Shown here: positions 1 through 46,337 of the stretch, piece after piece | Position numbering within the stretch: position 1 is the first letter of the stretch | Layout: every line of letters starts with the position of its first letter | Virus record (IMG/VR): IMGVR_UViG_3300037223_000132 | Location: 1 to 46,337 of that record | Reading direction: 5' to 3' (one strand) | Origin: a virus | Length of the DNA stretch: 46,337 bases | The notes under the pieces: model-generated | What the model saw: the letters and a program-made list of their open reading frames with translations, nothing else | Told to the model about the DNA's origin: nothing | The model's database searches: none | Position numbers and translations under genes: made by a program

Positions 1-227
1 TCTGCCGGGTTGTTCCGGATGAGCCGTTTCCGCCACCGTTGATTGCCTGCCGCGCCGTTTTCTTCGGCAACAATTTGCCGACCTCGGCTTTCACCTCGGC
101 CAGGGCTTGGTCGGCCACCTTGCGCGCTTCCGCGCCGGTCAGCATCCGACCCAGCTTTTGCACCTCGGCTTCCGCCAATTGAAACGTCCGGCTGGTGTGC
201 AGGCTTTTGAGCGGCAAATAATCAGGA
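1..227. repeat. Left copy of 227-bp terminal direct repeat
   Basis: These bases reappear at 46111-46337 with a single difference, T at 128 against G at 46238. On the minus strand this changes a Glu codon to Asp in the scaffold gene, which reads through in both copies. The simplest explanation is an overlapping end of a circular or permuted phage genome, so the unique length is about 46,110 bp. A true short terminal repeat is possible but less likely because the repeat cuts through a gene. Confidence 0.9.
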
Positions 228-1144
228 TCATTTGCCAGCTTTTCTTTCTCCCACTGGTTGGCCGCCGTCTCGATCTCGGCCAGGGCTGCTCGGGCTCGCT
301 GCTCGCCTTGCTGCCGCTGGGCCTGCTGCCGTTGCGCCTCGGTCTGCTGCTGCGTCCGCCGCTGTCCGCTGCGGGCCTGCTCGAGTTCGAGCAGCTCACG
401 CTTGCGCTTATCCGCCGCCGCCTGGTCAAGGACTCCGTCGTGCACGGCCTTGTCGAGCGCTTGCGCCTCGGTTAGTAACTCCGGCGATTGCAAAACCAGT
501 CCGGCACGTTTCTCGGCATCCGCCAGCAGCGTCTTGAGCATCGGGACGGCGTTCGCCGGGTCGGTGTCAAAGCTCGTGATCAAGTGCCGCATGTTGGCGA
601 AACCCTGTTGATTTCCACCCACGGCCTTGAACATTTCCTGAACGACTTCGACGGCCGGCTTGGCTTGAGTCAGCTGCTGGTTGATGTCGTACTCGCGTTT
701 GTACAGCTCGCGCAACATCGCCCGGGCCTGCTTGCCCTCCTCTTTGCCGACCTTGTCGGCAATCTTCGTGATCGCCTGCCATTCAGGACGCTCCGTCAGC
801 TTCTCGGGACCTTTGGTCTCCGCTCCAGTTTGAGAAAGATCTTTGGTTTCCTCGCCCTCGGCCTTCTCCGCCGGCGGCTCATCCGTTTTCGCCGGGGTCT
901 CAGGGTCGGGAGTTGTGGATTCCGGCGTTTTGGCTGGCTCCTTGCCGATCGCTCGCGCGACTTCGGCCTTGAACTCATCCAATTCGCTAGGTTCGTTTGC
1001 CGGTGGCGTGGTCGCGGCGGGATCGCCAGTAGTCGTGGTTGAAGCGGGCGTGGCTTCGGTGTCGCCCTGCGCGCTCAGAGCCGGCGCGGTTTCGGTGGCG
1101 GCTGACGTGGCCGCGGCAGAATCGTCGATTACTGTGTCATCCAT
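1..1144 (-). CDS. Scaffolding protein, N-terminal 381 residues (continues at 46110-46043)
   Basis: The frame is open from the ATG at 1144-1142 to the window edge. Rejoined through the terminal repeat it continues to a stop at 46043, giving 403 residues. It begins acidic and Pro/Thr/Ala-rich (MDDTVIDDSA), has a Gln/Arg/Glu-rich coiled coil in its second half (EAQRRQQ-type pattern from about 260 to 310), and ends in a short basic tail. Position between portal and major capsid, acidic head, helical body and basic C-terminus all fit a phage scaffolding protein that guides procapsid assembly and leaves before packaging. The peptide ELDEFKAEV occurs twice, at 54-62 and 386-394. It starts 33 bp after the portal stop with no strong Shine-Dalgarno. 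The role is inferred from synteny and composition, not from a recognised family motif. Confidence 0.75.
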   Translation of the reverse strand, partial: MDDTVIDDSAAATSAATETAPALSAQGDTEATPASTTTTGDPAATTPPANEPSELDEFKAEVARAIGKEPAKTPESTTPDPETPAKTDEPPAEKAEGEETKDLSQTGAETKGPEKLTERPEWQAITKIADKVGKEEGKQARAMLRELYKREYDINQQLTQAKPAVEVVQEMFKAVGGNQQGFANMRHLITSFDTDPANAVPMLKTLLADAEKRAGLVLQSPELLTEAQALDKAVHDGVLDQAAADKRKRELLELEQARSGQRRTQQQTEAQRQQAQRQQGEQRARAALAEIETAANQWEKEKLANDPDYLPLKSLHTSRTFQLAEAEVQKLGRMLTGAEARKVADQALAEVKAEVGKLLPKKTARQAINGGGNGSSGTTRQ

Positions 1145-1177
1145 AAATTGGTTTTGTTTGGCTGTCAACTGCCTCGT

Positions 1178-3559
1178 TTATGACCCCGGGGCTGGCGCAC
1201 CCGGTTGGGGAGGGCCGCCGTTCGCGTTTTCGTGCGCCGCTTTCACGGCCGCACCATGGCCGATTTTGTTAATCAGCCGCGATGCCGGCGGCCCCGGTTT
1301 AATGCCGAATTGTTGAACCGCCTGCTCCTGCTCCTCGGGAGGGAGGTCGGCCACATTCAGAGACATGGCGAGCGACGCGGGCTTCTGTGCTTGCGGGGGC
1401 GGCGGCGCGGGTACCTGCGCCGGTTTGAGGAAATCATCAACGTCGAGCTTGTCGCCCAGGCGTTTGACACCCTCCTTGATTAGCGGTTCGAGGTCGCGTC
1501 CGGACTGCTGCATCAGCGGGCCCAGCTGCGGCGCGATGGCCTGATAGTTCTGCACCTCCTGCACCTGGTTGGGGCGACCCATCGAGCCGGATTCGATGCG
1601 GAAATAAATCGCGTCGGCAATCTGCTCGCGGTTGAGCGAGGGCCACACCGCGCCGCGGCCCACCAACGTTTGGACGGTCTGCGGGTGCATCTCCTGAATC
1701 AACATTTCCCAATCCATCTGCGCAAGGGTCGTGAAAAGGAAATCCAGGTCGCCGATGTTGCTGCCGTCGCTTGTCGCGCGCGCCGCCGCCGCAATGTTCT
1801 GACCGGTCGCTTTCTCGTCCGGACGCTGCTCGCCCAGGTCGCTGGCCTGCATGCCGGTGGCCAGCATCATCGCCTGTGAGTCAGGCGTCGTGTCATAGAG
1901 ATGATCGTCGAAGGGCTGCTTGGGCAGAGGCTGAATGAAATCGGCAATTTTCTCGCCCGGCTGCAAGCCCTCCATCATGAGCACATCGTGACCGTCGCGC
2001 GGGCGTGCCAGTTTTTCGAGGTCGTTCTGCCCCGCGGTCGAGGCAAATTTGCTTTTGACGCCGACCCACGCCGGACGGTTCGCGCTACGATGCTTGCGCC
2101 GCTCCTGCCCGGCCGTGTTCACATTGATCTGCATCGGCATCATGAGCCGTACGTCGGATCGTGGATAAATGGTGACGTCATTCTCCGGGTCATTGGTCTC
2201 GACCTCCTGCACGTTGAACGTCACGGCTACAATGGACCAGAACCGGTTTACCTCGGGCGAATTGGTCTCCGGTTCCTTGAGGAAATCCTTCACCCCGTCG
2301 CACACGACGTAGCGCAATCCGGTGTCGATGTCCTCAATGTGCCAGATGCAAACCTTGCGATTTTCAAACCGCTTGCCCGCGCCCTGGCGCTCGTCCTGGT
2401 CGTAATCGGTGCGGTCCTCCGCGCGCCAGCCGTCGCCAGTCTCCGTGTAAATCTTTGCGCCCGTATCGCGCAGATTGACGCCGTACTTTTTCTCCGCCTC
2501 GGCCACCGTCCAGAGGATCTCCTTCGCGATGCGATGCGCGCCGATGAACTCGCGCAGGCATTTGCACCGCCGGTCCACAATCACACTAGTGGCCTGCAAC
2601 CAGTCGTGCACCACGCCTTCCTCGGCTGGCGCCGGCTGCATTGGTGGCGCGGCCTGCGCCTGTTCTTGCAGCTGCTCGGCAATCGAGGCCTTGAGGAGTC
2701 GCGCCTGCTCAATGCGCGGATCGTCGATGTCCACGATACCGGTTTCAATCGCCGCCAGTTCAGCCTGCAAAGCCTTGATGCGCTCATCGAAATTCATGCT
2801 GTTGGCGTTGTCGCTGGCCACCTCTTGCTCGTCGCGTTTGTACATGACCTGTACGAACGCCACGCGCGAAGTGATGACGCGCGTGACCGCCTGCTTCGCG
2901 CTGATGTACATGTCCGGCGATTGCGCGTCCCATTGGGCCTTGATCAGCAGCTCGCCCGTCTTCGCAATCTTCTCGAGCATCGCCTTTTCCTGCATGCCCT
3001 GCTTATAGTCCTGGAGAATTGCTTGCGCCTCCTGCAGGTCCTGCTGCATTTGCGGCGGCGGTGGTGGTACCGGCTGACCTTGTAACTCGGCTTCGTGCGC
3101 CTGCATTGCCTGTGGAGCCACCTGGGCAATGAGCGCCTTGCAATTGTCGATCGTCGCCTGATCGCCGTCCCACACCGTGAAATTCATGCGCTCTTTCAGC
3201 ACTCCCTCGGGGGTCGGATTTTTGGCGTAGAGCGCCGCCGTCTTGCGATTGAGGAACTGCTGGACCATGTCGCCGATGTAATCCTCGGTATCCATCGAGG
3301 ACCGGTTTTTATACTCGCCGGGCCACTGCCGGCCGGCCGCAAATTTCTGCTCCTGGCGAATCCGATCAAAGACCGGCCTCCAAAACTTGCGCTCCTCGAT
3401 GCACCAGTCATTCAGTTCCTTGACCAAAGCCGCGCGGCTGCGGTCCTGTGGTTCGCTGGCGAGCGGATTGGGCAGCTTGCCAGTGGCCAGCACGCCCAGG
3501 GCACTCTTGGCGCGAGCCAAGAGGCCCATGGGCGGCGACTGTAGGGAGGGCGCGGGCAT
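1178..3559 (-). CDS. Portal protein
   Basis: A 793-residue protein of the size of podovirus portals (P22 gp1 is of similar length). It should form the dodecameric ring at the capsid vertex through which DNA is packaged and ejected. Supporting traits are the place between terminase and scaffold, a mainly helical composition, a long Gln/Glu-rich helical segment around 130-320, a central mixed region (about 400-620), and a conserved-looking stretch with SANRPAWVGVKSKF and PDEKATGQNIAAAAR that resembles portal stem and crown regions. The C-terminus is Pro/Ala-rich and probably disordered. The ATG lies 2 bp after the stop of the preceding small gene, so it is probably translated by coupling. A portal is the clear best call; the exact subfamily is not certain. 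Confidence 0.85.
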   Translation of the reverse strand: MPAPSLQSPPMGLLARAKSALGVLATGKLPNPLASEPQDRSRAALVKELNDWCIEERKFWRPVFDRIRQEQKFAAGRQWPGEYKNRSSMDTEDYIGDMVQQFLNRKTAALYAKNPTPEGVLKERMNFTVWDGDQATIDNCKALIAQVAPQAMQAHEAELQGQPVPPPPPQMQQDLQEAQAILQDYKQGMQEKAMLEKIAKTGELLIKAQWDAQSPDMYISAKQAVTRVITSRVAFVQVMYKRDEQEVASDNANSMNFDERIKALQAELAAIETGIVDIDDPRIEQARLLKASIAEQLQEQAQAAPPMQPAPAEEGVVHDWLQATSVIVDRRCKCLREFIGAHRIAKEILWTVAEAEKKYGVNLRDTGAKIYTETGDGWRAEDRTDYDQDERQGAGKRFENRKVCIWHIEDIDTGLRYVVCDGVKDFLKEPETNSPEVNRFWSIVAVTFNVQEVETNDPENDVTIYPRSDVRLMMPMQINVNTAGQERRKHRSANRPAWVGVKSKFASTAGQNDLEKLARPRDGHDVLMMEGLQPGEKIADFIQPLPKQPFDDHLYDTTPDSQAMMLATGMQASDLGEQRPDEKATGQNIAAAARATSDGSNIGDLDFLFTTLAQMDWEMLIQEMHPQTVQTLVGRGAVWPSLNREQIADAIYFRIESGSMGRPNQVQEVQNYQAIAPQLGPLMQQSGRDLEPLIKEGVKRLGDKLDVDDFLKPAQVPAPPPPQAQKPASLAMSLNVADLPPEEQEQAVQQFGIKPGPPASRLINKIGHGAAVKAAHENANGGPPQPGAPAPGS

Positions 3560-3561
3560 GG

Positions 3562-3819
3562 CTAAAAATCCGAGTTTGCCGCCGGGTTGGGCGAGCCGAT
3601 CACCGCCTGGCGCGCGAGCGGCCGGCCGCGTTGCGTGTCAATCGCGGCCATGTCCGGGCGCGGCAATTTTGCGGCCGCCGGGTCCGGCGCATTGGCCATG
3701 GCCGCGCCGATGTGCCGCTGCGCCAGGCGCGAGAACATGCTGGCCAGGTGCAGGTGCGGTACCGTGCTTTTGGGCGCGGGAACTTTGCCGGCGGGAATTT
3801 GGTTGAGGGAGGGTTTCAC
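3562..3819 (-). CDS. Small hypothetical protein before the portal
   Basis: An 85-residue protein if started at the GTG at 3819-3817, which overlaps the upstream stop as GTGA. No internal ATG start gives a comparable length near the overlap, and the same overlap style is used by its neighbours. The protein is rich in Pro, Ala and Arg with no membrane segment. It contains a short helical stretch (SMFSRLAQRHIGAAM) and a PDMAAIDTQRG segment. I do not recognise it. Its place in a coupled chain between terminase and portal suggests a minor packaging or assembly factor, but that is only context. Confidence 0.55.
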   Translation of the reverse strand: MKPSLNQIPAGKVPAPKSTVPHLHLASMFSRLAQRHIGAAMANAPDPAAAKLPRPDMAAIDTQRGRPLARQAVIGSPNPAANSDF

Positions 3820-4034
3820 GTCACGAGGTAGTAATGCGCGACACCGTTGCAAATGGAGCGCAAACGAAATTCGCAATAGGTTACGCCAGGCTGAAGCAAT
3901 TGCTTCAAGTCGTCCTCAGACGGCGGCTTGGTGTAGTCGTGATAAGCGCGTTTGGGCATCCGCACGGCTTTATAAACCTCGGGAATTTCCAAGGTTGCGC
4001 CGTCGTGCTCTCCGCCATGGATTTCAGCTCTCAT
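3816..4034 (-). CDS. Small hypothetical protein (72 aa)
   Basis: A compact 72-residue protein starting MRAEIHGGEHDGATLEIPEVYKAVRMP and ending in a Tyr-rich segment (GVAHYYLVT). The alternation of hydrophobic residues suggests a small beta-rich fold. It overlaps the upstream gene by ATGA and the downstream gene by GTGA, so its translation is likely coupled on both sides. Small proteins with an N-terminal GG-DG-turn-beta pattern of this kind often occur among phage packaging genes, but I assign no function. Confidence 0.65.
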   Translation of the reverse strand: MRAEIHGGEHDGATLEIPEVYKAVRMPKRAYHDYTKPPSEDDLKQLLQPGVTYCEFRLRSICNGVAHYYLVT

Positions 4035-4312
4035 CCGATTTGCTGGCGGTCCATCGCGTTATTGAACGCGTCCTTTTCGTCATCATCGGACCCCGCCATG
4101 GCATCATGTTTTTTGAGACCATGCAGCGCGAGGTGCAGCCGCGCGCGGTGACCGTGCTCGCCATCAGACTCCTTGTGCTTCATGGCGAATTGTTGCGGCG
4201 ACATGCCAGCCGCCTGCGCATGTTGATTGTGGATCGCGGCCGCCTTCATCGCGGTCTCCGCGAGCGCGCCAATTTCTGGATCGCTGACACCGGGCGTCAA
4301 TTCGGTCTTCAT
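4031..4312 (-). CDS. Small helical protein, paralogue of the next gene upstream
   Basis: A 93-residue, His- and Met-rich helical protein. Its central part (AGMSPQQFAMKHK...GHRARLHLALHG) clearly matches the adjacent 60-residue protein encoded at 4309-4491 (AGMSTHAFAEQHR...GHRARLALTLMALHG), so the two are probably tandem paralogues. The N-terminus here is an unrelated helix and the C-terminus is acidic (GSDDDEKDAF). Small proteins with the pattern AGMS-x3-FA-x2-H followed by a basic helix are common next to phage packaging and head genes. Their role is not known to me. The ATG overlaps the upstream stop (ATGA). Confidence 0.7.
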   Translation of the reverse strand: MKTELTPGVSDPEIGALAETAMKAAAIHNQHAQAAGMSPQQFAMKHKESDGEHGHRARLHLALHGLKKHDAMAGSDDDEKDAFNNAMDRQQIG

Positions 4313-4491
4313 TTCGCACCTCCATGCAGGGCCATCAGGGTTAACGCCAGTCGGGCGCGATGGCCGATTACGCCCTTGGCATGACGATGTTGCTCGGCGA
4401 AAGCGTGCGTGGACATTCCCGCGCGCTTGGCGGCCGCGCGAAAGACGCCGTGATGTTTGCTGACTGCGGCTTGAATCCAGTGTTCACTCAT
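4309..4491 (-). CDS. Small basic HWI-type phage protein (60 aa)
   Basis: A 60-residue basic protein beginning MSEHWIQAAVSKHHGVFR, followed by AKRAGMSTHAFAEQHRHAKG and a C-terminal RARLALTLMALHG helix. This layout is a recurrent small phage protein found among head and packaging genes in many unrelated phages; no function is established that I know of. The shorter start at 4491 is chosen because it makes an ATGA overlap with the upstream stop, and the extra N-terminal sequence of the longer frame has no sign of conservation. The downstream gene carries a second copy of the same motif. Confidence 0.7.
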   Translation of the reverse strand: MSEHWIQAAVSKHHGVFRAAAKRAGMSTHAFAEQHRHAKGVIGHRARLALTLMALHGGAK

Positions 4492-4685
4492 AGATCGTGC
4501 TCCTGTAACAGGGCTTCGAATCGGCGCAGTGGAAAAGTGTAAGCGTAGCCATTGCGCTCGCAGTAGCGCACCGCGCAGCGCGCTGACGCGTGGGAGTGCA
4601 GGGTAACGCCAAAACGATCGCGCAAGACCACGGCGCGCGTGCGCAGGTGGGACGGGTGAATGGTTAGGGTGGCGCGCGGTGTCAT
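4488..4685 (-). CDS. Small hypothetical basic protein
   Basis: About 65 residues from the ATG at 4685-4683, which overlaps the terminase stop as ATGA; a second in-frame ATG lies 6 bp upstream at 4691. The protein starts MTPRATLTIHPSHLRTRAVV and is rich in Arg, His and Thr with three Cys or Tyr-Cys sites (ARCAVRYCERNGYAYTF), ending in an acidic-basic helix (RRFEALLQEHDL). It looks like a small alpha/beta nucleic-acid-binding fold, but there is no recognised domain. It is translated between terminase and a coupled chain of small genes. Confidence 0.6.
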   Translation of the reverse strand: MTPRATLTIHPSHLRTRAVVLRDRFGVTLHSHASARCAVRYCERNGYAYTFPLRRFEALLQEHDL

Positions 4686-6268
4686 GACCATCCTTTCGCC
4701 TCGGGCTGCTTGTCCTGACCCCACGAATGCCAGGCAAACGTGCCCGGCTTCGGCGCATCACTGGGCTTGTCACCATCCGGCTTGGTAATTTTATCGAGAC
4801 CCATGCCCAGCATCGCCAGCGCCGCAACCAAATCGTCATGCGCGCCCGGAAAGCTGAGCAGCTGCTTTTCGGCGTCCGCCCAGCGCGGCCAGTCGCTCGG
4901 CCAGTGCACCATGCCCATGGCCATCAACCCGCGTATGGAAACCGATCGCGCCACAAGGTCGCGCTTTTCGGCAATTGAATCGTCAATCCAAAAAAAACAT
5001 TTGGTGTCCAGCATCCGCTTGCGCAGCAACGGCAGAATGGAACCGCTGATGGCGTCGCGCGCGGCCCACCATTGCGCCGGCCGGCGCCGTTCGATAATGC
5101 GGAAAATCGCATCGCACAAAACGTCGGTCTCCATTTTTTCCCAGACGGTATCGGGCAAAATCCAGATCTCGCCGGTCGGATCCACGCCCACGATGAGCAG
5201 GCACGTGGAATCATTTTTCTCCTGGATTCGGTAAGCGTGGTCGCTCGCGACGTAGATCCGCAAATGCTTCGGCAGATCAGCCGCCAAGTAAGTTTTGAGC
5301 CACTTCTTTTTAAACCAGGTGCCCTCGGCTGGTGTCGGGTTGCACTGGTCCTGCGTATGAAAATCCGACCGCACGATGTCGGATTTGTGGTTGCGCTTGG
5401 CCAAGTAAAATTCCTGCGGAAACCGTTCCGGCCAGCAAACCGCATCCTTGGGGCGCCCCAACGGATCGCCGTCGCCCTCGCTCAGCGCCGGGATGCGAAT
5501 CCGCACAAAGCCGCAAGCGTAGCTGGCGTCGTAGTGCGGGTTGGTCGGGTCAAACAACCGGCCTTGGACGTCGTCCTCGTTTTTGCGGCTTCCGATAAGC
5601 AACTGCCACGCCTCGGCGGAGTTCATGCGTGACAAGCAATCCGCGATGTAACAACGCCACGCCGAATTGCGCTCGGCCTCGCTGTACGCCTCCTCGGCGC
5701 TTTTAAAAAAGTCATCGAAAATAATGCCGTGGCCGCCCACGCCGGCCGGAATCTGGCCACGCCCGAAAAATTGGATCTTCCCCCCGCCTTCGAGCTGAAG
5801 CCGCGAGGAGCTCTGGCTGTCCTCGCGCAGACGCGCGGCCGGAATCGCCCCAAAGGTCAGGGCGTAGCCGGGTCCGCGCAAATAGTCGCGCACATCGCGT
5901 CCGTGCTCATTGGCGAGCTCAGCGGTCGCGGTAATGATGAGCAGATCCCGTTGCGGCCAGTTGCCACAATGCCAGGGAACGAAGTTCCTGACGGCCATTT
6001 CCGTTTTGCCGTAGCGCGGAGCCGTCTCGATCTCGAGCTTGCGGATTTCCCCGCGTGCCAGGCGCATGAGGCTTTGGCCGATCAGCGCGTGGTGCGCCTT
6101 CCAGGAATACCGCGACTTGCTTACGTTCGCCGGATCAAGCGGGTCCGGCGTGTTCAGCTGAGCAAAAGCGAGCAAATCGAGCCGCGCCAAGCGCGCAGCC
6201 AGCAAGCGGGCCTGCAACTGGGCGGTGGTCAGTTGAGCAAGCAGCATGATGACGCAGAGAAAAATCAT
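4682..6268 (-). CDS. terL: Terminase large subunit (TerL)
   Basis: The 528-residue packaging motor ATPase and nuclease. Visible elements are a Walker A-like loop APRYGKT at 83-89, a Walker B GIIFDDF at 181-187, a coupling-type segment around LLIGSRKNEDD (223-233), and an RNase H-like nuclease domain with an acidic strand YVASDHAY (339-346) and a final acidic helix HDDLVAALAM (478-487). It should cut concatemeric DNA and drive it through the portal. The first ATG (6268) overlaps the small-subunit stop as ATGA; a second Met at residue 8 is an alternative. The N-terminus is unusually hydrophobic (MIFLCVIMLL), which would be consistent with the later start. The family call is secure. Confidence 0.93.
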   Translation of the reverse strand: MIFLCVIMLLAQLTTAQLQARLLAARLARLDLLAFAQLNTPDPLDPANVSKSRYSWKAHHALIGQSLMRLARGEIRKLEIETAPRYGKTEMAVRNFVPWHCGNWPQRDLLIITATAELANEHGRDVRDYLRGPGYALTFGAIPAARLREDSQSSSRLQLEGGGKIQFFGRGQIPAGVGGHGIIFDDFFKSAEEAYSEAERNSAWRCYIADCLSRMNSAEAWQLLIGSRKNEDDVQGRLFDPTNPHYDASYACGFVRIRIPALSEGDGDPLGRPKDAVCWPERFPQEFYLAKRNHKSDIVRSDFHTQDQCNPTPAEGTWFKKKWLKTYLAADLPKHLRIYVASDHAYRIQEKNDSTCLLIVGVDPTGEIWILPDTVWEKMETDVLCDAIFRIIERRRPAQWWAARDAISGSILPLLRKRMLDTKCFFWIDDSIAEKRDLVARSVSIRGLMAMGMVHWPSDWPRWADAEKQLLSFPGAHDDLVAALAMLGMGLDKITKPDGDKPSDAPKPGTFAWHSWGQDKQPEAKGWS

Positions 6269-6837
6269 TGCCGATGGAGCGAGTGTTGGATGGGAATGAC
6301 CGCGCAGGTAGGCAACGACTCGCCGCGCTTCACGAGCTCAGCCAGGAGGTCATCAACGTTCGCGTTGGTGGTCTCGATCGGGCCGCCGCCTGGTCCCGCG
6401 TGCTCGAGGCGTTGCACGTCGCGCCACTTTTCCCGCTGACGGTTTTTCAGCCAAAAAATTGCGGCCGTCGTGTCCGGCGGATAATGCTTCACCACTCGGG
6501 TTTTCTCGATTTTGCCGCCGCACACATTGATCACCACGTCCGGATGGCTGTAGCCCGTGGCGCGCTTGAAGAGCCGGTCGGACACCTGCGCGTCGGCCTC
6601 GTCCTTGCCGCTTTTTAAGGCGCGACAAAACTCCGGGTGGTCGTGCTGCCAGCGCAAAATCGTGCGTTCATCGACGGCAAAAAAGCGGGCCAGATCGGTG
6701 TTGGTGGCGCCGAGTAGAGAGTAACGATACGCCAGCGCGCACTTGGAGCGCGTGTAAACCGTCGGCCGTCCGGTCTTGATGTGTGGCTTGGCTTTGTTCA
6801 CAACTCGATCATTGGCAGCATTACGAAAAAAGTTCAA
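6265..6837 (-). CDS. terS: Terminase small subunit (TerS)
   Basis: A 190-residue DNA-recognition subunit of the packaging machine. A helix-turn-helix is visible at about 43-66 (GATNTDLARFFAVDERTILRW), followed by HPEFCRALKSGKDEAD and the segment YPPDTTAAIFWLKNRQREKW, which is typical of one widespread family of phage small terminases. The C-terminus is variable and probably contacts TerL. It lies directly upstream of TerL with an ATGA overlap, and itself starts in an ATGA overlap with a small HTH protein. It should bind the pac or cos region of the phage DNA, which cannot be located from sequence alone. Confidence 0.88.
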   Translation of the reverse strand: MNFFRNAANDRVVNKAKPHIKTGRPTVYTRSKCALAYRYSLLGATNTDLARFFAVDERTILRWQHDHPEFCRALKSGKDEADAQVSDRLFKRATGYSHPDVVINVCGGKIEKTRVVKHYPPDTTAAIFWLKNRQREKWRDVQRLEHAGPGGGPIETTNANVDDLLAELVKRGESLPTCAVIPIQHSLHRQ

Positions 6838-7049
6838 TCAACCTTTTTATGACCCCGCACAAAGCAACTGTCATCAACCGCACCGCGCGAGCGGTGCAAA
6901 TGAAAGCCGGAATTGGCAATCCACTCGCGCGCAAAGTCGAGCGATGCCTCGAGGCCGCCCTCGGGGCGGCGCGCCATCGGAAAGCCACAGCGACGCATTT
7001 GGTACACGTAGTGGGAGCCAACGCCCAGGGCGCCGGCCAGTTGCTTCAC
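6834..7049 (-). CDS. Small helix-turn-helix protein
   Basis: A 71-residue protein from a GTG start at 7049, with LNVKQLAGALGVGSHYVYQM forming a helix-turn-helix and CGFPMARRPEGG resembling the wing-like segment seen in excisionase or terminase-type HTH proteins. The coding-like sequence extends upstream of the GTG up to the preceding stop (7072-7070), so the true start may be a nearby CTG. It overlaps TerS by ATGA, so it could be an auxiliary packaging or late regulatory factor. The fold call is good, the role unknown. Confidence 0.65.
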   Translation of the reverse strand: MKQLAGALGVGSHYVYQMRRCGFPMARRPEGGLEASLDFAREWIANSGFHLHRSRGAVDDSCFVRGHKKVD

Positions 7050-7069
7050 GTTCAGCTTGGGATTGGGAT

Positions 7070-7801
7070 TTATGCGAACTCTTTCCAGATTTGCTCGGCG
7101 TACTGCGCCGGCGTGGATTTGATGCGCGCTTCAAAAATCGCGGACTTCAACTCGGCGGCCACGCGCTCGCATTTGCCGCCGTGCGACTTAATCCGGTTAA
7201 CCCATTTGCCGGCGTCGTTGGACCACTGTTCGGCCAGCAACACTTCAAGCCGATCCGCGATCGCCTGTTGGCCCTCCGTCAATTTCGCCAAAGCTTTTTC
7301 GCTTTGTCGCTTGGTCGCAGGGGTACTGAGAGGCGCGCCCTCCTGGCTTAAGTCCGACAAAGGAGGACTTAAGCCTTCTTTCTCCTTTCTACTTTCTGAC
7401 TTAAGACTTAAGTCAGACGCGCGCGCGCGCGCGTAAGGCGTTACCACAGCGTTACGGCGGAAGGCCGACACTCGTTTCCTCGTTTGTTCACGGGCTTTTT
7501 CCTCTCTTTGCATGCGCCTGTTACAGACCGTTACAATGCCCGTTACATTTTCGTTACGTTGCGTTACAACTGCCGCTCCGGAGGCCTGGAGTTCGGTCAA
7601 CGCCTGGGCGAGTTCGGCGGGCTGACAGCGGGCGAGACGAGCGAGTTGATCGTTCGTCCCGCGCAGCTGTCCGCTCTGGCCGGCCTCGTGCATAGCGCAG
7701 ATCAGATCCATCCAGATACCCCGGGCGGCGGGTGAACAAAGTGAGACCGCCGGGTCTTTCAACCAGTCACCGGGAACAAATTTCATCCAGGGAAACTTCA
7801 T
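7070..7801 (-). CDS. Replication initiator / replisome-organiser-like protein
   Basis: A 243-residue protein. The N-terminus (WMKFVPGDWLKDPAVSLCSP, ARGIWMDLICAMHEAG) matches the winged-helix start of phage replication proteins of the lambda O, DnaT or YdaU type. A variable, basic, low-complexity linker follows (about 95-160), and the C-terminal 80 residues form a helical domain (EQWSNDAGKWVNRIKSHGG) like those that recruit helicase or helicase loader. As in lambda O, repeated DNA motifs lie inside the gene, over the linker. No helicase or primase gene is seen in the window, so it would recruit host enzymes. It sits at the end of the recombination/replication module. Confidence 0.7.
   Translation of the reverse strand: MKFPWMKFVPGDWLKDPAVSLCSPAARGIWMDLICAMHEAGQSGQLRGTNDQLARLARCQPAELAQALTELQASGAAVVTQRNENVTGIVTVCNRRMQREEKAREQTRKRVSAFRRNAVVTPYARARASDLSLKSESRKEKEGLSPPLSDLSQEGAPLSTPATKRQSEKALAKLTEGQQAIADRLEVLLAEQWSNDAGKWVNRIKSHGGKCERVAAELKSAIFEARIKSTPAQYAEQIWKEFA
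7345..7567. other. Candidate replication origin inside the initiator gene
   Basis: Two perfect 11-bp inverted repeats share the core CTTAAGTC: GGCTTAAGTCC at 7345-7355 with its complement at 7365-7375, and TCTGACTTAAG at 7395-7405 with its complement at 7407-7417. Between them lies a pyrimidine tract (7376-7394), and after them an alternating CG run (7418-7432). Seven GTTAC motifs follow, starting at 7440, 7451, 7520, 7530, 7542, 7553 and 7563, the last five spaced 10-12 bp apart, about one helical turn. They fall in different codon positions, so a repeated peptide does not explain them. The pattern resembles the iterons of lambda-type origins inside the O gene. Confidence 0.55.
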
Positions 7802-7816
7802 GAGCGCTTCAGAATT

Positions 7817-8107
7817 TCAGCCAGCCATTTTCGCTTTTCTTGCGGGCTTTACGATAGCGCAGCAACAAGCACAGAGCAGGACGGGCCGCGTGAACGCAAA
7901 CCCAACGTCAAGCTCTGTATTACGAAAGCCAACACCATTACTCGCGATCGGCAAACGCAGCCGATCGCGCATGAAGTCCAGGTCGCGATAAATGGTTTTT
8001 GATGACACCTCTAATTCGTCGGCAAGCATTTGCGCCGTAACGCGGCGTGGACCGGACAGCCGCGCGGAAATTTTTTGGAGACGTTCAATGGTGCTGTGGG
8101 CATTCAT
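7817..8107 (-). CDS. DeoR-type HTH regulator without effector domain
   Basis: A 96-residue protein whose first 60 residues (IERLQKISARLSG, VTAQMLADELEVSSKTIYRDLDFMRDRL) are a clear HTH_11/DeoR-like winged helix, the kind that heads WYL-domain regulators. The WYL effector domain is missing. The tail instead carries a Cys cluster (LLCACCC) and a basic end (VKPARKAKMAG). The short form may act as a dominant DNA-binding repressor or a small phage regulator. It lies between a zinc-finger protein and the replication initiator on the same strand. Confidence 0.7.
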   Translation of the reverse strand: MNAHSTIERLQKISARLSGPRRVTAQMLADELEVSSKTIYRDLDFMRDRLRLPIASNGVGFRNTELDVGFAFTRPVLLCACCCAIVKPARKAKMAG

Positions 8108-8112
8108 GCGGG

Positions 8113-8388
8113 TTACTGAGGCGCGAGTTCTCGCCGATACCTCGGCGGCTGGTGTCGAAAAATCCTTTTCGTGCCGCTACTGGCGCCCGACGGCGCCGGT
8201 GCGTCGGTGATGAAATGCCAGTATCCGCACCGCGTGCACTGCCACTTCTCTAACACCTCGCAACTGGGGCAATTCTCGTCCAGAAAGCGCTGCGCCTCCG
8301 GCCACGTCGGAAAGGCCGGGCGGTTTTCGTACACGCAAATCAGCGGAGCTCCCTTCCAACGTGGTTTCGGTTCAAACGTCTCATCCAT
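8113..8388 (-). CDS. Small zinc-finger-like protein
   Basis: A 91-residue protein with two CxxC pairs, CPSC and CTRC, 11 residues apart in the middle (ENCPSCEVLEKWQCTRCGYWH), a typical small zinc ribbon or treble-clef arrangement. The first part (YENRPAFPTWPEAQRFL) looks helical and the C-terminus is basic. Its start directly follows the upstream stop (TGA-ATG). Such proteins commonly accompany phage replication and recombination genes; no specific role can be stated. Confidence 0.65.
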   Translation of the reverse strand: MDETFEPKPRWKGAPLICVYENRPAFPTWPEAQRFLDENCPSCEVLEKWQCTRCGYWHFITDAPAPSGASSGTKRIFRHQPPRYRRELAPQ

Positions 8389-8661
8389 TCACGTGGTCAA
8401 TTCCGCGTGCCAGATCCCATGGGAAACCTTCCTGAGGCGAACGCGAGTTGGCAGCTCGTCAGGATCAGCGGCGGGGTTGAGTTTAAGAAACTCCTTACTC
8501 GCGCAATTGAGCGCACCGAACTCAGCGTTGCCAGTGGTCGATGCACTCACGCCCAATGGCTTATCAGGCCGCAATAAGCTGGCGACATGGAGGTAGGCAC
8601 GAAACGTCTTGTTGTCGCGACCGTCGTCCGGCTTGGTCTGCTTGACGATAATCGTGTTCAT
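8389..8661 (-). CDS. Hypothetical protein in recombination cluster
   Basis: A 90-residue, mixed alpha/beta protein of no recognised family. It starts MNTIIVKQTKPDDGRDNKTF and ends VRLRKVSHGIWHAELTT. It is translated from an ATGA overlap with the coiled-coil gene upstream and is followed immediately by the zinc-finger gene, so it belongs to the RecT-exonuclease transcription unit. Composition is ordinary and there is no signal peptide or membrane segment. Confidence 0.6.
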   Translation of the reverse strand: MNTIIVKQTKPDDGRDNKTFRAYLHVASLLRPDKPLGVSASTTGNAEFGALNCASKEFLKLNPAADPDELPTRVRLRKVSHGIWHAELTT

Positions 8662-9617
8662 ACCTCAATCGTCCTGGGTTTGCGCTGCCGCACACTGATG
8701 GATAGATCCTCCTCGGCGGTCACGCCCGGCAGTTGGCCGCCGCTATTGAGAATCTCCAGGATCTGCGCGCGGTCCCACTCGATCGTCCGCACCAGGTCCG
8801 GTCGCGCCTTGAGCAGGGCAAAATCGTTGATCTGGGTGATGCGCATCCGTTTGCGCGTGGATTGCCCGCGCGTGCGGGTGATCTCCACGGGCTTGGCTTC
8901 GAGCCGAGTGGCCAGCTCGGCGCGCTCAGTCACCAGCAGCGCCCGCTCCTCGGCGATTTCCGCAGACTGCTGAGCGCAGGTCTCAGCCCGAAACGCGGTT
9001 TGTTGAGCCGACTGGCTGACAGCCAGCGCCTGCTGCGCCACCTGTACCGCAGCCTCGCGCTCGGCTTTGCTCTGCGCATGACGTGCAGCGCGCTCAGCCG
9101 CCTCGGCAGCCTCCCGGGCTTCGCGAGCCAGGCGTTCCGCGGCCTCGCGTGCGTCGCGAGCGGCCTGGTCGCGCCGCGCCTGCTCCTCCTGGATGCGTCT
9201 CAGTTCGGCTTGTTTCTCGCGCTCGATGCGCTCCAGTTCGCGCCGCTGCGCCTCCTCCACTTCACGCGCGCGCCGGCGTTCCTCGATCGCGAAGGATTTC
9301 ATCAGCTCTTCCACGCGGCCGGCTTCACGATCGATGTCATCGCGGAACTCGTCCACAATCCGCTTGGCGGTCCGCTGCGCCTCGACAAACGGGTCGGTGA
9401 TTTCCTTACGATGTGCCTCCAGGCTGCGCGAGAGTGTCTGCAATCGCGCCAGGGCCGCGCCGGCCTCGTCATTCTGCTCGCGATTGCGCACCGCGCCGAT
9501 CAGCGCCGAATTGGCCAGCGCCTCTTCTTTCTGGGCAACCGCCTCCTCGGAAATGCGGCACCAGCTCGGGGCCAACTCCAGCCGTGGGGCCACCACCAAC
9601 GCGAGATCGCCATTCAT
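8658..9617 (-). CDS. Long coiled-coil protein, putative RecT-associated factor
   Basis: A 319-residue protein with a short N-terminal alpha/beta part, a helical segment with TDPFVEAQRTAKRIVDEFRDDI (about 75-100), then about 130 residues of Glu/Arg/Ala-rich heptad repeats (RRRAREVEEAQRRELERIER onwards). The C-terminal globular part (EITRTRGQSTRKRMRITQIN, DRAQILEILNSGGQLPGVTA) ends in a beta strand. This architecture, a coiled coil bracketed by small domains next to RecT, resembles the DUF1351/Gp157-like accessory proteins of phage single-strand annealing systems. Overlaps by ATGA with the exonuclease gene upstream and the next gene downstream. Function is inferred from context only. Confidence 0.6.
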   Translation of the reverse strand: MNGDLALVVAPRLELAPSWCRISEEAVAQKEEALANSALIGAVRNREQNDEAGAALARLQTLSRSLEAHRKEITDPFVEAQRTAKRIVDEFRDDIDREAGRVEELMKSFAIEERRRAREVEEAQRRELERIEREKQAELRRIQEEQARRDQAARDAREAAERLAREAREAAEAAERAARHAQSKAEREAAVQVAQQALAVSQSAQQTAFRAETCAQQSAEIAEERALLVTERAELATRLEAKPVEITRTRGQSTRKRMRITQINDFALLKARPDLVRTIEWDRAQILEILNSGGQLPGVTAEEDLSISVRQRKPRTIEV

Positions 9618-10213
9618 AGCGTGTCCTCCGCAGCCCGGTTGCGGTCGTGCAGCCAGAAGTAAATATCCTTGGTCGCCCGCACGTCCGCCAGTGAATCATG
9701 AGCACCCTCGAAGGGGCGCCCAAACGCGTGTTGATAGGCTTCCTGCAGCTTGGGCCACTTGAACTGACAACCACGGCCACCGGCCAATCGGCAGACGTTG
9801 GTCATGGATTTCATCGTGCAAAACTGCGGGATGGCTTTCCACCACGCATCCCGGGCGTCCGGCAGTAACTCAAAGCGCCGCGCGGCAATACGCGCCATGA
9901 ACTTATCTAACTGAATGTTATGCCCCACGATCAGCGAAGCCCGCTCGATCATGCAAAACAGCGTCAGAATCAGCTGATACTCCGCGACGCCGCAACTCGC
10001 CGCGAACTCCGGCGTGATGCCATGCCGCGCGACCGCCTCCGGCGACATCACCCAGCCGTCGGGCTTGGCGAGCATCTTATGACATTCGATTTCCCGGGCG
10101 GATTCATCCGTCAGGATGGCGGCCATCTGCACCAGGTGCGGCTGCGAGGGATCGCTCGCGCGTTTGTCGAAGTCCGGCAAATCCGAGGTCTCAGTATCGA
10201 AGAAGAGAATCAC
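9614..10213 (-). CDS. DEDDh-family 3'-5' exonuclease
   Basis: A 199-residue DnaQ-like exonuclease. The four acidic residues are visible: D6 and E8 in FFDTETS, D103 in GHNIQLDKFMA, and D177 in AHDSLADVRAT with the catalytic His172 five residues before it. It should remove nucleotides from 3' ends in a two-metal reaction. Its position next to a RecT-type annealase suggests it trims DNA ends for recombination or replication, although annealases more usually pair with a 5'-3' exonuclease. Proofreading or nucleotide scavenging are other options. ATGA overlaps on both sides. Confidence 0.88.
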   Translation of the reverse strand: MILFFDTETSDLPDFDKRASDPSQPHLVQMAAILTDESAREIECHKMLAKPDGWVMSPEAVARHGITPEFAASCGVAEYQLILTLFCMIERASLIVGHNIQLDKFMARIAARRFELLPDARDAWWKAIPQFCTMKSMTNVCRLAGGRGCQFKWPKLQEAYQHAFGRPFEGAHDSLADVRATKDIYFWLHDRNRAAEDTL

Positions 10214-11181
10214 AAACCACCGCCTTTCACCCGAGCCAGGCTAGACAGCAGGCCGCCCTGGGCCTTGAGCATGCGCCGGGCAAACTCAGCCGGTACCTCC
10301 GCAAACTGGGTCCACGAATCCGCGCCCGGCTGGTCCTGCGTCTCGAGCGTCCACTTGACGAAATCCTGAAACCCGAAACCAGCCGCGGTGATGACGCCTT
10401 CCAGTTCGCTCTGCGGAGTAACTCGCTGCACCGGAGGAGGGGGTTTTTGCGCTGACTCAGCGGCAAGCTGCGCCGGTTCCTGCGCCGCTTCCGGAAACGG
10501 CTCGGGCTGCGCCGGCGGGATGCCGAGTTGCGGCAGGTCCACCGCGCCCAGGCTGGACACCGTCGCATTCATGTTGAGCTGTTCGCCCGTGTACAAGCCG
10601 CCCAAGAGCGTCGGAAAGGTCGCGCGCAGAGCATCCGCCTCAGCGCATTTCACGATCTGACCCGGGGCTTTCAACTTACTCCAGAACGGCGTTTCATACG
10701 CCGGCATCATCGACGCGATCGCGAGCCGCCGATAAGTCGGCTTGCGGCCCTTGCGATGCACGCGCGCCCAGCCGCCCACGCAGTTTTCGCTGTCTAACAC
10801 GAAATCGCCCTCGCGCTCCTCGCAGACACTATCGTCACGGCAGATAATCACGCCCGATTCCATGCCCTCATATTCCGAGCACGTCTCTGCGCGCTTGAGG
10901 AACGCCTGGTGCGCGGTGATGAGTGAGAACACCGGGCCATTCCGTCCGTCGTAACCGGTCAGGTAACAGTCGCCGGCAAACGGGTTGAGCCGTTGCGCCT
11001 GGCATAACATCATAAACCGGACGGCATCCCGCACGCTGCACACCTTGCCGCTCTTGGTGGGGATGCACACGGTGCTTTGGATGATGCTCGCGGTGAGCTT
11101 GATTTTGTCGGCCGCCCCAAAGGGGACGAACTCCATGGGTTTTTCCTGCTGGCTGGTTCTTTCGAGTGTATTGGTGGTCAT
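10210..11181 (-). CDS. RecT/Bet-type single-strand annealing protein
   Basis: A 323-residue protein of the RecT/Redbeta superfamily. The diagnostic core lies at about 45-190: RDAVRFMMLCQAQRLNPFAG, then CYLTGYDGRNGPVFSLITAHQAFLKRAE and the basic KPTYRRLAIASMMPAYE stretch, ending in KCAEADALRATFPTLLGGLY. A Pro/Gln-rich linker and a short helical C-terminal domain follow; in this superfamily the tail contacts partner proteins or host SSB. It should coat single-stranded DNA and anneal complementary strands during phage recombination. It sits between a small KOW-like gene and the exonuclease. Confidence 0.88.
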   Translation of the reverse strand: MTTNTLERTSQQEKPMEFVPFGAADKIKLTASIIQSTVCIPTKSGKVCSVRDAVRFMMLCQAQRLNPFAGDCYLTGYDGRNGPVFSLITAHQAFLKRAETCSEYEGMESGVIICRDDSVCEEREGDFVLDSENCVGGWARVHRKGRKPTYRRLAIASMMPAYETPFWSKLKAPGQIVKCAEADALRATFPTLLGGLYTGEQLNMNATVSSLGAVDLPQLGIPPAQPEPFPEAAQEPAQLAAESAQKPPPPVQRVTPQSELEGVITAAGFGFQDFVKWTLETQDQPGADSWTQFAEVPAEFARRMLKAQGGLLSSLARVKGGGL

Positions 11182-11183
11182 GG

Positions 11184-11396
11184 TTAGGTTGATGGTTGGA
11201 TGTCTTTCTCTTCCACAAAATTGGTCTCAGTCCGCCGCTGGCGTCGCGAGTTGGTACCGCAGTAATAGAAGCCGGTCACCTCCACGGCGCAGCCGCCCTC
11301 GAGGAAACCGACGATTACGCCTTCCTGCTCGCCGTCGAGGCCCGGGCAATGCAGCACTTTCACGCGCTGCCCTATGTTGTAAGTGGTCGCGGTCAT
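11184..11396 (-). CDS. Small KOW/SH3-like protein
   Basis: A 70-residue protein starting MTATTYNIGQRVKVLHCPGL with GEQEGVIVGFLEGGCAVEV, the rhythm of a small five-stranded SH3-like or KOW barrel often found in phage early operons. The C-terminal third is basic (NSRRQRRTETNF). It overlaps the RusA gene by ATGA and is 2 bp from the annealase gene. Possible roles are nucleic-acid or protein binding; none is shown. Confidence 0.6.
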   Translation of the reverse strand: MTATTYNIGQRVKVLHCPGLDGEQEGVIVGFLEGGCAVEVTGFYYCGTNSRRQRRTETNFVEEKDIQPST

Positions 11397-11890
11397 ATCA
11401 GTTGAGGCTGTGCGCTCGGAGCCGCCGCCCGCGTTGGTACGGCTCGCACGACCGCCTCCTGGATGACGATCAGGCAGCCAGAAACGCGGTTATTGCTGTA
11501 CAGTTTCATGATGCGCCCATCGCACACCTGGTCGTCATCGCTCCAGATACACAGGTTGGTCAGGGCATCCAGCACCGGCTTGTCACAGTTATCGCGGTCC
11601 GGCTTGCTCGTGTGCCACATCGGGGCGCTGGCTTTCAGCTCGCCGTTGCTGCGGAAATGATCATTCGGGCGCGGAAAGTAAAACGTCAGATCCACGCAGA
11701 GCGGACCCACGAACTGGCACGGGTAACCGTTGGCGCGCCACGCCTTTTCCGCCTCAAAGCGCACCATCATTTTCCAGTCATCCGCCACCGTCGGCGTGAA
11801 GATGTGTATAAACCCCTTCTGCTGCCGGGCCCGGGGCCGCGGCTGGCCTTTGGGCAGGCCGGCCACAAAGAATTTAAGCGGGTCGCGCAT
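11393..11890 (-). CDS. rusA: RusA-type Holliday junction resolvase
   Basis: A 165-residue RusA-family endonuclease that resolves four-way junctions. The signature PDRDNCDKPVLDAL (97-110) and the acidic WSDDDQV (116-122) hold the metal-binding aspartates D98, D100, D103 and D119-120 and the catalytic Lys104. The start at 11890 is preferred over a longer frame because a GAGGA Shine-Dalgarno lies 8-9 bases upstream and the residues before it are not conserved-looking. It overlaps the J-domain gene by 17 bp. It belongs with RecT and the exonuclease in a phage recombination module and probably debranches DNA before packaging. Confidence 0.88.
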   Translation of the reverse strand: MRDPLKFFVAGLPKGQPRPRARQQKGFIHIFTPTVADDWKMMVRFEAEKAWRANGYPCQFVGPLCVDLTFYFPRPNDHFRSNGELKASAPMWHTSKPDRDNCDKPVLDALTNLCIWSDDDQVCDGRIMKLYSNNRVSGCLIVIQEAVVRAVPTRAAAPSAQPQLI

Positions 11891-12440
11891 GGGTGTAATC
11901 CTCGTAAGCCGCTTGAATGCGGCGGAACATGGCCGGGTCACCGTGCATGTCAGGGTGATAGCGTTTAGCCAGTGAGCGGTAAGCTTCCTTGACCGTGTCG
12001 GGCGGCGCGGAGGCCGGCACGCCTAACACGTCATACCACGGGGACGTGGCCGCTGGCGGCAGCAACTTAAATCCGGTAAACATCGCCTTGATCATGTGCT
12101 TGGCTCCCCACCGTTCCATTCCTCGCATGGCCTCAACGGTCAGGGCGATGGCCTGGACGTTGGCTTCGATCCGCGTCCAGCGATCGCACGGGATCGCTAC
12201 TAGCGACTTTTCCCAGTGAAAATAGGCGACCACTCCCGGCTCTTTGGGATTCTCGTTGCCGAGCGTGTAGTTACTCGAGAGCAACAGTTGCGAGCCGCCC
12301 AAAAGTTCAATCTGGCGCTTGGCGTTGGCCAGGGCGCCGGGAACCGTCGTCTTAAATCGCGACGGCTCCCGGCTGGCGGCCGGCGTCGTGGGCCAGCCGG
12401 GCGGCCAGCACAGCGGGAATGCAGTTGCCTGGGGAGACAT
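11874..12440 (-). CDS. J-domain (DnaJ-like) protein
   Basis: A 188-residue protein with a C-terminal J-domain (about 134-186): WYDVLGVPASAPPDTVKEAY, LAKRYHPDMHGDPAMFRRIQ. The HPD tripeptide that stimulates DnaK ATPase is intact at 162-164. The N-terminal 130 residues have no family I recognise, include AIALTVEAMRGMERWGAKHM, and probably bind the client. In temperate phages such proteins lie next to RusA, as here, and could recruit host Hsp70 to remodel a replication complex, as lambda P release requires DnaJ/DnaK. The ATG at 12440 is chosen because GGAGGA lies 9 bases upstream; a GTG at 12449 overlaps the previous stop. Confidence 0.85.
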   Translation of the reverse strand: MSPQATAFPLCWPPGWPTTPAASREPSRFKTTVPGALANAKRQIELLGGSQLLLSSNYTLGNENPKEPGVVAYFHWEKSLVAIPCDRWTRIEANVQAIALTVEAMRGMERWGAKHMIKAMFTGFKLLPPAATSPWYDVLGVPASAPPDTVKEAYRSLAKRYHPDMHGDPAMFRRIQAAYEDYTHARPA

Positions 12441-12445
12441 GGCTG

Positions 12446-13141
12446 TCACTCCTCCCGCTTGGCTTGCTCAACCTTGATCAGCTCGACCGCATTCTTAAAA
12501 CCCTTCGCCTCCTCGCGGCCCAGCTCCTCTTCCACCCAGTCCGTGAACTGCTTGAGCGCCCGCTTGATCTGGTCGATGCGCCATTTCGAGCACGGCTGCT
12601 CGCCATCGAGGCGCTCTTCCAAGCGCGCCGTGCCAATCGTCACCCGGAGCGCGGAAAACCAACGATCATTCAAGCGACCCACGATCAACGTGCCGCGGTC
12701 GCCGTCCACCGGCGGGAACAGTTCGATCTCTTCGCGCTCCTCAAAGTGCGATTCCGCCTGAATCAACTCCTGCTGATAGTCCGCCTCGGTCATCGCCTCA
12801 ATCGCGACCGGCTCCAGCACCCGGCCCTCCTCGAGCGCCTTGCCGGGGTCATACGTGCGCTCGAGATAGTACAGTTTGTTGCCGTCCGCCGGCTCATAGA
12901 TGACCACGCACTTTTCGCTGCGCAGCTCGAAGCCGGCATTGATCGTGCACCGCAACGTCGTCATGCGGGATTCCGCCTCGGTGATTTTCGACTTATGCAC
13001 CGCCTTCACGGCGTCAAAGTCAGCCTCGGCGGACTTAACCGCGTCGTAAGCCGCGCCAAAATCTTTGTTGAGCTTGGCGAGCTCCTCGGGAGTGAACGTG
13101 TGTTTGAGGCTCCGGGTTTCAGTTTTTAGTTTTGGGGTCAT
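12446..13141 (-). CDS. Hypothetical early protein with N-terminal coiled coil
   Basis: A 231-residue acidic protein. Residues 15-70 form a helical hairpin-like stretch (TFTPEELAKLNKDFGAAYDA, AVKSAEADFDAVKAVHKSKI), followed by a beta-rich segment (CTINAGFELRSEKCVVIYEP), and then DGNKLYYLERTYDPG. The second half is helical with an acidic C-terminus. This order, a coiled coil followed by a small barrel and helices, occurs in phage early operons, but I know no function. An 8-of-9 match to the phage operator (TGTGTATCT, 13145-13153) lies just upstream of the start codon. Confidence 0.65.
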   Translation of the reverse strand: MTPKLKTETRSLKHTFTPEELAKLNKDFGAAYDAVKSAEADFDAVKAVHKSKITEAESRMTTLRCTINAGFELRSEKCVVIYEPADGNKLYYLERTYDPGKALEEGRVLEPVAIEAMTEADYQQELIQAESHFEEREEIELFPPVDGDRGTLIVGRLNDRWFSALRVTIGTARLEERLDGEQPCSKWRIDQIKRALKQFTDWVEEELGREEAKGFKNAVELIKVEQAKREE

Positions 13142-13325
13142 AGGTGTGTATCTTGGTGGTGGTGGTAAAAATGATGGGCAGGCACGGCAGCAGGCACAGG
13201 TACCAGGTGGTCACCAGCCGCCGGCGCAGCCGGTACGCGGTGCTTTTGTCGCCGCGAATCGCCGGCTCGGTCTTCCAGTACAGGCCGATCCAAAAATCTT
13301 GCGGCACAAAGCGGATGGTGATCAT
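13119..13325 (-). CDS. Small membrane protein
   Basis: A 68-residue basic protein with one strong hydrophobic segment, TTWYLCLLPCLPIIFTTTT (about 39-57), preceded by positive charges (AYRLRRRLV) and followed by a short Lys/Asp-rich tail. This topology suggests a single-pass membrane protein with the N-terminus inside. It is co-transcribed with early regulators, so it could modify the host envelope or energy state early in infection. It starts in an ATGA overlap with the winged-helix gene and overlaps the next gene by 23 bp. Confidence 0.6.
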   Translation of the reverse strand: MITIRFVPQDFWIGLYWKTEPAIRGDKSTAYRLRRRLVTTWYLCLLPCLPIIFTTTTKIHTYDPKTKN

Positions 13326-13597
13326 ACGGATTTACCCGCGCCGTTCGTGGTCCACACAATCGCCGAGTGCCCGGACGCATTCTTGCGCCGCTGCCCGCTA
13401 TCCCAGATCCGCATCTTGCCGGCCAGCTCCGATACACGCGGGCGCACGGAGAGCACCGACTTGCGCAGCGTCGACGCGATTTCATCGGCCGTGTAATCCG
13501 CCGCCTGCAACAGCTTCAGACATTGCTCGCGCAGGAGCGCCGCGTCTGCCGTGGTCGGCTGAGCCGCGGCGCTCGTGTCGTGATGGAGAGAAATCAT
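13322..13597 (-). CDS. Winged-helix DNA-binding protein
   Basis: A 91-residue protein with a winged helix: LREQCLKLLQAADYTADEIA, STLRKSVLSVRPRVSELAGK and the wing MRIWDSGQRRKNASGHSAIV. The sVRPRiSEL plus dSGqrRkn-sG pattern is common in small phage proteins encoded near replication genes. It probably binds DNA as a regulator or replication accessory. A copy of the 9-bp operator TGTGTATCC (13647-13655) lies about 50 bp upstream of its start, suggesting shared control with the immunity region. Confidence 0.75.
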   Translation of the reverse strand: MISLHHDTSAAAQPTTADAALLREQCLKLLQAADYTADEIASTLRKSVLSVRPRVSELAGKMRIWDSGQRRKNASGHSAIVWTTNGAGKSV

Positions 13598-13611
13598 GGT
13601 GGTAACCTTTT

Positions 13612-13655
13612 GGCACCGGTCGGGTGCCTTCGAATTGTTGGTTTACTGTGTATCC
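13612..13655. promoter_or_regulatory. Intergenic hairpin and operator copy E
   Basis: The 63-bp gap upstream of the winged-helix gene holds an inverted repeat GGCACC-N5-GGTGCC (13612-13628) and one exact copy of the 9-mer TGTGTATCC (13647-13655) that is repeated in the immunity region. The hairpin has no T-run on either strand, so it is not a convincing terminator. The operator copy suggests that the regulator binding at 14088-14225 also acts here. Confidence 0.5.
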
Positions 13656-13660
13656 GGTCG

Positions 13661-13867
13661 CTACACTTTGCGCGGCAGCACGGCCTTCCCCATCACGTAC
13701 TCGCGCACTTGATCGACGTTGAAAAACACCAGCCGGCCCATGCGCACAAAGGGAATCTTGCGCTCCGCCACCTGGCCGCGCAGCCAGCGCAAGCTCGGCC
13801 GCGACGCCTCCGGCCAAAGCGCGTCCAGCAGTCCCTGCGCGTCCACGAGTTGTGAGGTGTCGCCCAT
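13661..13867 (-). CDS. Excisionase-like MerR-type HTH protein
   Basis: A 68-residue protein starting at the ATG at 13867. The pattern QGLLDALWPEASRPSLRWLR, GQVAERKIPFVRMGRLVFFN, VDQVREYV is the classic small winged helix of the Xis/HTH_17 superfamily: a helix-turn-helix with a strand pair ending in R-x-G-R-LVFF and a last helix. It may be the excisionase that directs prophage excision, although it lies 8 kb from the integrase and in the opposite transcription unit. A DNA-binding role in replication is an alternative. The longer start upstream uses a weak codon inside the previous gene. Confidence 0.65.
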   Translation of the reverse strand: MGDTSQLVDAQGLLDALWPEASRPSLRWLRGQVAERKIPFVRMGRLVFFNVDQVREYVMGKAVLPRKV

Positions 13868-13868
13868 A

Positions 13869-14087
13869 TCAGGCCGGGTTGACTTGCTCAAATCGGAAGA
13901 CCATGCCCGCCTTGGCGTCCGCGCCGTGGAGAGCCACGCAGGTTTCCAGGAAGTGCGCCTGCGTCATGTTTTTCCGGCGCGCGGAAATGCGGATCACGCG
14001 CTCGATCTCGGGGCGGATGCGCATGAACATGCCCTTGCGTTTCTTGCGGGGCCGCTCGCGCGGGAATTTGATTTCACTCATAGGCAT
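13869..14087 (-). CDS. Ribbon-helix-helix regulator (leftward)
   Basis: A 72-residue basic protein with a Lys/Arg-rich arm (PRERPRKKRKGMF) then MRIRPEIERVIRISARRKNM and TQAHFLETCVALHG. A beta strand with alternating basic residues followed by two helices is the Arc/MetJ-like ribbon-helix-helix layout, which binds DNA as dimers. It is the first gene of the leftward early operon, and the exact 9-mer TGTGTATCC starts one base upstream of its ATG. It could be a Cro- or Arc-like repressor of the opposing gene and of itself. An in-frame ATG at 14081 is an alternative start. Confidence 0.65.
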   Translation of the reverse strand: MPMSEIKFPRERPRKKRKGMFMRIRPEIERVIRISARRKNMTQAHFLETCVALHGADAKAGMVFRFEQVNPA

Positions 14088-14112
14088 TGTGTATCCAAGT
14101 GATAGCCGAGTG

Positions 14113-14141
14113 TGTATCCACTTGATTTACATTTCAATCAA
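14113..14141 (-). promoter_or_regulatory. Predicted leftward sigma70 promoter
   Basis: On the minus strand a -35 TTGATT (14141-14136), a 17-bp spacer and a -10 GATACA (14118-14113) drive the leftward early operon, with an expected start near 14106. Operator B covers the -10 and operator A lies in the short leader, so binding at either would block transcription or translation of the first gene. An A-rich tract lies just upstream. Confidence 0.5.
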
Positions 14142-14148
14142 AAAAAAC

Positions 14149-14177
14149 TTGCTGTATATCCACCCGTGCGTTATAAA
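14149..14177 (+). promoter_or_regulatory. Predicted rightward promoter 1
   Basis: TTGCTG (14149-14154), a 17-bp spacer and TATAAA (14172-14177) point towards the rightward module, giving a leader of about 60 bases before the ATG at 14247. Operator C (14153-14161) overlaps the -35 end and the spacer. Confidence 0.45.
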
Positions 14178-14210
14178 TCGGGAAATCCGGTGCGAAGTGA
14201 AAAAAAATAG

Positions 14211-14238
14211 TTGACTGGATATACACTTGATTTAATAT
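14211..14238 (+). promoter_or_regulatory. Predicted rightward promoter 2
   Basis: TTGACT (14211-14216), a 16-bp spacer and TAATAT (14233-14238), with an A-tract (14200-14208) just upstream that could act as an UP element. Operator D lies in the spacer. Transcription would start about 2-3 bases before the ATG at 14247, so the message would be almost leaderless. Confidence 0.45.
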
Positions 14239-14246
14239 CGCGAGAA

Positions 14247-14504
14247 ATGGGTGTCACCCGACAAAAGCAAATGCGTTTGAGCGACGAGGGTCGTTTCCTC
14301 CTCAACGCCTGCAAGCAGGCCACCGGCTATAATGACACGAAGGTCACGGAGATCTGCTACGCCCTGTATGCCCTCAAGCTCCGCCGCGAAGTCCAGCGCG
14401 CCCACGAGTTCCTGTACACCAACCTGGTGCAGATGACCACCGAGACCGTCCGTTGCTCGCACTGCGGCCACGACGTCAGCACCGCCCCGGCAAAATCCGC
14501 ATGA
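14247..14504 (+). CDS. Ribbon-helix-helix-like regulator with zinc ribbon (rightward)
   Basis: An 85-residue protein. RQKQMRLSDEGRFLLNACKQ, ATGYNDTKVTEICYALYALK reads as a beta strand and two helices of a ribbon-helix-helix fold. The C-terminus adds a metal-binding-like knuckle CSHCGH. It is transcribed divergently from the RHH gene at 13869-14087 across the repeated operators, so the two probably form the lysis-lysogeny switch; which one is the maintenance repressor cannot be told. The start at 14247 is preferred because an upstream TTG (14211) lies within the promoter; an in-frame ATG at 14271 is another option. Confidence 0.65.
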   Translation: MGVTRQKQMRLSDEGRFLLNACKQATGYNDTKVTEICYALYALKLRREVQRAHEFLYTNLVQMTTETVRCSHCGHDVSTAPAKSA

Positions 14505-14797
14505 CCTCATATTTTTACATCGTCGGGGGGGGGGGGGGCACAAAACCTGCTAACAGTTCTGCCGCGCTAACTGCCAGTTACTCGCTCGTCCCCTCGCTTT
14601 CCGCTCTTCCGTTTCCGTTTTACGATTCCTTTGCCGTCCCAATTTCGGCAGCACCCGCGCGTCCGGTGAATGTCACCCGCACCCGGACGCAGCCTGCCCT
14701 GTGCCGTCCGGCGCTTTACCACTTGCCGCCGGACGGCACTAAATCTCGACCCTTGGCCCACGATTTTGGACAAAATCATGAATCACTACATCCTTGA
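14501..14797 (+). CDS. Doubtful 98-aa reading frame containing a G14 tract
   Basis: The frame starts in an ATGA overlap with the regulator and runs MTSYFYIVGGGGGTKP, then a Ser/Ala/Pro-rich stretch, to a stop at 14799. The tract of 14 G at 14525-14538 encodes five Gly. One G fewer leads to a stop after ten further codons and one more to a stop after four, so length changes would switch it off. Low sequence complexity and two strong hairpins in the second half make it possible that this region is a structured leader instead. It overlaps the next gene by 20 bp. Confidence 0.3.
   Translation: MTSYFYIVGGGGGTKPANSSAALTASYSLVPSLSALPFPFYDSFAVPISAAPARPVNVTRTRTQPALCRPALYHLPPDGTKSRPLAHDFGQNHESLHP
14525..14538 (+). 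repeat. Homopolymer tract of 14 G
   Basis: Fourteen consecutive G residues, 24 bases after an ATG that is coupled to the upstream regulator. This is the longest homopolymer I see in the window and is of the type that varies by slipped-strand mispairing. It may also be miscounted by the sequencing method. Confidence 0.85.
14659..14739 (+). ncRNA. Two GC-rich hairpins with a shared GTCCGG core
   Basis: An 8-bp inverted repeat, GCGTCCGG (14659-14666) with its complement at 14683-14690, is followed by a perfect 13-bp one, GTGCCGTCCGGCG (14701-14713) with its complement at 14727-14739 and a 13-base loop. Both stems share GTCCGG/CCGGAC, so the arms could also pair across hairpins and form alternative structures. 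No T-run follows, so simple intrinsic termination is unlikely. It ends 38 bases before the next clear start codon (14778). An attenuator or structured leader RNA is a possibility. Confidence 0.4.
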
Positions 14798-15083
14798 CCC
14801 CCACGGCACGCCCGTCATTGAGCCTGATCTCGAGACCTGGGCGCGCTGGTTTGAGAGCGCGGCAACGCTCGTCTGCTATTCCGTCGTCGGCGAGAGCGCC
14901 ATCAAGACGCGTTTCCTCGGCATCAGTTGGGCGGAAGACAACCCGCATCTCTGGGAGACCAAAGTTTTAGGCGGCACCTGCGATGCAATAACCGACCGTT
15001 GTCCCGGCACGCGGGAGCAGGCCGAGGCCATGCACGCCCGCATGGTCGCCCGCGTGCAAAATCAAAACCCCAAACCCGCATGA
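14778..15083 (+). CDS. Hypothetical protein (101 aa)
   Basis: Starts MNHYILDPHGTPVIEPDLETW and contains TRFLGISWAEDNPHLWETKV and a Cys-Asp segment (GGTCDAITDRCPGTREQAEA) before a helical tail. The alternation of strands and helices in YILDPHGTPVIEPDLETWARWFE suggests a compact alpha/beta fold that recurs in phages of several hosts, with no function I know. It is the first convincing gene after the hairpins and overlaps the next by ATGA. Confidence 0.65.
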   Translation: MNHYILDPHGTPVIEPDLETWARWFESAATLVCYSVVGESAIKTRFLGISWAEDNPHLWETKVLGGTCDAITDRCPGTREQAEAMHARMVARVQNQNPKPA

Positions 15084-15364
15084 ACATTACCGTAACACTG
15101 ACAGAACGCGAGGTCGCCATCATCAACGAAGCCATGACGACGTGGCAAAACGAACCGGAAGTCGGCCACCTGCAAAACGCCATCTTCCACGCCATCATGC
15201 ATCGTGATGAGGAACGGGGGTCGCTGGCAAAAAAACTCGAGGCCGCTGCCGAAGAGTCAAAAGCGCAGGCGTTAAAACTGCGCGCCGCGCGCGAGCGCGA
15301 GGCCGTCATGCTGCGCGCCAAGCTGATCCAAGCCGAGATGACACAGGGGAACCTATCCGCATGA
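15080..15364 (+). CDS. Small helical coiled-coil protein
   Basis: A 94-residue protein: a short N-terminal part (MNITVTLTEREVAIINEAMT) followed by a long Glu/Lys/Ala-rich helix (SLAKKLEAAAEESKAQALKL) likely to dimerise as a coiled coil. No recognised family. Translated by coupling to its upstream neighbour (ATGA) and overlapping the next gene in the same way. Confidence 0.6.
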   Translation: MNITVTLTEREVAIINEAMTTWQNEPEVGHLQNAIFHAIMHRDEERGSLAKKLEAAAEESKAQALKLRAAREREAVMLRAKLIQAEMTQGNLSA

Positions 15365-15639
15365 ACTGGGAAATCATCTTCAAAGACGCCGTGCCGAGCC
15401 TCGCCGGGGTCATCGTATATGACAAAAAGGCAAACGATGTTTTGGGGCGCTACGTGATTGCCAAGACCATGAAGACGGCCAAAGGTGGCACACTCACGAC
15501 TCAGACCTACCGCAGTCAACGCCCGGCCGCGCTACGTTTCGCCAGGAAATTTTTGTCCACTCGCGCCACAAAGGCAGGCGTCGAGTACGTGCCCGGCAGC
15601 GGCGCCGGCACGGCCATGTTCAAACCCGTCAACGCATAA
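15361..15639 (+). CDS. Hypothetical basic protein (92 aa)
   Basis: A 92-residue basic protein starting MNWEIIFKDAVPSLAGVIVY with further beta-rich sequence (VLGRYVIAKTMKTAKGGTLT) and a basic C-terminal half (RFARKFLSTRATKAGVEYVP). It resembles no family I know. The ATG overlaps the preceding stop, and its own stop is 5 bp before the next gene. Confidence 0.6.
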   Translation: MNWEIIFKDAVPSLAGVIVYDKKANDVLGRYVIAKTMKTAKGGTLTTQTYRSQRPAALRFARKFLSTRATKAGVEYVPGSGAGTAMFKPVNA

Positions 15640-15644
15640 ACGTT

Positions 15645-16652
15645 ATGGTAAAAACTTACCGGCGATATTCCGAGGAGTTCCGGGCGAGCGCGGTTGCGCT
15701 CGCCGAAAAGGAGTCCATCGCCATCGCGAGCGCCAAGCTGGGAATTGCCGACAGCCTGATGCGATCATGGCGGGAACGCCAGCGTGCCGAGCAAACCGGC
15801 GACCCGCTCAGCCCTGGCTCACCGGCGCAAACCGTCACTGCGCTCAAATCAGCGACGCGCAAGCGGCGCACGATCTGGAGCGAAGCCGACGTCACAGCCA
15901 TGGGCGCGGAATGGGTAAGCCTGCGCCTGGCTGATCCACTCGAGAGCGCCACTGTCCTGGCGGAACGCGCGCAACGCAAAGTCTTTGCCGGTCGCGGCGA
16001 ATTACAACGCGATATTAACAGCATCAGCAATATTCAGCCGCTCGTGCGCGCCATTGGCAAGTTGTGGAAGGAATTGTTGGAACGACCCGCCGCGCCATCC
16101 GTCGAGCCGCCACCGCCCGCCGCGCCACCAGTCGAGCCGCTGCCTCAGATCATCGAGGTCGAGGTTGTCCGCAAAATGACGTTCGCCGAAATGCTCGCCG
16201 AGGTGGACGAACCGGCCCTGGAGGCCCTGCTGAGCGCCAAGCGTCTCGCGCGTGAAAACACGTTCCACCAGCTCCTGCAGAGCCTCGCCAGTCACAATGG
16301 CAATGGCACGCCAAAGATTGCGCCCTTCCTGGCCAGGTCGGACATTTACGAGCCGACGTCCAAGCGCCCGCGGCGCATCGCCATCGTCGGACTGCCGGCC
16401 GCCGAGCAGGCCACGCTAACGGCCGCCGTCCAGGCCGCGCAGCTCACCTGCTCGCTCCAGTTCCCCGGCGGCAAGGATAAGGACACCGTCGCCCGGTGCG
16501 ATTACGCGATCGTCTGCCGGCCGCCCGGCGCCATCAATGGCGATGGTGACCGCGCCATCGGCCAGCTGGGCCGCAACAAGGTCGCCCTGGTGGACCAGGT
16601 CGGCGCACCGGCCGTGCTGCAACGCATCCGCGATTTCCTCTCACGAGCATGA
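15645..16652 (+). CDS. HTH (transposase OrfA-like) and Rossmann-like fusion protein
   Basis: A 335-residue protein. Residues 5-45 (YRRYSEEFRASAVALAEKES, IASAKLGIADSLMRSWRER) are a homeodomain-like helix-turn-helix of the IS3 OrfA/HTH_Tnp_1 type. There is no transposase domain and no flanking inverted repeat. The middle is helical with a Pro-rich linker (about 145-165) and a conserved-looking helix MTFAEMLAEVDEPALEALLS. The last 95 residues look like a Rossmann-type beta-alpha fold (RRIAIVGLPAAEQATLTAAV, CDYAIVCRPPGAINGDGDRA, KVALVDQVGAPAVLQ), somewhat like DUF2325. A regulator that senses a ligand or partner is plausible. It lies just upstream of the tRNA-like genes. Confidence 0.6.
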   Translation: MVKTYRRYSEEFRASAVALAEKESIAIASAKLGIADSLMRSWRERQRAEQTGDPLSPGSPAQTVTALKSATRKRRTIWSEADVTAMGAEWVSLRLADPLESATVLAERAQRKVFAGRGELQRDINSISNIQPLVRAIGKLWKELLERPAAPSVEPPPPAAPPVEPLPQIIEVEVVRKMTFAEMLAEVDEPALEALLSAKRLARENTFHQLLQSLASHNGNGTPKIAPFLARSDIYEPTSKRPRRIAIVGLPAAEQATLTAAVQAAQLTCSLQFPGGKDKDTVARCDYAIVCRPPGAINGDGDRAIGQLGRNKVALVDQVGAPAVLQRIRDFLSRA

Positions 16653-16659
16653 AACAATT

Positions 16660-16731
16660 ACCCCTTTGGTGTAACGGTCGCACGACACCTTGTGCAGGTG
16701 CGAGGTCTCGGTTCAATTCCGGGGGGGGGTG
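16660..16731 (+). tRNA. tRNA-His (GTG)-like
   Basis: A full cloverleaf can be drawn: acceptor ACCCCTT/GGGGGGT (7 bp with two U-G pairs), D stem GTGT/GCAC with a 7-base loop, anticodon stem ACACC/GGTGC (outermost pair mismatched) with loop TTGTGCA and anticodon GTG at 16692-16694, five-base variable loop, and T arm CTCGG-TTCAATT-CCGGG. The next bases are GCCC in place of a discriminator plus CCA. A bona fide tRNA-His needs G-1 and C73, which are not evident, so identity by anticodon only. It shares its plan with the next gene. Confidence 0.7.
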
Positions 16732-16740
16732 CCCGCGATT

Positions 16741-16815
16741 TGCCCCTTGGTGCAACGGCAGCACGACAGCTCGCAAAGCTGAGAGATCCCCGTTCGAATC
16801 GGGGGGGGGCAGCCA
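16741..16815 (+). tRNA. tRNA-like gene, anticodon position GCA (Cys), C33
   Basis: Cloverleaf: acceptor TGCCCCT/GGGGGCA, D stem GTGC/GCAC, anticodon stem ACAGC/GCTGA with an A-A mismatch, loop TCGCAAA, variable GAGAT, T arm CCCCG-TTCGAAT-CGGGG, discriminator G and encoded CCA. The anticodon by position is GCA (16773-16775), but residue 33 is C instead of the near-universal T. The U1-A72 pair and G73 are tRNA-Gln-like identity features, not Cys-like. It may be a remodelled or non-decoding tRNA. Adjacent to and clearly similar to the preceding gene. Confidence 0.6.
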
Positions 16816-16820
16816 CTAAA

Positions 16821-17144
16821 ATGAAACCGACAAAACGCATACGCAAACCGGTGATGGAGGTGCACGTGCTTGAGGTCAAGCCCAATCCAATGTTTCCGGA
16901 TTGGATGAACGAGCGCGTGCGCTTCTTGAGTTATTCCGCGTCAGTATCCTGCGCCTATTGCCATCGCCGGACGCGCCACCATTGGACCATGCTGCTGGCC
17001 TTTCACATCATGGAAGGTTTCGAAAAGAAAATCGCCGGCAAGGTGGTCAAGTGCGACAGCCCGGTAGGCACCCCCGGCAAAGAAATATTTCCGCCGCTCA
17101 CACCCGTCTGTCGTAACCATATTTTAGACCCCATCATCAAATGA
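16821..17144 (+). CDS. Small Cys/His-rich protein
   Basis: A 107-residue protein starting five bases after the tRNA CCA. After a basic start (MKPTKRIRKP) it has VSCAYCHRRTRHHWTMLLA, a CxxCH knuckle with further His residues, and a second Cys pair spaced widely (VKCDSPVG, TPVCRNH), which together could bind one zinc ion. The family is unknown to me. It overlaps the following 37-residue frame by ATGA. Confidence 0.6.
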   Translation: MKPTKRIRKPVMEVHVLEVKPNPMFPDWMNERVRFLSYSASVSCAYCHRRTRHHWTMLLAFHIMEGFEKKIAGKVVKCDSPVGTPGKEIFPPLTPVCRNHILDPIIK

Positions 17145-17254
17145 CTTTGCCGGCGAACAACCCTGAAATCACGCCCTTTCCTAATACCGGAAGGTTCTCC
17201 CGGTCAACCCGTGATCGCGCGGACTCGCCGGCGCTTACCACTTACCTATTATGA
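17141..17254 (+). CDS. Tiny coupled gene (37 aa)
   Basis: A 37-codon frame that begins in an ATGA overlap with the upstream gene and ends in an ATGA overlap with the downstream one, the same arrangement as its larger neighbours. The product starts MTLPANNPEITPFPNTGRF and is basic and probably unstructured. It may be a real small protein or simply carry ribosomes to the next start. No homology is recognisable. Confidence 0.45.
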   Translation: MTLPANNPEITPFPNTGRFSRSTRDRADSPALTTYLL

Positions 17255-17502
17255 TGCTTGCCTCCTCAACGTCCGGCGACCGGACCTTCCTGCTGGTCGG
17301 CCTTTCGGGCGAAAACCTCGCGCGATTGGTCGCCGGTTCGCCAATTGCATTAAGCCGCGAAAGCCACGGGGAAGTCGTTCCCGCCGGTCTCACCGTTTGT
17401 ATCACTTACGGTGCCACCGAAATGGCCATGAAAGCCGAACTGGAAAAACTCAACGTTATCACCAAGGAAACCAAGGTCACCATCGACCCGCGCCTAAAAT
17501 GA
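17251..17502 (+). CDS. Hypothetical protein (83 aa)
   Basis: An 83-residue alpha/beta protein: STSGDRTFLLVGLSGENLAR, then a segment around GEVVPAGLTVCITYGATEMA and a Lys/Glu-rich end (LEKLNVITKETKVTIDPRLK). The early LVGLSGENLARL strand-turn-helix is reminiscent of many small phage proteins but is not a P-loop. Starts and stops in ATGA overlaps. Function unknown. Confidence 0.6.
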   Translation: MMLASSTSGDRTFLLVGLSGENLARLVAGSPIALSRESHGEVVPAGLTVCITYGATEMAMKAELEKLNVITKETKVTIDPRLK

Positions 17503-18083
17503 AAGAGACGCACACCATCACTCTCGAGGAGAGCCAGCGCCAGGCCATCCTATTGGCCATGGCGCATCTGGCGCTGGCGCGGCCGGGCTGGGATTACATG
17601 CTCACCGAAATCGCGCTGGGCATGGACAACAAACGCCCGGACGGCAAGCCGCAAATGTTTACCGAGTTCAAAACGATCGAAACGCAAAATCGGGCCGCCG
17701 ACAAGACGAAGAACGCCCTCGCCTCCGGATACCTGCGCGGTCTGAGCGGGAGCGAAAAACATGATTTCGCCGACAACGAACGTGCGATTCTCCGGCACGC
17801 CTCCGAGACATTGCGCCACCTATGCGGCGTCGCCCACGTATCCGAGGCCGACATTGCCGCGGTAAACCAAACCATCGAGGGACCCGGCAAATACGATGCC
17901 GAATGCGCCGCCGCGCATGAGGCAAGCCAAGCGCTAGCCTGCATCCTCCTCGTAATTTCTGGTAAGAACGGCAACGGCATGTCCGTCAAAGCTCCCTTGA
18001 TCGTGATTGAGCGGATTCCGGAAATGCTCCGCACGTGCGCCACACTGGTGGAGCAGCAACACAACCAAGCCAAAGGCAACTGA
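17499..18083 (+). CDS. Hypothetical helical protein (194 aa)
   Basis: A 194-residue, mainly helical protein starting MKETHTITLEESQRQAILLA and MAHLALARPGWDYMLTEIAL, which is the type of N-terminal helical pair found in several small phage proteins. The central part (GYLRGLSGSEKHDFADNERA) and the C-terminal helices (VIERIPEMLRTCATLVEQQH) show no catalytic motif, signal or membrane segment. The start at 17499 overlaps the previous stop (ATGA). Not recognised. Confidence 0.6.
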   Translation: MKETHTITLEESQRQAILLAMAHLALARPGWDYMLTEIALGMDNKRPDGKPQMFTEFKTIETQNRAADKTKNALASGYLRGLSGSEKHDFADNERAILRHASETLRHLCGVAHVSEADIAAVNQTIEGPGKYDAECAAAHEASQALACILLVISGKNGNGMSVKAPLIVIERIPEMLRTCATLVEQQHNQAKGN

Positions 18084-18085
18084 CC

Positions 18086-18514
18086 ATGAACAAACTGATT
18101 GAATGTCTGCAAACGTTCCGGGATGGCATCGAACAGATCGCCCTCGAGGTGGAAACAACCGTGGCCGGGGAAAAGCTGTCGGGCAACGTCGTCAAGCTCG
18201 CGGAAGCTCAAGGCCAAGCGGTGGCGTATCGGGTGATGATAAACGCGATCACTGATTTCATTGCCGCGCGCACCAAGGAAGAGGGTGAACTGGCGCAGCG
18301 GGTGGGCCACAAGGATTACCTCGAGCAGATGGCCTGCACCGTCCGGGACAAGTTACCGGACAATTACGGGTTTCTCCTGCTTGCCGCGCCATTTGGCGCA
18401 AACGGCCAGCTCGTGTACGTCTCCACTATGGAGCGCGAAGGCGCCCTGCATCTGCTCAAGGAATTTCTGCTAAAGGCCGGAGCGGCCGAGGACTGGATGC
18501 AACACATAAAATGA
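18086..18514 (+). CDS. Hypothetical protein (142 aa)
   Basis: A 142-residue protein, helical at first (NKLIECLQTFRDGIEQIALE, QAVAYRVMINAITDFIAART), then an alpha/beta end (NYGFLLLAAPFGANGQLVYV, STMEREGALHLLKEFLLKAG). The C-terminal pattern, a beta hairpin followed by a helix, is found in many small phage early proteins of unknown role. Starts 3 bp after the previous stop. Confidence 0.6.
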   Translation: MNKLIECLQTFRDGIEQIALEVETTVAGEKLSGNVVKLAEAQGQAVAYRVMINAITDFIAARTKEEGELAQRVGHKDYLEQMACTVRDKLPDNYGFLLLAAPFGANGQLVYVSTMEREGALHLLKEFLLKAGAAEDWMQHIK

Positions 18515-18534
18515 CCAGCATGGTCTAATCCTAT

Positions 18535-18708
18535 ATGAGCCCAAACAGCAAACTGATCATCCGGCAGGCCGTCATCATCACCATGGCGGTCGCCAGCGGC
18601 ATCATTGGGACGACCATTTACGATTTGCACAGCGTGTGCCATCTTGGCTATATCCGGGCCGCCACGCTGCTGCTGTTGTGCAACACCGACGGGTTCACGT
18701 ATCAATGA
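18535..18708 (+). CDS. Small single-pass membrane protein (57 aa)
   Basis: A 57-residue frame beginning MSPNSKLIIRQAVIITMAVA with a hydrophobic stretch to about residue 25 after a positive N-terminus, so probably an N-in single-pass membrane or signal-anchor protein, followed by a second hydrophobic patch (AATLLLLCN). It lies 20 bp after the preceding stop and 37 bp before a multi-pass membrane protein gene. No function is known. Confidence 0.5.
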   Translation: MSPNSKLIIRQAVIITMAVASGIIGTTIYDLHSVCHLGYIRAATLLLLCNTDGFTYQ

Positions 18709-18745
18709 CACAGACCAAACCAACCAAAGGAAAAAAAGGACACAT

Positions 18746-20014
18746 ATGACCAACGAAACCTCACCCACGGGCCGCCTTGCGCGGCGTTACCAGGCATGGA
18801 AGGCATTACAAAGTCATCGCCGGCTCCAAGCCTTTTATAGCGTCGGCGCAGTCGGCTTTCTCATCTGGGCGGTGATTTGCGTGTGGCTCGGCACGCATGC
18901 CGCCACGATGGATCAGGAGCAGAAAAAAGCCACCGCCGTCGGCATGACCACCAGCATAGTGCTCTTCCTCGTGCTCTGGCCCCTGCTCACGCTCAAATGG
19001 CGCTCAACGGACGTCGGCGGCCGCAAGGTGCCCCCAGTGCGTCTATTCTGTTGGTGGCTGATCTCGCTTTGGTTGTCCCTCTTCGCCAGCGTCGCCGGGA
19101 CGCACGCGCAAAGCGCCGCGGCTCCAGCCACCGCTGCCATTGGCGCCAGCGCCGGGGTACCCGGTCAGGGCGCGACCGCGTCGCCGCAATGGGCGGCCCC
19201 GCAAAACTGTGTCGTCGTCTGGTTTTATCTGTTTTTTGCCGGGCTGGCGCTCGCCTTCATCCTTTGGTTGCTATTCAAGCTCGGATTCATCGGCGGCCAT
19301 GGAGCGCACCCGCCGCAGCACGGCGGCGGTGACGGTGGGGACAATGATAATGCGCGAGCTCACGGGCTGACGTCCACGACTGAACCGGTCACGACGTTTT
19401 ACCTCTCGGGCGGAATTGTCATCAGCAACAGCGCCGGATTGATGGCACCCAACACGCTGCCGTCATTCCTGAACGCGCCGGCCGGCGGCAAGCTGGATTT
19501 CAGCCAGAGCTCGCCGGTCGGCATTTGGAAAATCACGAACAACGTTTACGACGCGGACTTGGACACGAACTATCCGTACACCACCCTCGTCAACTATTCG
19601 GTGCTCAGCTCCACGAACCTGGTCAACTGGAGTGAGCTTTGCACGGTGGTGGAATATGCGAATCAAAACCCGTCGGTCCCACTGTCCTGCGTCACGGTGT
19701 ACACCAATGGCGTGGCCGTCTCGACCAATTGGGTGCAAGCCTACCTGGATAGGTCAGGCCAACCGACCAATATTGTGGTTCACGGCGCGTTGCTCGCCAT
19801 CGGCGCTGCTCCCACGGTCACGGCCAACAATGGCGCCGGATGGGCGCCCGGGCGCGGTCCCAAGCCGTTGCCCGCGGGTGGTCCCAGCTTGCCACTGCCG
19901 CCACCACCCCCGGGTGGCGGGGACACCAACACAGACTATACCCCGTTGTCCGTGGACGCTCATTATTACAAGCTGGTCTATTCCACCAACGACGTGGTCA
20001 CCAGCTGGCAATAA
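18746..20014 (+). CDS. Four-helix membrane protein with exported Thr/Asn-rich domain
   Basis: A 422-residue protein with a good Shine-Dalgarno (AAGGA) 6-7 bases before the ATG. Four hydrophobic segments are visible at about 31-49, 67-83, 101-121 and 154-178. A Gly/His-rich linker (GGHGAHPPQHGGGDGG) follows, then about 215 residues likely exposed outside. This part contains SVLSSTNLVNWSELCTV, a host-type motif common in secreted Verrucomicrobiota proteins, and a Pro/Gly-rich stalk. It lies in the early or lysogenic rightward module, not with the virion genes, so a role in changing the lysogen surface, for example superinfection exclusion, is a reasonable inference. I know no close family. Confidence 0.65.
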   Translation: MTNETSPTGRLARRYQAWKALQSHRRLQAFYSVGAVGFLIWAVICVWLGTHAATMDQEQKKATAVGMTTSIVLFLVLWPLLTLKWRSTDVGGRKVPPVRLFCWWLISLWLSLFASVAGTHAQSAAAPATAAIGASAGVPGQGATASPQWAAPQNCVVVWFYLFFAGLALAFILWLLFKLGFIGGHGAHPPQHGGGDGGDNDNARAHGLTSTTEPVTTFYLSGGIVISNSAGLMAPNTLPSFLNAPAGGKLDFSQSSPVGIWKITNNVYDADLDTNYPYTTLVNYSVLSSTNLVNWSELCTVVEYANQNPSVPLSCVTVYTNGVAVSTNWVQAYLDRSGQPTNIVVHGALLAIGAAPTVTANNGAGWAPGRGPKPLPAGGPSLPLPPPPPGGGDTNTDYTPLSVDAHYYKLVYSTNDVVTSWQ

Positions 20015-20023
20015 ACCGCACTT

Positions 20024-20052
20024 GCCGGCGGTCGCCATCAGCGACCGCCGGC
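20024..20052 (+). terminator. Strong hairpin after the membrane-protein gene
   Basis: A perfect 12-bp inverted repeat, GCCGGCGGTCGC at 20024-20035 with its complement at 20041-20052 and a CATCA loop, starts 9 bases after the stop codon. It is not followed by a clear T-run (TCCAACTCC), so it is either a weak terminator or an RNA-stabilising or attenuating hairpin inside the operon. Confidence 0.5.
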
Positions 20053-20068
20053 TCCAACTCCTCAGTCA

Positions 20069-20677
20069 ATGCAACCCCAATACGAGCCAATCAAATTCCC
20101 GTTCCCGCCACGCACCCTGGACGACTGCATGCTCTGGGCTGAGGACTACGCCAACCAAATGATGCGTGTCGGTGGCTCCGTGCGCCCCACCTATTTATTT
20201 GTCTGCGCGAATGGCATGCCCGGCATCTTCGTCTTTAGCAACGGAGCGTTCGACGTCGAGGACAAGGAGAAATTTTCCAAGCACGGCAAATTTGTCTGCC
20301 TCGCCAACAACGCCATCATCTGCGTGTTCGTCGCTGAAATGTACGTAATCACGCGCGACCACAATACGCTTGGTGATGAGCTGCCCAGCGAGGCGCTCGA
20401 TCGCGAGGAAGGCGTGCAAATCCTGGGCGAAGCCCAGGAAGGCCACATGACCAAGGCGAAATTTCTGCGCACCATTCGGAACGATCGCGGCGAGTTCTTT
20501 AACTTCGGACCCTCCGAACATCAGGTTTTGGGCTCGGCTGAGGGTGGCGAAGTAGAGGGCCGATTCAGTCGCATGCTACCGCCGATCGAGCCGCCGAAAG
20601 AGATACAAGAGATGGCGCAAATGTGGCTCGCCATCCATGGCCTAAAGCGGCAAACCTTCACTGGCGACCAGTCGTAA
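20069..20677 (+). CDS. Hypothetical protein (202 aa)
   Basis: A 202-residue alpha/beta protein with no recognised domain. It starts with a Pro-rich stretch (MQPQYEPIKFPFPPRTLDDC) and a helix (LWAEDYANQMMRVGGS), then a strand-rich core (PTYLFVCANGMPGIFVFSNG, NNAIICVFVAEMYVI), and a helical end. The core has the rhythm of a small PAS- or roadblock-like sensor, but this is a weak impression. It follows the 20024 hairpin by 16 bp. Confidence 0.55.
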   Translation: MQPQYEPIKFPFPPRTLDDCMLWAEDYANQMMRVGGSVRPTYLFVCANGMPGIFVFSNGAFDVEDKEKFSKHGKFVCLANNAIICVFVAEMYVITRDHNTLGDELPSEALDREEGVQILGEAQEGHMTKAKFLRTIRNDRGEFFNFGPSEHQVLGSAEGGEVEGRFSRMLPPIEPPKEIQEMAQMWLAIHGLKRQTFTGDQS

Positions 20678-20681
20678 TATC

Positions 20682-21227
20682 ATGCGCTGGTTTAGCGAAC
20701 GTTGGACGCCCGAACAGATTGCCGCGTGGCTCAAGGCCTGCGCCGCCAGTGGGACTTACGATGGCATCATGACCCCGGCCATGAAGCGCTACACCGACCA
20801 CTGCCAGGCCGCGCATCGTCCCAGCGGCTCCATTTTAATCTTCACCCGGGACGCCGGCATGCACAGCTCTGGCTGGTGGAAGAATCCCGACTACGAACGT
20901 TGCTGGCACCTCAGCTTGAGTTTCCGCGACCCGGTCACCGGTGCAGTGCGTTCGCGCGACAAGGCATGGACGCGCACCTGGGTCGACGCTATTTTCGGCC
21001 CGCTCAAAACCTTGATCTGGACCGAGCCGCCCTCCTATCCGGAGGGCAAGGAATGCGACGTCTATCACTTCCGCGTGTTCTTTGCTGAGGACTGGCGCAG
21101 TCCAATTCTGCCCCGCGACGAGGTGTACACCAAAACCCACACCCCGGCCCGCTGGCTGTCCTGGAGCGACGCCCGCGCCAAGCTCGAGCTGGAGCCCATC
21201 AATGTGGAAGGATTTTTGCCCGAATGA
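20682..21227 (+). CDS. Hypothetical protein (181 aa)
   Basis: A 181-residue protein rich in Trp and Arg. After a helical start (MRWFSERWTPEQIAAWLKAC) comes TRDAGMHSSGWWKNPDYERC, CWHLSLSFRDPVTGAV and WIEPPS-like loops; HFRVFFAEDWRSPILPRDEV lies in the second half. The pattern of aromatic residues on strands suggests a compact enzyme-like or binding fold. I do not recognise the family. The stop overlaps the next start (ATGA). Confidence 0.6.
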   Translation: MRWFSERWTPEQIAAWLKACAASGTYDGIMTPAMKRYTDHCQAAHRPSGSILIFTRDAGMHSSGWWKNPDYERCWHLSLSFRDPVTGAVRSRDKAWTRTWVDAIFGPLKTLIWTEPPSYPEGKECDVYHFRVFFAEDWRSPILPRDEVYTKTHTPARWLSWSDARAKLELEPINVEGFLPE

Positions 21228-21442
21228 AACTCAAGCCACTGACGCAACAAGATTTGGATCCAAAAGTACTCGCCGGCTGTGGCGATCCTGATTGCAAATC
21301 GCCGCATGATAAAATCTTTTTGAAGCCGGACTGTCACCGCGAATCCGGTACCGTGGTTATCTACCACCTCGGCGGCTATCTAAACATGCACTGCGCGACT
21401 TGCCGCCGCTTCGTCTGCGCCGTCGCCGTCGCCGCCCAATGA
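21224..21442 (+). CDS. Small Cys-rich, zinc-binding-like protein
   Basis: A 72-residue protein with five to six Cys and several His: GCGDPDCKSPHDK early, PDCHRE in the middle, and a final MHCATCRRFVCAV. The paired Cys of the first knuckle and the CxxC of the last could form one zinc site around a small beta sheet. Unknown role. ATGA overlaps on both sides. Confidence 0.6.
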   Translation: MKLKPLTQQDLDPKVLAGCGDPDCKSPHDKIFLKPDCHRESGTVVIYHLGGYLNMHCATCRRFVCAVAVAAQ

Positions 21443-21651
21443 ATCTTAAACGCAACCAGCTCAAGCAGCGCCTGGGCCCCGGCATCTGGATTGACCAGAA
21501 CGACAACTTGCACTTTTCGATTCCTGAATTACTCGCCCTCGTCGATCTGCCGGACACCCCGGAAAATCGCGCCGCAGTTCATGACATGCTCGTCGGGACG
21601 ATGCGTAAAGCTGGCATACCCGCAGTCGTCACTCGCGAGAAACCCGATTAA
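21439..21651 (+). CDS. Hypothetical protein (70 aa)
   Basis: A 70-residue protein starting MNLKRNQLKQRLGPGIWIDQ with HFSIPELLALVDLPDTPENR and a helical end (AVHDMLVGTMRKAGIPAVVT). The start at 21439 overlaps the upstream stop (ATGA). The domain is not recognised; the helix-turn-helix-like pairing of ELLALVDL with RAAVHDMLVGTMRKAG could be DNA-binding but is not convincing. Confidence 0.55.
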   Translation: MNLKRNQLKQRLGPGIWIDQNDNLHFSIPELLALVDLPDTPENRAAVHDMLVGTMRKAGIPAVVTREKPD

Positions 21652-21659
21652 CCAACGCC

Positions 21660-22001
21660 ATGAGCCGGATGCCGACCTTTTACAACCCGCTGTGCGGCGG
21701 CATGCCGCTCTTTTGGGGCGACGAACAGACCGGCGAACTGCCGCGCGCCGTGCGCCATTATGTCAAGCTGGCCGCTGGCCTGGACGAAACGCCGCTAACG
21801 GAAGCCGAGGTGACCTTGCTGGCAGACTACTGCGTGTATTTCATCCACGCGCCCTGCTGGGCGATGGACTTTGATGGAGGCATAAGCCCATTTCTCAAAG
21901 AGGTGCAAGCCCTCCGCGAAAAGGCCAAAACACTGACCACCTACGACGCCATCCGGCAATGGAACGCCGAGGCTTCCGAACTGGCCATTGACCCGTTTTG
22001 A
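21660..22001 (+). CDS. Hypothetical protein, last gene of rightward module
   Basis: A 113-residue protein starting MSRMPTFYNPLCGGMPLFWG. ARHYVK-type helix and GLDETPLTEAEVTLLADYCV, YFIHAPCWAMDFDGG suggest an all-helical fold. Small proteins with a similar TEAEV-x-L-x-DYxxYyihaP sequence are seen in phages and mobile elements of several phyla, with no known function. It ends directly at a terminator hairpin. Confidence 0.6.
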   Translation: MSRMPTFYNPLCGGMPLFWGDEQTGELPRAVRHYVKLAAGLDETPLTEAEVTLLADYCVYFIHAPCWAMDFDGGISPFLKEVQALREKAKTLTTYDAIRQWNAEASELAIDPF

Positions 22002-22030
22002 GAGGCGGGGAGAATGAGACTCCCAGCCTC
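22002..22030 (+). terminator. Terminator hairpin ending the rightward module
   Basis: GAGGC (22002-22006) and GGGAG (22008-22012) pair with CTCCC (22020-22024) and GCCTC (22026-22030) around a 7-base loop, with one internal mismatch. The hairpin abuts the stop codon of the last gene. The flanking TTTT and AAAATTT extend the stem but leave only a short U-run, so termination may be partial. It separates the rightward operon from the attP/int region. Confidence 0.6.
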
Positions 22031-22036
22031 AAAATT

Positions 22037-22236
22037 TCTATCCGTTTCTATCAAAAACAACGCATCGCCTTGCATCTATCCGCATTCTATCAACTCACTA
22101 AACCATTGAAAACATTGATTATCTGCGTTTCATTGGCTTTGCTAAAACGCAAAATCGGAGTTCAAATCTCCCCGCCCCGACCATATTTTACTAGGGTTTC
22201 GTGAGGGCTTGACAAAATTCTATCCGTAATCTATCA
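22037..22236. repeat. Three arm-type repeats TCTATCCG-N2/3-TCTATCA flanking attP
   Basis: Three direct copies: 22037-22053 (2-base spacer), 22075-22092 and 22219-22236 (3-base spacers). Each consists of two TCTATC half-sites about one helical turn apart. Two copies lie left and one right of the tRNA-like core, which is how arm sites for tyrosine integrase N-terminal domains are arranged. The right copy overlaps the predicted int promoter. Confidence 0.65.
22157..22183 (+). other. attP core: 3' end of a tRNA-Pro-like gene
   Basis: Bases 22157-22183 read as the 3' part of a T arm (GGAGTTCAAATCTCC), the acceptor strand CGCCCCG, discriminator A and CCA. No 5' part of a tRNA is nearby, so this is not a tRNA gene but a copied 3' end, the usual form of a phage attachment core that restores the host tRNA on integration. 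The acceptor CGCCCCG with A73 points to tRNA-Pro. It lies 64 bp before int. Confidence 0.7.
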
Positions 22237-22237
22237 T
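22209..22237 (+). promoter_or_regulatory. Integrase promoter
   Basis: TTGACA (22209-22214), exactly 17 bases, and TATCAT (22232-22237) make a near-consensus sigma70 promoter. The expected start is about 22244, only a few bases before the ATG at 22247, so the transcript is nearly leaderless. The spacer and -10 are occupied by the right-hand arm repeat, so integrase bound there should repress its own synthesis. Confidence 0.65.
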
Positions 22238-22246
22238 TGCAACAAG

Positions 22247-23491
22247 ATGAAGATTGACGCAAACGAAACCATCCAAGTGAAGCGCAGCGGGGTCACTGCC
22301 TTGATCCGTCCCACACAAAAGGCTGATAAAACCTACTGGGTTGTTGATTATCGCGCCAACGGCAAGCGCAAGCTCGTGTGGCGTTCGACCGAAGAGGAGG
22401 CCAGATCGGCAGCCAGCGAAGCCTTGGACAAGATCTCCAAGGGCGAGTCCGCTGCCCTCGAACTCACCACCAGCGACCGCCAATTCTATCTTCGCGCGAT
22501 AGAAGCGCTGGCAGGCACAGGCAAGCATTTGGACGTGGCGGCCATGGAATACGCCGAGTGCCTGCGTGTCATGGGCGGCAAGGTGACGGTGCTGGAAGCA
22601 TGCCGCGAATGGATGAAGCGCAACGCGTCCATCGTCGCGACGATCAACGTTGCCGACGCCGCGGCAAAACTCCTGACGCAGATGGTTGCCGACGGCAAAA
22701 GCGTCTGGCGCATCAAGGCGATTTCCGCCGGCCTCAAGGCCATGGCTGAGCACTTTAACGGGCAGCCAGTCACCGACATCACGCCGGCGCAGATTTCCAG
22801 CTACCTGACCGGGCTCGACTTCGTAGCGCGCACCAAGAAAAATCACCGTGACGTCATCGGCTATTTCAACCGCTGGCTCTGCCTCCACAAATACCTGCCC
22901 AAAGACACTGACTGGCTCTACGGCGTCCAGGATTACGCCAAGGCGAAGGTCGGCGAAACCGCGATCTATACCCCTGACGAAATGCAGGCCATCCTAAAAG
23001 TCTGCAACGAGGACGAACTGGCCGCCATCGCCATCGGCGGTTTCACCGCCATGCGCCATTCTGAAATCTGCCGCCTCCAGTGGGAAAACATCCAACTCTC
23101 CGACAAGCCTGGCGAAAGTTGGATCGAGGTACTCGGCGGAAAAAACGAGCGTCATGGCCAACTGCGCCGCCTGGTGCCGGTCAGCGACAATCTGCGCGCC
23201 TGGCTGCGGACGTGCGTAAAACCGGCCGGCCCGGTCACCAAACTCGATTACGAGCAATCCACGAAACACTTGCCGCACCTGGTTGGCCGCGCGAAGGTCG
23301 CCTTCAAGCGCAACGCCTTCCGTCACTCCGGCATTTCCTACCGAGTGGCTCAGACCGGCGACGTCGCCCGAATCGCCGAGGAGTCCGGCAATTCCGTGGC
23401 CGTCATCCGCATGAACTACCTGCGCGTGGTCAAGCCCGATGAGGCGGCAAAATGGTTCAACGTTTACCCAGCCGATAAATCCACCCCATGA
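22247..23491 (+). CDS. int: Tyrosine-recombinase integrase
   Basis: A 414-residue protein that should integrate and excise the phage at the adjacent tRNA-Pro-type attP. Residues 1-70 look like an arm-binding beta domain (TYWVVDYRANGKRKLVWRST), 110-225 like the core-binding helices, and 240-400 like the catalytic domain. Seen are R270 in TAMRHSEICRL, K299 in LGGKNERHG, R359 in NAFRHSGISY and the Tyr nucleophile Y391 in RMNYLRVV. The usual His of HxxR is Asn356 and the next His/Trp position is Asn382 (GNSVAV). Such N-substituted forms are familiar from PVC-group integrases, so it is probably active. Its stop overlaps the next gene (ATGA). Confidence 0.88.
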   Translation: MKIDANETIQVKRSGVTALIRPTQKADKTYWVVDYRANGKRKLVWRSTEEEARSAASEALDKISKGESAALELTTSDRQFYLRAIEALAGTGKHLDVAAMEYAECLRVMGGKVTVLEACREWMKRNASIVATINVADAAAKLLTQMVADGKSVWRIKAISAGLKAMAEHFNGQPVTDITPAQISSYLTGLDFVARTKKNHRDVIGYFNRWLCLHKYLPKDTDWLYGVQDYAKAKVGETAIYTPDEMQAILKVCNEDELAAIAIGGFTAMRHSEICRLQWENIQLSDKPGESWIEVLGGKNERHGQLRRLVPVSDNLRAWLRTCVKPAGPVTKLDYEQSTKHLPHLVGRAKVAFKRNAFRHSGISYRVAQTGDVARIAEESGNSVAVIRMNYLRVVKPDEAAKWFNVYPADKSTP

Positions 23492-23934
23492 GACCTGTAA
23501 CACAAATTACTTCCACTGTTGCCGTGGTCGGCAGCTTACTGGTATCCGGCTGCTCGGCGTTCCGGCCCATCCACCAAACAGTCAACATTGTCGCGTTTCC
23601 AGAAGACGCCACACTCGTCGTAAACGGCAAGAAATATCAGCCGCCGGCGCAAATCAGTGTCATGCGCGACCAAGAGGTAGCAATTCAGTGTTTCAAGGAG
23701 GGCTACGCGCCATACAACCACACGATCGGCACCCACATGAATGGCATCGGAGCGCTCGATGTCGTCGGCACAGTCTTTTTCCTCTTTCCAGTCCTCGGGC
23801 TGTTCGCACCTGGTGCGCACTCGCTCGACCAGACCGACGTAAATATAACGCTCTACGAGCGCGGGCACGAGCCGCCACCGTGCCCACCCGCAACGGACGT
23901 GCCAACCACAGCATTTCCAGCGCGCCACAAATGA
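23488..23934 (+). CDS. Lipoprotein with PEGA-like domain
   Basis: A 148-residue protein with a signal peptide and lipobox LVSGC (Cys22), so probably a membrane-anchored lipoprotein. Residues 38-80 (EDATLVVNGKKYQPPAQISV, QEVAIQCFKEGYAPYNHT) match the rhythm of a PEGA-type beta repeat. A hydrophobic stretch follows at about 92-107 (VVGTVFFLFPVLGLFAP), then a Pro-rich tail. It is translated by ATGA coupling from int and so is probably made when int is made. An envelope change in infected or lysogenic cells is inferred. Confidence 0.65.
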   Translation: MRPVTQITSTVAVVGSLLVSGCSAFRPIHQTVNIVAFPEDATLVVNGKKYQPPAQISVMRDQEVAIQCFKEGYAPYNHTIGTHMNGIGALDVVGTVFFLFPVLGLFAPGAHSLDQTDVNITLYERGHEPPPCPPATDVPTTAFPARHK

Positions 23935-23937
23935 TTT

Positions 23938-24144
23938 ATGGACACGCAAGAAACTGATGGCGCGCAGACTGCCTTTGGCGCTTTGCAAAGCCGATCCGAT
24001 TATTTCGAGCGCATGGCCATCAAGGAAAAAGATCGTGCCGATATGTGGCGTCTGGCCTTTTGGTGCCTGTTCGTTTTTGCGGTCCTCTGCTGGGTCTACT
24101 CTCACCATTTTTACAATCCGGATGCCGGCCCCGACGGCCCGTAA
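23938..24144 (+). CDS. Small single-pass membrane protein
   Basis: A 68-residue protein: an N-terminal soluble helix (LQSRSDYFERMAIKEKDRAD), one membrane segment (LAFWCLFVFAVLCWVYSH, about 39-56) and a short Pro/Asp tail (FYNPDAGPDGP). It lies 3 bp after the lipoprotein gene and may work with it at the membrane. Its TAA directly abuts the TTA that is the complement of the opposite gene's stop, leaving no room for a terminator between the converging genes. Confidence 0.55.
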   Translation: MDTQETDGAQTAFGALQSRSDYFERMAIKEKDRADMWRLAFWCLFVFAVLCWVYSHHFYNPDAGPDGP

Positions 24145-27100
24145 TTATTTCCTCAGTGCATTGAACGCCGCAAGTCGCTGCCGCTGCTCGGCTCGCGCCT
24201 GCTGGTACGTCGCCTTTTGCTGGGGTGTGAGGCTATTAAAAAACTGCGTCTCGCGAGTCTGGTTCCCGGTGAATGGCACCGTGCGGTCATAGCGCGCGGC
24301 AATCTGATCCGCTGTGCGCCCGTTCGCTTTAAGCTCGTCGTAGGCCGCCTGAGCCTGCTTGGTTGCGCCGGCATCGAGCAAGTTATCCAGACCGCGGTAT
24401 GCGCTGGGGCGCCCTCCGGAACTGTCCCGATTCTTCTGGTAGTTGACCGCCTTAGGGTCACTGCTGTTGAGGTTGAATTTCCTCGCCAGATTCCAGACAT
24501 CCCCCGTGGCGTTCTGCTTTGTCCCTTGCACTCCGAACGTTGCTGCGGCGACCTGGCCGAGTCCGGTTTGGCCCTTCTTTGCACCGCCGATAAAGCCATC
24601 CAAAGCCATCGGCGTCATCCATTCGGCTGTGTCCTTGGCTACGGTGCTAAAGGCCTTCAGCAGCGGATTGTCACTACTGAAAAGACCATCCTTGTCTTGC
24701 CCGGTGAAAGTGTCCTTACCGGTCACCGCCTCAATCCCCGTTTTCAGCGCATAACCCATCCGCCCGCTAATGAAAGGGATGCCGTGCTGATCAAACGATC
24801 CTAGCCCAAGGAGATCCCGCGCCAGGTTGGCCGCGTCGGACACGATGAATCTGGCGTGGTAGGCGCGTTTGCCGATCACGACCGAATCCCAGTTTTTGGG
24901 TTCAAAATGAGGGTCGTGGTTGTCACTGAACGTGGCGTTCAACACACGAGCCAACGCGTACACCCCCGCCGCCTGCGCGAGCAAGAAAACCCGTTGCTCT
25001 TGATTGTAGGGCTTGAATGCCTGACCGATCACTTTGGCGCGAGAGATAAGAAAGTCCGGCGCCACCATTGCCAGGCGCATCACCCCAATGGTGTTTTTGC
25101 TCGTGCCCATCAACCGCCAGTTCTGGCCGCCGAAGGCCGCGTCCATCTGGCGGCCGGTCAACTCGCCGATCTGCTCAGGGTTGAGCTTGCCGGCGTAGCG
25201 CGCCTCATTGCGCGCCAGGACCGCAAGACCGACCTTCATTTTGAGGCGGGGAATATACTCGTTGAACGTGAAGTTATTCATCCGCACCAGCGCCGCGCCC
25301 ACCCCGGGAACCTTTGCCCAGACGCCATGGTTGGAAGACAGGCCGTCCTCAAACATCTCGCGCGCGCGACCAAAGCCCAGCACCATGTTACGGTTGAGCA
25401 ACGCCTGTTTGGGATCTTGGAGGTCGAGCTGGAAATCATGCACGCTGGGCAGCACTCCGTGAAAGCTCGCATGCAGCGCCTCGGTGACCACGTGGAAGGG
25501 GCCGACGAACTTTGACGCCTTCAGGAATGATCCCAGCTGCAGCGCCCGATAAGCTCCCCCCTCGAGCATGGACCGCGTTTCGCCAGGCATCAGCTTGCGC
25601 GTCCATTTGGGCGTCTCCAGCTCGTTTTTGACGTCGTTGTAATAGTCCGGGTGAATCAGCATGTCGCCCTTGGATAGGATTGGATTGCCAGCGGAGTCCT
25701 TGCTCACAAACTTCCAGTCCTTGAGCGACGGATGATCGAGCGCGCGGTAAGGCCGACCGTCTGCGGTGACCGCATCCTTCGCGGCTGACTTTGCGTCAAC
25801 GAAAGTCGCGGTTCCTTCGCCGATACGCCCCTGTGCCGCTTTCCCGCTGATCCTGACAACCGGCGCCCCGTCCTGGGCCCGCGCCTCTTGCAGCGCGCCA
25901 ACCCAACCTCGGCTGCCCAGCGCCTTGTGAAACGCCTCGTCGTACACCGTGACCAGGTGCGCGATGTCGAGATTCTCGGGCACACCCTTGGCCATGATGC
26001 CATCAAAGTAACTCGGCGTCTGGCGCTGCAATGAAAAGAACGGGTCGCGCGTGTCGAGCGTGGCGTAGGGATTCCCCGCGTTGCCGCGGCCGCCCTGCCC
26101 TTCCGGGCCCGGAGCCTGCTCCACATCGGGCCGCGTCTTCCAGCGCTGCGGCACGCCGTAATCCTGGCGGCCGTCCTTGATGAGGCCGGTTTTCAGGGCG
26201 TCATCGAGCTTGGCGGCAAACTCGGCCTTCACCTGCAACGCAATCCGTTTTTCGTCCGGCGTCAACTTTGCCGCCGCGTCCCAAATGGGTTGGTATTCGT
26301 CCGGCACGGCGTCGCGCTGGAATTTTAGCAGACCGTCGTCCCCGTCGGCATCGAGCCAGACGGACATGGCCTTGCGCCGGACCGCCAGCGGCACCTTGTC
26401 CGTGAGCGCTTTGGCGTACTGGTAATTCGCCACCCCGGTTTGTTGGTCGTAGGCAATCCAGGATTTCTTGGCCGCCCGGTAATCGTCATCGAGGGGTGGA
26501 CGCTTCATCGTCTCCACTCCCGCTCTCCACGCCGCCTGCGCCCGCACCATGGCTTTACTGACCGTGTCCTTCATGCCGCTTACCGTCTCGGCAAAGCGTC
26601 GACCTAGCGCCAATCGCTCCGCGAGGGTGCCCTTTGGCGAATCAAATTTGTTCGCCCTCAGCCAGTCCGTCATTTTGTCGAGCGTGCGACCGGCACCCTG
26701 ATTGGAAAGCTCGGCCATTTTCGGCAACCGTCCGTCGTCCATCATCTGGCTTGTGATTCGGTCCACCATCTTTGGCGCGAGCCGGTTCGTGCGTGACAAC
26801 TCCGCGCCGGCCGCCACGGCCTGGTTGGCCAGTTGCTCGAGCCGCCTCGCCGCCGGCTCGCCGAGTTTCGCCGAGACCTCGGCCGGATTGGGGAAATCAT
26901 CCGGACTAACCGTCTTGCCCATCGGCTTGAGGATCTGGTTGGCCTCGGACAGTGCCTGGTGCTGCTTCAAGATTTGCTCGGCCACATAGTCAGGGTGGAT
27001 CGCCAACTCATCGCGCAGCGTCCGGTAGCGCGCCGCGGCTTTCGCTGCGCCTTGTTTGTAATCGGCTTGGGACTGCCCTGGCTTGGGTACGGTAGCGGCC

Positions 27101-30100
27101 TTCAAGGCGTCGTCCGCCTGATCCATTTCAGCTTTGACGTCAGCCAGTGGGCGCGGTTGGCCGCCAGAGGCAAAATGAATGTCGCCACCATCATTGACGC
27201 CAAAAATTTGTTGTGCTACGTTTCTTATAACTCCAGGTGCTCCGGAGTGCAGACCTTGCCCCGGTCTCGAAGGCGCCTGGAGCTTTTCATTTTCCACCAC
27301 TTCATGCACGTATAACCGCTGGGTGTGGGCATCACGACGCACCAGCATGAAGGCCGTTTTGGCATTCCCGCCAATCTCCACTGGCGCACCTAAAATGTAA
27401 GCATCCATTTGCGGCCCTGTCTCCCGCGAAACCAAAGCCCCGCGTTCCACCAAGTCAGGCAAAGCTGCCACTGCCGCCACCTTCGTGCGGCTCATTCCGT
27501 GCGAAAGTGAATTTTTGATGGCACGGTCGTCGATCTGTACCTGGCCAATCTCCGCATTGTCCGCCGACTGGCGCAGATGCGTTCGCGCCCAATCCACGAT
27601 TGCGGCGATGCCACCGGTTTTTGGCACTTCCTCGCCGGTAATTTTTACCGGATCGACGGCGCGCAACTTGGCTTGCAATCGCTCTGGTGTGTCCACCAGT
27701 GTTGATTTCCCCTGGTCGCCGGAGGCAGCGCGCGCCGACACATCTCCCCGCGCGCCTTGCCAGTTGTCGCGATTGCGCAGGAACTCCATGGCGGCGTCCT
27801 TGAGCTTGCCACGGGCGCTGGCTGGCAGATCCACGCCCAGCGTGCGCTTGATGACATTTCGGACGACGTCATAGAGCCGCGAGAAAACGCCCCGGTTGGC
27901 GTCAGCCTTGATCAGGCGCGCAATGGCCGCCTCTTCGCGGATAGTCGCCGGGTCGGTCGGCAGCCCTTGCGCTTGCCGCTTCTGAAACTCTGTCCGCATC
28001 TCATCAGGCGTGACCAGATCGCGGATGGCTTGCCATGCGCCCTGCACGGCCGGGTCGTGCCAGACGCCGTGAAAGCCCTCCTCGAGGATCACTTGCGCTG
28101 CCCGCTCCGGGGTGGAGATCTGCGCCGCATTGACCACGATCTTGTTGCGCCCTTCGATGCGCGCACCCCATGGCGCGGTTTCGTCGCGGACCACGCGGAT
28201 ACCATCTGGCAGCTTGTCCGTTCCCAGAAACTTGGTGATGGCGTCGGTCACCGGCTGAGTCTCCAGCCCGCGTCTTTCGCCACCGGCGAACAGGCTGCCC
28301 TGCCCGCTCTTGTCCTGGCGCGTGGTGGCGCCTTCACGTCCGCCAAACAGTTCGGCATTCGAGTCCAGGCTCGCGCCGGCAAGCTTGGCTTTGGCTTGCT
28401 CAAGCATCTGTGCTTTAGCCTCACGCGCCGCCGCTGCTGACTTCTCGTTTTTTTCGCGTGTGTTTTGGTCCGCTGCAGATTCAGGCTGGTCGAAGAAGTC
28501 GCCGGTGGCGAATTTGAATTGGCCTTGTGGATCTGCCTTGCGGCTTTGGTGCTCGTCGAGGCGCGCGGCAATTTGCTGGATGGCATCGCCGCTGCCCTGC
28601 AAACGTCGTTCCCAGGCGACTTGCAGCGGGCCATTCAGCTTGTTTTTGCTGACGGGGTACTGTTTATCGTAGCGGGCTTGCTCGCGGTTATGCTCGTCAA
28701 CGATGTTTTGCAAACCGTTGGGTTCGTCGGATCGGACCGCCTCGGCCGCGTTCAAAAGTGTCTGCCGGTATTGGTCGAGATAGGCGAGATTGCCTCGGGC
28801 GTTCGCGGCGGGTTTACCGCCCGTCGGATTATTGCCGATTGTGAGGCCTTCCCAAGGGGACGATTTGCGAGCCTTATTGATACCCGAGAGGACCGCGTCC
28901 GCGTCGGCTAGTAGCGCACTGGCAAGGTCGGTCGGCGCTTGGCCGGCTTGGCGTCCGGGCTGTTCCCGTCCAGCACCAGGCCTCGCTGCGGCTTGAGGCG
29001 GTAAGTTACTTTGCGCTTTAGCGGCTTCGGCTTCACGTTGAGAAGATACGCCCTGTTGCGTGCGTGCGTCAAGTGGTGTGGGCCGCTCCGGCTCCTCGCG
29101 CAGATAATCCCCCGCCGCGTGCTGGGTGTCACCCTTAACTATTGAGCCCTCGTCCATCCGCAAGCTGATGTTGCCATTGGCATCGCGCTCAATGCGCTGC
29201 GTGCCAAACCGGCTGCCGTCCTCGAGCGTGACACTTGTTACTGCGCCGGTGTCGTCGTGCTCGATGCCGTCCACGCGCATGCGCGTCCCGTCCAGCTTGA
29301 AGTAATCGCCCTGGGCGAGCGACTCCACCGGCACTTTCACAGTGCCATTTCCCGGCCTTGAATTGGTGCGCTTAAAATCTTCATCCTGCTGCTGCATGGT
29401 ATCGACCTGCTTCCCCTCCTTGGTCGCTTCCCGCCCGCTCTCGCGCTCGGCAAAGGCGTTAGAATATTTCGTGACCATGTCCCAAAGATCATTGGGACCA
29501 AAATTTTCACCGCGCAGCTGGCGCATAAAGTCCAGGTGATCGTCGAGCGCGCCGGCGCCGGCCTTGTTGGTGCGCTTGAAAACCTCGTTGGTGATGCCCG
29601 CTTTTTTGGCCGCGTCGTACGCCGCGCGGAATTTCTGTCCACCCACGCCGTAATTGTCCTCGTAGTTGTCCGGGAAAATCTGTTTGAGCTTGGCGTACTG
29701 GGTGCGCTCTTTTTCGGACAACACGCCACCTTGTTTGAGTTTGTTGCTCAGTCGCTGGAATTGCGCCTTGACGATACCATCGGGCAGGAAGGCGGGAATC
29801 TTGCCGAACTCGGAAGTCAGTTTAAAGAGGTCGCCATCGGCGTCTGTGAGGCCCTTGGAAAGTGGTGCCGCGCTGCGGACAGGATTTTCACCCGCCTCCG
29901 CCGTGATTGCCGGGCTGGGTTTAGCAGCCAGGGGAGCGCCTGTTTGCGCTTGGGTGCCCGGTGGGGCAGTGCCCACGGTGTCAGTTACGGGCGCGGCTGC
30001 CGCTACTGTCGCACCTTCCGGCGCGGCTGGCAACGGTTTGTTTTCCGACGGCGCTACAGGGGCACCTTCCGGCGGTGTAGCAGCCTCCTCGGGTGGCTTG

Positions 30101-31389
30101 ATCTGGTTGCCCGTCATCGCCTGCTTGATTTCATCCGCCATCGCCGCGAGGTCGCCCATGGTCACCGGCTTATCCGGCGCGGCAGCTGCGCGCTGGGCAA
30201 TCGTTGGCGCTTGCGTCTGGCCAGCATCGGCCTTCATCTGGGCAATCTGGGTTGCGACCAGGTCAACCTTCCCGTCAGGCGTAAGCACGGGCGCGACCTT
30301 GGCTGGCGGTTCATCCTCGCCGACACTTTCGGCGGTCGGGCCAAAATAGCCGTCGGCGGTTTGCTCGTATCCGGGCGGAAGTTTGGAAGCAACTGGAGCC
30401 TTTTTATTATCCGGTTGTTCCAAAGGCGGCGTCTCGGTTGCGGCTGATGGTGGCGTGGGCGCTGGCGTGGCCGGTCCTGATGGCTCCATCGCGCCTTGCG
30501 CTTGCAAAGCTTTGAGGTTGGCTAGTTGCGCAATCTTCGCATTATCGGTCGCGATAGGCTGGTAAGTCGGCAGTCCGGTCTTGGGGTCGAGCCCGGCCAG
30601 CTTTTTGCCAGTCACGGTGGGGTCGTTTTCGAGCGCCTGGATCTGCGCCGCAAGATCGGGCGCGGCTGGCGTGGCAGGTGTCGGCGTGGGCGCTGGCGTG
30701 CTGGGTGTCGTTTGACCCGTGGGCCCGGGCGGCGCAACCGGTTCACCTTCGGTCAGCGAGTGGCGCATCAAATAGGCCATCCCCGTGTTGACGCCAAGCT
30801 CCGTCGCGGCGTCGCGTATCTCCGCCGGCGTCTGCGCGGTGACCAGTTTGCCGACGGCGTCCGGTTCCGAGATGATCGCCTGTGCAAGAAAGCCTTGTTG
30901 GGCGGTCTTGGACTCGGCCGCCAGCGGCAACGTCAACACGCTTCCGGGCGTGGTAAAGCCCAGAAGCGCGCGCGTCAGGGCGGCGCTAAAACCCTGCTCC
31001 TTGGCCATTGGAAACGCCTCTTGCGGGAGAATGGACACGCCAGGCTTGAACGGCTCGTCCTCGGGCGCGAGCGGCGTCATGTTGCTGCCTTCAACCGCTT
31101 TATTCATCAGCCATGCCGCACCCGGCTCGATCACCTTTTGATTGGCGGCCGCCAGAGCGTCTTGAAGGATTCCCGGGGCCCCGCCGCGCGTGGCTGCGGT
31201 GAACTGCCAGTCGGGATTTTCGGATAAGGGCACGCTGGCGGGTAAGCCGCTGCTGTACTGGCTTGGCTGGTTGACCGGCTGCGCCAACTGCGCGGCCGTC
31301 GGAAGCCAAGGCGGCCGCTGATCTACCAGCCATGGAGGCGTGTCGTCCGCCTGCGCTTGCTCCCAGGGCGGTGTCTGTGCGTCAGGCAT
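24145..31389 (-). CDS. Very large polyvalent internal virion protein (2414 aa)
   Basis: A single uninterrupted frame, last gene of the late operon. The order is: a Pro/Thr-rich head and linkers (about 1-500), a helical domain (about 510-690), a beta-rich insert, a Gln/Ala coiled region, a zincin-like domain (ILEEGFHGVWHD near 1101-1112), an LPD3-like segment (IDDRAIKNSLSHGMSRTKVA near 1275-1400), a helical middle, and a C-terminal third with hydrophobic helices (MVLGFGRAREMFEDG, LLAQAAGVYALARVL). Such polyvalent proteins are packed in the head and injected with the DNA. The metalloprotease motif reads E-E-x-x-H where H-E-x-x-H is expected, so it may be inactive. Domain names are by resemblance only. 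Confidence 0.75.
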   Translation of the reverse strand: MPDAQTPPWEQAQADDTPPWLVDQRPPWLPTAAQLAQPVNQPSQYSSGLPASVPLSENPDWQFTAATRGGAPGILQDALAAANQKVIEPGAAWLMNKAVEGSNMTPLAPEDEPFKPGVSILPQEAFPMAKEQGFSAALTRALLGFTTPGSVLTLPLAAESKTAQQGFLAQAIISEPDAVGKLVTAQTPAEIRDAATELGVNTGMAYLMRHSLTEGEPVAPPGPTGQTTPSTPAPTPTPATPAAPDLAAQIQALENDPTVTGKKLAGLDPKTGLPTYQPIATDNAKIAQLANLKALQAQGAMEPSGPATPAPTPPSAATETPPLEQPDNKKAPVASKLPPGYEQTADGYFGPTAESVGEDEPPAKVAPVLTPDGKVDLVATQIAQMKADAGQTQAPTIAQRAAAAPDKPVTMGDLAAMADEIKQAMTGNQIKPPEEAATPPEGAPVAPSENKPLPAAPEGATVAAAAPVTDTVGTAPPGTQAQTGAPLAAKPSPAITAEAGENPVRSAAPLSKGLTDADGDLFKLTSEFGKIPAFLPDGIVKAQFQRLSNKLKQGGVLSEKERTQYAKLKQIFPDNYEDNYGVGGQKFRAAYDAAKKAGITNEVFKRTNKAGAGALDDHLDFMRQLRGENFGPNDLWDMVTKYSNAFAERESGREATKEGKQVDTMQQQDEDFKRTNSRPGNGTVKVPVESLAQGDYFKLDGTRMRVDGIEHDDTGAVTSVTLEDGSRFGTQRIERDANGNISLRMDEGSIVKGDTQHAAGDYLREEPERPTPLDARTQQGVSSQREAEAAKAQSNLPPQAAARPGAGREQPGRQAGQAPTDLASALLADADAVLSGINKARKSSPWEGLTIGNNPTGGKPAANARGNLAYLDQYRQTLLNAAEAVRSDEPNGLQNIVDEHNREQARYDKQYPVSKNKLNGPLQVAWERRLQGSGDAIQQIAARLDEHQSRKADPQGQFKFATGDFFDQPESAADQNTREKNEKSAAAAREAKAQMLEQAKAKLAGASLDSNAELFGGREGATTRQDKSGQGSLFAGGERRGLETQPVTDAITKFLGTDKLPDGIRVVRDETAPWGARIEGRNKIVVNAAQISTPERAAQVILEEGFHGVWHDPAVQGAWQAIRDLVTPDEMRTEFQKRQAQGLPTDPATIREEAAIARLIKADANRGVFSRLYDVVRNVIKRTLGVDLPASARGKLKDAAMEFLRNRDNWQGARGDVSARAASGDQGKSTLVDTPERLQAKLRAVDPVKITGEEVPKTGGIAAIVDWARTHLRQSADNAEIGQVQIDDRAIKNSLSHGMSRTKVAAVAALPDLVERGALVSRETGPQMDAYILGAPVEIGGNAKTAFMLVRRDAHTQRLYVHEVVENEKLQAPSRPGQGLHSGAPGVIRNVAQQIFGVNDGGDIHFASGGQPRPLADVKAEMDQADDALKAATVPKPGQSQADYKQGAAKAAARYRTLRDELAIHPDYVAEQILKQHQALSEANQILKPMGKTVSPDDFPNPAEVSAKLGEPAARRLEQLANQAVAAGAELSRTNRLAPKMVDRITSQMMDDGRLPKMAELSNQGAGRTLDKMTDWLRANKFDSPKGTLAERLALGRRFAETVSGMKDTVSKAMVRAQAAWRAGVETMKRPPLDDDYRAAKKSWIAYDQQTGVANYQYAKALTDKVPLAVRRKAMSVWLDADGDDGLLKFQRDAVPDEYQPIWDAAAKLTPDEKRIALQVKAEFAAKLDDALKTGLIKDGRQDYGVPQRWKTRPDVEQAPGPEGQGGRGNAGNPYATLDTRDPFFSLQRQTPSYFDGIMAKGVPENLDIAHLVTVYDEAFHKALGSRGWVGALQEARAQDGAPVVRISGKAAQGRIGEGTATFVDAKSAAKDAVTADGRPYRALDHPSLKDWKFVSKDSAGNPILSKGDMLIHPDYYNDVKNELETPKWTRKLMPGETRSMLEGGAYRALQLGSFLKASKFVGPFHVVTEALHASFHGVLPSVHDFQLDLQDPKQALLNRNMVLGFGRAREMFEDGLSSNHGVWAKVPGVGAALVRMNNFTFNEYIPRLKMKVGLAVLARNEARYAGKLNPEQIGELTGRQMDAAFGGQNWRLMGTSKNTIGVMRLAMVAPDFLISRAKVIGQAFKPYNQEQRVFLLAQAAGVYALARVLNATFSDNHDPHFEPKNWDSVVIGKRAYHARFIVSDAANLARDLLGLGSFDQHGIPFISGRMGYALKTGIEAVTGKDTFTGQDKDGLFSSDNPLLKAFSTVAKDTAEWMTPMALDGFIGGAKKGQTGLGQVAAATFGVQGTKQNATGDVWNLARKFNLNSSDPKAVNYQKNRDSSGGRPSAYRGLDNLLDAGATKQAQAAYDELKANGRTADQIAARYDRTVPFTGNQTRETQFFNSLTPQQKATYQQARAEQRQRLAAFNALRK

Positions 31390-31391
31390 GG

Positions 31392-32417
31392 CTATTGGCT
31401 GTTGAGGAACTGCGCTGCGCTCCCTTTGCCGTACGTCGCTTCAAAGCTCGCGACGTTCGCGGGCGTCGGATGGGCCGCGAGCCATTGCCCGTGGGCGACC
31501 GGAATCCCGCTCATCGTCAGCGGGCCGGTCGGCGGTTGTACGGTTGAGCTTGCGGCTGTTGCTGGAGCCGCTGCCGGTGCATTCGCGGTCGCCATTGCCG
31601 CTTGCAGCCCATTTAAGGCAGTCTGGGTGTTCGTCCCGCCGCCTTCGTTTTGCAGCAACGCCTTAAAGACCTCGGCTTGCACGCCGGGCGGCATGGTCGC
31701 AGCTGGCGTGCCTTTTGGGGGCACCATCGCCACCGGCGTTTGCATGGAGAGAGCCGCCATCGGCGCGCCGGCGTCCGTGGCGTCATTCTCGCCGGGCGGC
31801 TGATCGGCGGCCGCGCTGGCTGGCGGCTGGCTCAGTGCTCCCGCCAGGCTGACGGGCGCAAAGCGTTGCTGGCCCGGATTAAGTGTCACCCCACCAGAGC
31901 CGAGGGGCGCGCCGCCAGGAGCCATCAGAGTGGCACCGTTGGGCACCACGACCGGCCTTCCGGCGCGTTCGGCATTGGCGGCAGCCGCGATGCTCTCCTT
32001 GCTAGTCCGGTCAAGGCCTGCCTGCACCGGCGCGTTGGCCGATTTGAAAATGTTGGCCAAACCATTGGCCGCGTCATTCGCGCCAGTGCCCATCCCGCCA
32101 ATGGCGCTGGCCACATCGGCAATGGCACCCTTGTCAATGACCATGTTGCCATCCTTGTCGGTCGTGATGGCTCCTGGCTGCTTAAAGCGGTTAGCCAGAG
32201 CCATGGCTTGCGCCAGCTGCAGCTGCGCGCGTTGGTTCTGCGTGTCGAGCAGTCCGCCGCGCGACGCCGCTTCCGCCGCCTGTGCCTGATCGGCTTGCTG
32301 CCGCGCCTGCATGAGCGCGACCTGCTGGCGGATGCGCGGCGCCATGACGATGGCGGAGCCAAGGGAATTGACGCCCTGGCGCACGGGATTGAGTTGGCTT
32401 TCCCAATAAGGTGACAT
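31392..32417 (-). CDS. Internal virion (ejection-type) protein
   Basis: A 341-residue protein with an N-terminal helical half rich in Gln and Ala (RIRQQVALMQARQQADQAQA, AQLQLAQAMALANRFKQPG), a Gly/Ala/Pro-rich low-complexity middle and a small helical C-terminus (HPTPANVASFEATYGKGSAA). Composition and place between another core protein and the giant polyvalent protein fit the P22 gp20 or T7 gp15 type of internal protein that helps DNA cross the envelope. Inference from synteny; no motif. Confidence 0.6.
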   Translation of the reverse strand: MSPYWESQLNPVRQGVNSLGSAIVMAPRIRQQVALMQARQQADQAQAAEAASRGGLLDTQNQRAQLQLAQAMALANRFKQPGAITTDKDGNMVIDKGAIADVASAIGGMGTGANDAANGLANIFKSANAPVQAGLDRTSKESIAAAANAERAGRPVVVPNGATLMAPGGAPLGSGGVTLNPGQQRFAPVSLAGALSQPPASAAADQPPGENDATDAGAPMAALSMQTPVAMVPPKGTPAATMPPGVQAEVFKALLQNEGGGTNTQTALNGLQAAMATANAPAAAPATAASSTVQPPTGPLTMSGIPVAHGQWLAAHPTPANVASFEATYGKGSAAQFLNSQ

Positions 32418-32429
32418 AGTGGTGAATGG

Positions 32430-33143
32430 TTACTGGTAAAGGTTGGCCCAATTCGGCGTCCCGCTGGTGTTATCGACCACGGGCGCGCTCCCGGTCGGAT
32501 TCGCCCAGGACGCCGCGCCTTGCGGGACCGCTGGTGACGGAGTACCAAACGTCCCAGCCTTACTCGCCAAGCTGGTAAGGTTGCCGAGCATGCCAACCAC
32601 ACTGCCCCAACCGGACAGTTTGTCGCCGGCCTGACTGGCCACCTGCAATTCGGTCGGGAGTAACGAAGCGTCCCCGGCGCTGAAATTATTGATCACGCCC
32701 AATTGTTGCGCCGCGTTGGCATTTTTGATCGCCTGCTGGTTTTGCCAATCCCCATAACTGCCCTCCTTGGCGGCCGCATTGGCGTTGAGGGTATTCCAGG
32801 CGTTAGCCGCAGTTCCGGCCCGGGCTTTCGCCTGAGCCGTGGGGCTATTGGGGTCGCTGGTGGCCGGTAACGCGCTCGCCACCGGCGCGGAGGCCGTCTG
32901 GAGAGCCTGCCAGGCATTATTCCGCTGCGCCTGCCCCTCCTGCATCTGCTGCGCGGCCGTGGCTGGCGTCGAGCCGGCCAGCGACTTCTGGAAAATGGCG
33001 TTCGACTGCTGCTGCAGGCCGGCCTGTTGATTGACCTCATTGGCGCGCGCGGCCGTCATGGCGGCCTGCGCTTTGGCGTTGCCGGCCATTTGGAGGCCGG
33101 TCCCAATGACGCTTGCGATTGCTCCAATGGCAGCTAGAGGCAT
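32430..33143 (-). CDS. Internal core protein with N-terminal hydrophobic helix
   Basis: A 237-residue protein that starts MPLAAIGAIASVIGTGLQMA, a hydrophobic glycine-zipper-like helix, followed by Ala/Gln-rich amphipathic helices (AKAQAAMTAARANEVNQQAG) and a Gly/Ser/Pro C-terminal part. A membrane-active N-terminal segment on an Ala/Gln-rich body is typical of T7 gp14 and P22 gp7-like ejection proteins that insert in the host membrane. It overlaps the acetyltransferase-like gene by 10 bp. Confidence 0.6.
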   Translation of the reverse strand: MPLAAIGAIASVIGTGLQMAGNAKAQAAMTAARANEVNQQAGLQQQSNAIFQKSLAGSTPATAAQQMQEGQAQRNNAWQALQTASAPVASALPATSDPNSPTAQAKARAGTAANAWNTLNANAAAKEGSYGDWQNQQAIKNANAAQQLGVINNFSAGDASLLPTELQVASQAGDKLSGWGSVVGMLGNLTSLASKAGTFGTPSPAVPQGAASWANPTGSAPVVDNTSGTPNWANLYQ

Positions 33144-33646
33144 GGTAACTCCTGTAAATCGTGTTTGGTGGCTTCGACAATTCGCATCGCGTATTCAACG
33201 CCATTTTTGAGCCACTTGGCGGCCGCAATGCCGTCCTTGTGCCAGCCACAAAAACGAGCGAACAAATACACCTCCGGCATGTTGGCCGGGCAAAAGCTCA
33301 CCAGCTTTTCCACGTCCGGGAGGGACAACATCAACCGCGTGCCCATGCGTCCGGCTTGGATGGCATCCGCTCCCCGGCAACGGTCGGTGAGCATCGTGTG
33401 TATCTCGAAAAGACCTTTCCCCTGCGCGTAGCACAAAAAACAGCCCACCGGCCGGCCGGCGTCCGTCACGAGCAGCGCATGGTTGTGGGGATTCTCGACG
33501 ATGCCGCGCACGATGTCCCTGAGCTCGCGCAGCGGCTTGCGCGTCCAGTGGTCGTCACACACCCGGTCGAAGACGCTGGCGTCATGCACGATGGCCCAGA
33601 CCGTTTCCCAGTCCAGCGTTTGGTCGATTTCGAGGTGCAGGTTCAT
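33134..33646 (-). CDS. GNAT-like (DUF2824-type) phage protein
   Basis: A 170-residue protein with the secondary structure of a GNAT acyltransferase: RELRDIVRGIVENPHNHALL, VTDAGRPVGCFLCYAQGKGL, FEIHTMLTDRCRGADAIQAG, then FARFCGWHKDGIAAAKW. The Q/R-x-x-G-x-A/G acetyl-CoA loop is degenerate (RGADAIQAGRMGT), so catalysis is uncertain. In P22-like phages a DUF2824 protein (gp14) sits at the same place, just before the ejection proteins. The start at 33646 overlaps the upstream stop as TAATG. Confidence 0.65.
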   Translation of the reverse strand: MNLHLEIDQTLDWETVWAIVHDASVFDRVCDDHWTRKPLRELRDIVRGIVENPHNHALLVTDAGRPVGCFLCYAQGKGLFEIHTMLTDRCRGADAIQAGRMGTRLMLSLPDVEKLVSFCPANMPEVYLFARFCGWHKDGIAAAKWLKNGVEYAMRIVEATKHDLQELPCL

Positions 33647-34269
33647 TAGTTCACCAGGTAGGAGCTGCCGCCGGAGCCGTTCACGGTCCCCACGCCGGTT
33701 GAGCCCAGCTGATTCCAAATGCTCATGTTCCCCGGCTGCGCGGCCGAATTGCCGTACATGCCAGCCAGGTATTGCTGGCTCCAATCGGAAAACAAGTTGC
33801 CCAGAGGTTGGATCGCGCTCGGCGCGCGCAACTGGGACGCCGAGGCGGCCGCCTGCGTGGCGATGGAAGACGGATCGGCGCTGGACTCGAGCTGTGAGAC
33901 CAGATTCGCCTTTTGCGTGTTGACGTTGGCTTGGAGCGTGTTGGATTGCTGCTGCGCGTTATTGGTAATCTGGCTGTTGTTCTGGGAAAGTTGGTTGGAC
34001 AGGGACGCATTGCGCTGCACCGCCGCGCCGCTCTGAAGCAAGCCGCCGCGCGCCAGTGAATAGGTCAGATTGTTTTTGGTCGTCTGATAGTCACGCATCA
34101 TGCCGGGCGTGACTGCGGCGGTGTAATCGGTCGCGGCCTGGTTGAAGAATTGCGGGGTGAAGCCGGCGAACTGATTTTGGATCTCGCCCATCCCTTGCGT
34201 GATGTTCGCCTGGCGCGCCGCTTCTTGCGCGGCTGCGCCACCATCGCCCGTACTGCCAAACAGGCTCAC
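33646..34269 (-). CDS. Internal/ejection-type structural protein
   Basis: A 207-residue, Gln/Asn/Ala/Ser-rich protein: GAAAQEAARQANITQGMGEI, TKNNLTYSLARGGLLQSGAA, SLSNQLSQNNSQITNNAQQQ, LQANVNTQKANLVSQLESSA. Long amphipathic helices of low complexity are usual for phage ejection proteins, and the segment YSLARGGLLQSGA is seen in such proteins of podoviruses. It lies directly downstream of the intrinsic terminator and upstream of the GNAT-like gene. Confidence 0.6.
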   Translation of the reverse strand: MSLFGSTGDGGAAAQEAARQANITQGMGEIQNQFAGFTPQFFNQAATDYTAAVTPGMMRDYQTTKNNLTYSLARGGLLQSGAAVQRNASLSNQLSQNNSQITNNAQQQSNTLQANVNTQKANLVSQLESSADPSSIATQAAASASQLRAPSAIQPLGNLFSDWSQQYLAGMYGNSAAQPGNMSIWNQLGSTGVGTVNGSGGSSYLVN

Positions 34270-34300
34270 GCGCGCACCTCAAATTGTGAATGTGAAGTCA

Positions 34301-34347
34301 TAAAAATAAAACGGCGGTAAAGCGTCTTGCGTGACGCGATACCGCCG
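34301..34347 (-). terminator. Intrinsic terminator within the late region
   Basis: A nested hairpin, CGGCGGTA (34312-34319) with its complement at 34340-34347 enclosing GCGTC/GACGC (34322-34326 and 34333-34337), is followed on the minus strand by TTTTATTTTTA (34311-34301). This is a strong Rho-independent terminator for genes upstream (34412 and beyond). Only about 30 bp separate it from the next start, so downstream genes need read-through or antitermination. Confidence 0.8.
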
Positions 34348-34411
34348 CATGCCGACCAACCAATAACACCGATTTCAGCCATCAACCTACCGCCGCGCAG
34401 CCGTCCGTCAA

Positions 34412-35842
34412 CTACTTCTCGTTGGCTTTCATCTCGTGGCAGAGGATGGCGCTAAAAAGCGCGTACTCGCTGCTGGATTCCACCGCCGAAAAACTGTAGT
34501 GCGTGCCAGCCGCTTCCCACCCGATCGCCTGGAGCAGGAATGAGGACGCCGTGTTGTTGTACACCAGCTTGTAAGCGCCGGCCGTGTAATCCGCGCTCGC
34601 CGAAATCGCCCAGCTGCCCTGAAACGCCGCGTCGATGGACTCGAACTGCTTGCGGGTGCCCGGGCTACCGCCGTCGATGTAGGGAGACGTCCAAGACACG
34701 CCGCAGTTGTCATAGGCCTGGTTGCTCGCGCCACCGTATTGGTAGAGCGCATTGCCGGCGCGCACCCACACCTGGCCCTGGTACGTCAAAAATTTGGTGG
34801 GGACAAAGGACGTCGTCTGGCTAAGCGCGCCCGTATAAGTCGCCGTAGCCGCGTTGCCGGTCACCGTGGCGGTGGTCGCCGTGGCGACAAAAGCTCCCTC
34901 AGCTTTCAGGACCTGCGTGCCGTTGGTGATGCTGACTTCATTGGCACCTGGCAACCAGGCGTAGCGCTGCCCCACCGTCAGCCCCGTGTAAGTCACCGTT
35001 GAGCCGGAATAATTCAGGGCCGGCGCCAGCACGGCCGCCTGATAGGTTGGCGCGTAAGTCCCCCAGGCGGCGATGGACGCGCCCGGAAAGTAAGAGAACG
35101 TGTAAATGCTCCCGGCCGCGCCGCTCGGAGTCGGAACGTAAACCCAATAACGATTGTCCGCCGGATCCACCGCCCCGCACGCGGCCGCTTTTTGGCTGGT
35201 CGTCAAGCTAGCCAGAAGCGGCTTCAAGATCTGGTCAATCGGCGTCCCCACGTCGGCAATGATGGCGTTGTTGCTGGCGTCGCGCACGCGCACCGAGCGC
35301 ACGCCGTTGTCGGCCAGCATGTAAACATCCATGTCCCCCACCGGCTGCACCGACAAGCCGGCGACGGTCCCGATGTTCGGCAGGATCTGCACCGGCGCGT
35401 AATTGGCCGGGTCCGGGTCCGTGTGCCACACCTGCACCGTGCGCCGGGAGACAAACAGGAGACTCCCCTGATACGGCGCGCACGCCGCCAGCGTCTCCGG
35501 CGTCGCGTAAAAGTTCGTCATCGTGATGAAGCTATTGCCGGCGGCCGTCGGATCATTCCAAGTGGTCGGGAGCTCCTCCGCCGAGAAATACGCTGTGGCA
35601 CCGGCTAAAGCGTAAACCTTGTTATTGAACGCCGTGAGGAACGTCGGCACGACACCAGTCACATTGCCAAAGCCAACCTGGGTTTGGGTTCCCGTCAGGT
35701 TATCGGTCAGCGTCAAGGTCACCTCACCGCCCGTGCCCGGGAGGGCCAAGGTCAAATGATAATCCATTCCCTGACCGGCCAGGGCGTTCACGCCGCCAGT
35801 GGGAGCTAGCACGTGGTTAGCATATTGGATGGACGTGCTCAT
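34412..35842 (-). CDS. Tail hub / packaged-DNA stabilisation-like protein
   Basis: A 476-residue beta-rich protein with repeated blade-like sequences (NNKVYALAGATAYFSA, PYQGSLLFVSRRTVQVWH, GDMDVYMLADNGVRSV, YQGQVWVRAGNALYQYGG), suggestive of a beta-propeller or barrel. Size (P22 gp10 is 472 residues), position after the adaptor genes and the LP-NIGT...GLSVQPVGD segment fit a gp10-like head-closure or tail-hub protein that seals the portal after packaging. Its ATG directly follows the preceding stop (TAAATG). The call rests on fold impression and synteny. Confidence 0.6.
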   Translation of the reverse strand: MSTSIQYANHVLAPTGGVNALAGQGMDYHLTLALPGTGGEVTLTLTDNLTGTQTQVGFGNVTGVVPTFLTAFNNKVYALAGATAYFSAEELPTTWNDPTAAGNSFITMTNFYATPETLAACAPYQGSLLFVSRRTVQVWHTDPDPANYAPVQILPNIGTVAGLSVQPVGDMDVYMLADNGVRSVRVRDASNNAIIADVGTPIDQILKPLLASLTTSQKAAACGAVDPADNRYWVYVPTPSGAAGSIYTFSYFPGASIAAWGTYAPTYQAAVLAPALNYSGSTVTYTGLTVGQRYAWLPGANEVSITNGTQVLKAEGAFVATATTATVTGNAATATYTGALSQTTSFVPTKFLTYQGQVWVRAGNALYQYGGASNQAYDNCGVSWTSPYIDGGSPGTRKQFESIDAAFQGSWAISASADYTAGAYKLVYNNTASSFLLQAIGWEAAGTHYSFSAVESSSEYALFSAILCHEMKANEK

Positions 35843-38809
35843 TTAATACGCGGGCACTTGGAGGTAAATCGTCATGTCAAAGACCTGCGGCGGCGAACTG
35901 GAATCCGTCACGGTCAGGATGATGGGGATCGCATGGGCGGCGGTGTGGTCGGCAAAGCCAAGGCTGTAACTCCACCACTGGTAATTCAGCGTGCTGTCGG
36001 TGATCTGCGCGGTGATGGGAATGTTCTTCGGAAATTCGATGGCGGTCGTAAACGAACCCGGATTGCTCCAGGTGTACGTGTAGGGAGGCACTCCGCCGGT
36101 CGCGGTAACCAAAACTGAGCTAGGCTCGCCGATGGAATTAAATGTCCAGTTATTGCCCCCAAGCGGGCCGGTAAAGGAAACCGTCCCGGTGCTTACCGTC
36201 GCCGACAATTGCGTGGACGTGCCCGAGTTCACCGCGGCGGTCGCCGTGATTTGGACGTTCTCCGGCAGGTCGTCGTTGGCCACCGTCGCGCGCGAAAGAA
36301 AAACCGTGTTGCCCACCGCGCAAGCCAAATAAAGGCTCGTGCCCGTGTTGGCGTTGATGTTGGCGGCAATGCGCGCGCAAAACTGCGCCACGCTCTCGGT
36401 GGCGTAGCCGGTGCTCTGAAACGTCATCGTGGAGGTCAGGGCGTTAGCCGCCAGGTCGCCCATGATCACGCTGACATTTTGCGCGGCCGTCGCCGACACC
36501 ACAAAGGAACAATTGGCCACGCACACGTTGCCGCCGGTCGTCACGGCCACCCGCGCGAAGTTATTGGCCGCGCCCGGCATGGCGGCCACGAGATTGATCA
36601 CGCCGTTGGTCGCGGTCGCGCTAAACCCGCTGGTACCGGAATAGCCGTTGATGTTGGTCACCACGTCGGCGGCCGTCTGGGCGTTGCTCGCGTTGTAGGG
36701 CACAATGGCCGACAGCAGATTGACACCACCAACGGTGATCTGCGTCACCTGGTTGGCGTTGGTGCCACCACCGCTAAACGTCGCGCCGCTCACCGTCAGA
36801 GTGGCTGCGGATTTCGCCAGGGTCAGCGCATTGCCACCACTGCCCGTTGCGATGGCCTGCAAGTAAATCTTGTGATTGGTCGTGTTCTGGTTATACGCGG
36901 TCGCGTAGGTGTTTTTGGTCATGGCGGCGGCATACTGCGTACCGGAGGTACCGGTCAGATTCACCGCGCACAACAGGTTCAGCAACGAGGCGTCCGCGCT
37001 CGCGCCGATCAGGACGTGCCCGTCCGTGTTGGTCAGTACCGTCTGAAACGTGTAAACCTTCCCGTTGATCGTGACCGTGTCGTTGTTGGAAACGTTGGTC
37101 CCACTGGATGTGATTGAGGCAATCGCCGCGGCCCCGCCCCCCGCAAACGCCGTCAGGCTGAAAGCCGCGGCCGACTGCGCCAAAGTGAGCAGATTGCCCG
37201 CGGTTCCTCCCACGGACGCCGTCAAAGTTGTACTGCCGCCGGCAATGACTGCGGAGCTCGCCGCCGTGTTGGCGGTGGTCGCACCGCTGTACTTGGTGCC
37301 CATGCCGGTTCCGGCATTGATCGCGTTCACGAGATTGGCGAGCGTCGCCGCCGGCGTCACGTCGATTAACACCTGGTTGGCCGCTCCGGTGATCATTGGC
37401 ACGAACGTGTAAATCACGCTGCCGATTGTGATCGTGCTGTTGGTGGCTGGATTGCTGCCCGTGTACGCAATCGCGCCCGTGGCCGACGGGTCGGGGCTGC
37501 CGGCGGCGATGGCGAGTTGCCCCACGGCATTTTGGGGCGCGGTTGCGGCCACGCCGTTATTCACCAGGAGCGAGCCCACCGTGGCGTTGCTGTCGGTGAT
37601 GCTCAGTCCAAACGGATTGGGCGAGGATTGGGACGGGATCGACAACACGTCAAACCCGACACTTGGTGTCGGTAAGTATATAGCCACCGTGCCGGTGGCG
37701 TTGATGGACAGGGAATCTGAGGCATTAACGCCCAGCGTATTGCCATAGCCGTCCGTGGCCGGCGGAATGACCGTCACGTTATTGGTCCCCGCATCGCCGG
37801 CCGCCGTCGTAAAGCCCAGATTATTGCCAAAGCCGTCCTGGGCCGCCGCAATGGCCGTCCGGATCAGGCCGGCAGTCGTGTTATCGTCGGTTGTCCACGC
37901 AATATTTGAGGCCAGCAAAACCGAGGTGGTTTGCAATTCCATCGTGATCCACGTGGGCCGGTTGAAATTGTAATAAACGGACACGACCGTGTTGCCGCTG
38001 CCGGCGCTCCCGCCGGTGACCTTAAAGAACAGGTCCGTCAAGACCGGGGGCACGGTCGTGTAACGTCCGCTCGCCGTGATCGCCGCGCAGAGATCGGTGG
38101 CCATGGCAAACGCGGTGGATTCAATGCTGCCTTGCTGGCCATAGTAGAAATCCGTTTCGACGTTGTCGCCATAATAGACCAGCGTGTCGCCATTGCTCCA
38201 CGTCGTCACGACTGCCGCTTGGCCGTCGAAGTAGGTTGATGCCGTGACCCCGGTCATTTTGATTTTGTTGCCGATCGGATCGAGCGGGTGAAGCAATTGC
38301 ACGAAACTAGCCGGCGCAGCGATCGTCGGAACCACCGTAGTGCTTTCGCTGAAAACTCCGGCGGAAGTTGGCGGAATATTGAAATAAATACTACCAAGTC
38401 CAATTCCGTTGAGGAAAACGGCGGTGATCGTCTGCAAGCCATTGACGCCAGGGACAGCGCTCCCAGAAACCATGATGGTGTCACCCACCGCAAAATGGGT
38501 GTTGCTGAGGTTGTTCTGATAAATGTTCGCCAGGGAATAGACCGTGCTCGGGTTGGTTATGGTGGTGCTAACGCCAGCGCCGCCCAATAGGTCGCGGCTG
38601 CCAAAAACAAGGATGGCGGAGTCCGTTTCCTGCGCGCCAAACGTGTTAGACGGCAGCAACAGCGGGACATAGGCCTTGCGCTTCTCGATCTCGGCGCCCT
38701 GGGTGATGTGCCCGTTGATCAGCTGGGTCAACGTGCCTGGCGGAAGCGAGAGCTTGAACTTGCGCGCGTCCAGGCCACCGCGAAAATCGGAGATGACCTG
38801 GTACGCCAT
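35843..38809 (-). CDS. Large tail hub/structural protein with repeated beta modules
   Basis: A 988-residue protein whose N-terminus (FRGGLDARKFKLSLPPGTLT, INGHITQGAEIEKRKAYVPL) is the start typical of phage head-completion and tail-hub proteins that open the beta-propeller family. About 445-560 and 560-688 are two copies of a module with TVTINGKVYTF, HVLIGASADASLLNLL and GGNALTLAKSAATL, a repeat known from many virion proteins. Two more divergent modules follow, and the last 100 residues look like a PKD/Ig domain (ATGGVPPYTYTWSNPGSF). Its C-terminal neighbour (34412-35842) may be its partner or a split second half. Thr/Asn/Ala content suggests a surface-exposed virion part. Confidence 0.6.
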   Translation of the reverse strand: MAYQVISDFRGGLDARKFKLSLPPGTLTQLINGHITQGAEIEKRKAYVPLLLPSNTFGAQETDSAILVFGSRDLLGGAGVSTTITNPSTVYSLANIYQNNLSNTHFAVGDTIMVSGSAVPGVNGLQTITAVFLNGIGLGSIYFNIPPTSAGVFSESTTVVPTIAAPASFVQLLHPLDPIGNKIKMTGVTASTYFDGQAAVVTTWSNGDTLVYYGDNVETDFYYGQQGSIESTAFAMATDLCAAITASGRYTTVPPVLTDLFFKVTGGSAGSGNTVVSVYYNFNRPTWITMELQTTSVLLASNIAWTTDDNTTAGLIRTAIAAAQDGFGNNLGFTTAAGDAGTNNVTVIPPATDGYGNTLGVNASDSLSINATGTVAIYLPTPSVGFDVLSIPSQSSPNPFGLSITDSNATVGSLLVNNGVAATAPQNAVGQLAIAAGSPDPSATGAIAYTGSNPATNSTITIGSVIYTFVPMITGAANQVLIDVTPAATLANLVNAINAGTGMGTKYSGATTANTAASSAVIAGGSTTLTASVGGTAGNLLTLAQSAAAFSLTAFAGGGAAAIASITSSGTNVSNNDTVTINGKVYTFQTVLTNTDGHVLIGASADASLLNLLCAVNLTGTSGTQYAAAMTKNTYATAYNQNTTNHKIYLQAIATGSGGNALTLAKSAATLTVSGATFSGGGTNANQVTQITVGGVNLLSAIVPYNASNAQTAADVVTNINGYSGTSGFSATATNGVINLVAAMPGAANNFARVAVTTGGNVCVANCSFVVSATAAQNVSVIMGDLAANALTSTMTFQSTGYATESVAQFCARIAANINANTGTSLYLACAVGNTVFLSRATVANDDLPENVQITATAAVNSGTSTQLSATVSTGTVSFTGPLGGNNWTFNSIGEPSSVLVTATGGVPPYTYTWSNPGSFTTAIEFPKNIPITAQITDSTLNYQWWSYSLGFADHTAAHAIPIILTVTDSSSPPQVFDMTIYLQVPAY

Positions 38810-38830
38810 AAAGCGAGGCCTCGGCGCGGC

Positions 38831-39553
38831 TCAGTGGCCGGCCTCGAGCGAACCGTTGGTGTTCGTCACGGCCGCCTCACCGATGGCCACCTGATTGAGG
38901 TCCCAGGCCCCGGCGATAACGTCGGCGTCCCCATTCGTGCTGACGCCCGCGTTGGCGCTCACCGTCGTCGAGCCCCGCGTCGCCTGCACCAGCGCCACAC
39001 ACGGCGCGTAGAGGCGATTGGAGGAGGTCGGGTAAACGATAGCGGAATTTTTCCAGAGCCCGCAGGTCACCTTCAAGCCCAGCAGCGTTTCCCCGCCGCT
39101 GTAAGGAATCGGCACGCTCATCTCGGCGTTGAGGCCTTCACCGCTCGTGTTGTCGGTCACGCCATACGTCTTGCACCCTGGCAACGCCAGCAGCGAGCAG
39201 CTCACGAGCAACAACAGCCCAACTTTCTTGTAGGGGCCGGCTTGCGGGGCCGGGTCGGGTGCGGTCACCGTTGCGCTACCCCCGAACATGGCTTTGATTG
39301 CGCCAAAGATGCCGCCGGTTTTATAGCCGATATAAGCGCGGCCAGCATGGGCGGCAATTCCCCACAGCAAGACCAAGCCCACCAAAAGACCTTTGTATTT
39401 CGCAGGCACGAGCGGAATGAGCGCATTAATCGAGTTATCCAAGTTTGCCACCTGATCCGCCGTGAGGGCCACGCCGACAGCATCATTGGTCTGCGCGATT
39501 GCGACGCAAGCCACGAACGACAGGCAAACAGCCAACAGCAATTTAAGTTTCAT
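38831..39553 (-). CDS. Exported protein: holin-like segment joined to a lipoprotein-like segment
   Basis: A 240-residue protein from the ATG at 39553, with an AAAGGA Shine-Dalgarno. Residues 1-20 are a Sec signal peptide (LLLAVCLSFVACVAIAQ). A membrane segment follows (YKGLLVGLVLLWGIAAHAGR) with the GYKTGGIFGAIKAMFGG tail of a kind seen in small Verrucomicrobiota phage membrane proteins. Then comes a second hydrophobic stretch with a lipobox-like LLALPGC, and a beta-rich C-terminal domain of about 100 residues. Two modules may be fused, a holin-like one and a spanin-like lipoprotein. The overlap with the next gene (39543-39764) supports a lysis cassette. Confidence 0.5.
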   Translation of the reverse strand: MKLKLLLAVCLSFVACVAIAQTNDAVGVALTADQVANLDNSINALIPLVPAKYKGLLVGLVLLWGIAAHAGRAYIGYKTGGIFGAIKAMFGGSATVTAPDPAPQAGPYKKVGLLLLVSCSLLALPGCKTYGVTDNTSGEGLNAEMSVPIPYSGGETLLGLKVTCGLWKNSAIVYPTSSNRLYAPCVALVQATRGSTTVSANAGVSTNGDADVIAGAWDLNQVAIGEAAVTNTNGSLEAGH

Positions 39554-39764
39554 CTGGACTATCCTTTCTTGGTTCAATAAGTCGTTGCAAATGGTCAATC
39601 CGCCCTTCAATCCGCGTCAATCGCCCGTTCAGGTACCAGCAGCCCCCACAGATGGCGGCAACCACGGTCATCGGCAAAACCGTCGATTCGTCAATGACAC
39701 CTGCACCCAATAGCGCGTTGGGTATAATGCCCGGCAAAGCAACTTTGGCGGCGAGAGTGATCAT
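39543..39764 (-). CDS. Holin- or XhlA-like small membrane protein
   Basis: A 73-residue protein with one membrane segment (VLPMTVVAAICGGCWYLNG, about 29-48) and a C-terminal amphipathic helix (RLTRIEGRIDHLQRLIEP), ending in an acidic-basic tail. A single membrane helix plus a coiled coil is the layout of XhlA-type lysis helpers and some class III holins. It overlaps the exported gene by 11 bp on the same strand. The role is inferred from topology and place. Confidence 0.55.
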   Translation of the reverse strand: MITLAAKVALPGIIPNALLGAGVIDESTVLPMTVVAAICGGCWYLNGRLTRIEGRIDHLQRLIEPRKDSPDET

Positions 39765-39773
39765 GTGGTCAGG

Positions 39774-41735
39774 TCAGTACAGAGCGGCCGAAACATGTGC
39801 GTTCGTTCCGGCATCGTAATAAATACTATATCCCTTTGGCACAGCCGTATTCGCCGCGTTGTTGCTCTGCCACGGTTTCCATATATTGGACACCCCCCAC
39901 CAAGCCGGGTTGTTGGAGTAAAATTGAGGCGTAACGTTTACATTGGTGAACAGGGAGCCATCAAAACAAAGCAGGTCATTGCCATTCGTATCTCTCACTA
40001 CCGGCTCAAAATTTACAAACTGCGGCCCATTCGTCGAATTTTGCACGCCTGACGATATTTGGTAATTCACCGGATTATACTGCCCAATGGGCGCCAACCC
40101 TGAAACCATCTCCATGAGCGCATACGCCCCATTATAGCCCGCGATCGTGTTGGTCGTGCCCACATGAATGCCATCACACCCCACCACTTTGAGCCACGGA
40201 ACAGTTTCGCGTCCCCAAACATCAATGACACCATCGAAGGGAAACTGCATGCGCAACTGCTCAAAGTAAGAGCGTTCGTTCTGCTGATTGATGGCCGTTG
40301 CGGTGGCGTCCGGCCCGGTCTCATACAACCTCACCTTGATGCCATTGTTGGTGACCAGCGGTAAAAAGAACACGTCGAAATTGGTAATGGTAGCCGTGAT
40401 TGTTTGCACCCCGCCCCGCAAGTCATTGTCGCCCGCGCAAGTGATTATTTTTCGGTCCAGATAGCGAGACGGATCAATATTCACTGCGCCAGGCACGAAG
40501 CCTATCCCGCTGGAGGTGGCGCCGATGGCACCCGGCCCGGTCATGTTGGTGTACCATGCCACCAAAGTGCCTGGGTACGCGTCTTGAATGACAAACTCAT
40601 CAGAATGCGCCAGCATGTACATCGTCGTCCACTCATTGGTGATCGGAATGGCCGTCCCGTTAAACTGAATCCAGTTACACGGGAACCACTCCCTACTCGC
40701 ACCGACAAAATCAGTGACGAGCCTCGCGCCAAACACGTCGCTGAAGAAGCGAAAGTCGGCAACCGCATTGTTACTGTTTTGCTCGCAGCTCGTATTGTGC
40801 ACGATCACCCCCAGCACCTCCGTGTTGAATATGTTGGTGCAAAAGGAGCCGGCGGCCAGCCACGTTGGCCCCCCGCCGCCGATCACCACCGTCGTCAGGA
40901 CGTCTGTGACCGTGATGGATTGGAACAGGTTGGTGACTTGCGCCGAATTATACCAGACATTCGGGTTTCCATTTTTCCAGGAACTGCAAAGCCCGTTGGA
41001 GTTATAACTAACCGTCAAGGTTTCCCAGAACACCGGTGCTGCTCGTACTCCCATGGCCCATTGCCCTGACATCCCCTTTGCCATGGTGTTCGAACCGGCA
41101 TTTATTATGGCGCTGACTGGCGTAAAAAATGTGTTACCAAGGGATGTATCAACCGCCGCCGCGGCGTTTTGCTCCAGAGCTGAGGCGGTGACACACGTTA
41201 GGTCGTTAGAGTTATACACTCCAAGCAACGCGCTTTTGGCCCCGAACACATTGTTGTACACCGCCGATGCATCCACCCGGAAGCACACTGAAATGGAGAA
41301 ATTGGTTAAGGGCTGGGTCAGGGTTATTGTTTCCAAGTTCGTGCCCATCGCATAAAACCCCCGCGTCAAGAACTGCTCATTCGTCGAGGTCCACGCGTTG
41401 CCGACCAGCGACACGTGGTTAGACGCATTATATTTCGGCATGAACAGGCTAGCCTGTATTACCGACGTCCAAACGCCTTTTGCCTTCTCCGCCTGGACGG
41501 CAAAGCCAAGGTCGTTGGCGGCGGATTGATCCGTGACGCCGGCGGTCTTCAACCAAGCGGCCGTCGCGGGATCGGTGACGGCCGCGCCAGACGCTCCCGC
41601 CAAAGTTAGCGGCGTGACCGCCTTGCGGTTATTGGTGCCCGTGTTCACCTCGGCCTGCGTTGCCACCGGGAGCGACACCTGAGCCAGCGCCGGCCACGTC
41701 AGCACCATCAAGAGGTATGCGAGCAAGATTCTCAT
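39774..41735 (-). CDS. Tail fibre or spike with SGNH-type esterase domain and signal peptide
   Basis: A 653-residue protein from the ATG at 41735, 4 bp after the upstream stop. It begins with a signal peptide (RILLAYLLMVLTWPALAQ, 2-19), which is unusual for a virion protein. Residues 24-48 (VATQAEVNTGTNNRKAVTPL) are a typical tail-fibre anchor. A LamG-like beta region (about 90-330) follows, then an SGNH hydrolase-like domain: VGASREW (S347), CAGDNDLRGG (N437) and CDGIHVG (D521, H524). It may remove acetyl or acyl groups from a surface glycan. The start at 41735 gives the signal peptide; the longer upstream frame reads into the neighbouring gene. Confidence 0.7.
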   Translation of the reverse strand: MRILLAYLLMVLTWPALAQVSLPVATQAEVNTGTNNRKAVTPLTLAGASGAAVTDPATAAWLKTAGVTDQSAANDLGFAVQAEKAKGVWTSVIQASLFMPKYNASNHVSLVGNAWTSTNEQFLTRGFYAMGTNLETITLTQPLTNFSISVCFRVDASAVYNNVFGAKSALLGVYNSNDLTCVTASALEQNAAAAVDTSLGNTFFTPVSAIINAGSNTMAKGMSGQWAMGVRAAPVFWETLTVSYNSNGLCSSWKNGNPNVWYNSAQVTNLFQSITVTDVLTTVVIGGGGPTWLAAGSFCTNIFNTEVLGVIVHNTSCEQNSNNAVADFRFFSDVFGARLVTDFVGASREWFPCNWIQFNGTAIPITNEWTTMYMLAHSDEFVIQDAYPGTLVAWYTNMTGPGAIGATSSGIGFVPGAVNIDPSRYLDRKIITCAGDNDLRGGVQTITATITNFDVFFLPLVTNNGIKVRLYETGPDATATAINQQNERSYFEQLRMQFPFDGVIDVWGRETVPWLKVVGCDGIHVGTTNTIAGYNGAYALMEMVSGLAPIGQYNPVNYQISSGVQNSTNGPQFVNFEPVVRDTNGNDLLCFDGSLFTNVNVTPQFYSNNPAWWGVSNIWKPWQSNNAANTAVPKGYSIYYDAGTNAHVSAALY

Positions 41736-41739
41736 GGCG

Positions 41740-42462
41740 TCAGCTGATCCGGTATTCCCCGCGGATGCATGCCGTCCCATTGGGTGCGGTGTAAGTGGAC
41801 GCCGTGCTGCTGATGACGACGTGGCAACCGTAGTGCCAGTTGGTGCCGTCATAGCTCTGCATGTCGCGACAAGTCTCCCCAAAGTGCAACGCGCTTTCGA
41901 GCGTGCGCACCTGGCCGGCGGCAATGGGGAAGATCATGTTCTGCAAAGGAGCCTGGCCGCCGGCGACCGCGTCCGTCGCGAAGATCATGATCCATTGCGT
42001 GCCACCGGTGAGGTTGGTGCCGTCCACCTCAAGCGAAAGTAGTTTCTTGCGGGCTGCGAGTCCGGAAGCTTCCGACCAAACTGCCAAGCCGGTCACGGCG
42101 GACGTCAGGTCGCCGACAAACGTCGTCCCGGCCGGGTTTTCCGGGTCGCTGATCTCCACGCTGATGTCCATCACGTCGGCCCCGTCGGCCGTATACGTGC
42201 CCTCGGTCGTGCTGAGGCCCACGAAGCACCCCAGAAAACAAGTGAGCGATCCCCGCTTGAACTCCTTGTAAAACTCGCTCGTCGCGTACACCGGCCATTC
42301 TTTGAGCGGGACCGCATTGGCGACCGGAGCGGCGACCGAGTCATGCACTTGCAGCCACGCAATCAATGTGCCCGATCGAAAGTAGCCCTCGATCTTGAGC
42401 ACCTCCGCCGCGTGGGTCGTCGCCTGTAACAGCGACACGTTATAGCCATTGATGGGTTTCAT
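41740..42462 (-). CDS. Structural protein of unknown family
   Basis: A 240-residue beta-rich protein between an adaptor-like protein and the tail fibre: MKPINGYNVSLLQATTHAAE, then strand-rich sequence (FRSGTLIAWLQVHDSVAAPV, FVGLSTTEGTYTADGADVMD). The N-terminal PINGYN...AAEVLKI and the C-terminal CRDMQSYDGTNWHYGCHVVI are distinctive but not known to me. It may be a head-decoration or tail-tip protein. Its stop lies 4 bp from the tail-fibre start. Confidence 0.5.
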   Translation of the reverse strand: MKPINGYNVSLLQATTHAAEVLKIEGYFRSGTLIAWLQVHDSVAAPVANAVPLKEWPVYATSEFYKEFKRGSLTCFLGCFVGLSTTEGTYTADGADVMDISVEISDPENPAGTTFVGDLTSAVTGLAVWSEASGLAARKKLLSLEVDGTNLTGGTQWIMIFATDAVAGGQAPLQNMIFPIAAGQVRTLESALHFGETCRDMQSYDGTNWHYGCHVVISSTASTYTAPNGTACIRGEYRIS

Positions 42463-42468
42463 ATCGGG

Positions 42469-43191
42469 TTAGCTGCTGCCGCCCAAAACTGCGACCACGG
42501 GCCGCCGGTTGTTGCCGTAATAGAAGTCCTTGAAGCGAGGCGCTTCGCCCGCGATGTTGAATACTTCAAACTTGCTGGGAAAAGCCGACTTCAGCGCCTC
42601 GAGATAACTCTTGGCCTTCTCGCCCTTCGCGCTCGCGTCCGCCGCACCCTTGCGCGCCAGGATCTCCGCCGCCACGTAAAGCACCAGCGCGAGATCGTCG
42701 ATGACGCACGTATCCGTATCGGCGACCATCTGTGTCAACGCCAGCAGCCCGGTGAAGATGATGGTCTGCGGCACGCTCGGCAGCGGCCACAACTCGACTT
42801 GCAATCCAGCGTTGGTGTTCACGAGCTGCCAGCGCATGACCGGGCTGGAGGTAACGCCCAAGTCAGATCGAAACAGGTTGTATTCCTCCTGCCCGATGCC
42901 GTAAGCGATCCGGTAGCGGAAATTGTTGATGTTGGTGAACAACGGCAATTCGAGGTGATCCATGTCGATTCCGGCAGGCAAGGCGTAGTATTGGCCGCCC
43001 ACCGTGGCCGCGACCGTCGCGACCGTTTTACCCCGCAAGTAGGAGTGCTGCGTGAACAGGAACGACTGCTGGTTGTTGAGCAGCTGATTATTGATCGCGA
43101 CGCGGGCCGGGGAAATGGTTTCGTTCATTTCCTCGCCGCACTCCGCATTGAACATCTGTCGGAGCGTTGCCAATGTGGTGCCGTCGGGCAT
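42469..43191 (-). CDS. Head-tail adaptor/neck-like protein
   Basis: A 240-residue, mostly helical protein with an N-terminal TTLATLRQMFNAECGEEMNE, a beta-hairpin-rich middle (GIDMDHLELPLFTNINNFRY, YRIAYGIGQEEYNLFRSDLG) and a helical C-terminal part with an acidic-basic pattern (AAEILARKGAADASAKGEKA). Phage adaptors such as T7 gp11 and P22 gp4 have this length and mixture, and it is encoded between the capsid and tail genes, as adaptors are. Reasonable but not proven. Confidence 0.55.
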   Translation of the reverse strand: MPDGTTLATLRQMFNAECGEEMNETISPARVAINNQLLNNQQSFLFTQHSYLRGKTVATVAATVGGQYYALPAGIDMDHLELPLFTNINNFRYRIAYGIGQEEYNLFRSDLGVTSSPVMRWQLVNTNAGLQVELWPLPSVPQTIIFTGLLALTQMVADTDTCVIDDLALVLYVAAEILARKGAADASAKGEKAKSYLEALKSAFPSKFEVFNIAGEAPRFKDFYYGNNRRPVVAVLGGSS

Positions 43192-43194
43192 GGC

Positions 43195-43845
43195 TCATTT
43201 ATTCGCCGGGGACTCAGCTTCTTTCTGCGCAACTTCGTCCTCGGCTTCCATGATCGCCTGAATGATGGATTCCTTGGAGTCCTGGGCGTGCACGCGCAAC
43301 TTGAGCTTGATGGCCAGGTCGCACAGATCCGCGCGCAGTTTGCCGGCCAGTTCGTTGGCCCGGGCACGTTGCGTGGCCACTTTGGCCTGGTCGCTGTCGG
43401 CGCGGAAGATCGGGTGCTCCTCCGTGCCGCCGATAAACTCCTCGATCTCGGCGAACGTCTCCGGCAGACGCACGCCCGCGCCCGTGCCAAACGTCGCCAC
43501 GAAGGCGGTGACACTGGTGCCATTCTCAGTGATGTTGCCGGTGTACTTGCGTTTGAGCCGGGCGATTTCCTCGGCCTGGGTGCGCTTGTGTGTGGTCGGT
43601 TCCACCGCCGGCTTGGCGGGCACGCTCCGGCCCGTGGCGGGATTGTAGTACTCCTCCTCGGCGGGTTTGCCCTCTTTGTCGATGGTCTGCGCGTCGCCCG
43701 GCTGGATGAAAAATTCACCGAGGGGCGTGCCGTTGGCATAGACCTTGTGCAGCTTGTATAGGATCAACGCCTCCCCGGGCGTGATGCCGTATTTGAATTG
43801 CTGGTTTTCGGGCGAAAGAATGACGAGGCCGTTGGCGGTTTGCAT
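43195..43845 (-). CDS. Hypothetical structural protein (216 aa)
   Basis: A 216-residue protein with a short beta-rich start (QTANGLVILSPENQQFKYGI), a helical Lys/Glu-rich middle (RTQAEEIARLKRKYTGNITE), and a helical end (SKESIIQAIMEAEDEVAQKE). There is no signal peptide. It may be a minor head or neck component. The stop is 3 bp from the next start, so it is in the same operon. Confidence 0.5.
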   Translation of the reverse strand: MQTANGLVILSPENQQFKYGITPGEALILYKLHKVYANGTPLGEFFIQPGDAQTIDKEGKPAEEEYYNPATGRSVPAKPAVEPTTHKRTQAEEIARLKRKYTGNITENGTSVTAFVATFGTGAGVRLPETFAEIEEFIGGTEEHPIFRADSDQAKVATQRARANELAGKLRADLCDLAIKLKLRVHAQDSKESIIQAIMEAEDEVAQKEAESPANK

Positions 43846-43847
43846 AA

Positions 43848-44129
43848 TCAGGAGGTTTGGGGTTCCGTTGGGTTGGACGTGCCCGGCTTAGCCGCTGCCA
43901 CGATTTTTGGTTCAATCGCTTGTAGCGCGTCTTCAGCGTGGTACATGGTGGCCACGTTTTGGCACGTCAGATGAACAACGCCGCCGGGGACGATAGTGGC
44001 AACGTCACAATTGCATGCGCTACCGTTGCTCTGAAGGTTGTGGATGAAGCCCACGACCACGGCGCCGCAATAGTTGCGCGTGACGACCGGGTCGAGATTT
44101 GCCGCCGGGCGGCCGTTTTTGAAGTGCAT
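43848..44129 (-). CDS. Hypothetical Cys-containing protein (93 aa)
   Basis: A 93-residue protein starting MHFKNGRPAANLDPVVTRNY; the longer frame upstream overlaps the neighbouring gene. It contains NGSACNCDVATIV and LTCQNVATMYHAEDALQAIE, three Cys that could bind metal. Family unknown. It sits between the signal-peptide protein and the 216-residue protein within the structural operon. Confidence 0.5.
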   Translation of the reverse strand: MHFKNGRPAANLDPVVTRNYCGAVVVGFIHNLQSNGSACNCDVATIVPGGVVHLTCQNVATMYHAEDALQAIEPKIVAAAKPGTSNPTEPQTS

Positions 44130-44137
44130 AGTTTTGG

Positions 44138-44872
44138 TTAGGTACCGGTCGGCGATTTGAAGCCGTTGAACCAGATGCCCAGGATGTTGATCCAGTCGTT
44201 GGTGCCGTTGGTGGGATTGGCGATCGTAATTCGCACCTTGTGGACGCCCCAAAGAAAATTCTGATTCACGTTGGTCGAGCTGGCCACAATGTTCGTGCCG
44301 TTCAGCGTTGGACCGGTCCAGACGAACGTGTTACCGGCTGCCGTGTCGAGCACTTGCGGAGCGCCGGGAACGTTGTTGCCAGGCTGCAAACCATCGGCGA
44401 TGGCGGTCAAGGTAAACACGGGTGCCACCGTGGTGTTGGTCCCGCTCCCGCTGGTATACGCCACCGCGCAGCCAATGAACGGTAGCGAGCCGTCCTGGTT
44501 GATCCACGAAGACACGTCCACAATGCCAGCATTGTTGGTGACGTAAACGAGCTGGTTGCTCGACACGTAACCGTTGATGATGAGCCCGTTGGCCGGGTTG
44601 GTGATGGTGACCGGCACGTTGGTCACCACGTATTGTTTGGCATACGTGAAGACGTTCGTAAAACCCGAAGCCAGGCTGATGCTACTGGCCACCGTGTTGG
44701 TGCTGGCAGCCGGGATGGTGAGGTAGAAGCCATTCAGGAACGGAATGGAAACCGCCTGTTGCGCGCGGGCTGGAAAAGCCAACACCGCGAGCAGCATCAA
44801 AAGAGCCACGCCATGGGCCACGGTGCCGAACCAGTTGAGCGGTTCGGTAAAGAGAGTGCGAATGAATTTCAT
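44138..44872 (-). CDS. Exported Thr/Asn-rich protein next to the capsid gene
   Basis: A 244-residue protein with a hydrophobic segment at about 20-35 (GVALLMLLAVLAFPARAQ), read as a Sec signal peptide with a long n-region. The mature part is very rich in Thr, Asn, Val and Ser (VVTNVPVTITNPANGLIING, FTNVFTYAKQYVV), a beta-solenoid or Ig-like composition common in secreted host proteins. It lies directly after the major capsid gene, where a decoration protein is often found, but a signal peptide is unexpected there. Start chosen at MKFIRTLFTEP. Function uncertain. Confidence 0.55.
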   Translation of the reverse strand: MKFIRTLFTEPLNWFGTVAHGVALLMLLAVLAFPARAQQAVSIPFLNGFYLTIPAASTNTVASSISLASGFTNVFTYAKQYVVTNVPVTITNPANGLIINGYVSSNQLVYVTNNAGIVDVSSWINQDGSLPFIGCAVAYTSGSGTNTTVAPVFTLTAIADGLQPGNNVPGAPQVLDTAAGNTFVWTGPTLNGTNIVASSTNVNQNFLWGVHKVRITIANPTNGTNDWINILGIWFNGFKSPTGT

Positions 44873-44910
44873 AAGTGTGATTGAGATCAGGTGGTTAACG
44901 GTTGCGGTGC

Positions 44911-46005
44911 TTAGTTCATGATGCCCTTGTACAGGCAATCCATCTGGTTGCAGGTGACCACGCCACGGTCCGTGGTGGAAGTTAACATGACGAACTGATT
45001 ACTGGGCATGTTCTGCGGCGTGACCTTGCCCCACTGGCCTTTCTGCGTGCGCAACTTCAGGTGCGATTTATCCCATGCGTAAATAACCTTGGACTCGCCG
45101 ATGAGGTCCAGCGTCGGATCAAACATGATGTCGACGCGGCCAAAGCGAACGCCGGTCACAGAGACATCAAAGTACTTGTCCTTCCACCCGGTCGTGGTCG
45201 TCATACCCTTGGCCCGCATCTCGCGGATAAGCGCGTCAATCAGATCGGAGCCAGCGACAGCGACCGGGTCGACAAAACCGCCGTACAACGGCAGCAGCAC
45301 ATTTATCACCTTGTTGAGACGCTCGGTCAGGGTCTGGTCCGCCTTGGAAAACGAGAGCCTTGAGCCCGCGTTGCCCACACCGGTGTCAGCGATGTGGCGC
45401 CACCAGATATTTGACCGGTTGATGCCCAGCGTGATGCCCACCGTAGGGTCATCGGTGATGATGGATTTGAGGCCGGGAATGGCCTTGGGATCTTGGGTGC
45501 CGTCCTGCCAGAGCGTGGCGTTACGGCCGTACATGATCGACTCCTGATAGTCCGCCTTTTTGGTCTGAAGCGCATTGAACAACTTGACTTGATCGTCATC
45601 GGTTGGCGCCGAGATATCGCGGTTGTTATTCGTCACGACCACGCCCTGGTACATGAGCTCTTCATGGGTGATCTGCCAGCCGGCGTGCATCCAGCGCACG
45701 GGGCACGTCGTCTGTAGCGCGCCGTCTGAACTGTTGAAGTTCAGCACGTCGGCTGAACTGATACCGAGGTAAAATCCTGGCTGATCGCGGAGCAACGCAC
45801 CCTGAACCGGCTCGCGGAAGTTGGCCGGCGAGGTCGTGCCCGCCGCTGGGCCAGCCGCGTCAAACTCCTCCTTGCTTTCCATGAGAATGCGCAGCAGCGG
45901 CTTGTTTTGGATGTGTTGCAGGATCTTGCGCGGATCCTTCGGATTGAAGAATTTCTCGAGAGTGCTCGCGGTAACATCGGCGGCCACTGGTACGGTAAAG
46001 GCCAT
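44911..46005 (-). CDS. Major capsid protein
   Basis: A 364-residue protein directly downstream of the scaffold gene, starting MAFTVPVAADVTASTLEKFF with an A-rich purine stretch upstream. Its length, place and layout (N-arm, long helix RILMESKEEFDAAGPAAGTT, a central mixed region, VGNAGSRLSFSKADQTLTER and a C-terminal strand set) fit an HK97-fold coat protein, although no motif can prove it. The longer frame to 46095 would overlap the scaffold stop and adds an implausible Cys/His-rich leader. Confidence 0.75.
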   Translation of the reverse strand: MAFTVPVAADVTASTLEKFFNPKDPRKILQHIQNKPLLRILMESKEEFDAAGPAAGTTSPANFREPVQGALLRDQPGFYLGISSADVLNFNSSDGALQTTCPVRWMHAGWQITHEELMYQGVVVTNNNRDISAPTDDDQVKLFNALQTKKADYQESIMYGRNATLWQDGTQDPKAIPGLKSIITDDPTVGITLGINRSNIWWRHIADTGVGNAGSRLSFSKADQTLTERLNKVINVLLPLYGGFVDPVAVAGSDLIDALIREMRAKGMTTTTGWKDKYFDVSVTGVRFGRVDIMFDPTLDLIGESKVIYAWDKSHLKLRTQKGQWGKVTPQNMPSNQFVMLTSTTDRGVVTCNQMDCLYKGIMN

Positions 46006-46042
46006 AAACTTGTTTCTTTCGTCATTGTGGCAACCGCACGCC

Positions 46043-46337
46043 TTATCGCGTGTGCCGCCTTTGGGCGGCCTCCACTTCGGCCTTGAACTCGTCAAGCTCC
46101 GTCATGGGCGTCTGCCGGGTTGTTCCGGATGAGCCGTTTCCGCCACCGTTGATTGCCTGCCGCGCCGTTTTCTTCGGCAACAATTTGCCGACCTCGGCTT
46201 TCACCTCGGCCAGGGCTTGGTCGGCCACCTTGCGCGCGTCCGCGCCGGTCAGCATCCGACCCAGCTTTTGCACCTCGGCTTCCGCCAATTGAAACGTCCG
46301 GCTGGTGTGCAGGCTTTTGAGCGGCAAATAATCAGGA
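46043..46337 (-). CDS. Scaffolding protein, C-terminal part (partial)
   Basis: The end of the gene that begins at 1144. Bases 46110-46043 give the true last residues, including PMTELDEFKAEVEAAQRRHT and the stop. Bases 46337-46111 are the repeated stretch, with Asp where the first copy has Glu. The basic tail (AQRRHTR) after a short acidic helix is the kind of C-terminal end by which scaffolds bind coat protein. The next gene downstream is the major capsid gene, 37 bp away. Confidence 0.75.
   Translation of the reverse strand, partial: PDYLPLKSLHTSRTFQLAEAEVQKLGRMLTGADARKVADQALAEVKAEVGKLLPKKTARQAINGGGNGSSGTTRQTPMTELDEFKAEVEAAQRRHTR
46111..46337. repeat. Right copy of 227-bp terminal direct repeat
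   Basis: Matches 1-227 except for G at 46238 where T is found at 128. It joins the scaffold frame across the window ends. One mismatch in 227 bp suggests population variation or a sequencing error in an otherwise exact overlap. Confidence 0.9.

Follow-up and report, generated by a model that had tools for sequence, protein, structure and literature searches.

The segment 7300-7570 of the window (the whole 46,337-base stretch analysed, which is an IMG/VR virus record) is very probably the origin from which a temperate phage replicates, located in the coding sequence of its replication initiator. Direct repeats lie within this gene and are conserved as DNA (but are absent in two relatives, L003 and L021), and computation places an easily melted tract beside them. 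Lambda-like phages offer known examples of iteron origins inside a gene. In the proposed mechanism, several initiator molecules would occupy the CGTTACA iterons, about one helical turn apart, contacting them via the winged helix and a basic tail. Their binding would lead to the opening of the adjacent purine/pyrimidine tract and CTTAAG palindromes, the linker and the C-terminal helical domain would recruit the replicative helicase or a helicase loader, and DNA synthesis would start at 7300-7570. An earlier note on this DNA had proposed an iteron origin in the initiator gene; homology, constraint on the DNA, iteron switching and arrays found by DNA search favour that proposal, while its expectations regarding GC skew, the linker site and the uniqueness of the motifs did not hold.

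The window encodes an integrase (22247-23491), RecT, RusA, an exonuclease-like protein and terminase, as found with Pfam and PHROGs, and a recognisable major head protein; because of these genes the virus is classified, from its predicted gene content, as a temperate tailed phage. The C-terminal domain of the initiator has a match in a Limisphaerales genome, which hints at a Verrucomicrobiota host. The subset of window ORFs that was scanned yielded no recognisable gene for a helicase or a loader. An ORF of 2414 aa (24145-31389, minus strand) has zero PHROGs matches, and one of 335 aa (15645-16652, plus strand) contains a transposase-type helix-turn-helix (HTH_Tnp_1).

The initiator-like gene (7070-7801, minus strand) encodes a protein of 243 aa and was characterised by PHROGs matches, a sub-cut-off DUF1376 match and an AlphaFold model. 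The protein matches the primosomal family phrog_9327 (E=2e-5) and the DnaD-like helicase loader family phrog_186 (E=2e-4), and its DUF1376 (PF07120) score is 22.1 bits against a gathering cut-off of 30.1 (E=2e-4); it may be a distant DUF1376 relative at most. An O-like PHROG is absent among the matches up to E=1, and the protein was therefore not assigned to the lambda O family. The AlphaFold model comprises a winged helix at about residues 1-117 (mean pLDDT 87 for the N-domain modelled alone), a disordered linker at about 120-165 and a helical C-terminal domain. The latter (WxNDAGKWVNR...TTPAQYAEQIWKEF) is rare, with matches in some ten contigs and a small number of genomes. In a fold search, the N-domains of plasmid RepA initiators were among the top matches, but the similarity was weak (E 0.003-0.01, TM about 0.4-0.5).

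The main iteron array (7520-7567, minus strand) consists of five cores, GTTAC on the plus and GTAAC on the minus strand, with the consensus CGTTACA, located at 7520, 7530, 7542, 7553 and 7563 with a spacing of 10-12 bp. It coincides with the codons for the beta-hairpin that forms the wing in the predicted winged helix (residues 77-94, 7520-7573). An iteron pair (7440-7455, minus strand), with GTTAC cores at 7440 and 7451, 11 bp apart, sits at the end of the predicted post-wing helix. The repeats are situated 230-360 bp into the coding sequence. The gene strand reads the cores as GTAAC in two different reading frames. An alternating CG run (7418-7433), conserved in the relative L004, and two perfect inverted repeats with 11-bp arms, repeat 1 (7345-7375, GGCTTAAGTCC N9 GGACTTAAGCC) and repeat 2 (7395-7417, TCTGACTTAAG A CTTAAGTCAGA), cover the predicted disordered linker. 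The pyrimidine tract at 7376-7396, purine-rich on the gene strand, is part of a candidate unwinding element, 7356-7415. All four CTTAAG copies of the window fall within 7347-7412. A CGACAAAG box is present in the loop of inverted repeat 1 (7355-7362, plus strand), and another one (7302-7309, minus strand), kept in relatives, directly precedes the C-terminal domain. The seven GTTAC motifs, the regular spacing of five of them, both perfect inverted repeats, the pyrimidine tract and the CG run are thus present as first described. The description of these motifs as lying over the low-complexity linker applies to the CG run and the palindromes, but not to the five-copy array over the wing codons or the pair in the post-wing helix.

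CGTTAC forms the top non-low-complexity hexamer cluster of the window. The seven GTAAC copies of the gene compare with a mean of 0.52 under codon-usage resampling, in which seven were reached in 0 of 20,000 trials, and with a mean of 2.27 when synonymous codons are shuffled within the gene, a stricter null (P=0.0002). Under codon-preserving nulls, four CTTAAG copies have P <= 5e-5 and two inverted repeats P=0.0007 to 0.004. The two-frame use and the codon nulls lead to the rejection of protein repetition as the cause of the repeats, as had been argued from the reading frames. The tract 7356-7415, which adjoins the iterons, ranks by computed stability within the lowest 0.1% of all 60-mers in the window. 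A minimum of GC skew had been expected at the array and was located instead at 28,446; because the skew changes with gene orientation it is uninformative here, and was discarded as an origin marker. The search for perfect inverted repeats over the whole 46 kb (arms of at least 11, loop of at most 12) returned three, two of them being repeats 1 and 2; the third (20024-20052, GCCGGCGGTCGCCATCAGCGACCGCCGGC) lies between two plus-strand ORFs in a terminator-like position.

The closest comparison is provided by L004, whose initiator sequence begins at the last GTAAC and is 75% identical in the portion available. Over the stretch comprising this GTAAC, the CG run and the two palindromes, a synonymous difference is seen in 2 of 31 same-residue codons; for the C-terminal part the figure is 24 of 59 (Fisher P=5e-4). 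Synonymous sites over these elements are thus nearly frozen. The outer pair of inverted repeat 1 is altered on both sides in L004. The CGACAAAG word before the C-terminal domain is in one frame in the window, L003 and L004, and in another in L005, L006, L014 and L022; its persistence in more than one frame makes it look conserved as DNA. Among relatives with the same N-domain, GTAACG is repeated in L005, L022, L024 and L042, and GTCACG in L025. No clear array was found in L003 (47% identical) or L021 despite the shared N-domain, which weighs against strict conservation and goes part of the way towards the case that the earlier note named as refuting its proposal, a protein kept in relatives and the DNA motifs lost. 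Other same-N-domain relatives, such as L041, L055 and L059, contain different words at the same place (repeated CCAGAA/AGCCAG, GGTTAACCCC-like), perhaps further iteron classes.

Viral contigs were also searched at the DNA level only, with the pattern GTAACGN4TGTAACGN4TGTAACG, which matched 31 contigs, as compared with two for a scrambled word of equal make-up. Seven of these arrays fall within an ORF of 240 aa or more, around residues 119-181, and all seven products are replication initiators, replisome organisers, primosomal or DnaT/DnaD-like proteins, the initiators belonging to several families. The long ORF next to the array of L111 has its start past the array. Many further GTAACG arrays lie outside long ORFs, for example the GTTAC arrays of L101 and L110, built as an 11-bp tandem of GTAACGTTACA, with other such loci within L102-L131; arrays of this kind are possibly intergenic origins or operators of other viruses. 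A scan for relatives of the N-domain of L119/L107 returned the query alone.

The motif set had been thought to match none known, but GTTAC arrays recur in cultured phages. By the within-gene codon shuffle, GTTAC/GTAAC is enriched in ydaU of the Rac prophage (L152:989-1777; eight copies, P=0.0045) and in the initiators of phages SM1 (seven, P=0.03), phiEf11 (nine, P=0.003), TL-2011b (six), CP2 (five), VW-6S (five) and Sazerac (ten), while in 13 other named phages the initiator copies were not above expectation by the same shuffle. Five of the eight ydaU copies are clustered, with a purine-rich stretch after them; the arrays of TL-2011b, SM1 and phiEf11 are likewise succeeded by a stretch rich in purines or in A+T. 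Of 106 initiators, only 27 gave a significant result in a generic repeated-hexamer test, leaving a universal iteron rule unsupported. A search of one literature collection retrieved no paper joining GTTAC, phage and origin of replication, and for CGTTACA with iterons only two papers, both on unrelated topics as judged by title. The Rac prophage of E. coli K-12 is reported to have an origin, oriJ, that is active but usually kept repressed (PMC3945230). The ydaU array, located upstream of ydaV (annotated dnaC), possibly corresponds to oriJ, and is testable in E. coli K-12.

Repressors often contain winged helices, and the repeats may instead form an operator at which the winged-helix protein controls its own gene or operon, with no origin involved. 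The majority of the fold matches are indeed transcription regulators, and the numerous GTAACG arrays of other contigs outside long ORFs would suit such a role. However, this explanation is unlikely in view of the position of the array deep within a coding sequence and next to an unusually unstable tract, and of the homologues, which are replication proteins; in named phages, genes for a DnaC-like loader or a helicase come after the related initiators.

The array may also be an origin element in which GTTAC is read by a host protein rather than by the phage initiator, as the association of GTTAC arrays with several different initiator families, and their occurrence outside long ORFs, could suggest. 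Variation among relatives makes this quite improbable. Near-identical initiators are encoded in fifteen contigs, nine with five GTAAC copies and six with three GTAAT copies, and the two words are mixed in none; the groups comprise L039-L050 (GTAACG) versus L028-L036 (GTAATG). The L036 and L044-type proteins match near-totally through the winged helix, L036 combining a GTAATG array with the tail DRVLKF where the L044-type protein has ERILRW. The iteron type and the initiator's own tail thus switch together. In the remoter relatives the C-terminal domain is kept, and the N-domain and the repeated word change together, the words being GTGACG (L007), CAACC (L006 and L017) and TGTTACA (L009). The GTAACG/GTAATG switch shows the pattern expected if an iteron and its reader change together; its origin is explained equally well by recombination in which the array was transferred along with the neighbouring tail. 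The GTAACG/GTAATG pair represents a natural experiment on the joint change of initiator and origin.

If the phage initiator reads the iterons, the tail of the post-wing helix, R110-R115 (RVSAFR, codons 7457-7474, minus strand), is the candidate reader, as suggested by its association with arrays and by the tail switch. Among 106 non-redundant initiators, at least four GTTAC/GTAAC per 200 bp were found in 16 of 25 with an R[VIQ]xx[HYFWI][RK] tail versus 5 of 81 without it (Fisher P=7e-9, a value that ignores kinship and refers to a pattern partly formed on the same data). The link between GTTAC arrays and tails of the form RVxx[HYF][RK] behind the winged helix is thus a lead, not a result. Clear exceptions are Lactococcus phage 50101, Streptococcus phage Spy7 and Leuconostoc phage phiMH1, which have the tail (EADR[IV]xAYR) and no GTTAC arrays. 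The refined tail [STN]xxR[VIQ]xx[HYFWI][RK] was built on the set holding these exceptions; a fresh Verrucomicrobiota set contained zero members with it, and the sole array of that set (L183) goes with the tail RQRRYR. It is conceivable, if somewhat doubtful, that CGTTACA is an origin word common to several dissimilar winged-helix initiator families in distant hosts and is read by the refined tail. If so, small tail changes would accompany the re-coding of all iterons together, and therefore the position and specificity of an origin could be predicted from sequence; if confirmed, the iteron word and the tail would permit origin prediction in many phages and prophages with unmapped origins.

A packaging (pac/cos) site, with the terminase acting on the repeats and palindromes, is very unlikely as an explanation of the array. 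It would be consistent with the location of terS downstream of the initiator gene, both in the window (6265-6837) and in L004, and with the palindromes, known from these two phages only. The L024 locus, with nine GTTAC/GTAAC copies, has a helicase gene before it, an endolysin gene after it and no terminase seen beside it; this context, like that of the Rac array ahead of ydaV, weakens the packaging explanation. The palindromes by themselves could be a packaging element. The core of inverted repeat 2 recurs in one other viral contig of the collection, that of L004, so that the palindromes appear to be lineage-specific, and repeat 2 was rejected as a general element. Least likely of all is a by-product of the protein, in which conserved V-T and R-N residues and the low complexity of the linker create the DNA repeats: VT and N residues do recur in the proteins and the within-gene shuffle already expects 2.3 GTAAC, but the copies occupy two reading frames (P=0.0002 or less), synonymous sites are frozen relative to L004, and the array shifts between wing and linker among relatives, L005 retaining the wing protein sequence with GTAAC absent there.

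As an origin, the segment has an organisation that is already known, and differs in its initiator family, its iteron word, the location of the array over wing codons and the lineage-specific double palindrome; its working mode is most likely similar to that of ori-lambda, with another initiator family and another iteron. In lambda, the iterons are located in the middle of the O gene and adjoin an AT-rich tract, and in phage P27 silent iteron changes abolished plasmid replication (PMC7466680). The window shares with ori-lambda, including the Stx phages P27 and 933W, the iterons within the initiator gene beside an easily melted tract. Unlike ori-lambda, its initiator belongs to another family, with no O-like match, the iterons have a short CGTTAC core at 10-12 bp steps, the main array is over wing codons rather than the linker, and an extra double palindrome is present. 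The RepA_N initiators of staphylococcal plasmids and of the V. cholerae PLE satellites may resemble the window protein in the winged helix predicted for it, and share with it the covariation of N-domain and iterons with the C-domain kept, as described for PLE RepA, the iterons of which are semi-palindromic repeats of about 30 bp (PMC8263062); however, the fold match is weak, as given above, and no sequence match was found. N-terminal homology links the window protein to DUF1376/primosomal (phrog_9327, phrog_3992) and DnaD-like/Phage_rep_org_N proteins, among which Rac ydaU, SM1 and phiEf11 have GTTAC arrays at the corresponding place, but the window protein differs from this group in its rare C-terminal domain and in its Pfam score under the gathering cut-off.

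Follow-up and report, generated by a model that had tools for sequence, protein, structure and literature searches.

Two small divergent genes, predicted to encode ribbon-helix-helix (RHH) regulators that replace CI and Cro, probably form the lysis-lysogeny immunity control of a temperate tailed phage. The stretch of DNA that was analyzed, 46,337 nucleotides in length and here called the window, corresponds to an entire virus record (IMGVR_UViG_3300037223_000132). A terminase large subunit, a major head protein, a tyrosine integrase and RecT were all matched in it. The divergent pair, RHH1 and RHH2, is flanked by the tyrosine integrase on the RHH2 side and by a leftward early operon on the RHH1 side, which is where a lambda-like phage carries CI and Cro. 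Both open reading frames were found as described in a first-pass annotation of the same DNA. The genes on which the argument rests are:

13869..14087, minus strand: RHH1, predicted ribbon-helix-helix regulator of 72 aa, heading the leftward early operon, in a Cro-like position
14247..14504, plus strand: RHH2, RHH-like protein of 85 aa that has a CxxC at the C-terminal end and heads the rightward unit, in a CI-like position
13661..13867, minus strand: excisionase-like (xis-like) HTH gene, second in the early operon (phrog_1840 excisionase, E 0.003; TIGR01764, E 7e-4)
13322..13597, minus strand: winged-helix-like gene, downstream of repeated site 5 (phrog_1123, E 1.7e-12)
22247..23491, plus strand: tyrosine integrase, on the RHH2 side (PF00589, above cut-off)

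RHH1 and the xis-like HTH gene open the leftward early operon; further along come the winged-helix gene, a gene with a DnaJ domain and RecT, and the terminase lies downstream of these. Gene order was the same in the closest relative (IMGVR_UViG_3300035696_001544, hereafter L001), whose ortholog of the xis-like gene matched the phrog_1840 excisionase family at E 6.6e-5. A small HTH_11/DeoR-like gene at 7817-8107, within the early operon, is possibly a second regulator. The rightward side is opened by RHH2, whose frame is contained in a longer open reading frame that starts with TTG at 14211, and contains two tRNA genes as well as the integrase. The tRNA pair is His + Cys in the window (16659-16815) and His + Lys at the equivalent place in L001 (3985-4141). 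A run of 14 G was observed at 14525-14538, 20 nt past the RHH2 stop codon, and a 10-G run on the coding strand at the equivalent position of L001 (5594-5603); G/C runs of at least eight were otherwise confined there to the tRNA genes (9-10 long) and a single G10 (L001 5485-5494). RNA folding of the G run after RHH2 showed nothing unusual. Scans of genome contigs with RecT and with the integrase gave no match and hence no candidate host.

The degenerate 9-mer TGTRTATCC had exactly five matches in the window, all inside 13647-14225. As the first-pass annotation had reported, four of these exact copies lie between the divergent genes and one lies upstream of the winged-helix gene. The sites and the promoters predicted around them are:

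14088..14096, plus strand: site 1, TGTGTATCC, immediately upstream of the RHH1 start
14111..14119, plus strand: site 2, TGTGTATCC, over GATACA, which is the -10 of the predicted leftward promoter
14153..14161, plus strand: site 3, TGTATATCC, in the -35/spacer of predicted rightward promoter 1
14217..14225, minus strand: site 4, TGTATATCC, in the spacer of predicted rightward promoter 2
13647..13655, plus strand: site 5, TGTGTATCC, with the winged-helix gene 50 bp downstream
14113..14141, minus strand: predicted leftward promoter, TTGATT-17-GATACA, 7/12 consensus
14149..14177, plus strand: predicted rightward promoter 1, TTGCTG-17-TATAAA, 8/12 consensus
14211..14238, plus strand: predicted rightward promoter 2, TTGACT-16-TAATAT, 9/12 consensus

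Shuffles of the whole window contained a mean of 0.2 TGTRTATCC copies, and none of 100 reached five. When only the divergent region was shuffled, four copies were reached in none of 200 trials. When every 9-mer carrying a single degenerate position was scanned blindly, TGTRTATCC alone reached five copies within 600 bp. Two tandem sites, spaced 23 bp, lengthen to the near-identical 16-mers TGTGTATCCAAGTGAT and TGTGTATCCACTTGAT. The three sites toward the early operon have the form TGTGTATCC and the two at the rightward promoters the form TGTATATCC, a split that could reflect different affinities and that five sites are too few to demonstrate. A further 8-of-9 match at 13145-13153, which the first-pass annotation had listed beside the exact copies, was dropped, as nine matches with at most one mismatch were found against 6.8 expected, which is chance level. 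An apparent terminator at 14107-14124 was also rejected, at background level.

All three promoters are weak consensus matches and are to be read as predictions; the threshold of the promoter scan was passed by TTGACT-16-TAATAT only, with 0.7 such hits expected by chance. Placed hexamer by hexamer on these predicted promoters, the sites overlapped the leftward -10 and the two rightward spacers, in agreement with the earlier description. Site 3 begins within the -35 of predicted rightward promoter 1 and continues into its spacer, and site 4 adjoins the -35 of predicted rightward promoter 2 and falls within its spacer. At site 5, no convincing promoter was found. The -10 of predicted rightward promoter 2 sits 8 nt ahead of the RHH2 ATG, and RHH2 mRNA from this promoter may be leaderless.

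The orthologs of RHH1 (L001:6018-6236, 29% identity) and RHH2 (L001:5632-5910, 33% identity) were the two most diverged window/L001 pairs. Other conserved genes showed 38-79% identity, with values of 71% for the integrase, 57% for the xis-like protein and 79% for the winged-helix protein. In the relatives, where the first-pass annotation had proposed a motif search, the 9-mer was absent from L001, and the divergent pairs of two further relatives (L021 and L022, below) were found to have repeats of their own. L001 has ATAGRCTSAKATATATG twice, a count reached by 22 of 100 shuffles and not significant alone; in the 20-kb L001 locus, GATATAT occurred only at both of these places. A diverged pair combined with a missing 9-mer is the pattern expected if a repressor and its operator were to diverge together. 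RHH1 and RHH2 found no relatives when viral contigs and phage records were searched with them directly, nor did a search of phage records with the xis-like protein yield a relative. The control region of three relatives recognized by RecT only (L002-L004) was not common to the window.

Further phages were found through terminase searches. Together with the window and L001, three of these (IMGVR 3300048834_000330, L020; 3300025872_000108, L021; 3300031251_000962, L022) made up a comparison set of five phages with an integrase. L021 and L022 are TerL relatives at 47-50% identity, more distant than L001, and in each of them two small divergent genes fill the space from integrase to early operon. 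The L021 proteins clearly matched RHH_1 (E 1e-3 and 1.4e-3, one of them above the Pfam cut-off in one scan) as well as phage repressor, CopG-like and Arc-like PHROG families, by which this pair is predicted to belong to the RHH proteins. Matches of the L022 pair were weaker and under curated cut-offs (RHH_5, E 0.002; CcdA, E 0.03). Between the divergent genes of L021, TGWCACC is present four times (0/200 shuffles), with one more copy in 20 kb; the repeats of this pair, too, fall in predicted promoters. In L022, GTGTAANANTTGTGTA occurs exactly twice in 20 kb, each copy almost entirely inside the 18-bp spacer of a divergent predicted promoter with TTGACA or TTGACG (TTGACR) as -35. Divergent genes for predicted regulators, with common repeated sites between them, were accordingly seen in the window, L021 and L022. 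At the place of the divergent pair, L020 has an ordinary XRE repressor. It was the only one of the five phages with an HTH_3 match; HTH_3 was absent from the window record and the other three pair-carrying phages, and S24 from all five.

In the window (14233-14249), L021 (4301-4340) and L022 (3318-3359), a divergent regulator gene begins approximately 6-8 nt after the end of the predicted -10. Because of this short distance, the mRNAs concerned may be leaderless. In L022, a 490-aa open reading frame with a long run of ARDARDAI-type repeats (4868-6340) adjoins the control region.

The fold of RHH1 and RHH2 was approached by profile and structure comparisons. Neither protein matched a curated RHH family in PHROG, Pfam or NCBIfam, and PDB sequences searched with profiles of the RHH1 pair and the RHH2 pair gave no credible match. 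As NikR and CopG, both known RHH families, detect each other only at E about 0.5, such absent matches are weak evidence against an RHH fold. A profile of the RHH1 orthologous pair scored 21.1 in hhalign against an RHH profile, compared with 17.1 for the best of 100 column shuffles. For RHH2, the same comparison was not significant, with 11/100 shuffles reaching its score. When 2629 open reading frames were ranked with an HMM of known RHH chains only, five of the eight candidate proteins were in the top eight, including RHH2 of the window at rank 7 (E 0.49) and the L001 RHH1 ortholog at rank 8. A small HMM, built from the L021 and L022 proteins plus known RHH chains, placed the latter ortholog as the best non-training frame of the 2629, and with a larger RHH HMM it fell to rank 13. 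Single-sequence HMM scores gave no support for window RHH1 alone.

Structure prediction, which the first-pass annotation had suggested as a check, yielded single-sequence AlphaFold2 models of low confidence with helices at 26-36 and 43-54 in RHH1 and at 13-26 and 31-42 in RHH2. This layout would fit an RHH fold, in models too poor to show one. Structural alignment of these low-confidence models (VIA-align) was uninformative: no chain was matched by RHH1, and RHH2 matched two unrelated chains weakly. Of the earlier assignment of both proteins to the RHH class, the half that concerns RHH1 has moderate profile support, in part via its L001 ortholog, and an RHH fold is taken as probable for this protein. 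RHH2, with its non-significant hhalign score, is better described as RHH-like, its RHH fold being plausible and weakly supported.

From the arrangement of genes, sites and predicted promoters, we infer that RHH1 and RHH2 bind DNA and act as opposing regulators. RHH2, on the integrase side, would be the lysogenic repressor. Bound at the leftward -10 and close to the RHH1 start, where TGTGTATCC sites lie, it would shut off the early operon, including the xis-like gene, RecT and the terminase, and it would tune its own two promoters via the TGTATATCC sites. RHH1, as the first gene of the early operon, would act in a Cro-like manner, binding the same sites, turning the rightward promoters off and favoring lytic growth. 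The original suggestion of a compact switch of an uncommon type is supported in part, by the divergent small regulators at the immunity position, the non-random sites at predicted promoters, the similar layout in three relatives with sites of their own and the lack of HTH_3 and S24 matches in the window; support for its RHH component is moderate for RHH1 and weak for RHH2.

An alternative is that the pair is a secondary module, like the Arc/Mnt-encoding immI region of P22, and that some other, unrecognized protein is the main repressor. We consider this unlikely. The two-repressor RHH region of P22 can indeed be secondary to a CI-type switch (PMC2629481), and the window does contain the HTH_11/DeoR-like gene (7817-8107), the xis-like HTH gene and the winged-helix gene. 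However, these remaining HTH genes are inside the early operon, the four pair-carrying phages gave no match to HTH_3 or S24, and the pair occupies the interval from integrase to early operon in which L020 has its XRE repressor; P22 immI, by contrast, is a moron in the late region (PMC2629481). The sites might also be read by the xis-like HTH protein or the winged-helix protein, leaving the divergent pair with another role, which seems quite improbable. Short repeated sites are also bound by xis proteins and the winged-helix gene has site 5 in front of it, yet L001, which lacks the 9-mer, has these two proteins at 57% and 79% identity, which makes the winged-helix protein in particular an unlikely reader. 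Moreover, L021 and L022, in which homologs of these two proteins were not found, nevertheless have repeats between their divergent genes.

Least probable of all, and in our view very improbable, is a maintenance module in which antitoxin-like or plasmid-partition RHH proteins act on operators or iterons. RHH is a usual fold of such regulators, and the weak matches include RelB, CcdA and HicB-like families, but no toxin-like partner was recognized next to either gene. A ParA-type ATPase (AAA_31), the one partition type covered by the scan, was found in 0/5 phages, integrases are present in these phages, and two divergent RHH genes in four phages are unlike a toxin-antitoxin or ParA-ParG operon. 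Immunity control by a divergent RHH pair is retained as the preferred reading.

Most understanding of lysis-lysogeny control is based on HTH repressors. In a poorly known group of temperate phages, an RHH/RHH pair appears to stand in place of CI/Cro, with its layout kept in relatives that have different sites. If true, an RHH/RHH switch in four related phages with differing operators would be a very small model of the evolution of immunity specificity, and would offer a sequence signature by which lysogeny modules could be located in phages that yield nothing to a CI search. A wider interpretation, for and against which we regard the case as evenly balanced, is that a temperate-phage lineage has replaced CI/Cro by an RHH pair as its only immunity switch, with exchange against XRE-type modules at one locus and with co-diverging repressors and operators giving rise to many immunity types.

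A limited search of the open-access literature turned up no tailed phage whose main switch is described as an RHH/RHH pair. The window resembles the CI/Cro system of lambda in its divergent regulators with common, here putative, operators, its integrase on one side and its early operon containing a xis-like gene on the other. It differs from lambda in that the proteins are predicted to be RHH(-like) instead of HTH and lack an S24 domain for RecA-stimulated cleavage. Arc and Mnt of P22 are both RHH proteins, and their genes are divergent with operators between them. The immunity I region that carries these two repressor genes, mnt and arc, controls an antirepressor and is a moron in the late region, additional to the main prophage repressor (PMC2629481). 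The first-pass annotation, which called the window pair comparable to Arc/Mnt in idea only, understated this likeness, since a single immunity region of temperate phage P22 also carries two repressor genes (PMC2629481), as the window, with its small RHH(-like) pair, is predicted to do. The window pair differs in its position between integrase and early operon and in that no CI-type repressor was found; no antirepressor (ant) gene was recognized among the neighbors scanned against profile families. F55 of SSV1, a small RHH protein, binds tandem repeats located in the early promoters and in its own promoter and so maintains the virus in the carrier state (PMC9608457, PMC5569661), which is akin to the role proposed for the predicted small RHH regulators of the window and their repeated sites. 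F55 is, however, a single RHH protein of an archaeal spindle-shaped virus, for which no divergent RHH partner is described there, whereas the present pair consists of two predicted RHH-type proteins and belongs to tailed phages, whose predicted promoters are of bacterial type. P22 Arc/Mnt and SSV1 F55 are known precedents for RHH-based viral control.
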